Of a stretch of DNA of 47,256 nt, positions 1-47,256 are shown in pieces. A model generated the notes under the pieces. The model worked only from the letters and a program-made list of their open reading frames with translations. It did not search any database and was not told the origin of the DNA. The stretch covers positions 1 through 47,256 of the IMG/VR virus record IMGVR_UViG_3300020470_000025. One strand, written 5' to 3'. The first letter of the stretch is position 1; every line of letters starts with the position of its first letter. This stretch comes from a virus. A program made the position numbers and the translations under genes.

Positions 1-61
1 GAACAAACGCATTGAAGCATGGAAGAAAAAAAGGAAGGAAAAAGTCTCCTCGGCAAGTTAA
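1..61 (+). CDS. 3' end of the proline-rich membrane protein (continues from 46767)
   Basis: The first 61 bases repeat the end of the gene at 46767-47162, with its stop at 59-61. On the closed circle this is the same gene. It overlaps the next start (19) by 43 bases. Confidence 0.8.
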   Translation, partial: NKRIEAWKKKRKEKVSSAS

Positions 62-155
62 AAGATGCTGCTGAAGACCAAGAACACCAAATCCAAATCC
101 TCGGAACATTCGTCAGGCTTGGCGTTGTTGTTTGGTCTGGTTTCATTATAACAAT
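1..155. repeat. Terminal overlap, left copy
   Basis: Matches 47102-47256 over all 155 bases with four differences, at 78, 90, 102 and 141. All four fall at third codon positions of the gene starting at 19 and are silent. The simplest reading is the closing overlap of a circular assembly that carries population variants. It is not likely to be the phage's own terminal repeat, because it sits inside two genes. Confidence 0.9.
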
Positions 156-321
156 GAATTATGTAGAATTACCTATGATAAAGAAAGCTGGTAACTCAGA
201 TATCACGTTCGTGGCTAGTGTGTTTACTGGTGCATTAGCTACTTTCGGCTTGTCTACAGGTAATTCTAAAGATAAAGGCGGTCCCGTCAATTGTCCTATG
301 GCTAAGAAAAAAGAAGAATGA
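19..321 (+). CDS. Small two-helix membrane protein, holin candidate
   Basis: A 100-residue protein. A charged N-terminus (about residues 1-25) is followed by a hydrophobic stretch (about 29-50, LGVVVWSGFIITM) and a second one (about 63-80, ITFVASVFTGALATFGL), then a lysine/glutamate-rich tail. Size, two predicted membrane helices, charged ends and a place among late genes upstream of terminase fit a holin, but no family motif proves it. It starts inside the preceding gene and ends in an ATGA overlap with the next, so it is probably translationally coupled on both sides. A second, partial copy of its start lies at 47120-47256 because of the contig overlap. Confidence 0.75.
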   Translation: MEEKKEGKSLLGKLKDAAEDQEHQIQILGTFVRLGVVVWSGFIITMNYVELPMIKKAGNSDITFVASVFTGALATFGLSTGNSKDKGGPVNCPMAKKKEE

Positions 322-689
322 AGAAATGGCTATTACTCTTAGCACTGTTATCCCCCTCGGTAGCAAGAGCCGAGTTAGTCACGCCCCAGTTCACCCAGGG
401 ATCGATGAACTCAACAACTACAACACAACAAGATATAGAAGAAGACATAACGATAACAAAATATGGTTCAGTTCAAGCAAAATGGACTGGAGAGAATATT
501 ACACATACTTCAGCAACTTCTGGAGGAATTGTAGATTCAGATTCAGTCTTCACGATTCATACAGTTGGAGACCCATTCACTCTGGAAATACTAACCAGAG
601 CAGCAACTCAGGTATTAGAGACTCAGGAAATCGAAAGAACAATCGAAACTACTGCTACTACTACCTCCTTATCGGTCTTCTCACAATAA
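318..689 (+). CDS. Secreted Thr/Ser-rich protein
   Basis: A 123-residue protein with a clear Sec signal peptide: MKK, a leucine-rich core and an ARA cleavage site at about residue 18. The mature part is threonine- and glutamate-rich with no cysteine and no recognised domain. It starts in an ATGA overlap with the gene before it. Its last 76 bases are read in a second frame as the signal peptide of the following protein. Function unknown; a virion or envelope role is only inferred from the export signal and position. Confidence 0.75.
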   Translation: MKKWLLLLALLSPSVARAELVTPQFTQGSMNSTTTTQQDIEEDITITKYGSVQAKWTGENITHTSATSGGIVDSDSVFTIHTVGDPFTLEILTRAATQVLETQEIERTIETTATTTSLSVFSQ

Positions 690-1234
690 GTTTACCCGCC
701 CGTGCAGAACCAGAAGTCCAAAATACATCCAATCCCGTGGCTGCAGCTACTGGAAATGTTACAAATCAAGCAGTCCAATTCCAGAATAACGGTGCTCCGA
801 GTCGTCAAATCCTCGGACCAAACATCTCATGTAATGGAGCTACAATGACTTTCAGCCCATTTTATATGGGTAATCATACTACTCCATTTGATGAAGATAT
901 GAACCAATCTAGCTATACTGTAGCTGAAAACTGGGGAGCACAGATTAACTTTATGGTTCCCCTTGATGGTTCTATCGTTGAAACTTGTAAGGCTCTTGGT
1001 AGAAGACAATTAGCAAAGATGGAGCTCGATTATGAATTAGTCAGAGCCAAAGAATGTGCAGCATTACAACAGAAAGGCTTTATGATACGTCCAGCTACAC
1101 GTGTATATCACATGTGTCAAGATATCATTCCTATAGCTGCATTTAAAGCAGAGGTTGCTAAACGAATAGCAGCTTCTCAACCCCCTCCACCACCTAAACC
1201 ATGGTGGCAAAAACTTAATCCATTTTCAAAATGA
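614..1234 (+). CDS. Secreted protein with a proline-rich tail; start uncertain (possible ATT)
   Basis: The coding frame is clear to the stop at 1234. It encodes a hydrophobic signal segment (about LLIGLLTISLPARA), a mature part beginning EPEVQ, a conserved-looking core (NISCNGATMTFSPFY) and a C-terminus PPPPPKPWWQKLNPF. No ATG, GTG or TTG lies near the signal peptide: the nearest in-frame ATG (482) would add 44 residues not resembling a signal n-region and lying inside the previous gene. An ATT at 614 gives a basic n-region followed by the hydrophobic core, so I place the start there tentatively. Length about 206 residues. Ends in an ATGA overlap. Function unknown. Confidence 0.65.
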   Translation: MRDSGNRKNNRNYCYYYLLIGLLTISLPARAEPEVQNTSNPVAAATGNVTNQAVQFQNNGAPSRQILGPNISCNGATMTFSPFYMGNHTTPFDEDMNQSSYTVAENWGAQINFMVPLDGSIVETCKALGRRQLAKMELDYELVRAKECAALQQKGFMIRPATRVYHMCQDIIPIAAFKAEVAKRIAASQPPPPPKPWWQKLNPFSK

Positions 1235-1326
1235 GTACTTTATCAGAACAAAGAGAAGCTAGAGAAAAAGCTAAAGCTGAAGCAGCTAAAAAACCTAAGA
1301 AAACCACTACCACTAAATCCAAATGA
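1231..1326 (+). CDS. 31-residue Lys/Ala-rich peptide
   Basis: Short ORF with ATGA overlaps on both sides (starts in the previous stop and ends inside the next start). It encodes a highly charged helix-forming peptide (SEQREAREKAKAEAAKK) followed by a KTTTTKSK tail. The tight coupling and helical composition support it being translated. Function unknown. Confidence 0.55.
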   Translation: MSTLSEQREAREKAKAEAAKKPKKTTTTKSK

Positions 1327-1487
1327 TCGTACTAATTAAACCTATCCTTTTCGCCTTCATTAAATCAACAGCAGTTAAGCAACTAATTGTAGATCTACTT
1401 GAAGGGTTGGTTTCATCCACTGAAAACACCCTAGATGATCAAGCAGTTGCAGTAATTAAACAAGCATTATTCCCTGGCGGGAAGTAA
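1323..1487 (+). CDS. 54-residue hypothetical protein
   Basis: Overlaps the preceding stop (ATGA). The N-terminal half is hydrophobic/amphipathic (MIVLIKPILFAFIKS) and the second half is acidic, ending FPGGK. It could be membrane-associated. It sits between the secreted proteins and the terminase genes. Function unknown. Confidence 0.6.
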   Translation: MIVLIKPILFAFIKSTAVKQLIVDLLEGLVSSTENTLDDQAVAVIKQALFPGGK

Positions 1488-1491
1488 AATT

Positions 1492-1752
1492 ATGGCATTA
1501 AAAGCCGCAGAAGACAAATTTAATGAGTTACATAACCTTGTTACTACTGAATTTCTATCTAGAGTTCGTAGTGGAGAGGCTAGTACTCAAGATTTAAAAG
1601 CAGCATGTGACTGGTTAAAGACTAATGATATTACTGGAGTAGCTTACGAAGGTAGTCCTTTAGATAAATTAGCTAGAATTATGCCAACAGTAGACCCTGA
1701 ACTCGTACAACATAGGCTCTATGGGACCAAAACTAAGTCCAAATCCCGGTAG
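1492..1752 (+). CDS. Terminase small subunit (DNA maturase A, T7 gp18-like)
   Basis: An 86-residue, largely helical protein, close to the 89 residues of T7 gp18. It lies upstream of the large terminase, as gp18 lies upstream of gp19, with two genes between. Small terminases bind the packaging site on the concatemer and hand it to the motor. The assignment rests on size, helical character and position rather than on a strong motif. The C-terminal basic stretch (TKTKSKSR) is compatible with DNA contact. It overlaps the next gene by 32 bases. Confidence 0.65.
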   Translation: MALKAAEDKFNELHNLVTTEFLSRVRSGEASTQDLKAACDWLKTNDITGVAYEGSPLDKLARIMPTVDPELVQHRLYGTKTKSKSR

Positions 1753-1981
1753 AACAGCTAGGTATTACCGGAAGAACCCTAAAGCTAGGGCTAAACATGT
1801 TAGAGATAACATTAAAATTAATAAATCCCCTGCTAAAAGAAAGTATAGGAAAGACTTAATGAAGATACGTCGTAAACTAAAGCCTGGTCCCCAACAGGAT
1901 GTGTCTCATAAGACTGGTGGCGGGGTAACAATTGAGTCAAGAAAGAGTAACCGCGCTAGAGGCGGTTCAAAGAGGAGGTAG
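1721..1981 (+). CDS. Small very basic protein with a DVSH...NRAR motif
   Basis: An 86-residue protein dominated by lysine and arginine. The N-terminal two-thirds is a basic helix-rich region; the C-terminus carries DVSHKTGGG, then ESRKSNRARGGSKRR. The spaced Asp/His/Glu/Asn/Arg pattern looks like a compact nucleic-acid-binding or nuclease motif, but I cannot name the family. It lies between small and large terminase, suggesting a packaging or DNA-end processing role (inference). It overlaps the small terminase out of frame. Confidence 0.7.
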   Translation: MGPKLSPNPGRTARYYRKNPKARAKHVRDNIKINKSPAKRKYRKDLMKIRRKLKPGPQQDVSHKTGGGVTIESRKSNRARGGSKRR

Positions 1982-1983
1982 AT

Positions 1984-3492
1984 ATGGCATATCCTTTAAG
2001 TGAAAGAGATCCTGAAAGACAGAAAGAAGATGCTGAAAGTTTTAGTAATGCATTAAAGATAGGAAAAGAATTACTACCTAGACCAGATTCTTTTCAAGAT
2101 ATATCTGAAATGCTAGTAGATCTTAAATTAGATGCTAATGCAGCTAAAATAGGATTCCAATCAATGCCGACAGGACCAGTTGGTAAAACTATTGGAGCTG
2201 CTGGAGCTGTTACCTTAAGAAGAGGTGGTAAAGAACTTATTAATAAGGGAATAGATTTACTACCTAAAGTAGATTATGAAGGTATAATTACTGAAGCATT
2301 TGAAGGTACTAAAAGAGTATGGGATAATGCAACAGGATGGGTACTGAAACCAATAAACACAGCTCAAGATTTATCTACTGGAGGTATGTTCGGTAGCGTA
2401 GGTGCATGGTCTGATCGAGCAGATATGGCAAAGCAAAGAATGTCCATGCAGGTAAGAATGGCTGGATCTGGAATGGGATTTAGAAATAATGTATTTAATT
2501 TTGATGATTATCTAAACGTACGTTCTGCACATTCAGAAGCTGATAGAAGATGGTTTTCAGGTATATTCTCAACACCTGTAGATTATGATACTTATAGAAG
2601 AGGATTTGCAACTTCAGCATCAGAAACAGCTTATTTAAAGAGACTTAAAGCTGATTTTATGAAGACATATACACCTGAATTCCTTGAGAAATATGGTATA
2701 AAGGCAGGAGATATACAAGCTCATCATATAGATGCTTTAATGGCTTCTCTACCTTTATATGATGGAGTTGAATATTTAAGTAAAGAATGGTATCATATTA
2801 CAGGTACACTACTCGGTAAAAATGTTAACCCCGGCAACGTTCCTGAAAATATAAAATATTTAGTAGGTAGAAGAGGTTGGCCAAAAACTCCTCATGGTAT
2901 TACTCATTCGTATTTAGATGAAATTGTAGGTCCAGATGGTCAGAAGTTATTCACTCCAGATGTAAGAACAAGGATGAAAAATGATCCAGCATTTAGAACA
3001 CAGATGGCTGAAAAATGGGCTGATATAACAATACAATCTAATCAGATAGCAGATCAAGCAGCTGGTGTGTTTAATGCTATGAATGCAGATCTATTGAATT
3101 TACAACCTAAAGATATTGATCATATAATGTCTACTTTAGGTAAACTTCAAAATAATGGTCTTGTTAAACCAGAACTAATAGATGGTAGATGGCAGATAGG
3201 AGCAAAAGAAATGAGAGAACTATTATTTGATATAGATTTTACTGAAAATGTAGGACAACATTTCTTACTAGCTGATCCACAAGGATTACGTGCTCTTAGA
3301 ATAGCTCTTCAATCTGAAAATCCAGTTTCATCGTATCAAGCTATCAGAGCTACATTACCTGAACAATTAAGTCTATTTGATGAGAAAACAATTAAATCAT
3401 TATCAAAGAAAACTAGTCGGATTAGTAGAAGTCAACTGAAGAATCAACAGAGATATTTTGACGATCCAGATGTGACTAAACCTCCGAAATGA
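1984..3492 (+). CDS. 502-residue protein with HNH-like (His-Me finger) motif
   Basis: Mostly helical and not recognised over its full length. The centre carries QAHHIDAL (His247-His248), then NIKYLV (Asn289), then PHGITHSYL (His304, His308). The order H-H / N / H-x3-H with about 40 and 15 residue spacings resembles an HNH (beta-beta-alpha metal) nuclease core. HNH proteins commonly sit next to phage terminases and assist DNA cleavage, which fits the position directly before TerL (4-base ATGA overlap). The flanking regions (1-200 and 330-502) have no visible motif; a glycine/alanine segment lies near 67-80. The nuclease call is an inference. Confidence 0.7.
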   Translation: MAYPLSERDPERQKEDAESFSNALKIGKELLPRPDSFQDISEMLVDLKLDANAAKIGFQSMPTGPVGKTIGAAGAVTLRRGGKELINKGIDLLPKVDYEGIITEAFEGTKRVWDNATGWVLKPINTAQDLSTGGMFGSVGAWSDRADMAKQRMSMQVRMAGSGMGFRNNVFNFDDYLNVRSAHSEADRRWFSGIFSTPVDYDTYRRGFATSASETAYLKRLKADFMKTYTPEFLEKYGIKAGDIQAHHIDALMASLPLYDGVEYLSKEWYHITGTLLGKNVNPGNVPENIKYLVGRRGWPKTPHGITHSYLDEIVGPDGQKLFTPDVRTRMKNDPAFRTQMAEKWADITIQSNQIADQAAGVFNAMNADLLNLQPKDIDHIMSTLGKLQNNGLVKPELIDGRWQIGAKEMRELLFDIDFTENVGQHFLLADPQGLRALRIALQSENPVSSYQAIRATLPEQLSLFDEKTIKSLSKKTSRISRSQLKNQQRYFDDPDVTKPPK

Positions 3493-5228
3493 CTGATACT
3501 TTAACCGCTTTAAAACAAGACTTTAAATTATTCCTACAAGCCCTATGGAGTGAACTTGACTTACCTTCTCCAACAAGAGCGCAATATTCAATTGCGGACT
3601 ACTTACAAAATGGTCCGAAACGTCTCCAGATCCAAGCCTTCCGTGGTGTTGGTAAATCCTGGATTACTGGAGCGTTTGTATTATGGACTCTATTCAATGA
3701 TCCAGAGAGAAAAATAATGATTATATCAGCCTCTAAAGAAAGGGCTGATAACATGTCAATCTTTTTACAAAAACTAATTATTGAAACCCCATGGCTAAAT
3801 CATCTCCAACCGAAATCAGAAGACTCACGCTGGAGTCGCATCAGCTTCGACGTAAACTGTTCACCACACCAAGCCCCAAGCGTCAAGTCGGTGGGCATAA
3901 CTGGTCAGCTAACAGGAAGTCGCGCAGATTTAATGATTTTGGACGACATAGAGGTGCCTGGAAACTCCATGACGGAGTTAATGCGTGAAAAACTTCTCCA
4001 ACTTTGCACAGAGGCTGAATCCATCCTCACGCCGAAAGCTGATAGCCGTATTATGTATCTCGGGACTCCTCAGACTACTTTTACTGTTTATCGTAAGTTG
4101 GCTGAGCGTAACTACCGTCCGTTTGTCTGGCCAAGTAGATACCCTCGAAAAGATAAACTCTCTCAATATGAAGGACTCCTCGCTCCCCAGATCCAGGCCG
4201 ACCTCGATTCTGGAGTAGATGAGTGGTCAGTAACAGATCCAGATAGATTTGATCATGACGACCTAATAGAACGTGAAGCATCTATGGGTCGTTCTAACTA
4301 TATGCTTCAATTTCAACTCGACACGAGCTTAAGTGATGCGGAAAAGTTCCCTCTTAAGATGGCTGATTTGGTTGTCACTAGCGTTAACCCTAGCGAGGCT
4401 CCCGACAATTGCGTATGGTGCTCCGACCCCCAAAACGTCATCAAAGACCTCCCGACAGTCGGACTCCCTGGAGACTATTTTTACTCTCCTATGCAGTTAC
4501 AAGGAGAGTGGACCCCTTACACCGAAACAATTTGCAGCGTGGATCCCTCTGGAAGAGGAACAGATGAGACAGCTGCCGCGTATCTATCCCAAAAGAATGG
4601 GTTCCTATACCTCCATGAAATGCGAGCTTATAGAGACGGATACAGCGACAGCACGCTCTTAGATATATTAAAAGGGTGTAGGAAATATAATGCAACCAAA
4701 CTTGTCATAGAGACAAACTTTGGCGATGGTATGGTGTGTGAACTTTTTAAGAAGCACTTACAACAAACTAAACAAGCAGTAGATGTAGAAGAAATCCGTG
4801 CAAACGTTCGTAAAGAAGATAGAATCATTGATGCGTTGGAGCCGGTTCTTAATCAGCATCGCCTTGTACTTAACAAGTCGGTTGTTGATTGGGATTATAA
4901 GTCTAACCCGGATGCTGCTCCTGAAGAACGTCTTCAGTATATGCTTTTCTATCAGATGTCTCGCATGTGTAGAGAAAAAGGCGCTGTCAAACACGATGAC
5001 AGACTGGATTGTCTGGCACAAGGAGTCAAGTATTATACGGATGCACTCTCCATCAGCGCTCAAGAAGCAATTAATATACGTAAACGTGAAGAGTGGAATT
5101 CTCTTTTGACTGACTTCCTTGAAAGTCCTCATAATTCTGCTAATCATATTGTGTTTGGAATGAATAAAGAACAAAGGGATAAAGCGCGTGGTCTTGAAGG
5201 ACAAAAGACAGTCCCCACCTGGGTTTGA
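3489..5228 (+). CDS. terL: Terminase large subunit (DNA maturase B, T7 gp19-like)
   Basis: The packaging motor: it pumps DNA into the prohead by ATP hydrolysis and cuts the concatemer. A Walker A-like site (AFRGVGKSW, about residue 55) and a Walker B (LMILDDIE, about 150) mark the N-terminal ATPase. The C-terminal RNase H-like nuclease is marked by CSVDPSGRGTDE (about 350), LVIETNFGDG (about 405) and KHDDRLDCLAQG (about 500), giving the three acidic positions. Length 579 is near T7 gp19 (586). Start overlaps the preceding stop. Base and codon use looks less AT-rich than the flanking genes, suggesting mosaic origin. Two strong hairpins follow the stop. Confidence 0.95.
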   Translation: MTDTLTALKQDFKLFLQALWSELDLPSPTRAQYSIADYLQNGPKRLQIQAFRGVGKSWITGAFVLWTLFNDPERKIMIISASKERADNMSIFLQKLIIETPWLNHLQPKSEDSRWSRISFDVNCSPHQAPSVKSVGITGQLTGSRADLMILDDIEVPGNSMTELMREKLLQLCTEAESILTPKADSRIMYLGTPQTTFTVYRKLAERNYRPFVWPSRYPRKDKLSQYEGLLAPQIQADLDSGVDEWSVTDPDRFDHDDLIEREASMGRSNYMLQFQLDTSLSDAEKFPLKMADLVVTSVNPSEAPDNCVWCSDPQNVIKDLPTVGLPGDYFYSPMQLQGEWTPYTETICSVDPSGRGTDETAAAYLSQKNGFLYLHEMRAYRDGYSDSTLLDILKGCRKYNATKLVIETNFGDGMVCELFKKHLQQTKQAVDVEEIRANVRKEDRIIDALEPVLNQHRLVLNKSVVDWDYKSNPDAAPEERLQYMLFYQMSRMCREKGAVKHDDRLDCLAQGVKYYTDALSISAQEAINIRKREEWNSLLTDFLESPHNSANHIVFGMNKEQRDKARGLEGQKTVPTWV

Positions 5229-5233
5229 CTGAG

Positions 5234-5250
5234 CGCCACCCTATACAGGG
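5234..5250 (+). repeat. 17-base repeat CGCCACCCTATACAGGG, copy 1
   Basis: Identical to 10103-10119. It lies just after terL, and its CCACCCT arm (5236-5242) pairs with AGGGTGG at 5258-5264 to form a hairpin. A role as a T7-type promoter (CTATA followed by GGG) is possible but unproven. Confidence 0.6.
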
Positions 5251-5277
5251 GAAGGGAAGGGTGGACCCGACCCCTAT

Positions 5278-5314
5278 GAGGAAGTTGATCTACTTCGTAG
5301 ACCACTTCCTCTTT
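5278..5314 (+). terminator. Strong hairpin after terL, probable terminator
   Basis: GAGGAAGT (5278-5285) pairs perfectly with ACTTCCTC (5304-5311). Inner TCTAC/GTAGA pairs close a TTC loop, and a short TTT follows. The position after the last packaging gene fits a rho-independent terminator or processing stem. Confidence 0.65.
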
Positions 5315-5359
5315 ACTATACTTGATATCCTATGATTGGATATCCCTCTTATACTACCC

Positions 5360-5509
5360 ATGACTAAATCCCCACCTCAACATAAACAAAGATACTACTA
5401 TATCTTTTGGTCTATAGCAACTATAGCAGTTGTAATAGGTCAAATATATGTAGCTTCCTCTTATAGAAGCTTAGCTACAGCATTAAGACAGGTATTGGTA
5501 AATGGATGA
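5360..5509 (+). CDS. 49-residue single-span membrane protein
   Basis: A basic, aromatic N-terminus (KQRYYY) is followed by one hydrophobic span (about residues 15-36, IFWSIATIAVVIGQIYVA) and a short tail. It ends inside the start of the next gene (8-base overlap), suggesting coupling. Function unknown; lysis or envelope role would be a guess. Confidence 0.65.
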   Translation: MTKSPPQHKQRYYYIFWSIATIAVVIGQIYVASSYRSLATALRQVLVNG

Positions 5510-5948
5510 GTTCCCTTGTACTAAATGCGGTTTATGCTGTAAACATGTAGGAGATGTTTTAAGTCAGAATTCTATAGAATATAAAACTTCCCCCACTGTA
5601 ATTAAAGACTTAATTAACAGTTTTCCTTATAAAGTTAATAAAGATGGCTCCTGTTCTATGTTAACAGAAGAAGGTTTATGTAAAGTTTATGAAAATAGAC
5701 CTATAATTTGTAACGTTAGACTGGGAGCTAAACTTTTAAATATTCCACTTAAAGATTGGTACAAAGATAGAGCTAAAGGTTGTAATGATTTAATACGTAA
5801 AGCTGGCCTATCTAATGATTATTTAGTTCAAATTGAAGAAACAAGCGAAAAAATTAATAAAATTACAGACCAAAGCTCAAAACTGCTTAACCAGGGAAAA
5901 AGCTCTAAAAATTTTAAAAAAAGAATCAAAAATCACCGCCCAAAATGA
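5502..5948 (+). CDS. YkgJ-type CxxCxxCC metal-binding protein
   Basis: A 148-residue protein. The N-terminal CTKCGLCC, followed by DGSCSML, GLCKVYENRPIICNVR and a later GC (KGCNDLI), is the cysteine pattern of the YkgJ / zinc-or-iron-chelate family, whose members bind a metal or Fe-S cluster and whose biochemical role is mostly unknown. It is followed by a lysine-rich C-terminus (residues about 115-148). The DNA is very AT-rich. It overlaps a 2OG-Fe(II) oxygenase gene by four bases; a shared iron-linked role is an inference from that coupling. Confidence 0.85.
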   Translation: MDEFPCTKCGLCCKHVGDVLSQNSIEYKTSPTVIKDLINSFPYKVNKDGSCSMLTEEGLCKVYENRPIICNVRLGAKLLNIPLKDWYKDRAKGCNDLIRKAGLSNDYLVQIEETSEKINKITDQSSKLLNQGKSSKNFKKRIKNHRPK

Positions 5949-6490
5949 TTAATATACAAGATGATTTCCTGTATTCTACTGATTTTGACAATATATCTCA
6001 GTTATTTCAGAAACCAGACGTACCTTGGAGTTATAATCAGACTATAACTAATCCTTTGCCTAATCCTGAAGATGATATAGATAATTATCAATTTGTTCAT
6101 GTTTTCTGGAATGCTTCTAGATTTCATCCTCCTTCACCCTATATGCAGAGTTTAGATCCTATATTAGCTAAATTACCGCCTTGGCATGTTATTCTTAGAC
6201 TTAAACTTAACTTAAACCCTAGAACTCCTAAGACTTTTTACTCAGGTTGGCATGTTGATTCACAACTTGATAATACTACTTCTATTTTCTATTTAAATAC
6301 TAATAATGGTGGTACTCAATTTAGAAATGGTATGTTTATTCAAAGTGTAGCTAATAGATTAATCTCTTTCCCTTCTAATTTAGAACATAGAGGCGTATCT
6401 TGTACAGATACACGCGCTAGATTGGTTCTGAATATTAATTATATTAAGAATCCTAAGAAGGAATGGCACGGTATAGGAGGAGGTGTCTAA
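5945..6490 (+). CDS. 2OG-Fe(II) oxygenase (prolyl-4-hydroxylase-like)
   Basis: A 181-residue protein with the double-stranded beta-helix signature: GWHVDSQ (HxD, about residues 100-102), SNLEHRG (distal His, about 147) and RARLVLNINY (2-oxoglutarate-binding Arg, about 158). FYLNTNNGGTQF matches the conserved strand after HxD. Such enzymes hydroxylate a protein, small molecule or nucleobase using Fe(II), O2 and 2-oxoglutarate; the substrate is unknown. It is the last gene before the gene-free region and shares an ATGA overlap with the metal-binding protein upstream. It is one of three such enzymes in this genome. Confidence 0.85.
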   Translation: MINIQDDFLYSTDFDNISQLFQKPDVPWSYNQTITNPLPNPEDDIDNYQFVHVFWNASRFHPPSPYMQSLDPILAKLPPWHVILRLKLNLNPRTPKTFYSGWHVDSQLDNTTSIFYLNTNNGGTQFRNGMFIQSVANRLISFPSNLEHRGVSCTDTRARLVLNINYIKNPKKEWHGIGGGV

Positions 6491-7139
6491 TAAAAAATGA
6501 CAAAAATGTTTGAAGCCTTATAGCGATCTAAACAGGACTTGGTTACCCCTTAGGGGGTCAATTTCTCGGCTATATATAATGATATTCTCAGTGTTAGGAG
6601 AAATTAATTCAGTGTTATGCTGTAATAACCAGGCAAAATAAAGACAAATAAGAATTGAACTGATTTAAACTGGGTATTAATACCTTGCTATCTGTATGCC
6701 AAGCTTCCGCCATGTTTAATAGGTAATAGTACTCAACCTCAGTACAATGAGTATTAATACCGATACCACATCGGTGATGATCTGCTATATTAAGTATATG
6801 GAGGGGACACTGAGTCTTTCTACTTAGTGTTCTCCTTCTCCACTCAGTCTAGTCTCAACTGAGATGTGTGGTTATCAAGACAAAGGGTAGCCAAGCGGAC
6901 CAATCAGGACTATACTGATAAAGTAATCAACGACAGAGTAAGTCGAGCTGACCAGTCAATCAATCAGATGAATGCCACGAACAATTAGTATCCTTGATGT
7001 TGGGCTAATTAACGAAGGCAGCCTGATTCGAGAGTTATTGAGAAGCGCATCTAGCTCTTGATTACAAATCAGGGACGCAATGAAGCTATTAATTAGTGTA
7101 TAAGTCGTCCCTTTCATTCACACTATATCATGGATTAAC
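6491..7139 (+). promoter_or_regulatory. Gene-free region between late and early genes; probable early promoters and genome ends
   Basis: About 650 bases with no convincing ORF, separating the last terminase-side gene from the first early gene; in T7-like phages the terminal repeats and host-type early promoters lie here. Visible elements are a perfect inverted repeat ACCCC-TTAG-GGGGT near 6545-6558; a TATAAT at 6575-6580 without a good -35; TTGAAC (6655-6660) 17 bases before TAATAC (6678-6683); the palindrome GTATTAATAC at 6674-6683 and 6751-6760; ACCGAT/ATCGGT (6759-6775); a long stem 6800-6815/6822-6834; and GGGACG/CGTCCC (7072-7077/7106-7111) followed by TTT. Promoter and end assignments are inference. 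Confidence 0.5.
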
Positions 7140-7457
7140 ATGGATGCAGCTAAAGCAATCAAGGACATGTACTCAATTGAGGATCTCAAGGAAATTGCTG
7201 ATCATGGCTGTCAATCTGGTGTGTGCTCTCAACACATATATTATGGTGACACCGTCCAGTTCTATGAAACCTTTGAAACCAACATACTGGATGAACTCAC
7301 ACTTAATTATGGAACTGAGTTCTTAGTTGATTTATTCAAGGATGCTGACGCAGACTTGACATTCTATAAGAATGCAGTATGCTGGGCATTCATTGAGATG
7401 GTAGCCATGGAAGCAGTTGCAGATCACAATTATGAGTATGCAATGTCATACGCCTAG
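7140..7457 (+). CDS. First early protein, hypothetical, 105 residues
   Basis: An acidic protein starting MDAAKAIKD, with GCQSGVCSQHIYYGDTVQFY near residues 23-42 and a helical C-terminus. It is the first gene after the gene-free region, in the place of T7 host-takeover genes, so it may act on host functions (inference from position). No family is recognised. The TTCACAGTC element and a tRNA follow directly. Confidence 0.75.
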   Translation: MDAAKAIKDMYSIEDLKEIADHGCQSGVCSQHIYYGDTVQFYETFETNILDELTLNYGTEFLVDLFKDADADLTFYKNAVCWAFIEMVAMEAVADHNYEYAMSYA

Positions 7458-7458
7458 A

Positions 7459-7467
7459 TTCACAGTC
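7459..7467 (+). repeat. TTCACAGTC element, copy 1
   Basis: Intergenic, two bases after a stop codon and seven bases before the tRNA. Extended context ATTCACAGTCTCG is shared with copies 2 and 4. Confidence 0.6.
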
Positions 7468-7474
7468 TCGGCGG

Positions 7475-7546
7475 GGTCTCATAGTTAAATGGTTATAACA
7501 TAGCCTTGTCACGGCTAAGTTCCGAGTTCAATCCTCGGTGAGACCG
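7475..7546 (+). tRNA. tRNA-Asp (anticodon GTC)
   Basis: A complete 72-nt cloverleaf. Acceptor GGTCTCA (7475-7481) pairs with TGAGACC (7539-7545), with discriminator G. D stem is GTTA/TAAC with GG in the loop. Anticodon stem TAGCC/GGCTA encloses loop TTGTCAC, giving GTC. T stem CCGAG/CTCGG encloses TTCAATC. No CCA is encoded, so the host must add it. It reads GAT/GAC, common in the phage genes. No integrase gene is present, so use as an attachment site is not supported by the window. Confidence 0.95.
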
Positions 7547-7586
7547 TTGGGATTCATTCCCAAATTATCCACCTACTCAGTTTATT

Positions 7587-7760
7587 ATGGCTAAAAGAAT
7601 AGGAGTAGTAGGCGTAACCAAGGCTGAGAATGCACAGTTAGGTCTACTACTCAAGTATATCTTCACTAATGATGATGTATTTAATTCAATACCCAAGGAA
7701 GTATTAGCATATCCTGATGCTTTCACACAACTTTGCGGGAGGTATTCAAGTGCAGTTTGA
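7587..7760 (+). CDS. 57-residue early hypothetical protein
   Basis: ATG at 7587; starts MAKRIGVVGVTKAEN and is helical. Ends inside the next gene. Function unknown; part of the run of small early genes. Confidence 0.6.
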   Translation: MAKRIGVVGVTKAENAQLGLLLKYIFTNDDVFNSIPKEVLAYPDAFTQLCGRYSSAV

Positions 7761-7962
7761 TACAACACATGAGTACTGCTTTGATGATCCTTGTGTTCAT
7801 TATTGCGAACAACATGAAACACTAATGATAGCTAATCATGAACGTGGTAGATGTGATCGCTTAATGATTGAAGGAGTTACTAAGGATGTAATCAATAGAT
7901 TGCGTCTTGAGTTAAATAAGGAGCACTTAGAAAATGTCAATGATAAAGAATTGGTTACTTGA
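7750..7962 (+). CDS. 70-residue early protein with Cys/His cluster
   Basis: I choose a GTG start at 7750 because GGGAGG (7737-7742) lies seven bases upstream; the alternative ATG at 7717 would overlap the upstream gene further. The protein has CFDDPCVHYCEQH near its N-terminus, a possible zinc-binding cluster, followed by a charged helical C-terminus. Function unknown. Confidence 0.65.
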   Translation: MQFDTTHEYCFDDPCVHYCEQHETLMIANHERGRCDRLMIEGVTKDVINRLRLELNKEHLENVNDKELVT

Positions 7963-7963
7963 T

Positions 7964-8101
7964 ATGCAACGACAACAAGAAGCTATCGAGGAAGCTAGAT
8001 TACAACTCATGGAGTATGTAATGTTCGGTTCATTATCACCAACTAACTATGACTACCACCACAGCAAAGAAACCAAGAAGAGCAAGAAGGCGGAAACCTA
8101 A
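7964..8101 (+). CDS. 45-residue early hypothetical protein
   Basis: ATG two bases after the preceding stop. Glutamine-rich helix at the start, lysine-rich end. Its last 53 bases overlap the next gene in another frame and there is no good ribosome site, so it is only moderately supported. Confidence 0.4.
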   Translation: MQRQQEAIEEARLQLMEYVMFGSLSPTNYDYHHSKETKKSKKAET

Positions 8102-8330
8102 AATCATGACTGAAGAAACATTTCCAGTCAAAGAGTCGGTAAAGGTAGTATTACCTAAACCAACTGATGATATCATTCCTCTTCAATCTTATGTCCAAGA
8201 CATGAAGAACAGATGGAAGATACATCAGTATGAAATCAAAGCCCTATCTAAGGACATTCAGTGGGGCTACAACAAGGCTGAACCATTCGTTAAGAAGGTT
8301 CTAGCTAGACTCTCTCCCAAAGGCTCTTAG
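8049..8330 (+). CDS. 93-residue early protein with basic N-terminus
   Basis: N-terminus KKPRRARRRKPK is strongly basic and probably binds nucleic acid or acidic proteins. The remainder is mixed and helical (IHQYEIKALSKDIQWGYNK). No family recognised. A hairpin follows its stop. Confidence 0.65.
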   Translation: MTTTTAKKPRRARRRKPKIMTEETFPVKESVKVVLPKPTDDIIPLQSYVQDMKNRWKIHQYEIKALSKDIQWGYNKAEPFVKKVLARLSPKGS

Positions 8331-8338
8331 GGGCCTTT
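8319..8338 (+). terminator. Possible terminator hairpin
   Basis: AAAGGC (8319-8324) pairs with GCCTTT (8333-8338), overlapping the stop of the preceding gene. There is no separate T-run, so termination would be weak. Confidence 0.4.
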
Positions 8339-8384
8339 CTGAGGGACTCACTATCCCTTGCTGTTTACTATTAAACTCTATGAA

Positions 8385-8567
8385 ATGCCTAAGAAGTACA
8401 AGTTCACTATTAGTGTAAAGACTAAGTTGACTCCTAGTGAGGCAATATGGTTTATTACACAGAAACTCAAGGACTCATTACCTGTTCTATCTATTAACTA
8501 TGATGTAGTTGAAGATAGACCAACAGATATTGAACATCATGGAGGTGTAGTAGATGATGATACCTAA
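8385..8567 (+). CDS. 60-residue early hypothetical protein
   Basis: ATG at 8385 (MPKKYKFTISVKTKLT); an upstream TTG at 8358 is a less likely start. Small beta/alpha-like protein with an acidic end (VVDDDT). A ribosome site for the next gene (GGAGG, 8541-8545) lies within it. Confidence 0.65.
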   Translation: MPKKYKFTISVKTKLTPSEAIWFITQKLKDSLPVLSINYDVVEDRPTDIEHHGGVVDDDT

Positions 8568-8691
8568 CTGGCAACATCATTCAAACAAAGAACAAAAGCG
8601 TACATTAAAGCCTCAAGCTTTACGTGATGCAAAGAGAAGAACTAAATCATTAATTGTTAAATTAAATTCACAGTCTCGCCGCCATGCCTAA
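8554..8691 (+). CDS. 45-residue basic early protein
   Basis: Two consecutive ATGs (8554, 8557) follow GGAGG at 8541-8545 with good spacing. Rich in Arg, Lys and Gln (QKRTLKPQALRDAKRRTK). The TTCACAGTC element copy 2 lies inside its 3' end. It overlaps the following start by eight bases. Confidence 0.6.
   Translation: MMIPNWQHHSNKEQKRTLKPQALRDAKRRTKSLIVKLNSQSRRHA
8667..8675 (+). repeat. TTCACAGTC element, copy 2
   Basis: Lies eight bases before the ATG at 8684, within the end of the preceding small gene. Shares the 13-mer ATTCACAGTCTCG with copies 1 and 4. Confidence 0.6.
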
Positions 8692-8836
8692 GTTTCATGT
8701 TAAATTATCTAGTGGTCGTGACTTTGTCATGACTTCAGATGCCCAGGACGAGTATGAATTAGCTTATGAAGCTTATGAAGAAGCTTGTCTAATGGATGAT
8801 TACCTTGTTGATGTTGCTTTAATTCCCGATGTCTGA
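8684..8836 (+). CDS. 50-residue acidic early protein
   Basis: MPKFHVKLSSGRDF is followed by an acidic helix (YELAYEAYEEA). Overlaps its neighbours by eight bases at both ends, consistent with coupled translation. Function unknown. Confidence 0.65.
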   Translation: MPKFHVKLSSGRDFVMTSDAQDEYELAYEAYEEACLMDDYLVDVALIPDV

Positions 8837-9170
8837 TAAAAAGAAAAGAAAGAAACCATACTTTCCTAATAACTGGAAAGCATATAAAGATGCACCTTCT
8901 GAATACTTTGAAGACTTACCTTTTGAACAGTTCATGGACTGGAGAGTAAATCAATGGGAGATTCCATCCTCTATAGATTGCATCATTCGTGAACAAAACC
9001 TAGATACTGGTAAAGTTACAGAGTATGTCTATCAATCAGCAGGACATGCACAAAACAAAGTCCGTGCTATGATGGATAAGGGCGAAAGCGAGTTCTTCAT
9101 AGCAAATAAAGAAGGCTTGCATCATTTATACCCTAAATTCCCGGAGGATTATGATGACCCGCTCGCTTGA
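8829..9170 (+). CDS. 113-residue early hypothetical protein
   Basis: Lysine-rich start (MSDKKKRKKPYFP), aromatic and acidic middle (YFEDLPFEQFMDW), acidic end. Its position just before the RNA polymerase corresponds to T7 early genes such as 0.7, but there is no kinase motif. Function unknown. Confidence 0.7.
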   Translation: MSDKKKRKKPYFPNNWKAYKDAPSEYFEDLPFEQFMDWRVNQWEIPSSIDCIIREQNLDTGKVTEYVYQSAGHAQNKVRAMMDKGESEFFIANKEGLHHLYPKFPEDYDDPLA

Positions 9171-9321
9171 TGACATATATTCTTACTATAAACAAGCTCT
9201 TGATCTTATACCTGATACACATCCTAATAGATCAGAGATTAAGAGCCTCCTAATGTCACAAGTTAACGATGAGTTACATGACCATTACGCCTACAACGTC
9301 CCAGATAGACGAACAGGTTGA
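9151..9321 (+). CDS. 56-residue protein overlapping the RNA polymerase start
   Basis: Two ATGs (9151, 9154) follow GGAGG at 9143-9147; the second has the better spacing. A helical, acidic peptide. It begins inside the previous gene and runs 53 bases into the RNA polymerase gene in another frame, so it may set polymerase translation level. Function unknown. Confidence 0.6.
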   Translation: MMTRSLDDIYSYYKQALDLIPDTHPNRSEIKSLLMSQVNDELHDHYAYNVPDRRTG

Positions 9322-11626
9322 ACTGGAACGTAACCAAATAAGTCAAGGACTTAAACGATTAAGAGATCAAACTCTCAAACTAGAGAATCAATCTTATGCC
9401 TCGGCTAGTATCTATGGTATTAGTTCTATTGATACTTTGTTACCTCGTTTGGTACAGAGAATTAACGATACTAATCTACGAATACATAAAGGGCACACTG
9501 GTTTAGCATTCAAAGAGATACATCAGTATCTTACTAAGTTAGAGCCACTAGCCGCTGCTGCTATTGCATGTAAGCTTACCTTTGATAAGGTATTTAGTTT
9601 CAAGGATGGTAGTAATCAAGCTACTAAAGTATGTGAAGCTATTGGACATGCAATAGAAGATGAACTTCATATGAGACACTATGAAGAGAATGCACCTGGT
9701 CTTTTAACTACACTCAAGAAGAACTATTGGCACAGAGCTATAGGTACACAACAGAAACTAACAGTGATTCGTACATTAATGAATCGCTATGAAGTTAAAC
9801 AGTGGACACCTTGGACTGTTCAAGTACGTGTTAAGCTTGGTGGTTGGTTATTAGATTGTATACTAGAATCAAGTGGTTGGTTCTATAAGATGCCCATAAG
9901 AGAAGGACGTAAGACTACGCTATATGTAGTACCTACTCCTGAATTCCTGGACATAAAGGATGAGATCATGGCTAATGCTGAGTTATTCAGTCCATTAGCT
10001 TGGCCAATGCTGGTACCTCCAAGGGATTGGAGTAATGAAAGCAGAGGCGGATACATTCTTAATGAGGTGATGGAAGGGCATGATTTAGTGAGGCGGGTTG
10101 ACCGCCACCCTATACAGGGAGAAACACCTTTAGCCTTTCTGAACAAGATACAAAAGGTTGGATATCGATTGAATCCATTCACAGTCAGAGTCGCGGAACA
10201 TCTGCAACAGGCTGGCATAAGTGTTGGTAAGTTTCTTCCTATTATTCATTATGATCTACCACCCAAACCAGTGGACATTGAGGACAACAAGGAGTCACGC
10301 AAGGCTTATCGTCGTCAAGCTGCTGAAGTAATGAATAAAAGAGCGCAAGAATTTAAACGTTCTTGCCGTACAAGGATGACAATGGAAGCCGTACAGAGGT
10401 TTAAAGATCGTGAGAGGTTTTATATACCTTGGTCTTTTGATTATCGAGGTAGGGCTTATCCTATACCCGCATTTCTTACACCACAAGATACCGATTTTGG
10501 TAAGTCATTGATAAGATTTGCTGATGAATCAATCTTAAAAGGAGATGCATTAGAGTGGTTAGCCTTTCAATGTGCTACCACCTACGGACTAGACAAAGCT
10601 ACAATGGCCGAGAGATTGGCCTGGACGAATGAAAACATTCCGTTGATTACCAGAGTAGCCATTGATCCTATTGATAATCTTGGTGACTGGGAGGCAGCGG
10701 ACGAGCCGTGGCAATTCCTCAGTGCATGCGATGAGTTCTATCATTGCTGTATACTAAAGGATAAATATAGTACTGGATTACCTGTGGCTACAGACGCCAC
10801 CTGTAGCGGCCTACAGATCCTCGCAGGATTAGCGAGAGATAAAAAGACAGCACAACTCGTCAATGTGTTGCCTGCTGATAGGCCACAAGACGCATACCAA
10901 GTTGTAAGTGAAGTTGCTAAATGGAACTGTCCTGTTCACATACAGAAAGTAATGGATAGGAAGATAGTCAAAAGGACTGTCATGACCATACCTTACAACG
11001 CTAAACCTTTCTCTAATCGATCATACATTAGAGATGCTTTAAAGGAGAAGGGCTATGAAATAGACAAGGATGACTTAACCGTTACCGTTAAGGCGGTCAG
11101 GGATGCCATGCATAATGTTGTCCCTGGCCCCATGTCTGTTATGAAATGGATAGAAGAGGAAGTTGTTAAGGCTATTAATCGTGGAGCTACTGAACTAGAA
11201 TGGGTATCACCTTCTGGTTTTGTAATTAAGCAAAGGATAATGAAAAAGAAAGTCGAGATGTTAGATCTCAAATTACTTGGCCGTTGTCGTCTTAATGTAG
11301 CTACTGAAGATACAAATGTAGTAGATAAAGCTAGACATAAAGCTGCTACTGCACCTAATCTTATTCACAGTCTCGATGCTAGCTTATTACATTTAGGAAC
11401 TATCCGTTTTGATAACCCTATTGCTTTGATACATGACTCAGTACTATGTAGAGCTACAGATATGGAAGAACTATCTAAGATAGTACGTGAAACATATATG
11501 CACCTCTTTGCTGAGCATGATTACTTAACTGACTTTGCTGCTCAAATAGGAGCAGAGTCCGAACCACCGATCATTGGTGACCTTAAGCCGGAAACCGTGA
11601 TTGACTCAACATATTTTTTCTGTTAA
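9269..11626 (+). CDS. Single-subunit phage RNA polymerase (T7 gp1-like)
   Basis: Transcribes phage middle and late genes from phage promoters. All catalytic landmarks are visible: Asp509 in VATDATCSGLQ (T7 Asp537), Lys568 in VKRTVMTIPYN (T7 Lys631), Tyr576 (T7 Tyr639) and Asp723 in LIHDSVLC (T7 Asp812). Length 785 is about 100 shorter than T7 (883). C-terminus YFFC is comparable with the T7 FAFA foot. T7 Gly640 is replaced by Asn577. The specificity-loop stretch (about 650-675) differs: T7 Asn748 aligns with Asp, so a different promoter is expected. Two repeated elements (10103, 10178) and a third (11364) lie inside the gene. Confidence 0.97.
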   Translation: MSYMTITPTTSQIDEQVELERNQISQGLKRLRDQTLKLENQSYASASIYGISSIDTLLPRLVQRINDTNLRIHKGHTGLAFKEIHQYLTKLEPLAAAAIACKLTFDKVFSFKDGSNQATKVCEAIGHAIEDELHMRHYEENAPGLLTTLKKNYWHRAIGTQQKLTVIRTLMNRYEVKQWTPWTVQVRVKLGGWLLDCILESSGWFYKMPIREGRKTTLYVVPTPEFLDIKDEIMANAELFSPLAWPMLVPPRDWSNESRGGYILNEVMEGHDLVRRVDRHPIQGETPLAFLNKIQKVGYRLNPFTVRVAEHLQQAGISVGKFLPIIHYDLPPKPVDIEDNKESRKAYRRQAAEVMNKRAQEFKRSCRTRMTMEAVQRFKDRERFYIPWSFDYRGRAYPIPAFLTPQDTDFGKSLIRFADESILKGDALEWLAFQCATTYGLDKATMAERLAWTNENIPLITRVAIDPIDNLGDWEAADEPWQFLSACDEFYHCCILKDKYSTGLPVATDATCSGLQILAGLARDKKTAQLVNVLPADRPQDAYQVVSEVAKWNCPVHIQKVMDRKIVKRTVMTIPYNAKPFSNRSYIRDALKEKGYEIDKDDLTVTVKAVRDAMHNVVPGPMSVMKWIEEEVVKAINRGATELEWVSPSGFVIKQRIMKKKVEMLDLKLLGRCRLNVATEDTNVVDKARHKAATAPNLIHSLDASLLHLGTIRFDNPIALIHDSVLCRATDMEELSKIVRETYMHLFAEHDYLTDFAAQIGAESEPPIIGDLKPETVIDSTYFFC
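10103..10119 (+). repeat. 17-base repeat CGCCACCCTATACAGGG, copy 2
   Basis: Identical to 5234-5250 although this copy is inside the RNA polymerase coding region. Followed by AGAA, so CTATACAGGGAGA resembles the T7 promoter end CTATAGGGAGA. Preceded by a small stem GGCGG/CCGCC. Confidence 0.55.
10178..10186 (+). repeat. TTCACAGTC element, copy 3
   Basis: Inside the RNA polymerase gene, read as Phe-Thr-Val. Shares ATTCACAGTCAGA with copy 7. Confidence 0.55.
11364..11372 (+). repeat. TTCACAGTC element, copy 4
   Basis: Inside the RNA polymerase gene at the conserved IHSLDAS motif, so protein constraint may explain part of it. Shares ATTCACAGTCTCG with copies 1 and 2. Confidence 0.5.
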
Positions 11627-11863
11627 ATGCTTTATCCATCATTATTTGATAGCTTCTTTGCTCCCACAAGGGTTATAGTTGTCTCTGAAGAGAGACTTCA
11701 AGCAGCCGAGAGAGAAGCAAGACAACAACAACTGGAAGCTCTCGATAGCCGTATCGATGAACTAACTAAATATCGCACATCTCTATACAATCAACTTAAA
11801 CCTTCTAATGAGAAGGCAGGTAAGGATCTTGATCAATTAGATGGAGTAGATTGCGATGTCTAA
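11627..11863 (+). CDS. 78-residue coiled-coil protein
   Basis: Starts immediately after the RNA polymerase stop. Residues about 20-50 (SEERLQAAEREARQQQLEAL) are a strongly charged predicted coiled coil; the C-terminus is acidic. It overlaps SSB by eight bases. Function unknown; it could bind the polymerase or SSB, based only on position. Confidence 0.7.
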   Translation: MLYPSLFDSFFAPTRVIVVSEERLQAAEREARQQQLEALDSRIDELTKYRTSLYNQLKPSNEKAGKDLDQLDGVDCDV

Positions 11864-12422
11864 TAGGACTATACATAAAACAGATACAGTAACACTAGAC
11901 GGATTCCAAGCTATACTAGAACCTGGTAAGTTTGGCTATTCTCTATCGGCTGTGGTCGGTAAAGAAACTATCGACAAGCTAGAAACTGAGAGGAGTGATG
12001 TCCTAAAATGGGCAGAATCCAAGCTCAAAAATCCCAAGAGAAGCACCCTCAAACCAGAACCATGGGAGGAGGTAGCTGATGGGAAATATAAAATCAAGTT
12101 CTCATGGAGTGAGGACAGAAAACCTCCTGTTGTAGACACAGAAGGAACACCCGTTACTAATACAAAGACGCCGCTTTATGGAGGATCTAATGTTAAACTG
12201 GGTTTCTATCAAAAACCTTACATTCTACGGGATGGGATTACCTATGGTAGTTCTCTCAAGTTGGTTGGTGTACAGGTTGTCTCACTAAAAGGTGAGGCTG
12301 GGGTTGATACTGGAGACATGGACGCTACTGAAGTAGCTGAGTTATTCGGTAAAACAACAGGATACAAATCAGGTGAACCGAATGTAACACCATCCACCGA
12401 TGTCGAAGAAGAAGACTTCTAA
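11856..12422 (+). CDS. Single-stranded DNA-binding protein (T7 gp2.5-like)
   Basis: Coats ssDNA at the replication fork and coordinates polymerase and helicase. A 188-residue protein (T7 gp2.5 is 232) with a beta-rich core and an acidic C-terminal tail ending in EEEDF; in T7 the equivalent tail with terminal Phe docks onto polymerase and helicase. It sits between RNA polymerase and endonuclease I, as in T7. It overlaps the next gene by 23 bases. Confidence 0.9.
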   Translation: MSNRTIHKTDTVTLDGFQAILEPGKFGYSLSAVVGKETIDKLETERSDVLKWAESKLKNPKRSTLKPEPWEEVADGKYKIKFSWSEDRKPPVVDTEGTPVTNTKTPLYGGSNVKLGFYQKPYILRDGITYGSSLKLVGVQVVSLKGEAGVDTGDMDATEVAELFGKTTGYKSGEPNVTPSTDVEEEDF

Positions 12423-12834
12423 AGAAGAATCACTAGAATGGGCGCAGAAAGCGTTCAACAAATTAAAAAATAGAAAGAACATTAAATTTAGATCTAAGCT
12501 TGAAGAGAGTATCGCTGATCTCCTCGAAGGGCTTGGGGTTACCTATGAATATGAATCTACTAGAATACCTTATACCATCCAGCATCATTACAGCCCTGAC
12601 TTTTTACTACCTAACTATGTATATCTCGAAGCAAAAGGGTACTGGGATGCAGCCGATCGTCGTAAAGTCCTCGCAGTTAAGAAGGATAACCCAGACATAG
12701 ACCTAAGAATGGTCTTTCAATCACCATATAATACGATCTCAAAGAGATCTAAAACTACATATGCTCAGTGGTGTGAACGACATGATATACCATGGACTTC
12801 ATACCATGACATTCCACTCGATTGGTTGATTTAA
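12400..12834 (+). CDS. Endonuclease I, Holliday-junction resolvase (T7 gp3-like)
   Basis: Resolves branched DNA before packaging and helps digest host DNA. The PD-(D/E)xK signature is clear: SPDFLLPNYVYLEAKGYW (Asp about 68, Glu-Ala-Lys about 77-79), with an upstream Glu in FRSKLEESIAD. Length 144 matches T7 gp3 (149). It shares a TAATG junction with the following gene. Confidence 0.93.
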   Translation: MSKKKTSKEESLEWAQKAFNKLKNRKNIKFRSKLEESIADLLEGLGVTYEYESTRIPYTIQHHYSPDFLLPNYVYLEAKGYWDAADRRKVLAVKKDNPDIDLRMVFQSPYNTISKRSKTTYAQWCERHDIPWTSYHDIPLDWLI

Positions 12835-13478
12835 TGGATTATAATACCTTCACGCCATTTGGATTACCTTTCTATACAACTATATTATCAGAAGATACTA
12901 GTAGTTTACTAAGTGAAACAGTCAGAGTACCTAACTTAAGCAATAACACTGCTGAAGAGCAAGTTGAGTTTTGGAACAGACTCAACCGCTTTGAAAAGTA
13001 TATGAGGGTATTGGAAAGGCATTCAGAAATTAAGAAGGTCGTATTAGATCATTGGTATAATTTTTATCATAATTATTTCCGGGGAAGTAGAGCTGAGTTT
13101 ATTATCACGACCTCTTGGTTGACAGAAACTAACAAGGGTGATATTATACATGAGCATGATCACAGAAACGCCTTCTATAGTGGCTTACTATATTATGGAG
13201 ATTATGAAGATGATAGTGGTGCATTAGAGTTCGTTAACCCTATGCCTGATCATTTTACTCCTAATATATTAGCTGAACACGGTTTATTCGGATCATTATA
13301 CCAACCCTGGTATATACCACCTAAGCATAATCTACTTATATTCTTTCCAGCGTGTGTAAAGCATAGATGCTATTCTATTAATCAGAATAGACTTTCATGT
13401 GCTTTCAATCTAATGCCGATACCGTCACTCGATGGGAGTGACTCATATTATGACCCACGTTGGTTTATCAATGACTGA
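12834..13478 (+). CDS. Putative 2OG-Fe(II) oxygenase of the HxH/D...H...R phage type
   Basis: ATG at 12834 overlaps the endonuclease stop. Of 214 residues, the C-terminal half has IHEHDHRNAFYSGLLYY (metal-binding His/Asp), then PACVKHRCY (distal His) and NRLSCAFNLMP (Arg and final strand), the pattern of a family of putative 2OG-Fe(II) oxygenases common in marine phages. The substrate is unknown. It occupies the slot between endonuclease and primase-helicase where T7 carries the lysozyme/amidase gene 3.5; no amidase motif is present. Confidence 0.75.
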   Translation: MDYNTFTPFGLPFYTTILSEDTSSLLSETVRVPNLSNNTAEEQVEFWNRLNRFEKYMRVLERHSEIKKVVLDHWYNFYHNYFRGSRAEFIITTSWLTETNKGDIIHEHDHRNAFYSGLLYYGDYEDDSGALEFVNPMPDHFTPNILAEHGLFGSLYQPWYIPPKHNLLIFFPACVKHRCYSINQNRLSCAFNLMPIPSLDGSDSYYDPRWFIND

Positions 13479-15048
13479 TAGTGAGTTCGTAAGGCACATG
13501 CCTTGCGTGAATTGTGGCTCATCGGATGCAAACTCATTGTATACCGATGGGCACACGTTCTGTTTTGTATGTCATGCCCGAACATCAGGAGATAACGAAG
13601 TTGTTCACAGTCAACAAATGTCCACTAACATCCAACTTAAAGGAGAACCAGTCCGTCTCAACAAACGAGGAATATCTGAAAAAACAAACCAATTCTACAA
13701 GATATTCAGAGACGGGGATACTCTACGCTTCCCATATTTTACGAGTGATGGGGTTCTCCAAGGAATTAAGATAAAAAACAAAAAGAAAATTTTCACCTAT
13801 GAAGGAGTTTCCACTGATACCTTATTTGCTCAGCATTTGTTTCCTAGTTCTGGTAAACGTATTGTTGTTACTGAAGGTGAGCTAGATGCAGCAAGCTGCT
13901 ACGAAGCAATGCCGGGCTGGCCAATGGTATCTTTACCGCATGGTGCGGCTTCCGCTGACAAAGACATCCGTAAGCAGATCCCTCTCTTTCAGGGGTATGA
14001 CGAAATATGCTTATTCTTTGACAACGACGATGCTGGCCGTAAAGCGTCGGAGAAAGCGGCAAGCATCTTACCACCTGGCAAGGTTAAGATCGCTCGCCTC
14101 GAGGCTTACAAGGATCCATCAGAAGCGTTACAGAATAACGATGCTGAAGCGATTCGAAAAGCGATATGGGATGCTAAGCCTTACAGACCTGATGGGATTA
14201 TTGATGGAAAGACACTCTATAAAATTGTCACAACACCACAGAAACCATTTGACCATGAGTACCCTTTCGAAGGACTTAACAAGAAATTACACGGGATCAG
14301 GTATAACGAACTTGTCACATTTACTGCGGGCTCTGGTGCCGGAAAAACATCAATCATCCGTCACATTGCAACTCACCTTCTCCAGCAGGGGGAATCAGTT
14401 GGGATCTTGGAGCTTGAAGCAAGCAATAGGAGAACAGCACTTGGATTGATGTCCACAGCTGTTGGTAAGAACCTACACTTAGGAGAACATGATGAAGCAG
14501 AACTCAAATCCGCTTTTGAATCCTCTATTGCCAATTGGAATCTTTATTGCTTTGATGGCTTTGGAAGTTATGATCCAGATATTATATATAATAGAATCGA
14601 ATACATGGCAACCGGATTGGAGTGCCGTATTATATTCCTCGATCACCTAAGCATATTATTGTCTGGATTAGACGGTGATGAGCGTAGAATGATCGATGTC
14701 ACTATGACTAAATTACGTAGTCTAGTAGAACGTACAGGTATTGCACTATTTTTAGTCTCGCATTTAAGGAGAGCTAGTAATGACAAGCACAGTCATGAAG
14801 AAGGAGGAAGAGTTAGTCTCTCATCCCTTAGAGGATCACACAGCATTGCTCAGATCTCTGATCAAGTTATTGCCCTCGAAGTCGATCAGCAGGCCGGAAC
14901 TGAACGAAAACCTACGACAGTGCGAATCCTTAAGAATCGCTATTCTGGCGAAGTTGGCGTTGCCTGTACACTAGATTACGATTTGTCCACTTGCAGATTT
15001 AATGAACATGAAGTTGAACCGAAATTCAACCCGTCAACAGACTTCTGA
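13471..15048 (+). CDS. DNA primase-helicase (T7 gp4-like)
   Basis: Bifunctional replication protein. The start at 13471 (MTDSEFVRHMPCVNCG) overlaps the previous stop by eight bases and matches T7 gp4 better than an in-frame ATG 39 bases upstream. The zinc finger CVNC...CFVC lies at about residues 10-35. TOPRIM motifs are VTEGELDAAS and LFFDNDDAGRKA. The RecA-like helicase Walker A is GSGAGKTS (about 290) and Walker B IIFLDHLS. C-terminus STDF resembles the T7 DTDF tail that contacts the polymerase. Length 525 (T7 566). Confidence 0.96.
   Translation: MTDSEFVRHMPCVNCGSSDANSLYTDGHTFCFVCHARTSGDNEVVHSQQMSTNIQLKGEPVRLNKRGISEKTNQFYKIFRDGDTLRFPYFTSDGVLQGIKIKNKKKIFTYEGVSTDTLFAQHLFPSSGKRIVVTEGELDAASCYEAMPGWPMVSLPHGAASADKDIRKQIPLFQGYDEICLFFDNDDAGRKASEKAASILPPGKVKIARLEAYKDPSEALQNNDAEAIRKAIWDAKPYRPDGIIDGKTLYKIVTTPQKPFDHEYPFEGLNKKLHGIRYNELVTFTAGSGAGKTSIIRHIATHLLQQGESVGILELEASNRRTALGLMSTAVGKNLHLGEHDEAELKSAFESSIANWNLYCFDGFGSYDPDIIYNRIEYMATGLECRIIFLDHLSILLSGLDGDERRMIDVTMTKLRSLVERTGIALFLVSHLRRASNDKHSHEEGGRVSLSSLRGSHSIAQISDQVIALEVDQQAGTERKPTTVRILKNRYSGEVGVACTLDYDLSTCRFNEHEVEPKFNPSTDF
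13604..13612 (+). repeat. TTCACAGTC element, copy 5
   Basis: Inside the primase-helicase, read as Val-His-Ser-Gln-Gln. The surrounding 17-mer TGTTCACAGTCAACAAA (13602-13618) is identical to copy 6, which is read in a different frame. Confidence 0.65.
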
Positions 15049-15238
15049 TATTTATCAACACTATGAACATCCTTGGTATAAATTCAATGCCGAGACTGGA
15101 GAAGTAGGGGAACCTATATACATAAAACCTAATCCACCAAGTAAAGAGGCAGTAAAACGTGCCAAATTTGTCGATAAAACCTACAAATGGAGTGGGAGCA
15201 ATAGTATTCGACCTGGAGACAAACGGTCTTCTAGCTAA
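15002..15238 (+). CDS. 78-residue protein between helicase and polymerase
   Basis: Begins inside the primase-helicase end (ATG 15002 or 15008) and runs past the first codons of the exonuclease gene, both in other frames. The middle (DIYQHYEHPWYKFNAETGEVG) looks like genuine coding sequence. No family recognised. Confidence 0.6.
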   Translation: MNMKLNRNSTRQQTSDIYQHYEHPWYKFNAETGEVGEPIYIKPNPPSKEAVKRAKFVDKTYKWSGSNSIRPGDKRSSS

Positions 15239-15758
15239 TGCAACTCATATACATTGCCTAGCTTTACACTGGCAAGAAGATGATTTCAGTGAAGAATTTA
15301 ATGATGAACCTTATGGGGATGGTACCTTCGATATCAAGGAGGAAGCGCCCATGGGTGGTAACTATGCCATCCACACAGGGTTACAATGGCTCGAGTGTGC
15401 GGACTTTCTTGTCGGTCACAATATTATCGGCTATGATATACCTGTTATTAAAAAGCTCTATTCTTGGTTTAATCCTAGGGGTACTATTGTTGACACTCTT
15501 CTGCTATCTAGGTTATATCATCCTAATTTATTCGATATAGATAAAAACCATAACTGGAAAGGTATGCCATTACAATTATATGGCAGCCATTCTCTTGAGG
15601 CATACGGGTATAGACTCGGAGAATATAAAGGAGACTACGGTAAGACTACCGATTGGAAAAACTGGTCTCAAGAGATGCAAGATTATTGCAAACAAGATGT
15701 AGTTATTACTACTAAATTATGCGACCACTTCCTCCCCTACCTGACTGGGTCAAGTTAG
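15159..15758 (+). CDS. DNA polymerase 3'-5' exonuclease domain as a separate gene
   Basis: Proofreading half of a T7-type family A polymerase. Exo I is IVFDLETNGLL, Exo II is LVGHNIIGYDIP and Exo III is YCKQDVVIT; FGSHALEAWGYRLGE of T7 is matched by YGSHSLEAYGYRLGE, so the line to T7 gp5 is clear. The start is GTG at 15159 (AGAGG nine bases upstream) or GTG at 15192, which would give a T7-like short N-terminus. The gene stops at 15758, 40 bases into the polymerase gene, which is in the -1 frame. I see no classical slippery heptamer in the overlap. Confidence 0.9.
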   Translation: MPNLSIKPTNGVGAIVFDLETNGLLANATHIHCLALHWQEDDFSEEFNDEPYGDGTFDIKEEAPMGGNYAIHTGLQWLECADFLVGHNIIGYDIPVIKKLYSWFNPRGTIVDTLLLSRLYHPNLFDIDKNHNWKGMPLQLYGSHSLEAYGYRLGEYKGDYGKTTDWKNWSQEMQDYCKQDVVITTKLCDHFLPYLTGSS

Positions 15759-17044
15759 AACATCAGGTAGCTGAAATACTTACACAACAAGAAATCCATG
15801 GATGGCGATTTGATGAACAAGCTGCACGGGAACTTGAATCAGCTCTCCGAAGAGAGTATGAGGATACTTCTAAACTATTACGAGAACGCCACGCTTACGT
15901 TAGAGGATCGGAATTTTGTCCTAAACGATCTAATAAACGAACAGGATATAATAAAGGAACTGGAATAACTAAACATATTGAGTGGGATTATAACAATATC
16001 CATTATTCAGTAGATGTTCAAGAATGTTCTTTTACCAAACTTAAGGACTTAAACCCCACCTCACGTGACCATATAGCATGGATTCTACAAACACACTATG
16101 GTTGGACGCCCTCATCAATGACCTTGACAGGGAAACCAGTCATAGACGAAACAGTTCTGAAAGATATTGGGACGGATATTGCTCTTCAATTTCTGACACT
16201 ACTGGATCTGACGAAAAAGTTAGGGATGATATCCGAAGGCGTGAACGCATGGCAGAAGCTTGTTACGAGATCTAGGATACATCACCATTGTTCAGTAGCA
16301 ACATCTACATTTAGATGTGCTCATAGAAAACCAAATTTAGCACAAGTTCCAAGTGATGAAAGATTCAGAAAACTATTTATTGCAAAACCTGGCAGCGTTC
16401 TGGTGGGTGCCGACCTTAGCGGTATTGAGCTCAGGATGCTTGCCCACTATCTCGCCAGATATGATCAAGGACGCTATTCCAAAATCCTCCTTACCGGAGA
16501 CATCCATCAAACCAATGCAGATCGGATTGGAATCACCAGAAGCCAAGTCAAAACAGTCACCTACGCCTTCCTCTACGGGGCTGGGGATACCAAAATAGGG
16601 CATAGTTATGATAAACAATTACCCGATGATCGAGCGAACCAGAAGGGCAGAGAGATTAGGAAAGCTTATATCGATGCCATTCCGGGTCTTAAAGAGTTGT
16701 TGGAGGCAGTACACAAAGCTAGTGAGAGGGGTTTTCTCTACGGACTCGACAATCGTCATATCATCGTTGACTCGAGGCATAAGTCCCTCAATTACTTACT
16801 CCAAGGATCAGCGGCGACAATTGCCAAAAGATGGATGGTTTTAGCTAATGAAAATCTTACTGAAAATGCTAGACAAGTTGCATTCATTCATGATGAATTA
16901 CAATTTGAATGTTCACAGTCAACAAAAGAAGATTTAAAATCTCTTCTCGAACTCACTGCTACACAGGCAGGTGAGTACTATAACATGAGATGTCCAGTCG
17001 CTGCTGAAGCAAAGAGCGGATCCACCTGGGCTGATGTACACTAA
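15719..17044 (+). CDS. DNA polymerase, polymerase domain as a separate gene (T7 gp5 C-terminal part)
   Basis: Replicative family A polymerase. Motif A is VGADLSGIELRMLAHY (Asp232, T7 Asp475). The O helix is KTVTYAFLYGAG (Lys278 and Tyr282, T7 Lys522 and Tyr526). Motif C is IHDE (Asp392, T7 Asp654). TFRCAHRKPNLAQVP matches the T7 RATHAFPNLAQIP site. The segment before NPTSRDHIA, which in T7 holds the thioredoxin-binding insertion, looks shorter, so processivity may not use thioredoxin the same way. The N-terminus begins where T7 leaves its exonuclease domain. Together with the preceding gene it makes one complete polymerase of about 640 residues. Confidence 0.93.
   Translation: MRPLPPLPDWVKLEHQVAEILTQQEIHGWRFDEQAARELESALRREYEDTSKLLRERHAYVRGSEFCPKRSNKRTGYNKGTGITKHIEWDYNNIHYSVDVQECSFTKLKDLNPTSRDHIAWILQTHYGWTPSSMTLTGKPVIDETVLKDIGTDIALQFLTLLDLTKKLGMISEGVNAWQKLVTRSRIHHHCSVATSTFRCAHRKPNLAQVPSDERFRKLFIAKPGSVLVGADLSGIELRMLAHYLARYDQGRYSKILLTGDIHQTNADRIGITRSQVKTVTYAFLYGAGDTKIGHSYDKQLPDDRANQKGREIRKAYIDAIPGLKELLEAVHKASERGFLYGLDNRHIIVDSRHKSLNYLLQGSAATIAKRWMVLANENLTENARQVAFIHDELQFECSQSTKEDLKSLLELTATQAGEYYNMRCPVAAEAKSGSTWADVH
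16912..16920 (+). repeat. TTCACAGTC element, copy 6
   Basis: Inside the DNA polymerase gene, read as Cys-Ser-Gln-Ser-Thr-Lys. Shares a 17-mer with copy 5 in a different reading frame. Confidence 0.65.
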
Positions 17045-17046
17045 CT

Positions 17047-17814
17047 ATGGAATTATTAATAGATGCAGACTACATTGTATACAAGTCTTGCGCCGCTGCA
17101 GAAACTGAGATTGATTGGGGCGATGATGTTATCCTTGTCACTAGCAATTTCAGTGACGCTATGGGTGCCACAAAACGTGAATTATCCAAACTTGAGAACG
17201 AATTTGGGGCATTCACTACTGTAAAACTATTCTTTTCTGACTCTGAGAATTTTCGGAAAAAAATCTTACCGGAATACAAGGGACACCGTAATCGCAAGAA
17301 ACCTTGTGGATACAAACGTGTTATAAGAGAGTTAAAGAATGAGTACGAAGTTATTGTCATGCCTACCCTTGAAGCTGACGATGCTATGGGCATTTATGCC
17401 ACAAAAAACAAAGGTAACATAATCATATCACCTGATAAAGATATGAAACAAATTCCAGGTAAGCTTTACAATTTAGATGAAACTTTCACGATCACGGAAG
17501 ATGCTGGGAAAAGATGGCATCTTACTCAGACATTGGCGGGAGATCAAACTGATGGTTATGGTGGCGTTCCTGGAATTGGTGTTAAAAGAGCTGAAACACT
17601 ATTTAAAAAACAAGGATACTCATGGAATACCGTGGTAGAAGCTTTCAAAGAGAAAGATCTAACCGAAGAGTATGCTTTAGTCAATGCTCGCCTAGCCCGT
17701 ATACTAACTGTAGATGATTATGACTTCACAAAGAAAAAGCCCATACCGTGGACTCCCGAAGCCGATTATCGAGTTAACGATGGAGCAGGATCTAAAACTG
17801 AGACAGATAAGTGA
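17047..17814 (+). CDS. 5'-3' exonuclease (T7 gp6-like, FEN family)
   Basis: Removes RNA primers and degrades host DNA during infection. A 255-residue protein (T7 gp6 about 300) with FEN/5'-nuclease acidic motifs: LLIDADYIVYK at the start, TLEADDAMGIYA (about 112-123), SPDKDMKQI (about 132-140) and a helix-three-turn-helix LAGDQTDGYGGVPGIG (about 167-183). It follows the polymerase by two bases, as in T7 order 5-6. Confidence 0.93.
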   Translation: MELLIDADYIVYKSCAAAETEIDWGDDVILVTSNFSDAMGATKRELSKLENEFGAFTTVKLFFSDSENFRKKILPEYKGHRNRKKPCGYKRVIRELKNEYEVIVMPTLEADDAMGIYATKNKGNIIISPDKDMKQIPGKLYNLDETFTITEDAGKRWHLTQTLAGDQTDGYGGVPGIGVKRAETLFKKQGYSWNTVVEAFKEKDLTEEYALVNARLARILTVDDYDFTKKKPIPWTPEADYRVNDGAGSKTETDK

Positions 17815-18016
17815 TAGACTTAACAGTGGTGAGGTAGATGTCAAAGATATTATCACTATCTTTCTAGCCTTACAAAAACAGAATTTTGTTCTTGCAAATT
17901 CTATGATTAACTTAGTAAAAAATTGGCCAAATGAAAACCACCTTTCTATCCCAGCAAGCGAAAGAGTTTCGCATGAAATACAACTTGGGAAGTTCCACGG
18001 CTTTACGAACTCGTAA
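17780..18016 (+). CDS. 78-residue hypothetical protein
   Basis: ATG at 17780 within the end of the exonuclease gene (different frame). Helical, starting MEQDLKLRQISDRL, with VDVKDIITIFLALQKQNF in the middle. Overlaps the MazG-like gene by 86 bases. An upstream ATG at 17714 would deepen the first overlap and is less likely. Function unknown. Confidence 0.65.
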   Translation: MEQDLKLRQISDRLNSGEVDVKDIITIFLALQKQNFVLANSMINLVKNWPNENHLSIPASERVSHEIQLGKFHGFTNS

Positions 18017-18311
18017 GTATCAGAAAGACCTGATTGTTGAGGAGTTCAAAGAGTTTTTGGAAGCTGAAGGTTTCCTATTTATGCATGGTAGGAACCATCA
18101 AGAACATGCATTAAAAGAACTAGCTGATCTTGTTTATGTCTGCTACCAATATGCACAAAACATGGGTTGGTTCTTAGATGAAGCACTAGACCGTGTTCAT
18201 AAATCTAATATGTCCAAACTCGATGAGGACGGTAAACCAATATATCGAGAAGATGGGAAGGTCTTAAAAGGACCAAATTATCAACCACCAGATCTATCTG
18301 ACTTATTTTGA
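17931..18311 (+). CDS. MazG-like nucleotide pyrophosphohydrolase
   Basis: A 126-residue all-alpha NTP-PPase-type protein. The Mg-binding motifs are visible as EEFKEF (EExxE, about residues 37-41) and KELADLVYV (ExxD, about 63-66). Such enzymes hydrolyse (d)NTPs to monophosphates; in cyanophages they are linked to nucleotide recycling, and an effect on host ppGpp was proposed for related genes. The position immediately before the ribonucleotide reductase supports a role in nucleotide supply. Confidence 0.82.
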   Translation: MKTTFLSQQAKEFRMKYNLGSSTALRTRKYQKDLIVEEFKEFLEAEGFLFMHGRNHQEHALKELADLVYVCYQYAQNMGWFLDEALDRVHKSNMSKLDEDGKPIYREDGKVLKGPNYQPPDLSDLF

Positions 18312-18312
18312 A

Positions 18313-19692
18313 ATGACTGCAAGTTTAATATCTCGCACAGGGCGGGTCCAGAATTGGCTGGATAATCCTGAATCAAGACTCCCAGTTTCATGCACTGTCT
18401 TTGTCGTAGAGGATTCTATGGAGGGAAAAGATGGTATCGAAGCAAGCTGGCGCTACGTCAGCCATGGACTCAGATTTGGAGCGGGAGTTGCGGTCCATCT
18501 ATCGAAGCTCCGTCCCAAAGGAGCAGAAAACGGCAAGGGTCTTACAGCTTCTGGCCCTGTATCATTCGCAAAAATCTACTCATCCCTAAATGAAACACTT
18601 AGAAGGGGAGGGGTCTATAAAAATGGTGCTGTTGTTATCCACCTTGACCTTGACCATACCGACATTATTGATTTTCTTGAAACCCCAAGGGCTGAACTCC
18701 CATGGGTCAAGAGGTGCGTCGATATTGATGCGGGAAAATGGAACAACAGTGATAATAAAACAAAGGAAGCCTTACTCTACGGATTGAAGAGTGGAGATAT
18801 ATGGCTTAATAAAATAAAATACGACAACAACGGGGAAAGAATCTATGGTAACGTCTGTCTTGAAGTTTACTTGCCCTCACGCGGTACATGCTTGTTACAA
18901 CATGTCAATCTCGCAGCCTGTGGACCAGGCACCCTCAAGCAGGGTTTCGTTGATGGTATGTCCCAGCTGTGCGAGCTCCATAGCCGGACAGGTGTTGGAG
19001 CAACTGGAGAATACTTGCCGTCTGATATCGACCGACAAGTTGGGCTCGGCGTCCTCGGCCTCGCAAACTTCTTAAGGAGGCATCAAATCACCTATGATCA
19101 ATGGGGAAGAGCTTTAAGTTCGGTTAATAGCGGTGGTTCAATAGTAACAGCTGCTGAACACCTAGCTAAAATATTTAAAGAAGCTATTGATGCCGCTGCA
19201 GATATAGCTAGAGAAAATAATATGGTAAGAGCTTTTGCTATAGCTCCTACCGCATCCTGTTCTTATCGTAGCCAGGATAGCGATGGGTACACTGCTACCC
19301 CTGAAATAGCACCACCTATAGCTCGCTCTGTGGACCGTGATAGCGGTACCTTCGGAGTACAGCACTATGAATACGGCGACGTTGAAATCGCCTCAGAAGT
19401 TGGATGGGACGCATATAAGCGTGTAGCAGACCAAACGATGATAATGTTCAACAATACGGGACTTCTTCACGGATACTCATTTAACTCTTGGAGTGATGTT
19501 GTAGCCTACGATCGTGAATTCGTGGAAGAGTGGCTGCTATCACCGCAGACCTCCCTTTACTACTCCCTGCAAGTAATGGGCGACACACAAGATAAGACCG
19601 ATGCGTATGCAGCATTAGATCAGAGCGAAGTCGATGATTACTTACAGGATATTCTCGGAAACGAGCCTATAACCTGTGATTGTCAAGAATGA
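18313..19692 (+). CDS. nrdA: Ribonucleotide reductase large (alpha) subunit, compact cyanophage type
   Basis: Reduces ribonucleotides to deoxyribonucleotides for phage DNA. Active-site motifs: Cys27 (PVSC), N-V-C182-L-E184 (the NxCxE radical cysteine and glutamate) and a Cys in the GTCLLQHVNLAAC stretch. A phosphate-binding PTASCSYRS follows. Tyr416-Tyr417 (SLYY) is the radical-relay tyrosine pair of class I enzymes. A CxC pair (Cys455, Cys457) at the C-terminus is for thioredoxin or glutaredoxin. At 459 residues it lacks the ATP cone. The family was once annotated as class II; the tyrosine pair and the adjacent small subunit argue for class I. Confidence 0.9.
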   Translation: MTASLISRTGRVQNWLDNPESRLPVSCTVFVVEDSMEGKDGIEASWRYVSHGLRFGAGVAVHLSKLRPKGAENGKGLTASGPVSFAKIYSSLNETLRRGGVYKNGAVVIHLDLDHTDIIDFLETPRAELPWVKRCVDIDAGKWNNSDNKTKEALLYGLKSGDIWLNKIKYDNNGERIYGNVCLEVYLPSRGTCLLQHVNLAACGPGTLKQGFVDGMSQLCELHSRTGVGATGEYLPSDIDRQVGLGVLGLANFLRRHQITYDQWGRALSSVNSGGSIVTAAEHLAKIFKEAIDAAADIARENNMVRAFAIAPTASCSYRSQDSDGYTATPEIAPPIARSVDRDSGTFGVQHYEYGDVEIASEVGWDAYKRVADQTMIMFNNTGLLHGYSFNSWSDVVAYDREFVEEWLLSPQTSLYYSLQVMGDTQDKTDAYAALDQSEVDDYLQDILGNEPITCDCQE

Positions 19693-20420
19693 TGAGGAAA
19701 ACACCATACCAAAAATTAATGGACCGTAAGCGGAAGTGGTCCCCCGTAAAACCCACCGCCGGAGTATTTAAAGATGGATCAGAAGATGCTATTAGACGTG
19801 CATTGGCAATACGTCACATGGAGCTACCTGTTGGAGAATTCATCTCTGAAGCACTTGAGAAAGAGGTTCCCGATCACGCTCGGGAGCTTCTGCTCTCGAA
19901 TGTTAAAGATGAGGAGCGACACGATCTCGCATTGGGGTATATTGTAGATGCTTATGGTATCAAAGAAGATTCACAGTCAGAAGTGGAGGCAAAAAGAATA
20001 AGAGATGCATGGATGGCACACCCTGACCATACAATTACCAAGGCTCTCGTGGCTGAAAGAGCAATCTTCTTTGTTCTACTCCCTTTCTTTCGGTTTAATG
20101 GCTGTGCTGCTTTACGCACAGTTTCGGCAGACATATCTCGGGACGAACAGATCCACGTCGGATGTAATTCTCTTGTATGCCATGAGTTGGGGCTATCTCC
20201 TTCTTCTTCTTTGGATAAACTTAGGAAGGCCACCATTAACTGGGTACTAGAACCACTAGGTATAAATACTACCGATAAATATTTGGACAAAAAATTTTGG
20301 CTGGATGCTAGCGATCGCTTAATGTATGAGGGTAAAGCCCCAGAGTTTTCTGACACCAGAGCAGCCCGTATGCCAGCGTTCTTTGAGCATAGCAATGTCA
20401 ACTTACCCCAATACGCTTGA
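19689..20420 (+). CDS. nrdB: Ribonucleotide reductase small (beta, R2-like) subunit
   Basis: Ferritin-like dimetal protein that makes the radical for the alpha subunit. ATG at 19689 forms an ATGA overlap with the alpha stop. Metal ligands: an N-terminal Glu (about 50-57), E75-x2-H78 in DEERH, Glu123 in VAERAIFF, and E153-x2-H156 in RDEQIHVG. The residue four after the first His, where E. coli has radical Tyr122, is Leu82 here. The protein (243 residues) is shorter than usual R2 (about 320-375). It may use a non-tyrosyl metal oxidant; the subclass is undecided. Confidence 0.85.
   Translation: MMRKTPYQKLMDRKRKWSPVKPTAGVFKDGSEDAIRRALAIRHMELPVGEFISEALEKEVPDHARELLLSNVKDEERHDLALGYIVDAYGIKEDSQSEVEAKRIRDAWMAHPDHTITKALVAERAIFFVLLPFFRFNGCAALRTVSADISRDEQIHVGCNSLVCHELGLSPSSSLDKLRKATINWVLEPLGINTTDKYLDKKFWLDASDRLMYEGKAPEFSDTRAARMPAFFEHSNVNLPQYA
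19970..19978 (+). repeat. TTCACAGTC element, copy 7
   Basis: Inside the RNR small subunit, read as Asp-Ser-Gln-Ser. Shares ATTCACAGTCAGA with copy 3. It is the last copy; none was found in the structural region. Confidence 0.55.
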
Positions 20421-20580
20421 GCCTTTGCTCGGGCCAAACATACAATCTCTCCTCCTGGAAATGGAGGAGAAGTTTCCACCTATTAATCCACATCCTAAAG
20501 AAGAGCTAGCAAGTATTATGTATAAAGCAGGACAACGCTCAGTAATAGAGTGGTATACAGATAGGATAAACAATGACTGA
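20395..20580 (+). CDS. 61-residue hypothetical protein
   Basis: ATG at 20395 lies within the end of the R2 gene. The protein starts MSTYPNTLEPLLGPN, continues as an acidic helix (LLLEMEEKFPPIN) and ends with GQRSVIEWYTDRINND. It overlaps the next gene by eight bases. Function unknown; it joins the metabolism block to the head genes. Confidence 0.65.
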   Translation: MSTYPNTLEPLLGPNIQSLLLEMEEKFPPINPHPKEELASIMYKAGQRSVIEWYTDRINND

Positions 20581-20935
20581 TAAAGAGATGGAAGCATGGG
20601 CTAAGTCCCAAGCTGCTCCTCGATCTGCATTAGGTGAAGCAGCCATGCTAGGCTTATCAGCATTAGCAGTTAAAGGAGTACCCGCTTTAGTCTCATCTGA
20701 ATGGCTGAAAAGACCACTAACAGATGCAGCTTATAAGCAACTACAAACAACAGGTAAAGTAACACCCGCTTTTACTAATAAATGGCCAACAGGTTACCGA
20801 CCTCTGAAATCATTTACTTGGAATACACCAGGTGGATTACAGACCGGACCTACAAAGCCAGCAGCTGCAGCTCTAACAACTACAGCTGGTATATTAATCA
20901 ATCATTTCTTAAAGAAGAAGAAGAAACATGACTAG
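20573..20935 (+). CDS. 120-residue hypothetical protein
   Basis: Alanine-rich helical N-terminal half with a hydrophobic stretch (AAMLGLSALAVKGVPALV, residues about 23-40), a second short hydrophobic segment near the end and a KKKKK tail. Possibly membrane- or DNA-associated. Overlaps its neighbour by eight bases. Function unknown. Confidence 0.7.
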   Translation: MTDKEMEAWAKSQAAPRSALGEAAMLGLSALAVKGVPALVSSEWLKRPLTDAAYKQLQTTGKVTPAFTNKWPTGYRPLKSFTWNTPGGLQTGPTKPAAAALTTTAGILINHFLKKKKKHD

Positions 20936-22655
20936 TTCATACAAGATAGATAAATCAAATGTAGGTAAAGGCAGAGGTCAAAGAGTTACTCCTGGGAATC
21001 TTGCAGCTTATGGTACTAGTTATTATCCATCACATAACTTAGAGGCATGGCAACCTTACGCAAGTCTCAAGTCTCAACAGAAAACAGCTACTAGTGCAGC
21101 TATATCTGCTCTTAATAAAGTATCAGGTTTCCCTAGTAAAATAAAAAGTAGAGATCAATGGGATGATTTCCAAGCTGCAGTAGCTGCATCAAGGAAAGCT
21201 GAGTCATATGCAAATTCTTTTGACCAAAGATTAAGTGACTTATCTAATCAGTACACAAGAAATTGGGCATCTCAGCATGGTATAACCTATAATCCTAAAG
21301 GTTCTAATACTTGGGGATGGAAAGGTGGAGTAGATCCACAAGAAAGGGACACTAAATACTTTGAGGATATTGGTGAGAAAGCTTACCGTTCATCAGGTTA
21401 TGCTACCATGCCTTGGAGTTACCTAACTGAAGATCAGAAGTGGGGTTGGATACAACAAGGTGATCCGTCCTTACAAGATGCAGGTTGGAGGAATCCAAAC
21501 ATTCCTGACTTAGGAACTGGTGATACTTATACATCTAATTTAGGTAAAGGTGAACAGAGTTTCGATATAGCTATGGCAGATCCTCTACCTCATCCTAGTA
21601 AGGATACACCACAACGTCCTAATCCTAATGCACCACCATCTAGTCCTTATGAACCTGGTAAATCACCTATGCCATCAAGGGATAATAGGTTTATGGTGCA
21701 GAATAATGACATGAAGATAGCGCAAGCCTTCCCAGAAGATATGTCTACTAAAGACATGCTTCAAAATCTAATCAAGATATCAGAATCAGGTGACTTTGAT
21801 GCAGATGACTTTGATCAGAAGGCTATGCAGTGGATAAAAAGAAAAGAAACTGAAAAAGAAATGGACGAAACACCTAGCGTAAACTTACAAGACGTAATTA
21901 ATGAAGTTCAGCGTCAAGCTGTACCTGAGTACAGGAGAGATCAGACTTATCCAGCTGGTGGGCCAGGTGGTAATAATCTTTTTGGTCCTCAATCTAACTT
22001 AGGTGTACAGGATGGTGATAACCTTGCCTTTGGAGGTTTCTTTGGATTTAAGGAGCAGATAGAACCAGGACCAGCTACAACGAAAACCCAAGGTGGTGCA
22101 AGAGAGGCATACATGTCAATCTATGGATCAAGTGGTCAAAACAGGCAGAAGTTTATAGAGAAGTATAAGATTTCTCCTGAAGATTACCTGAACCTACCAC
22201 AAAAACAATCTAGTGGTACTACAACTAATAAAGATATGACTATTGCACAGGCACCAGGGGATGCTCGTATAAATAGAATTAGATCCTCTCCTTCAATACA
22301 AAAAGATCTTAGGGATGTATTTAATTCTAACCCTACCCGAGAAAATCAACAGAAGATACTAGATAAATATGGTATATTCTTTAGTCTACCAGAAGCTAAG
22401 ACAAGGCAATACAATACAGATATAGCATCATCTAGAAGGGCAATAGGTTCCTCACCTCTTAGAGCTCAGGGAGCAGCTACTGCAACATCTTTAGATAAAT
22501 TAAACATACCTACAGAAAGGAAGAACCAATTCAACAGACGTAATGTTGCTAAGACATGGTTCAATCCATTCACTGGTGGTGCTGGTAACATCGCAGGATC
22601 TCTAGGAAGAACTAATCGTGGTGTGACAAAATCTAAATTAGGTATAAACGTATAA
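20928..22655 (+). CDS. 575-residue hypothetical protein before the portal
   Basis: Polar, Gly/Asn/Gln/Pro-rich, low-complexity in parts, with no recognised domain. A phrase DM(K/T)IAQA occurs twice (about residues 262-268 and 438-444), and a proline-rich stretch (residues about 226-250) divides the molecule. Composition and location just before the portal suggest a virion-associated or assembly protein, but this is inference. The C-terminal part (about 480-575) is basic. Confidence 0.75.
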   Translation: MTSSYKIDKSNVGKGRGQRVTPGNLAAYGTSYYPSHNLEAWQPYASLKSQQKTATSAAISALNKVSGFPSKIKSRDQWDDFQAAVAASRKAESYANSFDQRLSDLSNQYTRNWASQHGITYNPKGSNTWGWKGGVDPQERDTKYFEDIGEKAYRSSGYATMPWSYLTEDQKWGWIQQGDPSLQDAGWRNPNIPDLGTGDTYTSNLGKGEQSFDIAMADPLPHPSKDTPQRPNPNAPPSSPYEPGKSPMPSRDNRFMVQNNDMKIAQAFPEDMSTKDMLQNLIKISESGDFDADDFDQKAMQWIKRKETEKEMDETPSVNLQDVINEVQRQAVPEYRRDQTYPAGGPGGNNLFGPQSNLGVQDGDNLAFGGFFGFKEQIEPGPATTKTQGGAREAYMSIYGSSGQNRQKFIEKYKISPEDYLNLPQKQSSGTTTNKDMTIAQAPGDARINRIRSSPSIQKDLRDVFNSNPTRENQQKILDKYGIFFSLPEAKTRQYNTDIASSRRAIGSSPLRAQGAATATSLDKLNIPTERKNQFNRRNVAKTWFNPFTGGAGNIAGSLGRTNRGVTKSKLGINV

Positions 22656-22659
22656 AACA

Positions 22660-24249
22660 ATGTCAGCAAAAGAACGCTATGATTATTTATCAAGCGACCG
22701 TTCCCAGTTTCTAACAGAAGCGGAAGACGCATCGAAGCTCACCTTACCTTATCTAATCCGTGGTCATGAAGAGAATGCGAGAGGCATGAAGCAACTCAAA
22801 ACTCCATGGCAAAGTGTTGGAGCTAAAGGAGTGGTAGCCTTAGCATCAAAGCTATCGCTATCACTTGTACCACCTCAAACTAGTTTCTTCAAGTTACAAT
22901 TAGATGAGTCACAACTAGGGCAAGAGTTTCCACCGGAAGCTAAATCAGAACTAGACTTATCCTTTGCAAAGATAGAGCGTACCATTCTAGAATCTATAGC
23001 AGCTAGTGATGACCGTGTTGTCATTCATCAAGCTCTACAGCATCTAGTAGTAGGTGGTAATGCTTTAATTTTTATGGGTAAAGCAGGTCTGAAACTATTC
23101 CCGTTAAACCGTTATGTTGTAGAACGAGATGGTAACGGTCAAGTGATTGAAATAGTCACAAAAGAACGTATCAACAAAAAGTTAATAGAAAATTATCTAC
23201 CTAAAGAGATTAAAGAGTATGAGATGACAGACTCTGTTGTTGATGAAGGATCAGATTTAACTGGTAAAAATGAGTGCGATGTTTACACACATGTTACCAG
23301 AGAAAACAACAGATTTATATGGCATCAAGAAGTATATGGTAAGAGACTTAAGGGATCAGAAAGTAAAGCACCAGCCGATGCTACACCATGGTTGCCTCTA
23401 CGTTTTAACACAGTAGATGGTGAAGCCTATGGTCGTGGTAGAGTTGGTCAATTTATAGGAGATCTTAAGTCTTTAGAGGCACTCTCTCAGGCACTCGTAG
23501 AAGGCTCTGCAGCAGCTAGTAAAGTTGTTTTTGTAGTATCACCCTCAAGCACTACTAAACCACAGACGCTGGCCCAAGCAGGCAACGGAGCGATCGTTCA
23601 AGGCAGACCAGATGACATCGGTGTTATCCAAGTTGGCAAGACCGCTGATTTCCGAACTGCTTATGAGTTAATGAATCAGCTTGAGAAAAGATTAAGTGAA
23701 GCTTTCCTTGTTCTACAAGTAAGACAGTCAGAACGTACTACTGCACAAGAAGTACAGATGACACAGATGGAACTAGAACAACAGCTAGGTGGTCTATTTG
23801 GATTACTTACAGTTGAGTTCTTGGTACCATATCTAAATCGTAAACTCTCTGTATTCCAGAAGACAGGTGAGATACCACGTATACCTAAAGGTATTGTTAA
23901 ACCTATTATTGTAGCAGGTATTAACGCTTTAGGAAGAGGACAAGATGTACAAGCTTTGGGTTCCTTCTTGACTACTATTGCACAGACAATGGGTCCAGAA
24001 GCTATCCAACAGTATATTAATCCTGATGAAGTTATTAAGCGCCTTGCTGCTGCTCAAGGTATTGACGTTCTTAATCTCGTTAAGAGTGTTCAAGAGATAC
24101 AGCAAGAACAGCAACAACAAATGGCTCAGGCTGCTGAGATGGAAGCTATTAAAGGGACACCTAACTTAATGAAGGCTCCTATGCTTGACCCATCTAAGAA
24201 CCCTCAACTTGGAGCACAACAACCAACAGAAGGACCACCACCAGAGTAA
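22660..24249 (+). CDS. Portal / head-tail connector protein (T7 gp8-like)
   Basis: Forms the dodecameric ring at the packaging vertex. A 529-residue protein (T7 gp8 is 536). N-terminus KERYDYLSSDRSQFLTEAED and TPWQSVGAKGVVALASKLSLSLVP are typical of podoviral collar proteins; the C-terminal region is a long Gln-rich helix (VQEIQQEQQQQMAQ) as expected for the barrel. It is followed three bases later by the scaffold gene. Confidence 0.93.
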   Translation: MSAKERYDYLSSDRSQFLTEAEDASKLTLPYLIRGHEENARGMKQLKTPWQSVGAKGVVALASKLSLSLVPPQTSFFKLQLDESQLGQEFPPEAKSELDLSFAKIERTILESIAASDDRVVIHQALQHLVVGGNALIFMGKAGLKLFPLNRYVVERDGNGQVIEIVTKERINKKLIENYLPKEIKEYEMTDSVVDEGSDLTGKNECDVYTHVTRENNRFIWHQEVYGKRLKGSESKAPADATPWLPLRFNTVDGEAYGRGRVGQFIGDLKSLEALSQALVEGSAAASKVVFVVSPSSTTKPQTLAQAGNGAIVQGRPDDIGVIQVGKTADFRTAYELMNQLEKRLSEAFLVLQVRQSERTTAQEVQMTQMELEQQLGGLFGLLTVEFLVPYLNRKLSVFQKTGEIPRIPKGIVKPIIVAGINALGRGQDVQALGSFLTTIAQTMGPEAIQQYINPDEVIKRLAAAQGIDVLNLVKSVQEIQQEQQQQMAQAAEMEAIKGTPNLMKAPMLDPSKNPQLGAQQPTEGPPPE

Positions 24250-24252
24250 ACA

Positions 24253-25035
24253 ATGGCAGAAACATTAACATTCGAACAGAAGAATGAAGTTACATCCGTA
24301 GATAATTTGTCTGCGGATGAACAAGACTCTCTCCAAGTAGGAGAGCAGATGCAAGAGGCGGAAGATACCCGCCTTGCAGGTAAATATGAAAATGCTCAAG
24401 AGCTAGAGAAAGCTTACATTGAGTTAGAAAAGAAATTAGGTGAGAAGAATACAGATTCGACACCTAAAGAGGAAGTAACTGAATCAGAACCAGAAGCTAA
24501 AGAGGAAGAAAAACCTACTGAGAGTACAGTTCTGGATGATTTATGGGAACAAGCTAACGATGGTAAGGGTGAGTATAAACAAGAGACCTTACAAGCGCTT
24601 AGTGAGATGTCACCTCAAGATCTAGCTAAGATGCACTTACAGTATCGAGCTGAGAATAGTCCTAGAGATCTATCTGAGAGTGATGTTCAGCAATTAAAAG
24701 GTCTTGTAGGTGGGGATGCTAACTATAGTAACATGCTTTCATGGGCTCAACAAAATCTGAATGAACAAGAAGTTAATATGTTCGATCAGGTTATGGAGAT
24801 GGGTAACCCATTAGCAGCATTCTTTGCAGTACGATCACTCGCTTACAGATACAACGATGCAATAGGTTTTGACGGAAAAATGGTAACAGGAACATCACCA
24901 AAAGAAAGCACAGATGTCTTCCGTAGCCAAGCTGAAGTAGTATCAGCTATGAGCGATAGAAGATATGAAGACGATCCTGCATATCGTAAGGATATAATGG
25001 ATAAACTATCACGTTCACCTGATGTGAACTTCTAA
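24253..25035 (+). CDS. Scaffolding / capsid assembly protein (T7 gp9-like)
   Basis: A 260-residue acidic protein (T7 gp9 about 307), rich in Glu/Lys/Gln, without cysteine, with a highly charged first 100 residues and helical remainder, typical of a scaffold that shapes the prohead and then leaves. Lies between portal and capsid as in T7, with only accessory genes inserted before the capsid. Confidence 0.88.
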   Translation: MAETLTFEQKNEVTSVDNLSADEQDSLQVGEQMQEAEDTRLAGKYENAQELEKAYIELEKKLGEKNTDSTPKEEVTESEPEAKEEEKPTESTVLDDLWEQANDGKGEYKQETLQALSEMSPQDLAKMHLQYRAENSPRDLSESDVQQLKGLVGGDANYSNMLSWAQQNLNEQEVNMFDQVMEMGNPLAAFFAVRSLAYRYNDAIGFDGKMVTGTSPKESTDVFRSQAEVVSAMSDRRYEDDPAYRKDIMDKLSRSPDVNF

Positions 25036-25037
25036 TT

Positions 25038-25565
25038 ATGTCAGCTTCGGAATTAGTAGAGAAGTCTTTCGTCCTCGATTTAATTGCTACTCATGATAAA
25101 CCTCTATTCAAAAGCGTACCAGCTTCTGGACCAAGAGGTGATCAACCTGCTAGCGAATTCCTTAAAAGATATATGAACAAAGGAGTCGAGGAACTATGGG
25201 AGACACAAAGAAAATTACAAGCATTCGGAAGGGAACCAAACCCAGATGATGCACCTTATAGACAACCACCACAACCTGGCGATCCTGATTATACACCACC
25301 GCCACCTCTACCTAAACCTAAGCCAGCTAGTTATACAACTGAGGATCCTAACCTAAGAATAAGGAAAGGTGGTATAGGTAAGGCTGATGATACGGATCCC
25401 GATATGAGATTTAGAATGCCTGTTGTAGAAGATCAAGGTTATCCAATCGATCCTAATATGCAGGTAGGTGACCCACATAATTATAAAAATAACTTCTACA
25501 AAGAACATCCTAAAGAACATTTAGATCAATTACCCCTTGATTGGGATAAACAGATTTTAATATGA
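25038..25565 (+). CDS. Proline-rich hypothetical protein upstream of psbA
   Basis: A 175-residue protein. A charged N-terminal helix is followed by a proline-rich centre ([16 protein letters not shown], about residues 88-105) and an acidic, Asp/Tyr/Asn-rich end. No domain recognised. Its stop overlaps the psbA start (ATGA), so D1 synthesis is probably coupled to translation of this gene. Confidence 0.75.
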
Positions 25566-26593
25566 GCTCTATCACATTAGCACCCAGTCAGAATAATTGG
25601 AATCAGTTCTGCAAATGGGTAACAAGCACTGACAACAGACTATATGTAGGTTGGTTCGGTGTACTTATGATTCCATGTCTCATTACTGCAGCTACTTGTT
25701 TTATTATCGCTTTCATCGCAGCACCGCCTGTAGACATAGACGGGATAAGAGAACCAGTGGCTGGCTCACTACTCTATGGAAACAACATCATCTCAGGGGC
25801 CATCGTCCCGTCATCAAATGCTATCGGTCTTCACTTCTACCCAATCTGGGAAGCTGCAACCCTCGACGAGTGGTTGTATAACGGAGGACCATATCAACTT
25901 ATTGTATTCCACTTTCTCATCGGCATCGCAGCTTACATGGGACGACAATGGGAACTTAGTTATCGACTAGGGATGAGGCCTTGGATTTGTGTTGCTTACT
26001 CAGCGCCAGTTGCTGCATCATATGCAGTCTTCCTGGTATATCCTTTCGGACAAGGAAGTTTCTCTGACGGTATGCCGTTGGGGATCTCAGGAACGTTCAA
26101 CTTTATGTTTGTCTTTCAAGCGGAACATAATATCCTTATGCATCCTTTCCATATGTTGGGAGTTGCGGGGGTATTTGGTGGGGCTTTGTTCGCTGCTATG
26201 CACGGATCATTGGTCTCTAGTTCCATTGTTAAGGAAACAACAGAAACTGAATCACAAAATTATGGCTACAAGTTTGGTCAAGAAGAAGAGACCTATAACA
26301 TTGTAGCTGCACACGGATATTTTGGGAGGTTAATATTTCAATATGCGTCTTTCAATAATTCTCGTTCTCTTCATTTCTTTCTGGCTACTTTCCCCGTGGT
26401 ATGCATATGGCTTACCTCTATGGGAGTCAGTACTATGGCGTTTAACCTCAATGGTTTCAATTTTAACCAATCAATCCTCGATGCCTCCGGTCGTGTGGTC
26501 CCAACTTGGGCTGACGTACTCAACCGAGCTGACTTAGGTATGGAGGTTATGCATGAAAGGAACGCACACAACTTTCCATTGGACTTAGCATAA
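25562..26593 (+). CDS. psbA: Photosystem II D1 protein
   Basis: Replaces the photodamaged host D1 so that light energy continues to feed phage growth. A 343-residue protein with five membrane helices. Key residues (canonical numbers are one higher): Tyr160 in [12 protein letters not shown] (TyrZ), Asp169 (Mn cluster), His189 and His197, Gln129 (the Gln130, low-light form) and YASFNNSR with Ser264. C-terminal Mn ligands are [14 protein letters not shown]. The protein ends exactly at the Ala that CtpA normally exposes, so no C-terminal extension is made. Less AT-rich than neighbours, consistent with host origin. Location between scaffold and capsid matches P-SSP7-type phages. Confidence 0.99.
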
Positions 26594-26721
26594 TGCCTAC
26601 AAAAAAAGAAATTTATGATAAACATAATAGAAGGGTTAATGCTGCTAGTGCAGTAAAAGGTAGTACAAAAATAAAAGTATTACTAGATGCTGCACAGATA
26701 TACAGACAGCTTAAAGTATAA
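26593..26721 (+). CDS. 42-residue basic protein after psbA
   Basis: TAATG overlap with the psbA stop. It encodes [18 protein letters not shown] and a helical KVLLDAAQIYRQLKV end. Not an hli protein (no chlorophyll-binding motif or membrane helix). Tight coupling to psbA supports translation. Function unknown. Confidence 0.6.
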   Translation: MPTKKEIYDKHNRRVNAASAVKGSTKIKVLLDAAQIYRQLKV

Positions 26722-26725
26722 CCAG

Positions 26726-26832
26726 GCGGCTCGGTAGTCGAACCAGTAGAAGCCACAGGCAGCCGCGTCCGTTCATTCCCAGTGGGAACGCATGAAACCA
26801 CATCATGGAACGGGGGTGTGGTACTATGGAGG
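26726..26832 (+). promoter_or_regulatory. Structured leader RNA with pseudoknot, glutamine-II (downstream-peptide)-like riboswitch candidate
   Basis: Upstream domain: GCGGCT (26726-26731) pairs with AGCCGC (26761-26766). Main domain: P1 CCGTTC (26769-26774) with GAACGG (26808-26813) encloses P2 TTCCC/GGGAA (26776-26780, 26784-26788) and P3 CATGA/TCATG (26791-26795, 26803-26807). The P3 loop ACCACA (26797-26802) is complementary to TGTGGT (26817-26822), a 6-bp pseudoknot. The ribosome site GGAGG (26828-26832) follows six bases later. CGTTCA, GGGAACGCATG and GGAACG recall the downstream-peptide/glutamine-II class, which precedes short YRG peptides in marine cyanobacteria and phages. Class assignment is from memory. 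Confidence 0.6.
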
Positions 26833-26838
26833 AATCCA

Positions 26839-26901
26839 ATGCAAGTAAAAAAGCAAAGAACCTACAAGTATCGCGGCGTGCCTTACACGAAACTTATTTA
26901 A
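26839..26901 (+). CDS. 20-residue YRG peptide (DUF4278-like)
   Basis: A 20-residue peptide with a basic start and the motif YKYRGVPY, ending TKLI. The YRG-V-x-Y motif marks DUF4278-type proteins, which include the cyanobacterial nitrogen regulator PirA. Start choice is supported by GGAGG seven bases upstream (26828-26832); the overlapping longer frame from 26805 lacks such a site and would start inside the leader structure. If real, this is close to a minimal YRG motif. Likely regulated by the structured leader. Confidence 0.65.
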   Translation: MQVKKQRTYKYRGVPYTKLI

Positions 26902-26910
26902 ATTACTTCA

Positions 26911-27273
26911 ATGAAAAGAATAGCCTTGATTCTGGCATCGGTATTTACGACAGCAGGCGCTGCTTACGCAGGCCCTTACGTCAACGTAGAGTCGAACGCC
27001 TCATACACAGGATCTGACTATAAGAATAGAACCACTGATTTCCATGTAGGATATGAGGGTGGTAATGATACCTTTGGATATTATATTCAAGGAGGACCAG
27101 CAGTAGTTGCAGCAGATGCAGTTGACACTGATACACAGATGTCAGGTAAAGTCGGTGCTGATGTAAGTGCTACTGACAAACTCTCCTTCTATGGAGAAAT
27201 TAGTGTACTTACTGTTGACGGTGATGCCGACAATGAGTGGGGTACTAAGATAGGTACAAAGTATACTTTCTAA
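26911..27273 (+). CDS. Small secreted beta-barrel-like (porin-like) protein
   Basis: A 120-residue protein with a Sec signal peptide (MKRIALILASVFTTAGAAYA, cleavage before GPYVNVE). The mature part alternates polar and aromatic residues in short strands separated by Gly/Asp turns (FHVGYEGG, FGYYIQGGP, KVGADVSAT, LSFYGEISV), and ends in Phe (GTKYTF) like outer-membrane proteins recognised by the BAM machinery. Such proteins occur in several marine cyanophages; the role is unknown, possibly altering the infected cell's outer membrane. Confidence 0.75.
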   Translation: MKRIALILASVFTTAGAAYAGPYVNVESNASYTGSDYKNRTTDFHVGYEGGNDTFGYYIQGGPAVVAADAVDTDTQMSGKVGADVSATDKLSFYGEISVLTVDGDADNEWGTKIGTKYTF

Positions 27274-27405
27274 ATGAAATACTTAGAGTCCCCATGGTCG
27301 GTAGTTTTTCTTCTATTGGGATTCTTTGTATTTGTGGAGTCCCTACATATGTTTGAACATAAGCATTGTAGGGATTGTCCACTTTGTCAAATTGAAGAAT
27401 ACTAA
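27274..27405 (+). CDS. 43-residue membrane protein with CxxCxxC
   Basis: ATG directly follows the preceding stop. One membrane span (about residues 9-25, VVFLLLGFFVFVESL) is followed by a short HMFEHKHCRDCPLCQ segment with three cysteines spaced CxxCxxC and four nearby histidines, a possible metal-binding site. Shares a TAATG junction with the next gene. Confidence 0.6.
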   Translation: MKYLESPWSVVFLLLGFFVFVESLHMFEHKHCRDCPLCQIEEY

Positions 27406-27575
27406 TGGCACATCAAAGTTCAGCCATGCGAGCAAGCATGACTAGTTTAAGGTTTCAGAATTCTGAACCAGTAGATATTAAAGAACCTGTGGATACTATG
27501 CCACATGATTCCCAGCCTCCTGGTGTAGATGAAGAAACAGAACCTCAATCTTTAGAAGAAGCTCTAACAGGTTGA
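27405..27575 (+). CDS. 56-residue acidic protein sharing its first six residues with the capsid
   Basis: Starts MAHQSS, as does the major capsid protein 338 bases downstream, then diverges into a Met/Ser-rich stretch and an acidic, proline-containing tail (DEETEPQSLEEALTG). Function unknown. The shared start may reflect partial duplication or a common assembly signal. Confidence 0.6.
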   Translation: MAHQSSAMRASMTSLRFQNSEPVDIKEPVDTMPHDSQPPGVDEETEPQSLEEALTG

Positions 27576-27742
27576 GTAGGAGGGGGAGCACCTCAGAGTC
27601 GGACTCCCCTTTCATTGGCATTGGCCGGATACGTCCGATACCCTTTGCCGTCTAGACGGTGGGAAAGACCACAACGATTACAAATAGCGCAAAAAATTTT
27701 CAGCTGAAGAAATTATATAAACTTTTATTTTTACATTAAACA
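27576..27742 (+). promoter_or_regulatory. Intergenic control region upstream of the capsid gene
   Basis: Holds GGGGAG (27583-27588) pairing with CTCCCC (27604-27609) followed by TTT (a terminator-like hairpin), a small CGGA/TCCG hairpin (27626-27637), the perfect 12-base palindrome CCGTCTAGACGG (27648-27659), and an AT-rich stretch before the capsid ATG. This is where T7 has its strongest promoter; no sequence match to a known phage promoter is visible. Confidence 0.5.
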
Positions 27743-28885
27743 ATGGCTCATCAGAGTTCTGATCTTACCACCAAGCTTACCAGGCCGGGTGCCGATAATG
27801 GTGGTAACGATCCCAGAGCGCTGTACCTAAAGCTGTTTAGTGGAGAGATGTTCAAAGGTTTCCAGCATAATGCAATTGCTAGAGACTTGGTTATGAGGCG
27901 TACCTTGAAGAACGGCAGCTCACTGCAGTTCATCTATACAGGACGCACAACCGCTGAGTATCATACTCCAGGAAACGCTATCTTAGGTAACACAGACGGC
28001 GCACCTCCAGTAGCACAGAAGACTATCACTGTAGACGATCTATTGATCTCCAGTGCCTTCGTGTATGAACTGGATGAAACACTTGCACACTACGAATTAC
28101 GTGGTGAAATCTCTAGAAAGATTGGATATGCTCTCGCAGAGAAGTATGACCGTTTGATCTTTAGAGCAGTCACTCGTGCAGCTCGTAAAGCAAGTCCAAT
28201 TACTAAGGCTAACTTCCTAGAACCAGGCGGAACACAAATCCGTGTGGGAACAAGTACAGCAGATGATGCATATGATGCTACTAAATTAGTGGCAGCCTTC
28301 TATGATGCAGCTGCTGCACTAGATGAAAAAGGAGTAAGTACTGAAGGACGTGTAGGTGTACTAAACCCAAGACAATACTATGAACTCATCCAACAAGTGG
28401 GTGACAATGGTCTTGTAAACCGTGATGAGCAAGGTTCTTCACGTCAGAGAGGAAATGGAATCGTTGAGATTGCAGGCATTAAGATCTACAAGTCAATGAA
28501 CATCCCATTCTTCGGAAAGTATGGTACTAAATATGGTTCTGCTGATGCTGAGACTCCAGGTGTAACCTCACCAGGTAACGTTGGCTCATTCGTTGGTGCT
28601 GCAGTAGAAGATGCTGCTAACGATGTATCCGGAATCAATAACGAGTACGGTGAAGAGACTGAGTTCAAGCATTCTTGCGGACTTATCTTCCAGAAGGAAG
28701 CCGCAGGTGTAGTAGAATCCATCGGACCTCAAGTTCAAGTAACAAGTGGTGATGTATCGGTAATCTACCAGGGAGATGTCATTCTAGGACGCCTCGCTAT
28801 GGGAGCCGACTATCTGAACCCAGCTTGTGCTGTGGAACTAGTTGCTGGTGCTGCTCCAGGCGCTACAGGTGCTGCTGAATTCTAA
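27743..28885 (+). CDS. Major capsid protein (T7 gp10-like)
   Basis: Main shell protein, 380 residues (T7 gp10A 345). The N-terminus has NDPRALYLKLFSGEMFKGF and the centre YTGRTTAEYHTPG; GVLNPRQYYELIQQ and the C-terminal GDVSVIYQGDVILGRLAMG are typical of the podoviral HK97-fold capsid family. No frameshift product is evident; the frame ends in a short Ala/Gly tail (GAAPGATGAAEF). Set off by an upstream control region and a downstream terminator, consistent with high independent expression. Confidence 0.96.
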   Translation: MAHQSSDLTTKLTRPGADNGGNDPRALYLKLFSGEMFKGFQHNAIARDLVMRRTLKNGSSLQFIYTGRTTAEYHTPGNAILGNTDGAPPVAQKTITVDDLLISSAFVYELDETLAHYELRGEISRKIGYALAEKYDRLIFRAVTRAARKASPITKANFLEPGGTQIRVGTSTADDAYDATKLVAAFYDAAAALDEKGVSTEGRVGVLNPRQYYELIQQVGDNGLVNRDEQGSSRQRGNGIVEIAGIKIYKSMNIPFFGKYGTKYGSADAETPGVTSPGNVGSFVGAAVEDAANDVSGINNEYGEETEFKHSCGLIFQKEAAGVVESIGPQVQVTSGDVSVIYQGDVILGRLAMGADYLNPACAVELVAGAAPGATGAAEF

Positions 28886-28908
28886 GTTATACTTATTAAC
28901 TTATATAT

Positions 28909-28934
28909 GGGGAGTTCTCACGCTCCCCTTTTTT
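28909..28934 (+). terminator. Rho-independent terminator after capsid (T7 T-phi position)
   Basis: GGGGAG (28909-28914) pairs with CTCCCC (28923-28928), followed by six T residues. The equivalent place in T7 holds the late terminator T-phi, directly after gene 10. Confidence 0.85.
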
Positions 28935-28946
28935 CTTATATTAATT

Positions 28947-29576
28947 ATGCCTTATCCAACCACAAACGCCACCTTAGAACTCCCAGCCGTAAACCAAATA
29001 CTGTCGTCCTGTGGTCAGGCTCCTGTAACCACTCTAGATCAAACCAACCCGGACGTTGCGATTGCCTATGATACGCTGTTACAGGTGTCACGGGAAGTAC
29101 AGGCAGAAGGCTGGACTTTCAATAAAGAATATCATTACAAAATGGCTAAGGACTCTAACAAAGAAGTCCCTATACCTAACAATGTTCTGCAAATTAAACT
29201 CACAGAAAATAGTGCTAATGCAGAATTTGATTGTGTCAGAAGAAACGGTAAATTATATGACAGACAACATCATACATATGACTTAGGTGATATATCAGGT
29301 GATGAAGTAGAATGTGATATAACATGGGAGTTTGACTGGGTAGATTTACCCGAACCAATACAGAATTTTATAGTATCTAGGGCTGCTGTATTCGTATCTC
29401 AAAGAATTGTAGGAGATACAAATCAGTATAATGCTCTACAACAACAAGAAGCTTTTGCTAGATCAACAGCATTAGAATATGAAACTCAACAAGGTCAATA
29501 TACTTTCTTTGGACACCCTCAAGGACAGCAAAATTATTACCAAAGTTACCAACCTTACCAAGCACTTAGAAGATAA
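28947..29576 (+). CDS. Tail tubular protein A (T7 gp11-like)
   Basis: Gatekeeper ring joining portal to tail nozzle. Start at ATG 28947 (MPYPTTNATLELPAVNQ), just after the terminator; upstream in-frame codons lie inside the capsid gene and hairpin. Length 209 (T7 196). Motifs ILSSCGQAPVTTLDQTNPDVAIA and EVQAEGWTFN are typical of the family. TAATG overlap with the next gene. Confidence 0.93.
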   Translation: MPYPTTNATLELPAVNQILSSCGQAPVTTLDQTNPDVAIAYDTLLQVSREVQAEGWTFNKEYHYKMAKDSNKEVPIPNNVLQIKLTENSANAEFDCVRRNGKLYDRQHHTYDLGDISGDEVECDITWEFDWVDLPEPIQNFIVSRAAVFVSQRIVGDTNQYNALQQQEAFARSTALEYETQQGQYTFFGHPQGQQNYYQSYQPYQALRR

Positions 29577-32434
29577 TGCCAGCTGTAACTCAACGAATTG
29601 ACAATTATTTAGGTGGAGTATCTAGACAATCCGATGATAAAAAGCTACCAGGTCAAGTCCGTGAGTGTCTTAATGGTTACCCAGATCCTACATTTGGTTT
29701 AACTAAACGTCCTGGTTTTAAATGGATTGCTAACTTAGGTACAGGTACCACATATGATGCGTCTCGATGGTTTTTCATTGCCAGAGATGATACGAATAAA
29801 TATATAGGATGTATTACACCTAAACCTAATGCAGGACCACATGGCAGTATAGCTATATGGAATGCTACTACAGGTGCAGCATGTACTGTAACTGAGAATG
29901 GTACAGATTATGATTATCTAACAGGAGATCGTAGTAATTACCATATACTTAATTTACAAGATACATCTATAATAACTAATAATGCAATAACAGTAGCTAA
30001 ACAAGCTGATCCAGCTTTCACTGCAAATAAGCAAGCCACTCTTGTTTTAAGCGGTACAACTATTAGCAATACTTACACCACTATAATTAATGGTGTTACT
30101 ATTTCAACTACTACTGATAGTGATGATACATATGCAGATGCATTAACTAAAATTAAAAATGATATTGATTCTCAAAATACAAGTAGTGGTTGGGGAATAA
30201 CAACTACTTCATATCAATCTTCTTTATATCTATCTCGAGCTACAGCGTTTACTATTAGCGCTACAGGTGGAGCTACTAACGATTCGATAAGTGTATTTCA
30301 AGATCAAGTTGATAATATAACCCAACTACCAGCCCAAACTTTTGATGGACAAACCGTTAAAGTAATCAACACAGCTTCAGATAAAGATACATACTTTGCT
30401 AAATTTATAGCAGATAATGGTACGTCTGGTCCTGGTTATTGGGGCGAAACAAAAGACCCGGCTAAATCGCCAGGCTTAGACGCGGCAACAATGCCACATG
30501 AATTAGTTAACACAGGAACTAATGCTTTCACATTTAGAGCTATAACTTGGAATGATAGAACAGCAGGAGATGATGTAACTAATGAACACCCACGCTTTGT
30601 AGGGTATAAAATACAACAAAGCTTTTTCCATAACAACAGGTTAGGATTCTTATCAGAAGATAATGTTTCCATGAGTCAATCCGGTAAAGATAATCGGTTT
30701 AACTTCTACCATACTTCAGCTCAGATAGTAACAGATGCAGATCCAGTTGATTTAAGTTGTTCTACAATCCGACCTGCCGCATTACATGCAGTTATTCCTA
30801 CTACACAGGGTCTTGTACTCTTTAGTAAGAACCAACAATTTTTGATGTCATCGGCTGACGGGGTTTTAACACCAACAACAACTACTATTCGTACTATCTC
30901 AAACTATGAAGTAGACACAGAAGTAGACCCTGTTGATATAGGTACTAATATTAATTTCGTAAGTAAAACACCAAGCTATACTCGTATATTTGGTATGGCC
31001 ACACGTGGTCAGGATGAAAACCCTCAGGTTGTAGACGTAGGGAGGATTGTAAATGAGTGGGTACCCGCTACAGTAGATACGTTCATTGCTAGCGCACAAG
31101 ATCAATTCCTCGCACTCTCATCACAAAGTTCCAATAAGATATACTTCTACCGTACTTATAGTGACGGTGAAACAAATTTAGTACAAGCTTGGTTTAATTG
31201 GCAATTACCTGGTAACGTACAGGCAATTGCTGTTGAATCAGATGACTTCTTTACTGTTACAAAACAAGGAACTCAGTTCACATTAAGTAAAGCAAGTCTA
31301 AGCCAGAGTCCCGAAGACGCAATTATCGTTAACAACGATGGTCAAAAAATTAATCCATGTATTGATTTATATGCAGAAGCTAGTAATGTAGCAGGTAACA
31401 ATAAAGTAGATTATGATGCTGTTAATGATTTTTCTAAATGCTATATACCGTGGGATAATATAGCCACACTGACACCCGTACTTATTATTAAGGGTACTAC
31501 AGCAACTGGACAATTCATTGAATCTGGATTTACTACTACTCCAGAAGTAGTGACTAATGATGGAGATCCTTACTTCAAAGTTCCGAAGAAAAATTTGATC
31601 TCAGTTGAGGATGACGTAATTGTAGGATGGAAATATGATTTCGATATAACACTACCAAAAACTTATTATAGAACTGATGATCAACAGACAAGGACAGACT
31701 TTACAGCTAATTTAACAGTAGCTAGAATGAAGTTTGCGGTCGGTCTTTCTGGTGTCATGAGTTTCAAATTAAAATCAACTGGTATTAGGCAAGGTAAAAA
31801 GACTTATACACAAGATGCTGATACATATGATTGGCCTTTTATTGATGATGATCTATCCTTTGTAGATAGGGATCAAGTTAAAGTAAAGATTAATAATATT
31901 GAAACAACTGGTTTTACTTTCGCTAACGATACAACTATAACTCTTAGCTCCATACCTTCTCAAACCTTTACAACTCAAGCAGGGCAGCATACATTTACTT
32001 GGACATTCGATAGAACAGATAATAGTAAAATAAAAGTTCTACTAGAAACTGCTGTGAATAGTAATCCTGAAACATATACTACACAAGTTGAGGGAACTAA
32101 TTATGTAATTGGTGAAGGTAAAAATGTTATATTCATTGACGGTACAGGAACACCCACTGCTGTAACAACTGGTAAGAAAGTCAAGATTTATAGTGCAGAT
32201 GATATATTAATTTATTTAGATGAGTGGTATAATTTAGACCCTACTGTACAGGCAAATACATATCTAGCTAATGATATAGCTTTAGCCGATCAGTCAGTCT
32301 TTACTTTACCTATACATCAACGTACAGATAATTTTCAAATCAGATTATTTAATGACTCACCGTTTCCAGTGTCTTTAAATTCTATGATGTGGGAAGGTAC
32401 TTACTCACCAAAATTTTATAGGAGAGCTACGTAA
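29576..32434 (+). CDS. Tail tubular protein B, nozzle (T7 gp12-like)
   Basis: Forms the tail nozzle. A 952-residue beta-rich protein (T7 gp12 is 794). The N-terminus RIDNYLGGVSRQSDDKKLPGQVRECLNGYPDPTFG-type sequence (first 45 residues) is the family hallmark: it invites binding to the gp11 ring. FHNNRLGFLSEDNVSMSQSG (about 345-365) and the closing HQRTDNFQIRLFNDSPFP stretch are also typical. The extra length suggests inserted beta domains around residues 150-270, where the sequence is Thr/Ser-rich. Confidence 0.93.
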   Translation: MPAVTQRIDNYLGGVSRQSDDKKLPGQVRECLNGYPDPTFGLTKRPGFKWIANLGTGTTYDASRWFFIARDDTNKYIGCITPKPNAGPHGSIAIWNATTGAACTVTENGTDYDYLTGDRSNYHILNLQDTSIITNNAITVAKQADPAFTANKQATLVLSGTTISNTYTTIINGVTISTTTDSDDTYADALTKIKNDIDSQNTSSGWGITTTSYQSSLYLSRATAFTISATGGATNDSISVFQDQVDNITQLPAQTFDGQTVKVINTASDKDTYFAKFIADNGTSGPGYWGETKDPAKSPGLDAATMPHELVNTGTNAFTFRAITWNDRTAGDDVTNEHPRFVGYKIQQSFFHNNRLGFLSEDNVSMSQSGKDNRFNFYHTSAQIVTDADPVDLSCSTIRPAALHAVIPTTQGLVLFSKNQQFLMSSADGVLTPTTTTIRTISNYEVDTEVDPVDIGTNINFVSKTPSYTRIFGMATRGQDENPQVVDVGRIVNEWVPATVDTFIASAQDQFLALSSQSSNKIYFYRTYSDGETNLVQAWFNWQLPGNVQAIAVESDDFFTVTKQGTQFTLSKASLSQSPEDAIIVNNDGQKINPCIDLYAEASNVAGNNKVDYDAVNDFSKCYIPWDNIATLTPVLIIKGTTATGQFIESGFTTTPEVVTNDGDPYFKVPKKNLISVEDDVIVGWKYDFDITLPKTYYRTDDQQTRTDFTANLTVARMKFAVGLSGVMSFKLKSTGIRQGKKTYTQDADTYDWPFIDDDLSFVDRDQVKVKINNIETTGFTFANDTTITLSSIPSQTFTTQAGQHTFTWTFDRTDNSKIKVLLETAVNSNPETYTTQVEGTNYVIGEGKNVIFIDGTGTPTAVTTGKKVKIYSADDILIYLDEWYNLDPTVQANTYLANDIALADQSVFTLPIHQRTDNFQIRLFNDSPFPVSLNSMMWEGTYSPKFYRRAT

Positions 32435-32436
32435 CT

Positions 32437-33414
32437 ATGTTTATGGCATTAGGAGCCCTTGCTGGTGGTATATTAGGCTCTATGGGTACCGCTGCTACTG
32501 CTGCTACTGTACTAAGTGGCGCTGTCACAGGTTTCGGAGTAGGCAGCCAATTAGATGCAGGGCGTAGACAAGCAGCTGCTGGTAGAGAAGCTGCAGAGCA
32601 AAGCAATGAGGCTCAACAAAGGCAATACGAATATAATGTTGATCTCTGGAATATGGAGAAACAACAGATATTAGCTAATAGAGCTCAATCAGTAGAGGTA
32701 ATAGAGGCGCGAGCTAGGAATGAAGGTCAGGTCGCTGCCTATACAGATTTAATGAATGCACAAAGGTACAATCGAGACCTTCAAATAAAGGAAAGAGAAG
32801 AACAGTCTTTAGGTGCTCAATATGCTAAGTCAGAAGATATTTATCATAGACAACTTAGTTTAAATGAACTGAGCTATAAGACTGCTACAGAGAATGAATA
32901 TGCAGCCCTTCAAGATATTGAAGCAGAAGGACGGTACAACCAAAACGAAAGGTATTTAACATTTTTAAAGAATGAAGGTCAGATACGTGCTAGAGGTGTA
33001 GAAGGTAGGTCTACTGATAAAGCTAGGCAAGTTGAGTATTTGACGTTAGGTCAAAATATGACTGCAATAAATGCTTCTTTAGCAGGTGGTGTAGCCGCTG
33101 CAAGAGCTATGATACAAGAAATAAGTACTGATAGATCAGCTGCAGATTTAGCTGCTGATGCTCAGAGAATGCTAGAACCTGAAGAATTACTAGATCCAAT
33201 AATGCCATTCGCAACACCAAAGGCTGAGTATGTTCTACCTAGAGCTGTAGGTGAATTTGACTTCGGACCCGCACCTGTTTTGGGTGTTTATACTTCTCCA
33301 AGTGCTGCAGCTAGTAAGGCATGGGGTAATACTATAGCTGGTATTGCTGGACAACTTGATGCAGATGCAATAGGTCAATGGGGTGCTCACCAATATCAGA
33401 AAATGAAGTCCTAA
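32437..33414 (+). CDS. Internal virion protein (T7 gp14-like)
   Basis: A 325-residue protein with a Gly/Ala-rich hydrophobic N-terminus (residues 1-45), followed by a long Gln/Glu/Arg coiled-coil region (about 45-200), as in gp14-type core proteins that are ejected and insert into the host outer membrane. Position directly after the nozzle and before two large core proteins matches T7 genes 12-14-15-16. Confidence 0.8.
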   Translation: MFMALGALAGGILGSMGTAATAATVLSGAVTGFGVGSQLDAGRRQAAAGREAAEQSNEAQQRQYEYNVDLWNMEKQQILANRAQSVEVIEARARNEGQVAAYTDLMNAQRYNRDLQIKEREEQSLGAQYAKSEDIYHRQLSLNELSYKTATENEYAALQDIEAEGRYNQNERYLTFLKNEGQIRARGVEGRSTDKARQVEYLTLGQNMTAINASLAGGVAAARAMIQEISTDRSAADLAADAQRMLEPEELLDPIMPFATPKAEYVLPRAVGEFDFGPAPVLGVYTSPSAAASKAWGNTIAGIAGQLDADAIGQWGAHQYQKMKS

Positions 33415-33420
33415 TAAATT

Positions 33421-35997
33421 ATGACACAATCTTACAAAAGGCGTCGCCAAGGCGGTCGTTATAAGCAACGTGATGCAGGGCAAGCTGGTGTACGCGCCAT
33501 AAGAGAGCAAGCCCAAACCACGATTGACTCGATGAAGCAACAGCAAGCTCGAGAGGTTACATATGGAGAGCAGCGTATTAGAGGGCAAAGAGAAGTAGGC
33601 AGAGGTGAATCAGCTAATCTTCAGATATTACACGATCTAGATGCAAAAATCTTTAGTAATAAACGTAGTCAGATTAAGAAGCGTAGAGATACTGAATTCT
33701 CTAAGCTTCAAGGTCAAGCTGACTTACTAAATAAAACAGCTGCTTATTGGAAAGATTTAGCACCACAGTTTTCAAGGAATATTACAGAACTTGGTACAGG
33801 TATTGCGTCTGGAATGGCAGATATTAATTCTGATTATGATTTTAAAGAATTAATCCAATCTGGTCAGTTTGATGAATTAACATCTTTTCTTGATAGTGCA
33901 AGCCAAGATCAGATTAAAGAGTTAATAAAGAAGAGAGATGAAGCCTGGAATAATAAAGATACTGTAGCTGTTGACTATCTTGGTGAAGTATTAAATCAAA
34001 GTAGTTCTCAACTTTCAGAGAAAATAGTAAACCATCTTATAAAGAATACAGATAATCTAGAAGCTGATTTAAAGAAGTATGTAACTAATGATAGCCAAGA
34101 CTTAAATTCTTGGGATGAGGATTCAGTACAAGATTTCTATGATATGAGAGCCCGTGAACTTGTAAGAAGTTTCGGGCTTGGTAATACAAAAGCAGCTAGT
34201 AAGTTAATTACACACTTCCATTCAGCAGGAGCTGTAGTATCTAAACAGTTAGAAAAAGATAGATTAGTCAGAGAAGGTATAGATAAAAGATTTAAAGCTA
34301 AAGATGATGTAGTAAGCTTCTCTATGTCTGATGATCCAGAGAAGGCTAAAAATGCTGTTAAAACAGGTACTATAACTTATCATAATAGTTGGGTTAAAGT
34401 AGGTGATAAAGAAGTTCAATTAACTGATGTAAGAGAAGCTCATCTTATGCACCTACGAGATGTAGCTGCTACAGGTAATATAGATAGTGATAAATTAAAA
34501 GAACTATTCTTAGATTCATGTACTCCTGGTACACAAGGAGAAGGCTGTGTAACATGGCGTAAAAGACATGGAGCAGGACTTGAAGAACAAGTAGATACTA
34601 TAATACTTGAGTCAATAGATGGGTTCAGACAGAAAGTAGAAAAGAGAAATAAAGGGACAGATGCTGTTCAGCTTGCTGATTTTGAACATGCATTAGCAGG
34701 AACAGGAGCCTATGCTAAAGGGAAGGCTAAGGAGCAGGATTCCTTAGTAAACGGTATTACAACAGTACAAGAGTATGAAAAAGTAGTAGCTAGGTATAGA
34801 GCTGAAGAAGGTAATAATAAGACTAGAACAGCTATTGCTAAATTATTACATTTAGATCCAAGTAAACCATTCCACGATAGATCCGCTCTGGATAGATTAT
34901 GGAGAGCACATCTAAATAATGATATAGATGAAGTAGCACAGATATGGATGCGATTAGATGCTACTCAGAGATCTAAACCTCAGATTGCTAATCTATATAA
35001 AGCCTCAGTAGCTTTGAACTCCTCTCCTGATGGTAAAGGTTCTGTAACAGAAATTAAAGACTGGGCAACAAAAGCTATTAAACACCAAATTGGTATACAA
35101 GGTGCTTTAACACAAAAAGTACATCCAAGTGGGTTTGAAATGATACCTCATTTACAACAATCTTTCTATTCTAATTTTAATAGAATTTATGAGAAAGTTG
35201 GAGATGATGAGCCTATTGATGGTATAATTGAGAAAGCAAAAGAATTAGCTTCAGCAGATTTAATAGCTGAAAGTGGTATATTTCAGACTCAAGCAGCTTC
35301 TGAAGGGACAGCAGGATCTGATGTTTATAAAAAATTCATACATGGATTACCTCCAAAAACAAGCCGTTTAAGTGGTACTGATCTTTATTCAACTATAAAT
35401 AAATCAGAAGCAAATCTATCTAGTGATGCTATACTAGGCACTGAAGAAACTGATGGAGTTATAACAAAGACTGAATTAAAAGAAGTTGCTTTCGATGTTC
35501 AACAGGATAAAACTGTTACCATACCACGTAATATGCATATATTGTATAATGAAGCAGGTGGTATGTATAACGGTAAAAAGTTGACTAAAACCGAATACTT
35601 TAATATGTTATTAGAAAAGAATGGGTTTAGTCAAAGACTAAGAGATGGTCATCATGAATATCTAAACTTAAAAGCTGAACAGTTATGGAGTCACTCTATA
35701 GGATCTCATTATCATGTAACTGATAAGAATGTATTACCTATAAATATATTTGCAGATATAGTCAATCAAACTGGACAAATGCCTATGTCTGGTTTCTTAA
35801 GAGGTAGTACTATACAAGAACAATTAGGAAATGAAATACCTGATTATCAGATTGATTCAGAAGTATTTGATGATGGTAATACTGTTAATGCAGACATAAA
35901 TTCCAAAACTTGGAAAGATATATTCAATAATAAGAACAAACTTGGCTTAAAAATAAAGTTTGGAGCAGATGGAAACTTTGAATTCATGAGGAAATAA
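33421..35997 (+). CDS. Internal virion core protein (T7 gp15-like)
   Basis: An 858-residue, mostly helical, soluble protein (T7 gp15 is 747), with an Arg/Gln-rich N-terminus (SYKRRRQGGRYKQR). No enzymatic motif seen. Assigned by position between gp14- and gp16-like genes, size and helical composition; such proteins form the ejectosome tube across the periplasm. Confidence 0.8.
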   Translation: MTQSYKRRRQGGRYKQRDAGQAGVRAIREQAQTTIDSMKQQQAREVTYGEQRIRGQREVGRGESANLQILHDLDAKIFSNKRSQIKKRRDTEFSKLQGQADLLNKTAAYWKDLAPQFSRNITELGTGIASGMADINSDYDFKELIQSGQFDELTSFLDSASQDQIKELIKKRDEAWNNKDTVAVDYLGEVLNQSSSQLSEKIVNHLIKNTDNLEADLKKYVTNDSQDLNSWDEDSVQDFYDMRARELVRSFGLGNTKAASKLITHFHSAGAVVSKQLEKDRLVREGIDKRFKAKDDVVSFSMSDDPEKAKNAVKTGTITYHNSWVKVGDKEVQLTDVREAHLMHLRDVAATGNIDSDKLKELFLDSCTPGTQGEGCVTWRKRHGAGLEEQVDTIILESIDGFRQKVEKRNKGTDAVQLADFEHALAGTGAYAKGKAKEQDSLVNGITTVQEYEKVVARYRAEEGNNKTRTAIAKLLHLDPSKPFHDRSALDRLWRAHLNNDIDEVAQIWMRLDATQRSKPQIANLYKASVALNSSPDGKGSVTEIKDWATKAIKHQIGIQGALTQKVHPSGFEMIPHLQQSFYSNFNRIYEKVGDDEPIDGIIEKAKELASADLIAESGIFQTQAASEGTAGSDVYKKFIHGLPPKTSRLSGTDLYSTINKSEANLSSDAILGTEETDGVITKTELKEVAFDVQQDKTVTIPRNMHILYNEAGGMYNGKKLTKTEYFNMLLEKNGFSQRLRDGHHEYLNLKAEQLWSHSIGSHYHVTDKNVLPINIFADIVNQTGQMPMSGFLRGSTIQEQLGNEIPDYQIDSEVFDDGNTVNADINSKTWKDIFNNKNKLGLKIKFGADGNFEFMRK

Positions 35998-35999
35998 TT

Positions 36000-38900
36000 A
36001 TGTCAGATGTACTACACGATCTTATAGAAGAGGAGCAGCAACAAAATATAGTTGCTCCTTCTTTACCTACACCTGTAGAAGCTGACACCCCAGTACAACA
36101 AGAAGATTTCCCTGGACCTCAAGGCCAAGGCAGAAGTCAAGTAGATTTGTCTATTGAAGAGAATAAACAAGCAAAAGATTCTGAATATAATGTATGGTGG
36201 AATATGCCATACAAGATTGATGGTGAAGTTAATCTAGAAAGAGACTCTCTAAAAGAAGCATGGTATCAAAAATATTATGGTGCTAGTTCTGGAGATATTA
36301 ACTATCAATATGGGGGATTCTATCCTGGTGCTAATAACCCATTAGGAAACTTACAGAATACATTCCAAGGACTATCAGTACCTGGTTTAGCAATTGCTGA
36401 CTTCTTTACGGATGCTGTTGGTATGTTACCTGGAGCAGGTAGTTTAGATGATAAATGGGATGAAACTACAGAGTTAGATAACCCTATACATCAAGGTATA
36501 AGAAGAGTACTTTCAGTTGTTATACCTGCAATGTATACAGGTAATCTGACAGCTGGAGCTCTAACAAAACTACCTCAAAGTATGCCATTCTTACAGAAGG
36601 CTCTACTAGCCACAGGAGCATTCGCAGCACAAGAAGCAGCTATTATTGGTATTAGTGATGTTGGTGAAGATGATAACGCTTTACGTGCTCTATCAGATTT
36701 CTTCCCTGGTGTCTTTGGTGAGGAAGGTTTTGCACCGATACCTGATTGGGCTAAAACATTAGATGATGATAGTCCAAAAGTAAGAAAATATAAGAACATG
36801 TATGATACTGCAGGGCTTAGTATTCTGGGTAGCGTATTGGGTGCTTATATAAGGATTAAAGGTGCTAAAGGTGCTCTGTCATGGATGGAACCATTAGATG
36901 AGACTGCAGCCTCTTATAAGGCTACAGAGCTAGCTAATGTAACTGAAGCTGATAAACTCATTAGATTACAAGAAATAAATACTTTACTTTCTGGACAGTC
37001 AATATCTAAAGCTGTCCGTAGATCACTAAATGAAGAATTAGATTTATTAAAGAACTCATTAGGTGGAGTAGAAGATTTAGAAGACTATCTTAAACAAGCT
37101 GATAATGCAAAAGTTGCTGAACAAAGTGAAGCGGCTAGACGTAAGCTAAGCAAGAGAGATCCTACAGATACTTCTTTTGATCCAGATATAGCACCTGTAG
37201 GAGATGAAGCATCTAATGCTAGACAAGTACCACCTACTGGTAATGTAGCGCGTAATATGGCTGATACTACTGCTAATAAATTAGGAGTAACATCAGGTGA
37301 TAATGCACCTATTATTACTGAATCTATGAGAACCAAAGGTCTTATGGTAGGCAATACCTCACGTGATGCTATTATGGGTGTTGCTGAAGAAGCTAGAGAT
37401 GCTGGTAGATTTAATGCTTTAGTAGATGGATTCAGGTTTACATCTAAACAAATGGATTCAGCTGCTTGGGCTATATATGAAAGTATTATACAAGCTGATA
37501 CTATAGATGAAACCGCTGGTCTATTCTTAGAAAATAAGGATATTAAAAATCTACTTATGGGTAAGTTTAAAGTTGAGTATATCAACGAAGAACAAGCTCG
37601 TGGTGCTGCATTTGCTATGCGTGATTTAGTTGATAGATTTTTAGGTAGGCATATAGCTATGACATCTGCTAGAGTTATGGATACTCTAGGTAGAGAAGCA
37701 TCTACTATGGGAGAAGCTATTCAACAGCTACAACCTTTTGTAGATGATGCTAGAGCAATGGACCTAGTGATTGATAAGCTTCAATTCTTGATGGATGAAT
37801 ATGCTTTAAATAAGTATATATCTGGATGGTCATTGAAGATGAAAGATTTCTTTGATTCAGTAGCTCCTGATGATATAGAAGAAGCTATTGTAGAACTTAC
37901 TAAAGAGTTTACATCTGCAGAAAATGCTATACATGCTAAGAATTTAAGATTTACTAAAACACTTAAAGAGCTAGCTGATACTAATCCTATGGCTATGCGA
38001 CCTCTAATGGACGCATTTGCTGAAAGTAGAGGTGATGTAGATACTTTAGCTAAATTATATAAATATGCTGCTGAGAAAGTAACGCCACTTGGATTGATAA
38101 AGAGTCCTAATCCTAAGCAATTAAACCTATTTGCTAGAGGTGCATGGGGTGTTAGGTATAATAATGTACTTAGCGGTTTATCTGCATTCAGAGCTGGTAT
38201 AGGTAACACAGGACAGTTAATACTAAGACCTATTACTGCTGTATTAGGACATGGTTTCTTAGGACCAGCAGATGCATTTGAAGGGTTCAAACGTACAATG
38301 TACTATAATGGTGCTATGTTTGAAACCAATAGAAGGGCTTTACATGACGCTTTCCAGATGATGAAGAAGGCTCATAAAGATCCTGAGATGATGATAAAAG
38401 CATATAGAAAAGATTTTGTAGTTAAAGATACACAAGAATGGGAATGGCTTGAAGGTATGCTACCTGTTTGGGAACAGGAAGGTAATTGGGGTAGAATAAT
38501 ACAATATAATATGGCTCATGCTTTACATGGTTTATCTAAGCATCCAGCTTTAAGATATGGAATGACAGGCTTGACCTTCCCTGATGCTTTTACTTGGACT
38601 CATATGGCTACTTGGATTTCTAGAACAAGAGCTTATGATGATGTCTTTAGTGAATTTGGTTTTGCTGATTGGAATAAAATAAAGATAGCTGAAGGTAAGC
38701 ATTATAAAACTATGTTTGATCCCAACGGTTTACCTACAGATAAACTACTGAGATCATTATCAGGAGAAATTTCTCTTAACTTAGATGATGGGCTTTCTAC
38801 TTGGATTAACCAAGCTACTACAGCATACCCTATTAGTAAGGAACTATTTATGTTCCCTCGAACACAGAGTAATGTAGTTAAGAATGCTTTATCTTGGACT

Positions 38901-40148
38901 CCTATTAGTTTAATTCCTGGTATCAATAAATATTCTAAAACTATATATGCAGGTAATAATCCTAATCTTATAGCCGATGCTCTTAAAGAACACGGTATTG
39001 ATATGGCTACTACGCCTAATGCCAAAATTGTTTATGAAAACCTTAGAGCAGAATATATTGGAAGACAAATATTCTCAGGTCTTTTAACTAAGTCTCTATG
39101 GGATTATGCAATGGCAGGTAATATAAGAGGTAATGGACATTATCAAGCAAGTAGAAGAAAGGCAGAACGAAAAGAATTTGGATATGAACCTTTAACTATT
39201 AATATAGGTGGTAAATGGGTTAGCTATAAAGGACTTATTGGTATCCAACAAGTACTTAGTATAATAGGTGATATGTCTTATTATGCTGGTGATATAGAAC
39301 AACCTATGCTTGAGGATTGGCACTCTAAGCTTATGTGGACATTATCTGCTGCTTTCTTAAATGATACCCCCTTACAGGGTATGGAACCACTTGTAGCAGC
39401 TTTAAATAATGACTTGTCAGCTTGGAATAGATTAGTAGCTAATTCTGTTAGAGGATGGATACCTCAATCTAGTGCTTTAGGCGTCTTAAGTGATGCTGTT
39501 ACATCTGCACAAAAGTCTTTATCTGGCGAAATCCATGAGTATGTAATGAATAGAATACCTGTTGCATCTAGTATGTTACCTAGAGATATAGATATTTGGA
39601 CAGGTAAGCCTTTGAATGATATTGATAATCCATTTCTAAGAGTATTAAATGCTCTAAGTCCTATTAAAATTAGTGGTACTCGAGAACCTTGGAGAGTATG
39701 GTTAGAGTCTACAGGATGGAGTGGTTTGAGTATGCTTAAAAAACATTCAAGTGGATCTCATGAATACACTACCGCAGAAAGAGAAACTCTATATAAATAT
39801 ATAGGTGAAGAACAGATGTATAAACAGCTTGAAAGATTAATGAAATCCAAGCGTTATACTAAAGAAATAGAGATGATGAGGAATCATAGGAATACAGAAA
39901 ATATTGATAAAGAAAGAATTAAATTAAAACATGATGATTTACCAGTTATACAAGAAATAAATCGTATTGTAAAAACAGCTCAGAAAAAAGCTGAAGTGCG
40001 GTTGGTAAATGAATCTAAAGGGATTGCTAGCTCTATATTAATGGATCGCTTGGCTCGAGAAAGAATGAGAACAGGTGATGTAGAAGGAGCCGCTGAAATA
40101 CAAAAACAAGATGAAAAGCAACGAACTTTACTGAATATGACTAAATAA
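36000..40148 (+). CDS. Largest internal virion protein (T7 gp16-like)
   Basis: 1382 residues (T7 gp16 is 1318), helical, with a hydrophobic region near residues 160-215 and a basic C-terminus. Assigned from length and order. T7 gp16 begins with a lytic transglycosylase domain; no such Glu-Ser motif is evident here, so wall-cutting activity may be missing or carried elsewhere. DNA is AT-rich with uniform codon use. Confidence 0.82.
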   Translation: MSDVLHDLIEEEQQQNIVAPSLPTPVEADTPVQQEDFPGPQGQGRSQVDLSIEENKQAKDSEYNVWWNMPYKIDGEVNLERDSLKEAWYQKYYGASSGDINYQYGGFYPGANNPLGNLQNTFQGLSVPGLAIADFFTDAVGMLPGAGSLDDKWDETTELDNPIHQGIRRVLSVVIPAMYTGNLTAGALTKLPQSMPFLQKALLATGAFAAQEAAIIGISDVGEDDNALRALSDFFPGVFGEEGFAPIPDWAKTLDDDSPKVRKYKNMYDTAGLSILGSVLGAYIRIKGAKGALSWMEPLDETAASYKATELANVTEADKLIRLQEINTLLSGQSISKAVRRSLNEELDLLKNSLGGVEDLEDYLKQADNAKVAEQSEAARRKLSKRDPTDTSFDPDIAPVGDEASNARQVPPTGNVARNMADTTANKLGVTSGDNAPIITESMRTKGLMVGNTSRDAIMGVAEEARDAGRFNALVDGFRFTSKQMDSAAWAIYESIIQADTIDETAGLFLENKDIKNLLMGKFKVEYINEEQARGAAFAMRDLVDRFLGRHIAMTSARVMDTLGREASTMGEAIQQLQPFVDDARAMDLVIDKLQFLMDEYALNKYISGWSLKMKDFFDSVAPDDIEEAIVELTKEFTSAENAIHAKNLRFTKTLKELADTNPMAMRPLMDAFAESRGDVDTLAKLYKYAAEKVTPLGLIKSPNPKQLNLFARGAWGVRYNNVLSGLSAFRAGIGNTGQLILRPITAVLGHGFLGPADAFEGFKRTMYYNGAMFETNRRALHDAFQMMKKAHKDPEMMIKAYRKDFVVKDTQEWEWLEGMLPVWEQEGNWGRIIQYNMAHALHGLSKHPALRYGMTGLTFPDAFTWTHMATWISRTRAYDDVFSEFGFADWNKIKIAEGKHYKTMFDPNGLPTDKLLRSLSGEISLNLDDGLSTWINQATTAYPISKELFMFPRTQSNVVKNALSWTPISLIPGINKYSKTIYAGNNPNLIADALKEHGIDMATTPNAKIVYENLRAEYIGRQIFSGLLTKSLWDYAMAGNIRGNGHYQASRRKAERKEFGYEPLTINIGGKWVSYKGLIGIQQVLSIIGDMSYYAGDIEQPMLEDWHSKLMWTLSAAFLNDTPLQGMEPLVAALNNDLSAWNRLVANSVRGWIPQSSALGVLSDAVTSAQKSLSGEIHEYVMNRIPVASSMLPRDIDIWTGKPLNDIDNPFLRVLNALSPIKISGTREPWRVWLESTGWSGLSMLKKHSSGSHEYTTAERETLYKYIGEEQMYKQLERLMKSKRYTKEIEMMRNHRNTENIDKERIKLKHDDLPVIQEINRIVKTAQKKAEVRLVNESKGIASSILMDRLARERMRTGDVEGAAEIQKQDEKQRTLLNMTK

Positions 40149-40152
40149 AATT

Positions 40153-42861
40153 ATGGCTGTCACACAGAACTCATACATAGGTAATGGTAGTACAACTACC
40201 TATACCTTCACATTTCCATATTTAAAGTCATCTGAAGTTAAAGCACAGCTCGGACCTGATGAAGAGACTGGCTTTACTCTACCCACTGCGACGACACTAC
40301 AATTTAATACAGCGCCCCCTAATGGGTCAAAAATAAAAATTTATCGTAAAACGAGTGATGATGCGTTAACAGCTACATTTTATGCTGGATCTTCTATTAA
40401 ATCTGAAGATCTAAATGATAACTTTACTCAGAATTTATATACAACACAAGAAATAAATGCAAGATATGTTAGTAATCTAGGTGCTACAATGGTTGGTGAC
40501 CTCACAATGGGTGAGGACGCTGAAATTATATTCGAAGGAGCTACTGACGACGCATATGAAACTACTCTTACTGTTGCTGATCCTACAGCTGACCGCACTA
40601 TTACCTTTCCTAATACAACAGGTACCGTAGTTACAACAGGTGACACAGGTACAGTTACAAGTACTATGCTACTTGATGGGACAATTGTTAATGATGATGT
40701 CAGCGCAACAGCAGAAATAGCAGTTAGTAAATTAAAAGATGGTACTGCTAGACAGTTATTACAGACTGATTCTGGTGGTTCTGGTGTTGAATGGACTGAT
40801 AATGTAGATGTTCCTGGTACATTAGATGTAACAGGTGCTACCACACTTGATAGTACATTGAATGTTAGTGGAACTATAACTGGTAATTTAACTGGTAATG
40901 TTACAGGTAACGTTACAGGTAATCTTACTGGACCTATAACAGGAGATGTTACTGGTAATGTTACTGGTAACGTTACAGGTAATCTAACAGGTAACGTAAC
41001 AGGAAACGTTACTGGTGATGTAACAGGAGATCTTACTGGAGATGTCACTGGTAACGCTGATACAGCTACTGATTTAGCAGCCGCAACTAAGATTACAAAC
41101 TCTGAGCAATCAGGACATACTGTAAATGATACTACTTATTTCACAACTTCAGCATCTGATGCTAGGTATTTCAACATAAGTTCAGGGGATACTATTAAAG
41201 ATGGTGTTGCATTCCCAGATAATGATACTACAATAGCAACTACAGCAGCTATTAATGATAGAATTATTGATTTAGTAGATGATGTAGGTGGTTTTGTACC
41301 TATTGCAAATGAGACAAGTTTCCCTGCTGCTAATCCTGATGTCAATAATGGTACAGGTACTTTAGTTAGTATTAAGGAATTTGCTTCATCTCATACACCT
41401 TCTGGTGGATCAGTTACTATTACAAATGGTGCTGGAGTAGGTAATAATGTCACTATTACAGGCTGCGGAAGTACAGTTTTAGCAGCTGGTTTTGGTGGAA
41501 TTGTAGAAACAACTACAACTTTACACACTTATACATTCCATAGATTAACTCCTAAAGCAACAGAAGTAACCACATGTGCTGGTATCTCAAGTAATATAAC
41601 TACAGTAGCAGGTATTTCAGCTAATGTAACGACTGTTGCTGGTATTGCAGCTAATGTAACTACGGTTGCTAATGATGGTACTGACATAGGTACGGTAGCT
41701 ACTAATATAGCTAGTGTTAATACATGTGCTACTAACTTAGCTGATGTACAAAATTATGCTGATACTTATCAAGTAGATACTAACGCACCTTCGAATAGAG
41801 AAGATAACAGTGCATTACAAACAGGAGACTTATGGTTTGACTCTTCATCTAATAAAGTGATGAAGGTTTATGATGGTAGTTCTTATGCTGCTATCAGTCC
41901 TACTCAATCAGTCTTAACAGATATTGCAATTGTATCAGGTAATATTACTTATGCTGAAGACTTAGGAGCTATTACAGATGCTCTAACAACGGGTACAGGT
42001 AATAGTATAGAAACTGTTGCTGACGATATTACCAACGTAAATACTTGTGCTACTAATATAGCTAATATAAATACTGTTGCTGGTGATCAAGCTGATATAG
42101 GTGCAGTAGCAGGTAAAGCTACAGAGATAGGACTTCTTGGTACTGCTGCTGCTGTTGCTGATATGGCAATACTTGGTACTGCAGATGTCGTAGCAGATAT
42201 GAATGTATTAGCCACGGCTGATGTTGTAGCAGATTTAAATACTTTAGGTACTGCAGATGTAGTTGCAGACTTGAATACACTTGGTACTGCAGATGTAGTA
42301 TCAGATATGAACACTCTTGCTACTGCAGACGTTGTTTCTGATATGAATACTTTAGCAACTGCTGATTGCGTTGCTGATATGAATACATTAGCTACAGCTT
42401 CTAATGTAACCAATATGGATACTGTAGCTGGATCAATAACTAATGTTAATACTACCGCTGGTTCTATAGCTAACGTTAATACTGTTGCTGGATCTATTGG
42501 TGATGTAAATAGATATGCAAATGAATACCTCATACAATCAGGTACACCAAGTGGACCAAGTGCAGGTGATCTATGGTATAATAGTACAGCTAATAATTTA
42601 AATTACTATAATGGTAGTAGTTGGACAGGTATTGCTCCAGGTATTGCTTCTGTAAGTGCAGATACAACTCCGCAATTAGGTGGTGATCTGAATGCAGGTA
42701 CTAATGATATAACTAATGGAGGCACAGCTACCTTCACTTCTTTTGTAGGTACTTTAACTGGTACTGCAACAGGATTAGCTGGTTCACCCAATATTACTGT
42801 AGGTACTATCTCTGGTACTGCTGGATCTAATTTACAACTCGACTTCGGAGCACTCACATAA
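40153..42861 (+). CDS. Tail fibre protein (T7 gp17-type N-terminus) with repeat stalk
   Basis: The N-terminal 150 residues (TTYTFTFPYLKSSEVKAQL, IKIYRKTSDD, IKSEDLNDNFTQNLY) are the tail-attachment domain shared with T7 gp17. Next comes a 15-fold TGN(V/L)-type 4-residue repeat (about residues 243-302), a region of NVTTVAGI-like repeats (about 475-520) and eight 12-residue repeats LxTADVVxDMNT (about 662-757). Two similar GDLW(F/Y) modules occur (about residues 555-580 and 805-830). These are beta-helical stalk elements. No own S74 chaperone; the next gene has one. Confidence 0.9.
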   Translation: MAVTQNSYIGNGSTTTYTFTFPYLKSSEVKAQLGPDEETGFTLPTATTLQFNTAPPNGSKIKIYRKTSDDALTATFYAGSSIKSEDLNDNFTQNLYTTQEINARYVSNLGATMVGDLTMGEDAEIIFEGATDDAYETTLTVADPTADRTITFPNTTGTVVTTGDTGTVTSTMLLDGTIVNDDVSATAEIAVSKLKDGTARQLLQTDSGGSGVEWTDNVDVPGTLDVTGATTLDSTLNVSGTITGNLTGNVTGNVTGNLTGPITGDVTGNVTGNVTGNLTGNVTGNVTGDVTGDLTGDVTGNADTATDLAAATKITNSEQSGHTVNDTTYFTTSASDARYFNISSGDTIKDGVAFPDNDTTIATTAAINDRIIDLVDDVGGFVPIANETSFPAANPDVNNGTGTLVSIKEFASSHTPSGGSVTITNGAGVGNNVTITGCGSTVLAAGFGGIVETTTTLHTYTFHRLTPKATEVTTCAGISSNITTVAGISANVTTVAGIAANVTTVANDGTDIGTVATNIASVNTCATNLADVQNYADTYQVDTNAPSNREDNSALQTGDLWFDSSSNKVMKVYDGSSYAAISPTQSVLTDIAIVSGNITYAEDLGAITDALTTGTGNSIETVADDITNVNTCATNIANINTVAGDQADIGAVAGKATEIGLLGTAAAVADMAILGTADVVADMNVLATADVVADLNTLGTADVVADLNTLGTADVVSDMNTLATADVVSDMNTLATADCVADMNTLATASNVTNMDTVAGSITNVNTTAGSIANVNTVAGSIGDVNRYANEYLIQSGTPSGPSAGDLWYNSTANNLNYYNGSSWTGIAPGIASVSADTTPQLGGDLNAGTNDITNGGTATFTSFVGTLTGTATGLAGSPNITVGTISGTAGSNLQLDFGALT
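40879..41058 (+). repeat. 15 tandem 12-bp repeats (TGNV/TGNL units)
   Basis: In-frame tandem repeats in the tail fibre gene; each 12-base unit encodes Thr-Gly-Asn/Asp/Pro-hydrophobic. Codons vary between units, so the repeat is old or kept at protein level. Confidence 0.85.
42136..42423 (+). repeat. Eight tandem 36-bp repeats (LxTADVVxDMNT units)
   Basis: In-frame 12-residue repeats in the tail fibre stalk. Units differ by silent and conservative changes; likely one turn or strand pair of a trimeric stalk per unit. Confidence 0.8.
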
Positions 42862-43983
42862 ATGGCTAAACTATTACAATTAAGAAGGGGTACAACAACA
42901 GAACACAATTCCTTCACTGGAGCCGAAGGAGAATGTACCGTAGATAAAACTAAAGACACACTTGTTGTCCATGATGGTTCCACTCAAGGTGGGTTTCCTT
43001 TAGCTAGAGAAGATTTAAGTAATGCTACTCTTAGTATTGTTAATGCTCAAGTTAATGCATCTGCAGCAATAGCTGGTAGTAAAATATCACCTGACTTTGG
43101 TGCTCAAAACGTTACTACAACAGGTGTAGGTACCTTTGCTTCTCTAGATATATCTGGTAATACAGATGTTGATGGTACTTTAGAAGCTGATGCATATACA
43201 GTAGATGGTACAGCTCTTAACGAGTATATTGCTGATACTGTTGGTGCAATGGTAGGAAGTAATGATGAAACAGGTATTACGGTAACATATGAAGATTCAG
43301 ATAATACTTTAGATTTTGTTATTACATCAATACCAGGTGTAACATTTACAGGTGATGTAACTTATGATAATGGTACAAATGCTGGTAAAGATATCATCTG
43401 GGATGAAAGTGATAATCAATTAGAATTTACTGATACAGTTAAAGCATCCTTTGGTACAGATGGTGATGCTGATATAAGTCATGATGATACAGATTTCTAT
43501 ATCGATAACGATAAAGGGAATCTTTATATCAGAAATAATGTTGCTGCTGATGTAGGTGGTGATATTTATCTAAAACCTCATGATAATGAAGATGGTATAA
43601 AAATAGTCCACGATGGTGGGGTTTTCCTTTATTATGATAATTCAGAAAAACTAGAAACTGTCACAGGTGGAGTTGAAATTACTGGTGATTTAACAGCTAC
43701 TGGTAACGTTACTGCGTATTCTGATGAAAGATTGAAGACTGATGTTAATACTATTGAAAGTGCATTAGATAAAGTTACTAAACTCAGAGGTGTTGAATAT
43801 ACTAAAATCGATACTAATGAAAGAGGTATTGGAGTTATTGCACAAGAAATAGAACAAGTATTACCTGAAGTTGTTCAAGATGGGTCATATAAATCAGTTG
43901 CTTATGGTAATGTAGTAGGTGTTCTGATTGAAGCCATTAAAGAACTTAAGTCAGAAATAGACGAGCTTAAGGGAGGTGAATAA
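42862..43983 (+). CDS. Tail fibre/spike protein with S74 intramolecular chaperone
   Basis: A 373-residue protein. The N-terminal LLQLRRGTTTEHNSFTGAEGE is a common phage fibre start. The C-terminal about 90 residues (AYSDERLKTDVNTIE, GIGVIAQEIEQVLPEVV, VLIEAIKELKSEIDELKGG) form the peptidase S74 chaperone; the Ser and Lys of SDERLK are the self-cleavage dyad. It trims itself off after trimerisation. Overlaps the next gene (TAATG). Likely a receptor-binding appendage. Confidence 0.88.
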   Translation: MAKLLQLRRGTTTEHNSFTGAEGECTVDKTKDTLVVHDGSTQGGFPLAREDLSNATLSIVNAQVNASAAIAGSKISPDFGAQNVTTTGVGTFASLDISGNTDVDGTLEADAYTVDGTALNEYIADTVGAMVGSNDETGITVTYEDSDNTLDFVITSIPGVTFTGDVTYDNGTNAGKDIIWDESDNQLEFTDTVKASFGTDGDADISHDDTDFYIDNDKGNLYIRNNVAADVGGDIYLKPHDNEDGIKIVHDGGVFLYYDNSEKLETVTGGVEITGDLTATGNVTAYSDERLKTDVNTIESALDKVTKLRGVEYTKIDTNERGIGVIAQEIEQVLPEVVQDGSYKSVAYGNVVGVLIEAIKELKSEIDELKGGE

Positions 43984-45368
43984 TGGCATGTCCAGCATCA
44001 GGTACTATTACTATCCAAGATCTTGTTGATGAGTTTGGGGGTTCAACTCCCCACTCATTAAGTGAATATTATAGAGATGGTGATAATGTTCCTGGAAATA
44101 ATACAAATGTTCCTACATCAGGAGCTATTTCATTAAGTAATTTCTATTCCGCTGTTAATGAAATACAAATCAGTCTAACTTCTGATACTCAAGATTATAG
44201 CTGTAGTACTGGTTTTGGATCTAACTGGACCTCAACTGTACCTAAAAAGCTTATTATTGCCTCTGGTGTGACTGTAGGAGCCACTGGAAGTAATAATGCT
44301 ATAACTCTTGAAAGTGGTATGGCAGGTACGTTTACTATAGAGAATAGCGGTAATATCTATGGATTTGCAGGTGCAGCTGGAACAGCTGGTGCAAACGCAG
44401 GTAATGCAGGTGGAAATGGAGGTAATGGTGGAGATGCAATCTCTGTCAACTCTGGTATAACATCAGGTGTTACTGTCACAAATAACTCTGGAGCCAACAT
44501 CAAAGGTGGCGGCGGAGGAGGCGGTGGCGGTGGTGCCGGAGGCGCTGGCGGTACAGGCGGTACAGGCGGACAAGGTAAAACCTTTAGTGATTCTGGAGAC
44601 CTCGGTTCTGCAGGTGGTAATAATATTTGTGGTACTCCACGAATGGCTGACTATAACATTCACTGTTTCTCTCAAGACTCAGATGGTTATTGGCAAGGAT
44701 CAAACTTAGACTTAGCCCAAACTACTTGTGGTGATGAAACGTGGCACTGTAGATCTACTTATGGTGACGGAGCTTATTGCGGTAACTGTTGGCCACCTAG
44801 TGGTAGTACAACAGTACCTACAAGCGGATATACTACTCATGCGTCTGTATGCTGTCCAGGAAATTACAGTACGTCTAGTTGGGGCTATGTGCAAGCCGTT
44901 TATGGTATTGGTAACTGCGACGAATGTCATAAAACCGTAAAAACTACTACTAACGGTGGAGCTGGTGGCTCCGGTGGTGGTGTAGGTAGCGGCGGCGCTG
45001 GTGGCGTTGGTGCAGGATATAACTCAAGTGCTGGTGGAAGTAACGCTGGCTCAGCTGGTAGTGCTGGTAACTGGGGCGGCGGTGGTGGTACCAACGCTGG
45101 TTCTGGTGGACAAGGTGGTACTGGAGGTACAGGTGGTACAGGTGGAGCTGGTGGTGCTTTAGGTGCTAACGGTACAGCTGGTGCTCAAGGTAGCCAAGGT
45201 GCTCAAGGTAACTCTGGTGCTAACGGCAATAGTTCCAATGGATCTGCTGGATCTGCTGGTACTCAAGGTTCTGCTGGTGGTACTGCTGGAACTGCAGGTT
45301 ATTACATCAAAGATCCTAGTTCTGCTGTAACTTTAACAAACAACGGCACTGTAGCCGGAAACTCTTAA
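43983..45368 (+). CDS. Glycine-rich tail adhesin-like protein with Cys-rich island
   Basis: A 461-residue protein. The N-terminal about 55 residues (TITIQDLVDEFGG...ISLSNFY) are a module seen on marine phage tail proteins. Two glycine-rich blocks (about residues 123-200 and 325-440, with GGGGGGG and GAGGxGGTGG runs) flank an island (44628-44927) holding ten cysteines and many Trp/Tyr. Gly-rich blocks resemble phage adhesins with polyglycine-II packing. It follows two fibre genes and is likely the host-contact tip (inference). Confidence 0.75.
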   Translation: MACPASGTITIQDLVDEFGGSTPHSLSEYYRDGDNVPGNNTNVPTSGAISLSNFYSAVNEIQISLTSDTQDYSCSTGFGSNWTSTVPKKLIIASGVTVGATGSNNAITLESGMAGTFTIENSGNIYGFAGAAGTAGANAGNAGGNGGNGGDAISVNSGITSGVTVTNNSGANIKGGGGGGGGGGAGGAGGTGGTGGQGKTFSDSGDLGSAGGNNICGTPRMADYNIHCFSQDSDGYWQGSNLDLAQTTCGDETWHCRSTYGDGAYCGNCWPPSGSTTVPTSGYTTHASVCCPGNYSTSSWGYVQAVYGIGNCDECHKTVKTTTNGGAGGSGGGVGSGGAGGVGAGYNSSAGGSNAGSAGSAGNWGGGGGTNAGSGGQGGTGGTGGTGGAGGALGANGTAGAQGSQGAQGNSGANGNSSNGSAGSAGTQGSAGGTAGTAGYYIKDPSSAVTLTNNGTVAGNS

Positions 45369-45380
45369 CCAATTATTAAC

Positions 45381-45905
45381 ATGTCTATCACGTATAAAAT
45401 ATTAGAAGTCCACGCCAATAAACTAAAAGTTGATGTTGGTTTAGATCAGTGGGCTTGGATTCCTATCCAAAAAGGACAAAGTAAAGCAGATATAGAAGCA
45501 AATATTCGTAGATATGGTCCACAGAATTCTGAAAACCCATATGATTCTACATCTGATGTACCATTTGCAGTTGATGATACTGCAACTATAACAGATATAG
45601 AAGAAGAAAATACTGTACAACAAACTGCACGTAACGAAGCTAAAGACAACGAACCAGTTACTTGGAGAAATCAACGACAAATGATGTATCCTAGTGTCTT
45701 TGCTCAATTAGATGCTTTATATTGGGCTAGAAAAGGGGATAATGCTAAATTAACTCTAGTAGATTCTGTTATAGATGAAGTAAAAAGTACTATAGCTAAA
45801 GATGCTGCAGCCTCTACAAATAAAGTATGGAATGAAACTTATGTTAACGGTACTTTAGAGGATAGAGCAGGTAATAAAAAACTTATAGCAGGTGATTATG
45901 CTTAA
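45381..45905 (+). CDS. Hypothetical tail-associated protein, 174 residues
   Basis: Starts MSITYKILEVHANKLKVDVG. A beta-rich N-terminal third is followed by an acidic linker (TATITDIEEENTVQ) and a helical C-terminal half (RQMMYPSVFAQLDALYWARKGD, partly shown). It is reminiscent of small fibre-assembly or neck proteins next to tail fibre genes. Directly abuts the next gene. Exact role unknown. Confidence 0.7.
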   Translation: MSITYKILEVHANKLKVDVGLDQWAWIPIQKGQSKADIEANIRRYGPQNSENPYDSTSDVPFAVDDTATITDIEEENTVQQTARNEAKDNEPVTWRNQRQMMYPSVFAQLDALYWARKGDNAKLTLVDSVIDEVKSTIAKDAAASTNKVWNETYVNGTLEDRAGNKKLIAGDYA

Positions 45906-46091
45906 ATGACTAATGCCGTTGAAAAAGCTCTAGAAGAAGTCAGAAAACGTAGTAAAGAAAGATTAGAAATTTGTGGTAATTGTGAGCATTTGAGAGAAAG
46001 TATTAATCAATGTAAAATTTGTGGTTGTTACCTTCCTCTAAAAGTGCTTATGCCGACCCAACGTTGTCCCTTAGACCCCCCTAAATGGTAA
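45906..46091 (+). CDS. 61-residue zinc-ribbon-like protein
   Basis: Pattern CGNCEHL...CKICGCYLPLK...CPLDPPKW gives paired cysteines of a small metal ribbon ending in a conserved-looking CP...KW. Small phage proteins with this layout (DUF6171-like) are common near tail genes; function unknown. Starts directly after the preceding stop. Confidence 0.8.
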   Translation: MTNAVEKALEEVRKRSKERLEICGNCEHLRESINQCKICGCYLPLKVLMPTQRCPLDPPKW

Positions 46092-46810
46092 TGCATACTG
46101 ATTATATTGTTACTCAATTTTTCACCCCTGAACAACTAAAGAAAGTATATTATTATGCTGGACAACTAGAGTTCGAAGACGGTGTAAATGCTTTTAAGAT
46201 AGAAGATCCTAAGTTAAAAGAAGAAGCTTATAGTCTGAAAAGGAACCATGAAGCAGCAATAAGAGCAGATATCTTCGTGGATTTTTTAGAAAATAAGAGG
46301 TTTTCTGAGGTACTTCGTAATGCCATTTATCCTAGACATATAGTAGATTGTGTAATAAGTGTATATAGAAAAGGTGATTATTATAAAGCTCATAATGGGC
46401 CTACACATGGTGATCATCTTACATCTATAATGCTTACACCTGAAGAAGACTATACAGGAGGAGATTACTGTTTATTAGTTGATGGTGAAGTTAAACGATT
46501 TAAATTAAAAGCAGGTGAAGCTATTACACATTATGCTGGATTACCTTTTCATATAGATACTGTTACATCTGGCGTTAAAATGACTTTAGAATTTATTACT
46601 TATTCTCAGGTAACTAGAAAAGAACATAGAGATAAGTTAATAAACTTGAAGCTCACTACTGACAAATGGAAAGATATAACTATTACTTCAGTGAATACAT
46701 TAGAGGAATTCCGTGATAATGAATTATTAACTACTCTAAGAGAGATTCAGAATATAGAAAGAGAGTATGTCAATTTTAATACCACGCCCGAAACTGCCGA
46801 AACCACTTGA
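46091..46810 (+). CDS. 2OG-Fe(II) oxygenase, PKHD-type
   Basis: ATG at 46091 (TAATG junction) is preferred over an in-frame ATG six bases earlier. Of 239 residues: THGDHLTSIMLTPEEDYTGG (HxD plus the PKHD-type strand), LPFHIDTVTSG (distal His) and VKMTLEFITYS, where a Lys stands where PKHD enzymes usually have Arg. Third oxygenase of this fold in the genome. Substrate unknown. Its last 44 bases overlap the next gene. Confidence 0.82.
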   Translation: MHTDYIVTQFFTPEQLKKVYYYAGQLEFEDGVNAFKIEDPKLKEEAYSLKRNHEAAIRADIFVDFLENKRFSEVLRNAIYPRHIVDCVISVYRKGDYYKAHNGPTHGDHLTSIMLTPEEDYTGGDYCLLVDGEVKRFKLKAGEAITHYAGLPFHIDTVTSGVKMTLEFITYSQVTRKEHRDKLINLKLTTDKWKDITITSVNTLEEFRDNELLTTLREIQNIEREYVNFNTTPETAETT

Positions 46811-47162
46811 CATCCCTCAGTTGTATCTAAAACAGCCTGTAGCAGACGTTCCAGCCTTTAGGCCTATAGTTATCCCACCGAGTGATTTGGAGCGTCCTGA
46901 AGGCACACAGAAGGCAAAGGAGAAGACTTCAGAGCCACCACCAAAGCCAAAGCTAGAAATACCTGTATTAGATATACAAATGCCACTCCCTACAGCAGAA
47001 GTAATGGTTACGGCTGTTACTGCTGCTTTAGGTGCTGTAGCTACCACTACATTGGCACAACCTTTATTCGAACAAATTAAAAAGTTTGTAACGAAACAGC
47101 TGAACAAACGCATTGAAGCATGGAAGAAAAAAAGGAAGGAAAAAGTCTCCTCGGCAAGTTAA
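46767..47162 (+). CDS. Proline-rich membrane-anchored protein, 131 residues
   Basis: Proline-rich first half (RPKLPKPLDIP, EPPPKPKLEIPVLDIQMP) is followed by a hydrophobic helix (about residues 76-97, VMVTAVTAALGAVATTTLA) and a lysine-rich C-terminus. Ends inside the start of the two-helix membrane protein (contig overlap, equivalent to 1-61). Likely a periplasm-spanning or virion component of the late module; function unknown. Confidence 0.75.
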   Translation: MSILIPRPKLPKPLDIPQLYLKQPVADVPAFRPIVIPPSDLERPEGTQKAKEKTSEPPPKPKLEIPVLDIQMPLPTAEVMVTAVTAALGAVATTTLAQPLFEQIKKFVTKQLNKRIEAWKKKRKEKVSSAS

Positions 47163-47256
47163 AAGATGCTGCTGAAGATCAAGAACACCAGATCCAAATC
47201 CTTGGAACATTCGTCAGGCTTGGCGTTGTTGTTTGGTCTGGCTTCATTATAACAAT
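47102..47256. repeat. Terminal overlap, right copy
   Basis: Equivalent of 1-155 with four silent differences; closes the circle. Confidence 0.9.
47120..47256 (+). CDS. 5' part of the two-helix membrane protein (same gene as 19-321)
   Basis: Truncated by the contig end; the encoded 45 residues match residues 1-45 of the protein starting at 19. Confidence 0.75.
   Translation, partial: MEEKKEGKSLLGKLKDAAEDQEHQIQILGTFVRLGVVVWSGFIIT

Follow-up and report, generated by a model that had tools for sequence, protein, structure and literature searches.

The window analyzed here, that is, the whole stretch of 47,256 bases from an uncultured virus record, contains two genes on the plus strand for a ribonucleotide reductase (RNR) that is assigned by its sequence to class Ø (Cyano SP, proposed subclass If). 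The first gene (18313–19692) encodes a catalytic (alpha) subunit of 459 amino acids without an ATP cone, as detected by tblastn, phmmer and PF02867, and the second (19689–20420) encodes a small ferritin-like (beta) subunit of 243 amino acids (phrog_6799, E 6.6e-128). The small gene lies immediately downstream of alpha, its ATG start (19689) overlapping the alpha stop codon as ATGA, and an alternative TTG start at 19680 would lengthen the protein by three residues. Directly upstream of alpha is a MazG-like nucleotide pyrophosphohydrolase (17931–18311, plus strand; phrog_671, E 1.1e-35; PF01503, E 1.3e-7), and the pair is flanked by the exonuclease/MazG genes on one side and by the head genes on the other. 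The presence of psbA together with a T7-like gene order identifies the source virus as a cyanopodovirus.

Several other features of this small phage genome were recorded. A Glutamine-II riboswitch (RF01704, 55.6 bits; 26767–26822, plus strand) sits between psbA (25562–26593) and a conserved small ORF (26911–27273), DNA polymerase A is divided into two overlapping ORFs for the exonuclease and the polymerase (15159–15758 and 15719–17044), as also annotated in P-SSP7, two genes encode 2OG-Fe(II) oxygenases (12822–13478 and 46085–46810), and a tRNA-Asp (gtc) is found at 7475–7546 on the plus strand.

Class Ø has been placed by phylogeny as ancestral to classes I and II. Its beta subunit was identified in P-SSP7 by Harrison et al. 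in 2019, who reported that the radical tyrosine is missing, described E-E-H-E-E-H as the ligand pattern and D/D as the second-sphere residues, and put forward subclass If for this Cyano SP RNR (PMC6370689). Burnim et al. renamed the clade Ø in 2022, solved the structure of the S-CBP4 alpha (7URG), described Phe or Leu at the tyrosine site, a terminal Tyr and a CxC tail, observed that the proteins can be unstable without metal, and considered the radical mechanism not classifiable without biochemistry (PMC9531940). In a 2026 preprint class Ø RNR was still described as uncharacterised (PMC12918982). The missing tyrosine is thus a published finding of Harrison 2019 and Burnim 2022. A preliminary description of this DNA, made from the sequence alone, had stated that the family was reassigned from class II to class I, in agreement with PMC6370689, and had called its metal chemistry open, as do PMC9531940 and PMC12918982; its term class I suits the class I-like architecture, whereas the current name is class Ø rather than simply class I.

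The RNR of the window closely resembles both of these systems. Like S-CBP4, it combines a minimal alpha carrying a Tyr dyad and a CxC tail with an adjacent short ferritin-like beta in which Leu/Phe stands in for Tyr122 and a terminal Tyr is present, and nothing material differs between them. The P-SSP7 (Cyano SP) enzyme has the same E-E-H-E-E-H and D/D pattern, is 70.5% (alpha) and 70% (beta) identical, and shows no difference of substance. In some records the class Ø reading frames are broken, namely alpha and beta of P-RSP2 (L089) and beta of S-CBP4 (L087, NC_025464), either by decay or by sequencing errors.

The alpha subunit is approximately 67% identical to that of S-CBP4 by tblastn, and a phmmer search matched it to 7URG with an E-value of 6.8e-214, compared to 1.7e-13 for the next PDB chain. 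After 7URG and 6dqw, the latter deposited as a ribonucleoside-diphosphate reductase alpha chain, the best PDB matches are B12-dependent RNRs. Only the barrel domain was found in the Pfam scan (PF02867, E 7.5e-22), and the ATP cone PF03477 is absent from this protein in a scan whose controls worked. Conservation was assessed over 186 alphas. Cys27 (18391–18393), the active-site redox cysteine paired with Cys193, is Cys in all 178 residues seen at this position, and the S-CBP4 counterparts of the two are C30/C196 (PMC9531940). The thiyl-radical cysteine motif N180-V-C182-L-E184 (18850–18864) is invariant. The radical-transfer dyad Tyr416-Tyr417 (19558–19563) is found in all 184 alphas in which these positions are present, and its equivalents in the S-CBP4 cryo-EM model, Y420/Y421, are stacked on the catalytic Cys (PMC9531940). 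The C-terminal reductant motif C455-D-C457 (19675–19683) has the form CxC in 89 alphas and CxxC in 95. All these sites are on the plus strand, and the Tyr pair, NxCxE, terminal CxC, length of 459 residues and lack of an ATP cone are as the preliminary description had given them.

For the beta subunit, a set of 233 distinct sequences that are 36–100% identical to that of the window was collected from viral contigs, annotated phages and genome bins. Counting from the ATG at 19689, and with all codons on the plus strand, the metal ligands identified by conservation and profile alignment are Glu45 (19821–19823; ligand 1, Asp84 in E. coli and E42 in P-SSP7, PMC6370689), Glu75 and His78 (ligands 2 and 3, in D74-E75-x-x-H78 at 19908–19922, where D74 is the second-sphere acid), Glu123 (20055–20057; ligand 4), and Glu153 and His156 (ligands 5 and 6, in D152-E153-x-x-H156 at 20142–20156, where D152 is the radical-pathway Asp, Asp237 in E. 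coli). None of the 233 betas deviates at any of the six ligands or at D74 or D152. The preliminary description had these ligands right and omitted only E45. Trp17 (19737–19739), which aligns with the radical-pathway residue Trp48 of E. coli, and Tyr242 (20412–20414), by position the equivalent of E. coli Tyr356, are each present in 232 of 232 betas; Tyr242 is followed only by Ala243, and in all of the betas counted the C-terminal Tyr has one to five residues after it. At Leu82 (19932–19934; H+4), the E. coli Tyr122 position, 232 betas have Leu and one has Phe. Conservation of these features over 233 distinct sequences is more than chance.

The position of Leu82 depends on the register with class I small subunits (R2). 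The alignment of betas could not be matched usefully to the E. coli NrdB sequence alone, and an R2 profile was needed. In a profile-profile alignment with 128 R2s, Tyr122 falls opposite L82 and Trp48 opposite W17, and each of the six ligands meets its counterpart; the score of 31.4 compares with 15.8 for the reversed profile and with no more than 21.2 in any of 60 column shuffles. The hhalign probability is low (19%, E 0.0012) and this match, weak alone, rests on the agreement of all ligands. The claim that Leu occupies the Tyr122 position is borne out by this register. Tyr84 (19938–19940; H+6), which the preliminary description had named as a possible occupant of the radical position that would overturn its reading, aligns two residues past it; this residue is Tyr in 222 betas, Phe in nine and Trp in two, the Phe and Trp variants keeping all ligands, and Met in cyanobacterial homologues. 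Given such natural variants, Tyr84 is no obligate radical site.

The structure prediction proposed in the preliminary description as a check yielded an R2 fold for beta (AlphaFold2, 62 window and locus sequences; pLDDT 90.7, pTM 0.87). The best Foldseek matches of the model are mostly R2 subunits, along with other ferritin-fold dimetal oxygenases, only one match passing an E-value of 0.001. With VIA-align, the best 50 PDB entries are all RNR small subunits (216–238 residues aligned; Z 18.5–20.3, exceeding the level at which the tool warns for helical bundles), and entries of classes Ia to Ie differ by only about two Z units, which means that the subclass cannot be read from the fold. In sequence, class Ic betas of Chlamydia trachomatis come nearest among PDB chains, at E-values of about 0.06–0.1 that are not significant alone, and no class Ø beta was found by sequence among PDB entries. 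The window beta has no Pfam match, and PF00268 stays below its cut-off in relatives scanned singly; at E-values up to 1 it is reached by 24 of 62 class Ø betas (best E 6.7e-7). The usual C-terminal tail by which class I betas dock to alpha is absent.

A homologue of each subunit, covering most of its length, was found in 56 phage records, mainly cyanopodoviruses, plus a siphovirus and a freshwater Microcystis phage. In Microcystis phage Mic1 (L082), alpha and beta are approximately 12 kb apart with unrelated genes between them. When GTDB contigs were scanned with a pattern, 11 class Ø matches appeared in bacterial bins (L092–L102), labelled as marine bacteria such as TMED88, MED638, UBA1860, CPC44 and others. 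Ten of these contigs are colinear with the T7-like cyanophage module of the window and the eleventh (L101) has phage-like neighbours, while a separate full-length RNR is located on another contig in four of the bins and occurs in pieces in a fifth. These apparent marine bacterial members, from MAGs or SAGs, look like phage DNA. A search of plasmids yielded no class Ø alpha.

The idea that class Ø is viral only, which the 11 GTDB matches had suggested, was ruled out by two chromosomal copies detected in a full-length protein search of 292 cyanobacterial genomes, one of them on a 472-kb contig. Their neighbours are ordinary cellular genes, e.g., prolyl-tRNA synthetase, and with full branch support both lie outside the clade of marine phages. 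The two genomes are approximately 92% identical in DNA and therefore represent one lineage. Their alphas are 47–49% identical to that of the window and end in CxxC, and their betas keep E45, D74, E75, H78, Leu at H+4, E123, D152, E153, H156 and the terminal Tyr.

In both cyanobacterial genomes, metE, a small ORF, alpha, beta and another small ORF follow one another on one strand, metE being the gene for cobalamin-independent methionine synthase. A cobalamin riboswitch, followed by a predicted hairpin, is located approximately 650 bases before the metE start; its scores in the two genomes, 60.9 and 61.5 bits, exceed the gathering score of 31.5. At one locus (L522, minus strand) the riboswitch occupies 13849–13706, metE 13056–10810, alpha 10288–8912 and beta 8896–8180; at the other (L523) the riboswitch occupies 14043–13900, also on the minus strand. 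Alpha begins approximately 100 bases from the preceding ORF, and a promoter of its own is possible. The small ORFs flanking the class Ø genes of L522 (10823–10392 and 8096–7611, minus strand) share an AWxxYLxxGRG-like stretch, and no Pfam family matches them beyond its cut-off.

A B12-dependent class II NrdJ, recognised by TIGR02505, is likewise present in each of the two genomes; this match ruled out an earlier impression, based on PF02867, that class Ø was their sole RNR. Repression by such riboswitches of B12-independent RNR and methionine synthase isozymes that coexist with B12-dependent forms was proposed previously (PMC545781). Linkage of riboswitch, metE, alpha and beta in genomes that also have NrdJ is most simply read as class Ø serving as a B12-independent backup in these cyanobacteria. 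No cobalamin riboswitch was found in the window by an Rfam scan, and for the phage enzyme B12-independence would be inherited from this argument about its relatives; we regard it as highly probable. A B12-dependent alpha, which the preliminary description had listed as a result that would contradict it, is made unlikely by the operon.

To compare the metal site with those of known subclasses, 191 R2s, mostly from bacterial genomes and some viral, were grouped by first ligand and tyrosine-site residue. All R2s with Asp as the first ligand have Tyr (141 sequences). The 17 Glu/Tyr sequences, of the class Id type, all have Lys four residues after ligand 1 (ligand 1+4), and Cys or Ser before ligand 2. 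All 12 Glu/Leu sequences have Gly at ligand 1+4 and Glu before ligand 2, and 11 of them have Tyr at H+6; the 21 Glu/Phe sequences are mostly similar to the Leu group, and some may not be RNR subunits. With L82 and E45, the window has neither the radical Tyr nor the Asp first ligand of classes Ia and Ib. Its signature of E45, G49 (19833–19835, plus strand), D74, L82 and Y84 is the Glu/Leu pattern with Asp in place of Glu, an outcome that is Ic-like and not Id-like. Position 49 also divides class Ø: in a tree of 168 taxa it is Gly in all 85 members of the podovirus clade of the window, whose alphas end in CxC, and Lys or Arg in 78 of 82 members of the sister siphovirus/Syn5 clade, whose alphas end in CxxC.

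Like class Ic R2s of the C. trachomatis type (MnIV/FeIII), the window beta uses Glu as its first ligand, lacks a radical-site tyrosine, and carries Gly at ligand 1+4, an acidic residue ahead of ligand 2 and Tyr at H+6; C. trachomatis NrdB is among its top sequence and fold matches. However, the acid before ligand 2 is Glu in class Ic (E119 in C. trachomatis) and an invariant Asp in the 233 betas, the window beta is approximately 100 residues shorter and lacks the C-terminal docking tail, and class Ic proteins are full-length NrdBs recognised by PF00268, which does not recognise the window beta. Since published beta trees set the clade apart from class Ic (PMC6370689), we do not file it there. 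Class Id R2s of the Flavobacterium johnsoniae type (Mn2 III/IV) share the Glu first ligand and the R2 fold but keep the tyrosine and have Lys at ligand 1+4, where the window has Leu and Gly.

Considering all of the above, the RNR is probably best explained as a class Ø enzyme of a psbA-carrying cyanopodovirus with an O2-activated, tyrosine-less, metal-centred initiator, most likely Mn/Fe. Because Leu replaces the tyrosyl-radical residue of classes Ia and Ib, the dinuclear site formed by E45, E75, H78, E123, E153 and H156 would itself store the oxidising equivalent. The hole may then pass from W17/D152/H78 via Tyr242 to Tyr417-Tyr416 of alpha and to Cys182, which would start nucleotide reduction, while the C-terminal CxC tail would re-reduce C27/C193; the enzyme would need no B12. 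As cofactor, the likeliest candidate is of the class Ic type (MnIV/FeIII), with Mn in a centre activated by O2. That the initiator is tyrosine-free and metal-centred seems very probable from the residues, and the choice of Mn/Fe in particular is a tentative one, a little short of an even call. The interpretation in the preliminary description was partly supported, being right in kind and already published: its non-tyrosyl oxidant stands in that the radical site lacks tyrosine, and the Mn or mixed-metal identity is a candidate that we too can only infer. Its further suggestion that such an enzyme is suited to iron-poor oceans fares less well. Cyano SP viruses are anti-correlated with predicted iron, but so are the class Ia RNRs of cyanomyoviruses, and both trends were ascribed to host distribution (PMC12918982); the tyrosine is also missing in the freshwater Microcystis phage and in cellular cyanobacteria. 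The iron rationale is thus not discriminating and, though possible, is weak and without specific support.

Other readings differ in where the oxidant resides and how it is generated. A class Id-like initiator, with a dimanganese MnIII/IV centre that free superoxide activates, would fit the Glu first ligand that class Id and class Ø have in common, the Lys/Arg of the sister clade at the very site of the class Id lysine, and the superoxide that photosynthesising hosts produce. We consider it unlikely in the window, given that its entire clade has Gly49, that Asp rather than Cys/Ser precedes ligand 2, and that the class Id tyrosine is essential even though it forms no stable radical (PMC8463856), whereas class Ø has Leu. 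Somewhat less likely again is an iron-only enzyme in which a high-valent diiron centre, with no tyrosyl radical, acts as direct oxidant: the ligand set fits iron, and first-sphere ligands alone cannot separate Mn from Fe, but no class I RNR with a stable diiron oxidant and no tyrosine is known to us. Class Ie is metal-free with DOPA and requires the tyrosine. The known initiators that work without a tyrosyl radical, those of classes Ic and Id, contain Mn (PMC8463856).

A radical on another beta residue is far more doubtful. Tyr84 would be a candidate, being Tyr in 222 of 233 betas just two residues past the Tyr122 position; its natural replacements and its register speak against such a role, as does the fact that Tyr-less Ic-like R2s, too, typically have Tyr at H+6. 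We give equally little credence to a class II-like enzyme with an adenosylcobalamin-using alpha and an accessory ferritin-like protein. Alpha is indeed nearer to class II by BLAST (PMC9531940), as the PDB matches also indicate, and marine cyanobacterial hosts have class II RNRs and make B12 (PMC6370689). However, the Tyr-Tyr dyad of S-CBP4 stacks beside the catalytic cysteine, at the site of the class II adenosyl pocket (PMC9531940), a beta with strictly conserved ligands is present, and the cellular homologue is tied to a cobalamin riboswitch and B12-independent metE in genomes that also have NrdJ. On the residues compared, the R2 signature appears to favour an Mn/Fe centre that is activated by O2 and resembles class Ic, rather than one resembling class Id.

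With regard to the Lys/Arg of the sister clade, its position is that of the class Id lysine (Lys71 of F. johnsoniae), which has been proposed to attract superoxide (PMC8463856). The Gly/Lys49 division suggests different activation in the two clades, and no more than suggests it because it represents a single old split. In a broader proposition, which we advance as speculative and improbable in its entirety, class Ø would be a B12-sparing RNR kept by cyanobacteria under cobalamin-riboswitch control and carried by phages, with a tyrosine-free initiator that is neither Ic nor Id and two activation regimes: Gly49/CxC (O2, Mn/Fe-like) and Lys or Arg49/CxxC (with a lysine that steers superoxide as in class Id).

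New, modest contributions of this analysis are the natural Tyr84 variants, the tabulated R2 signatures, the Gly/Lys49 split and the phage origin of several binned members. The most useful of these contributions is the riboswitch-linked cyanobacterial operon, which is, as far as we know, the first regulatory evidence that class Ø is B12-independent, and which bears on the question of whether class Ø generates its radical with B12 or with a metal. For the question of which metal, the Gly/Lys49 split supplies a natural pair of variants whose predicted metals and oxidants are opposite.
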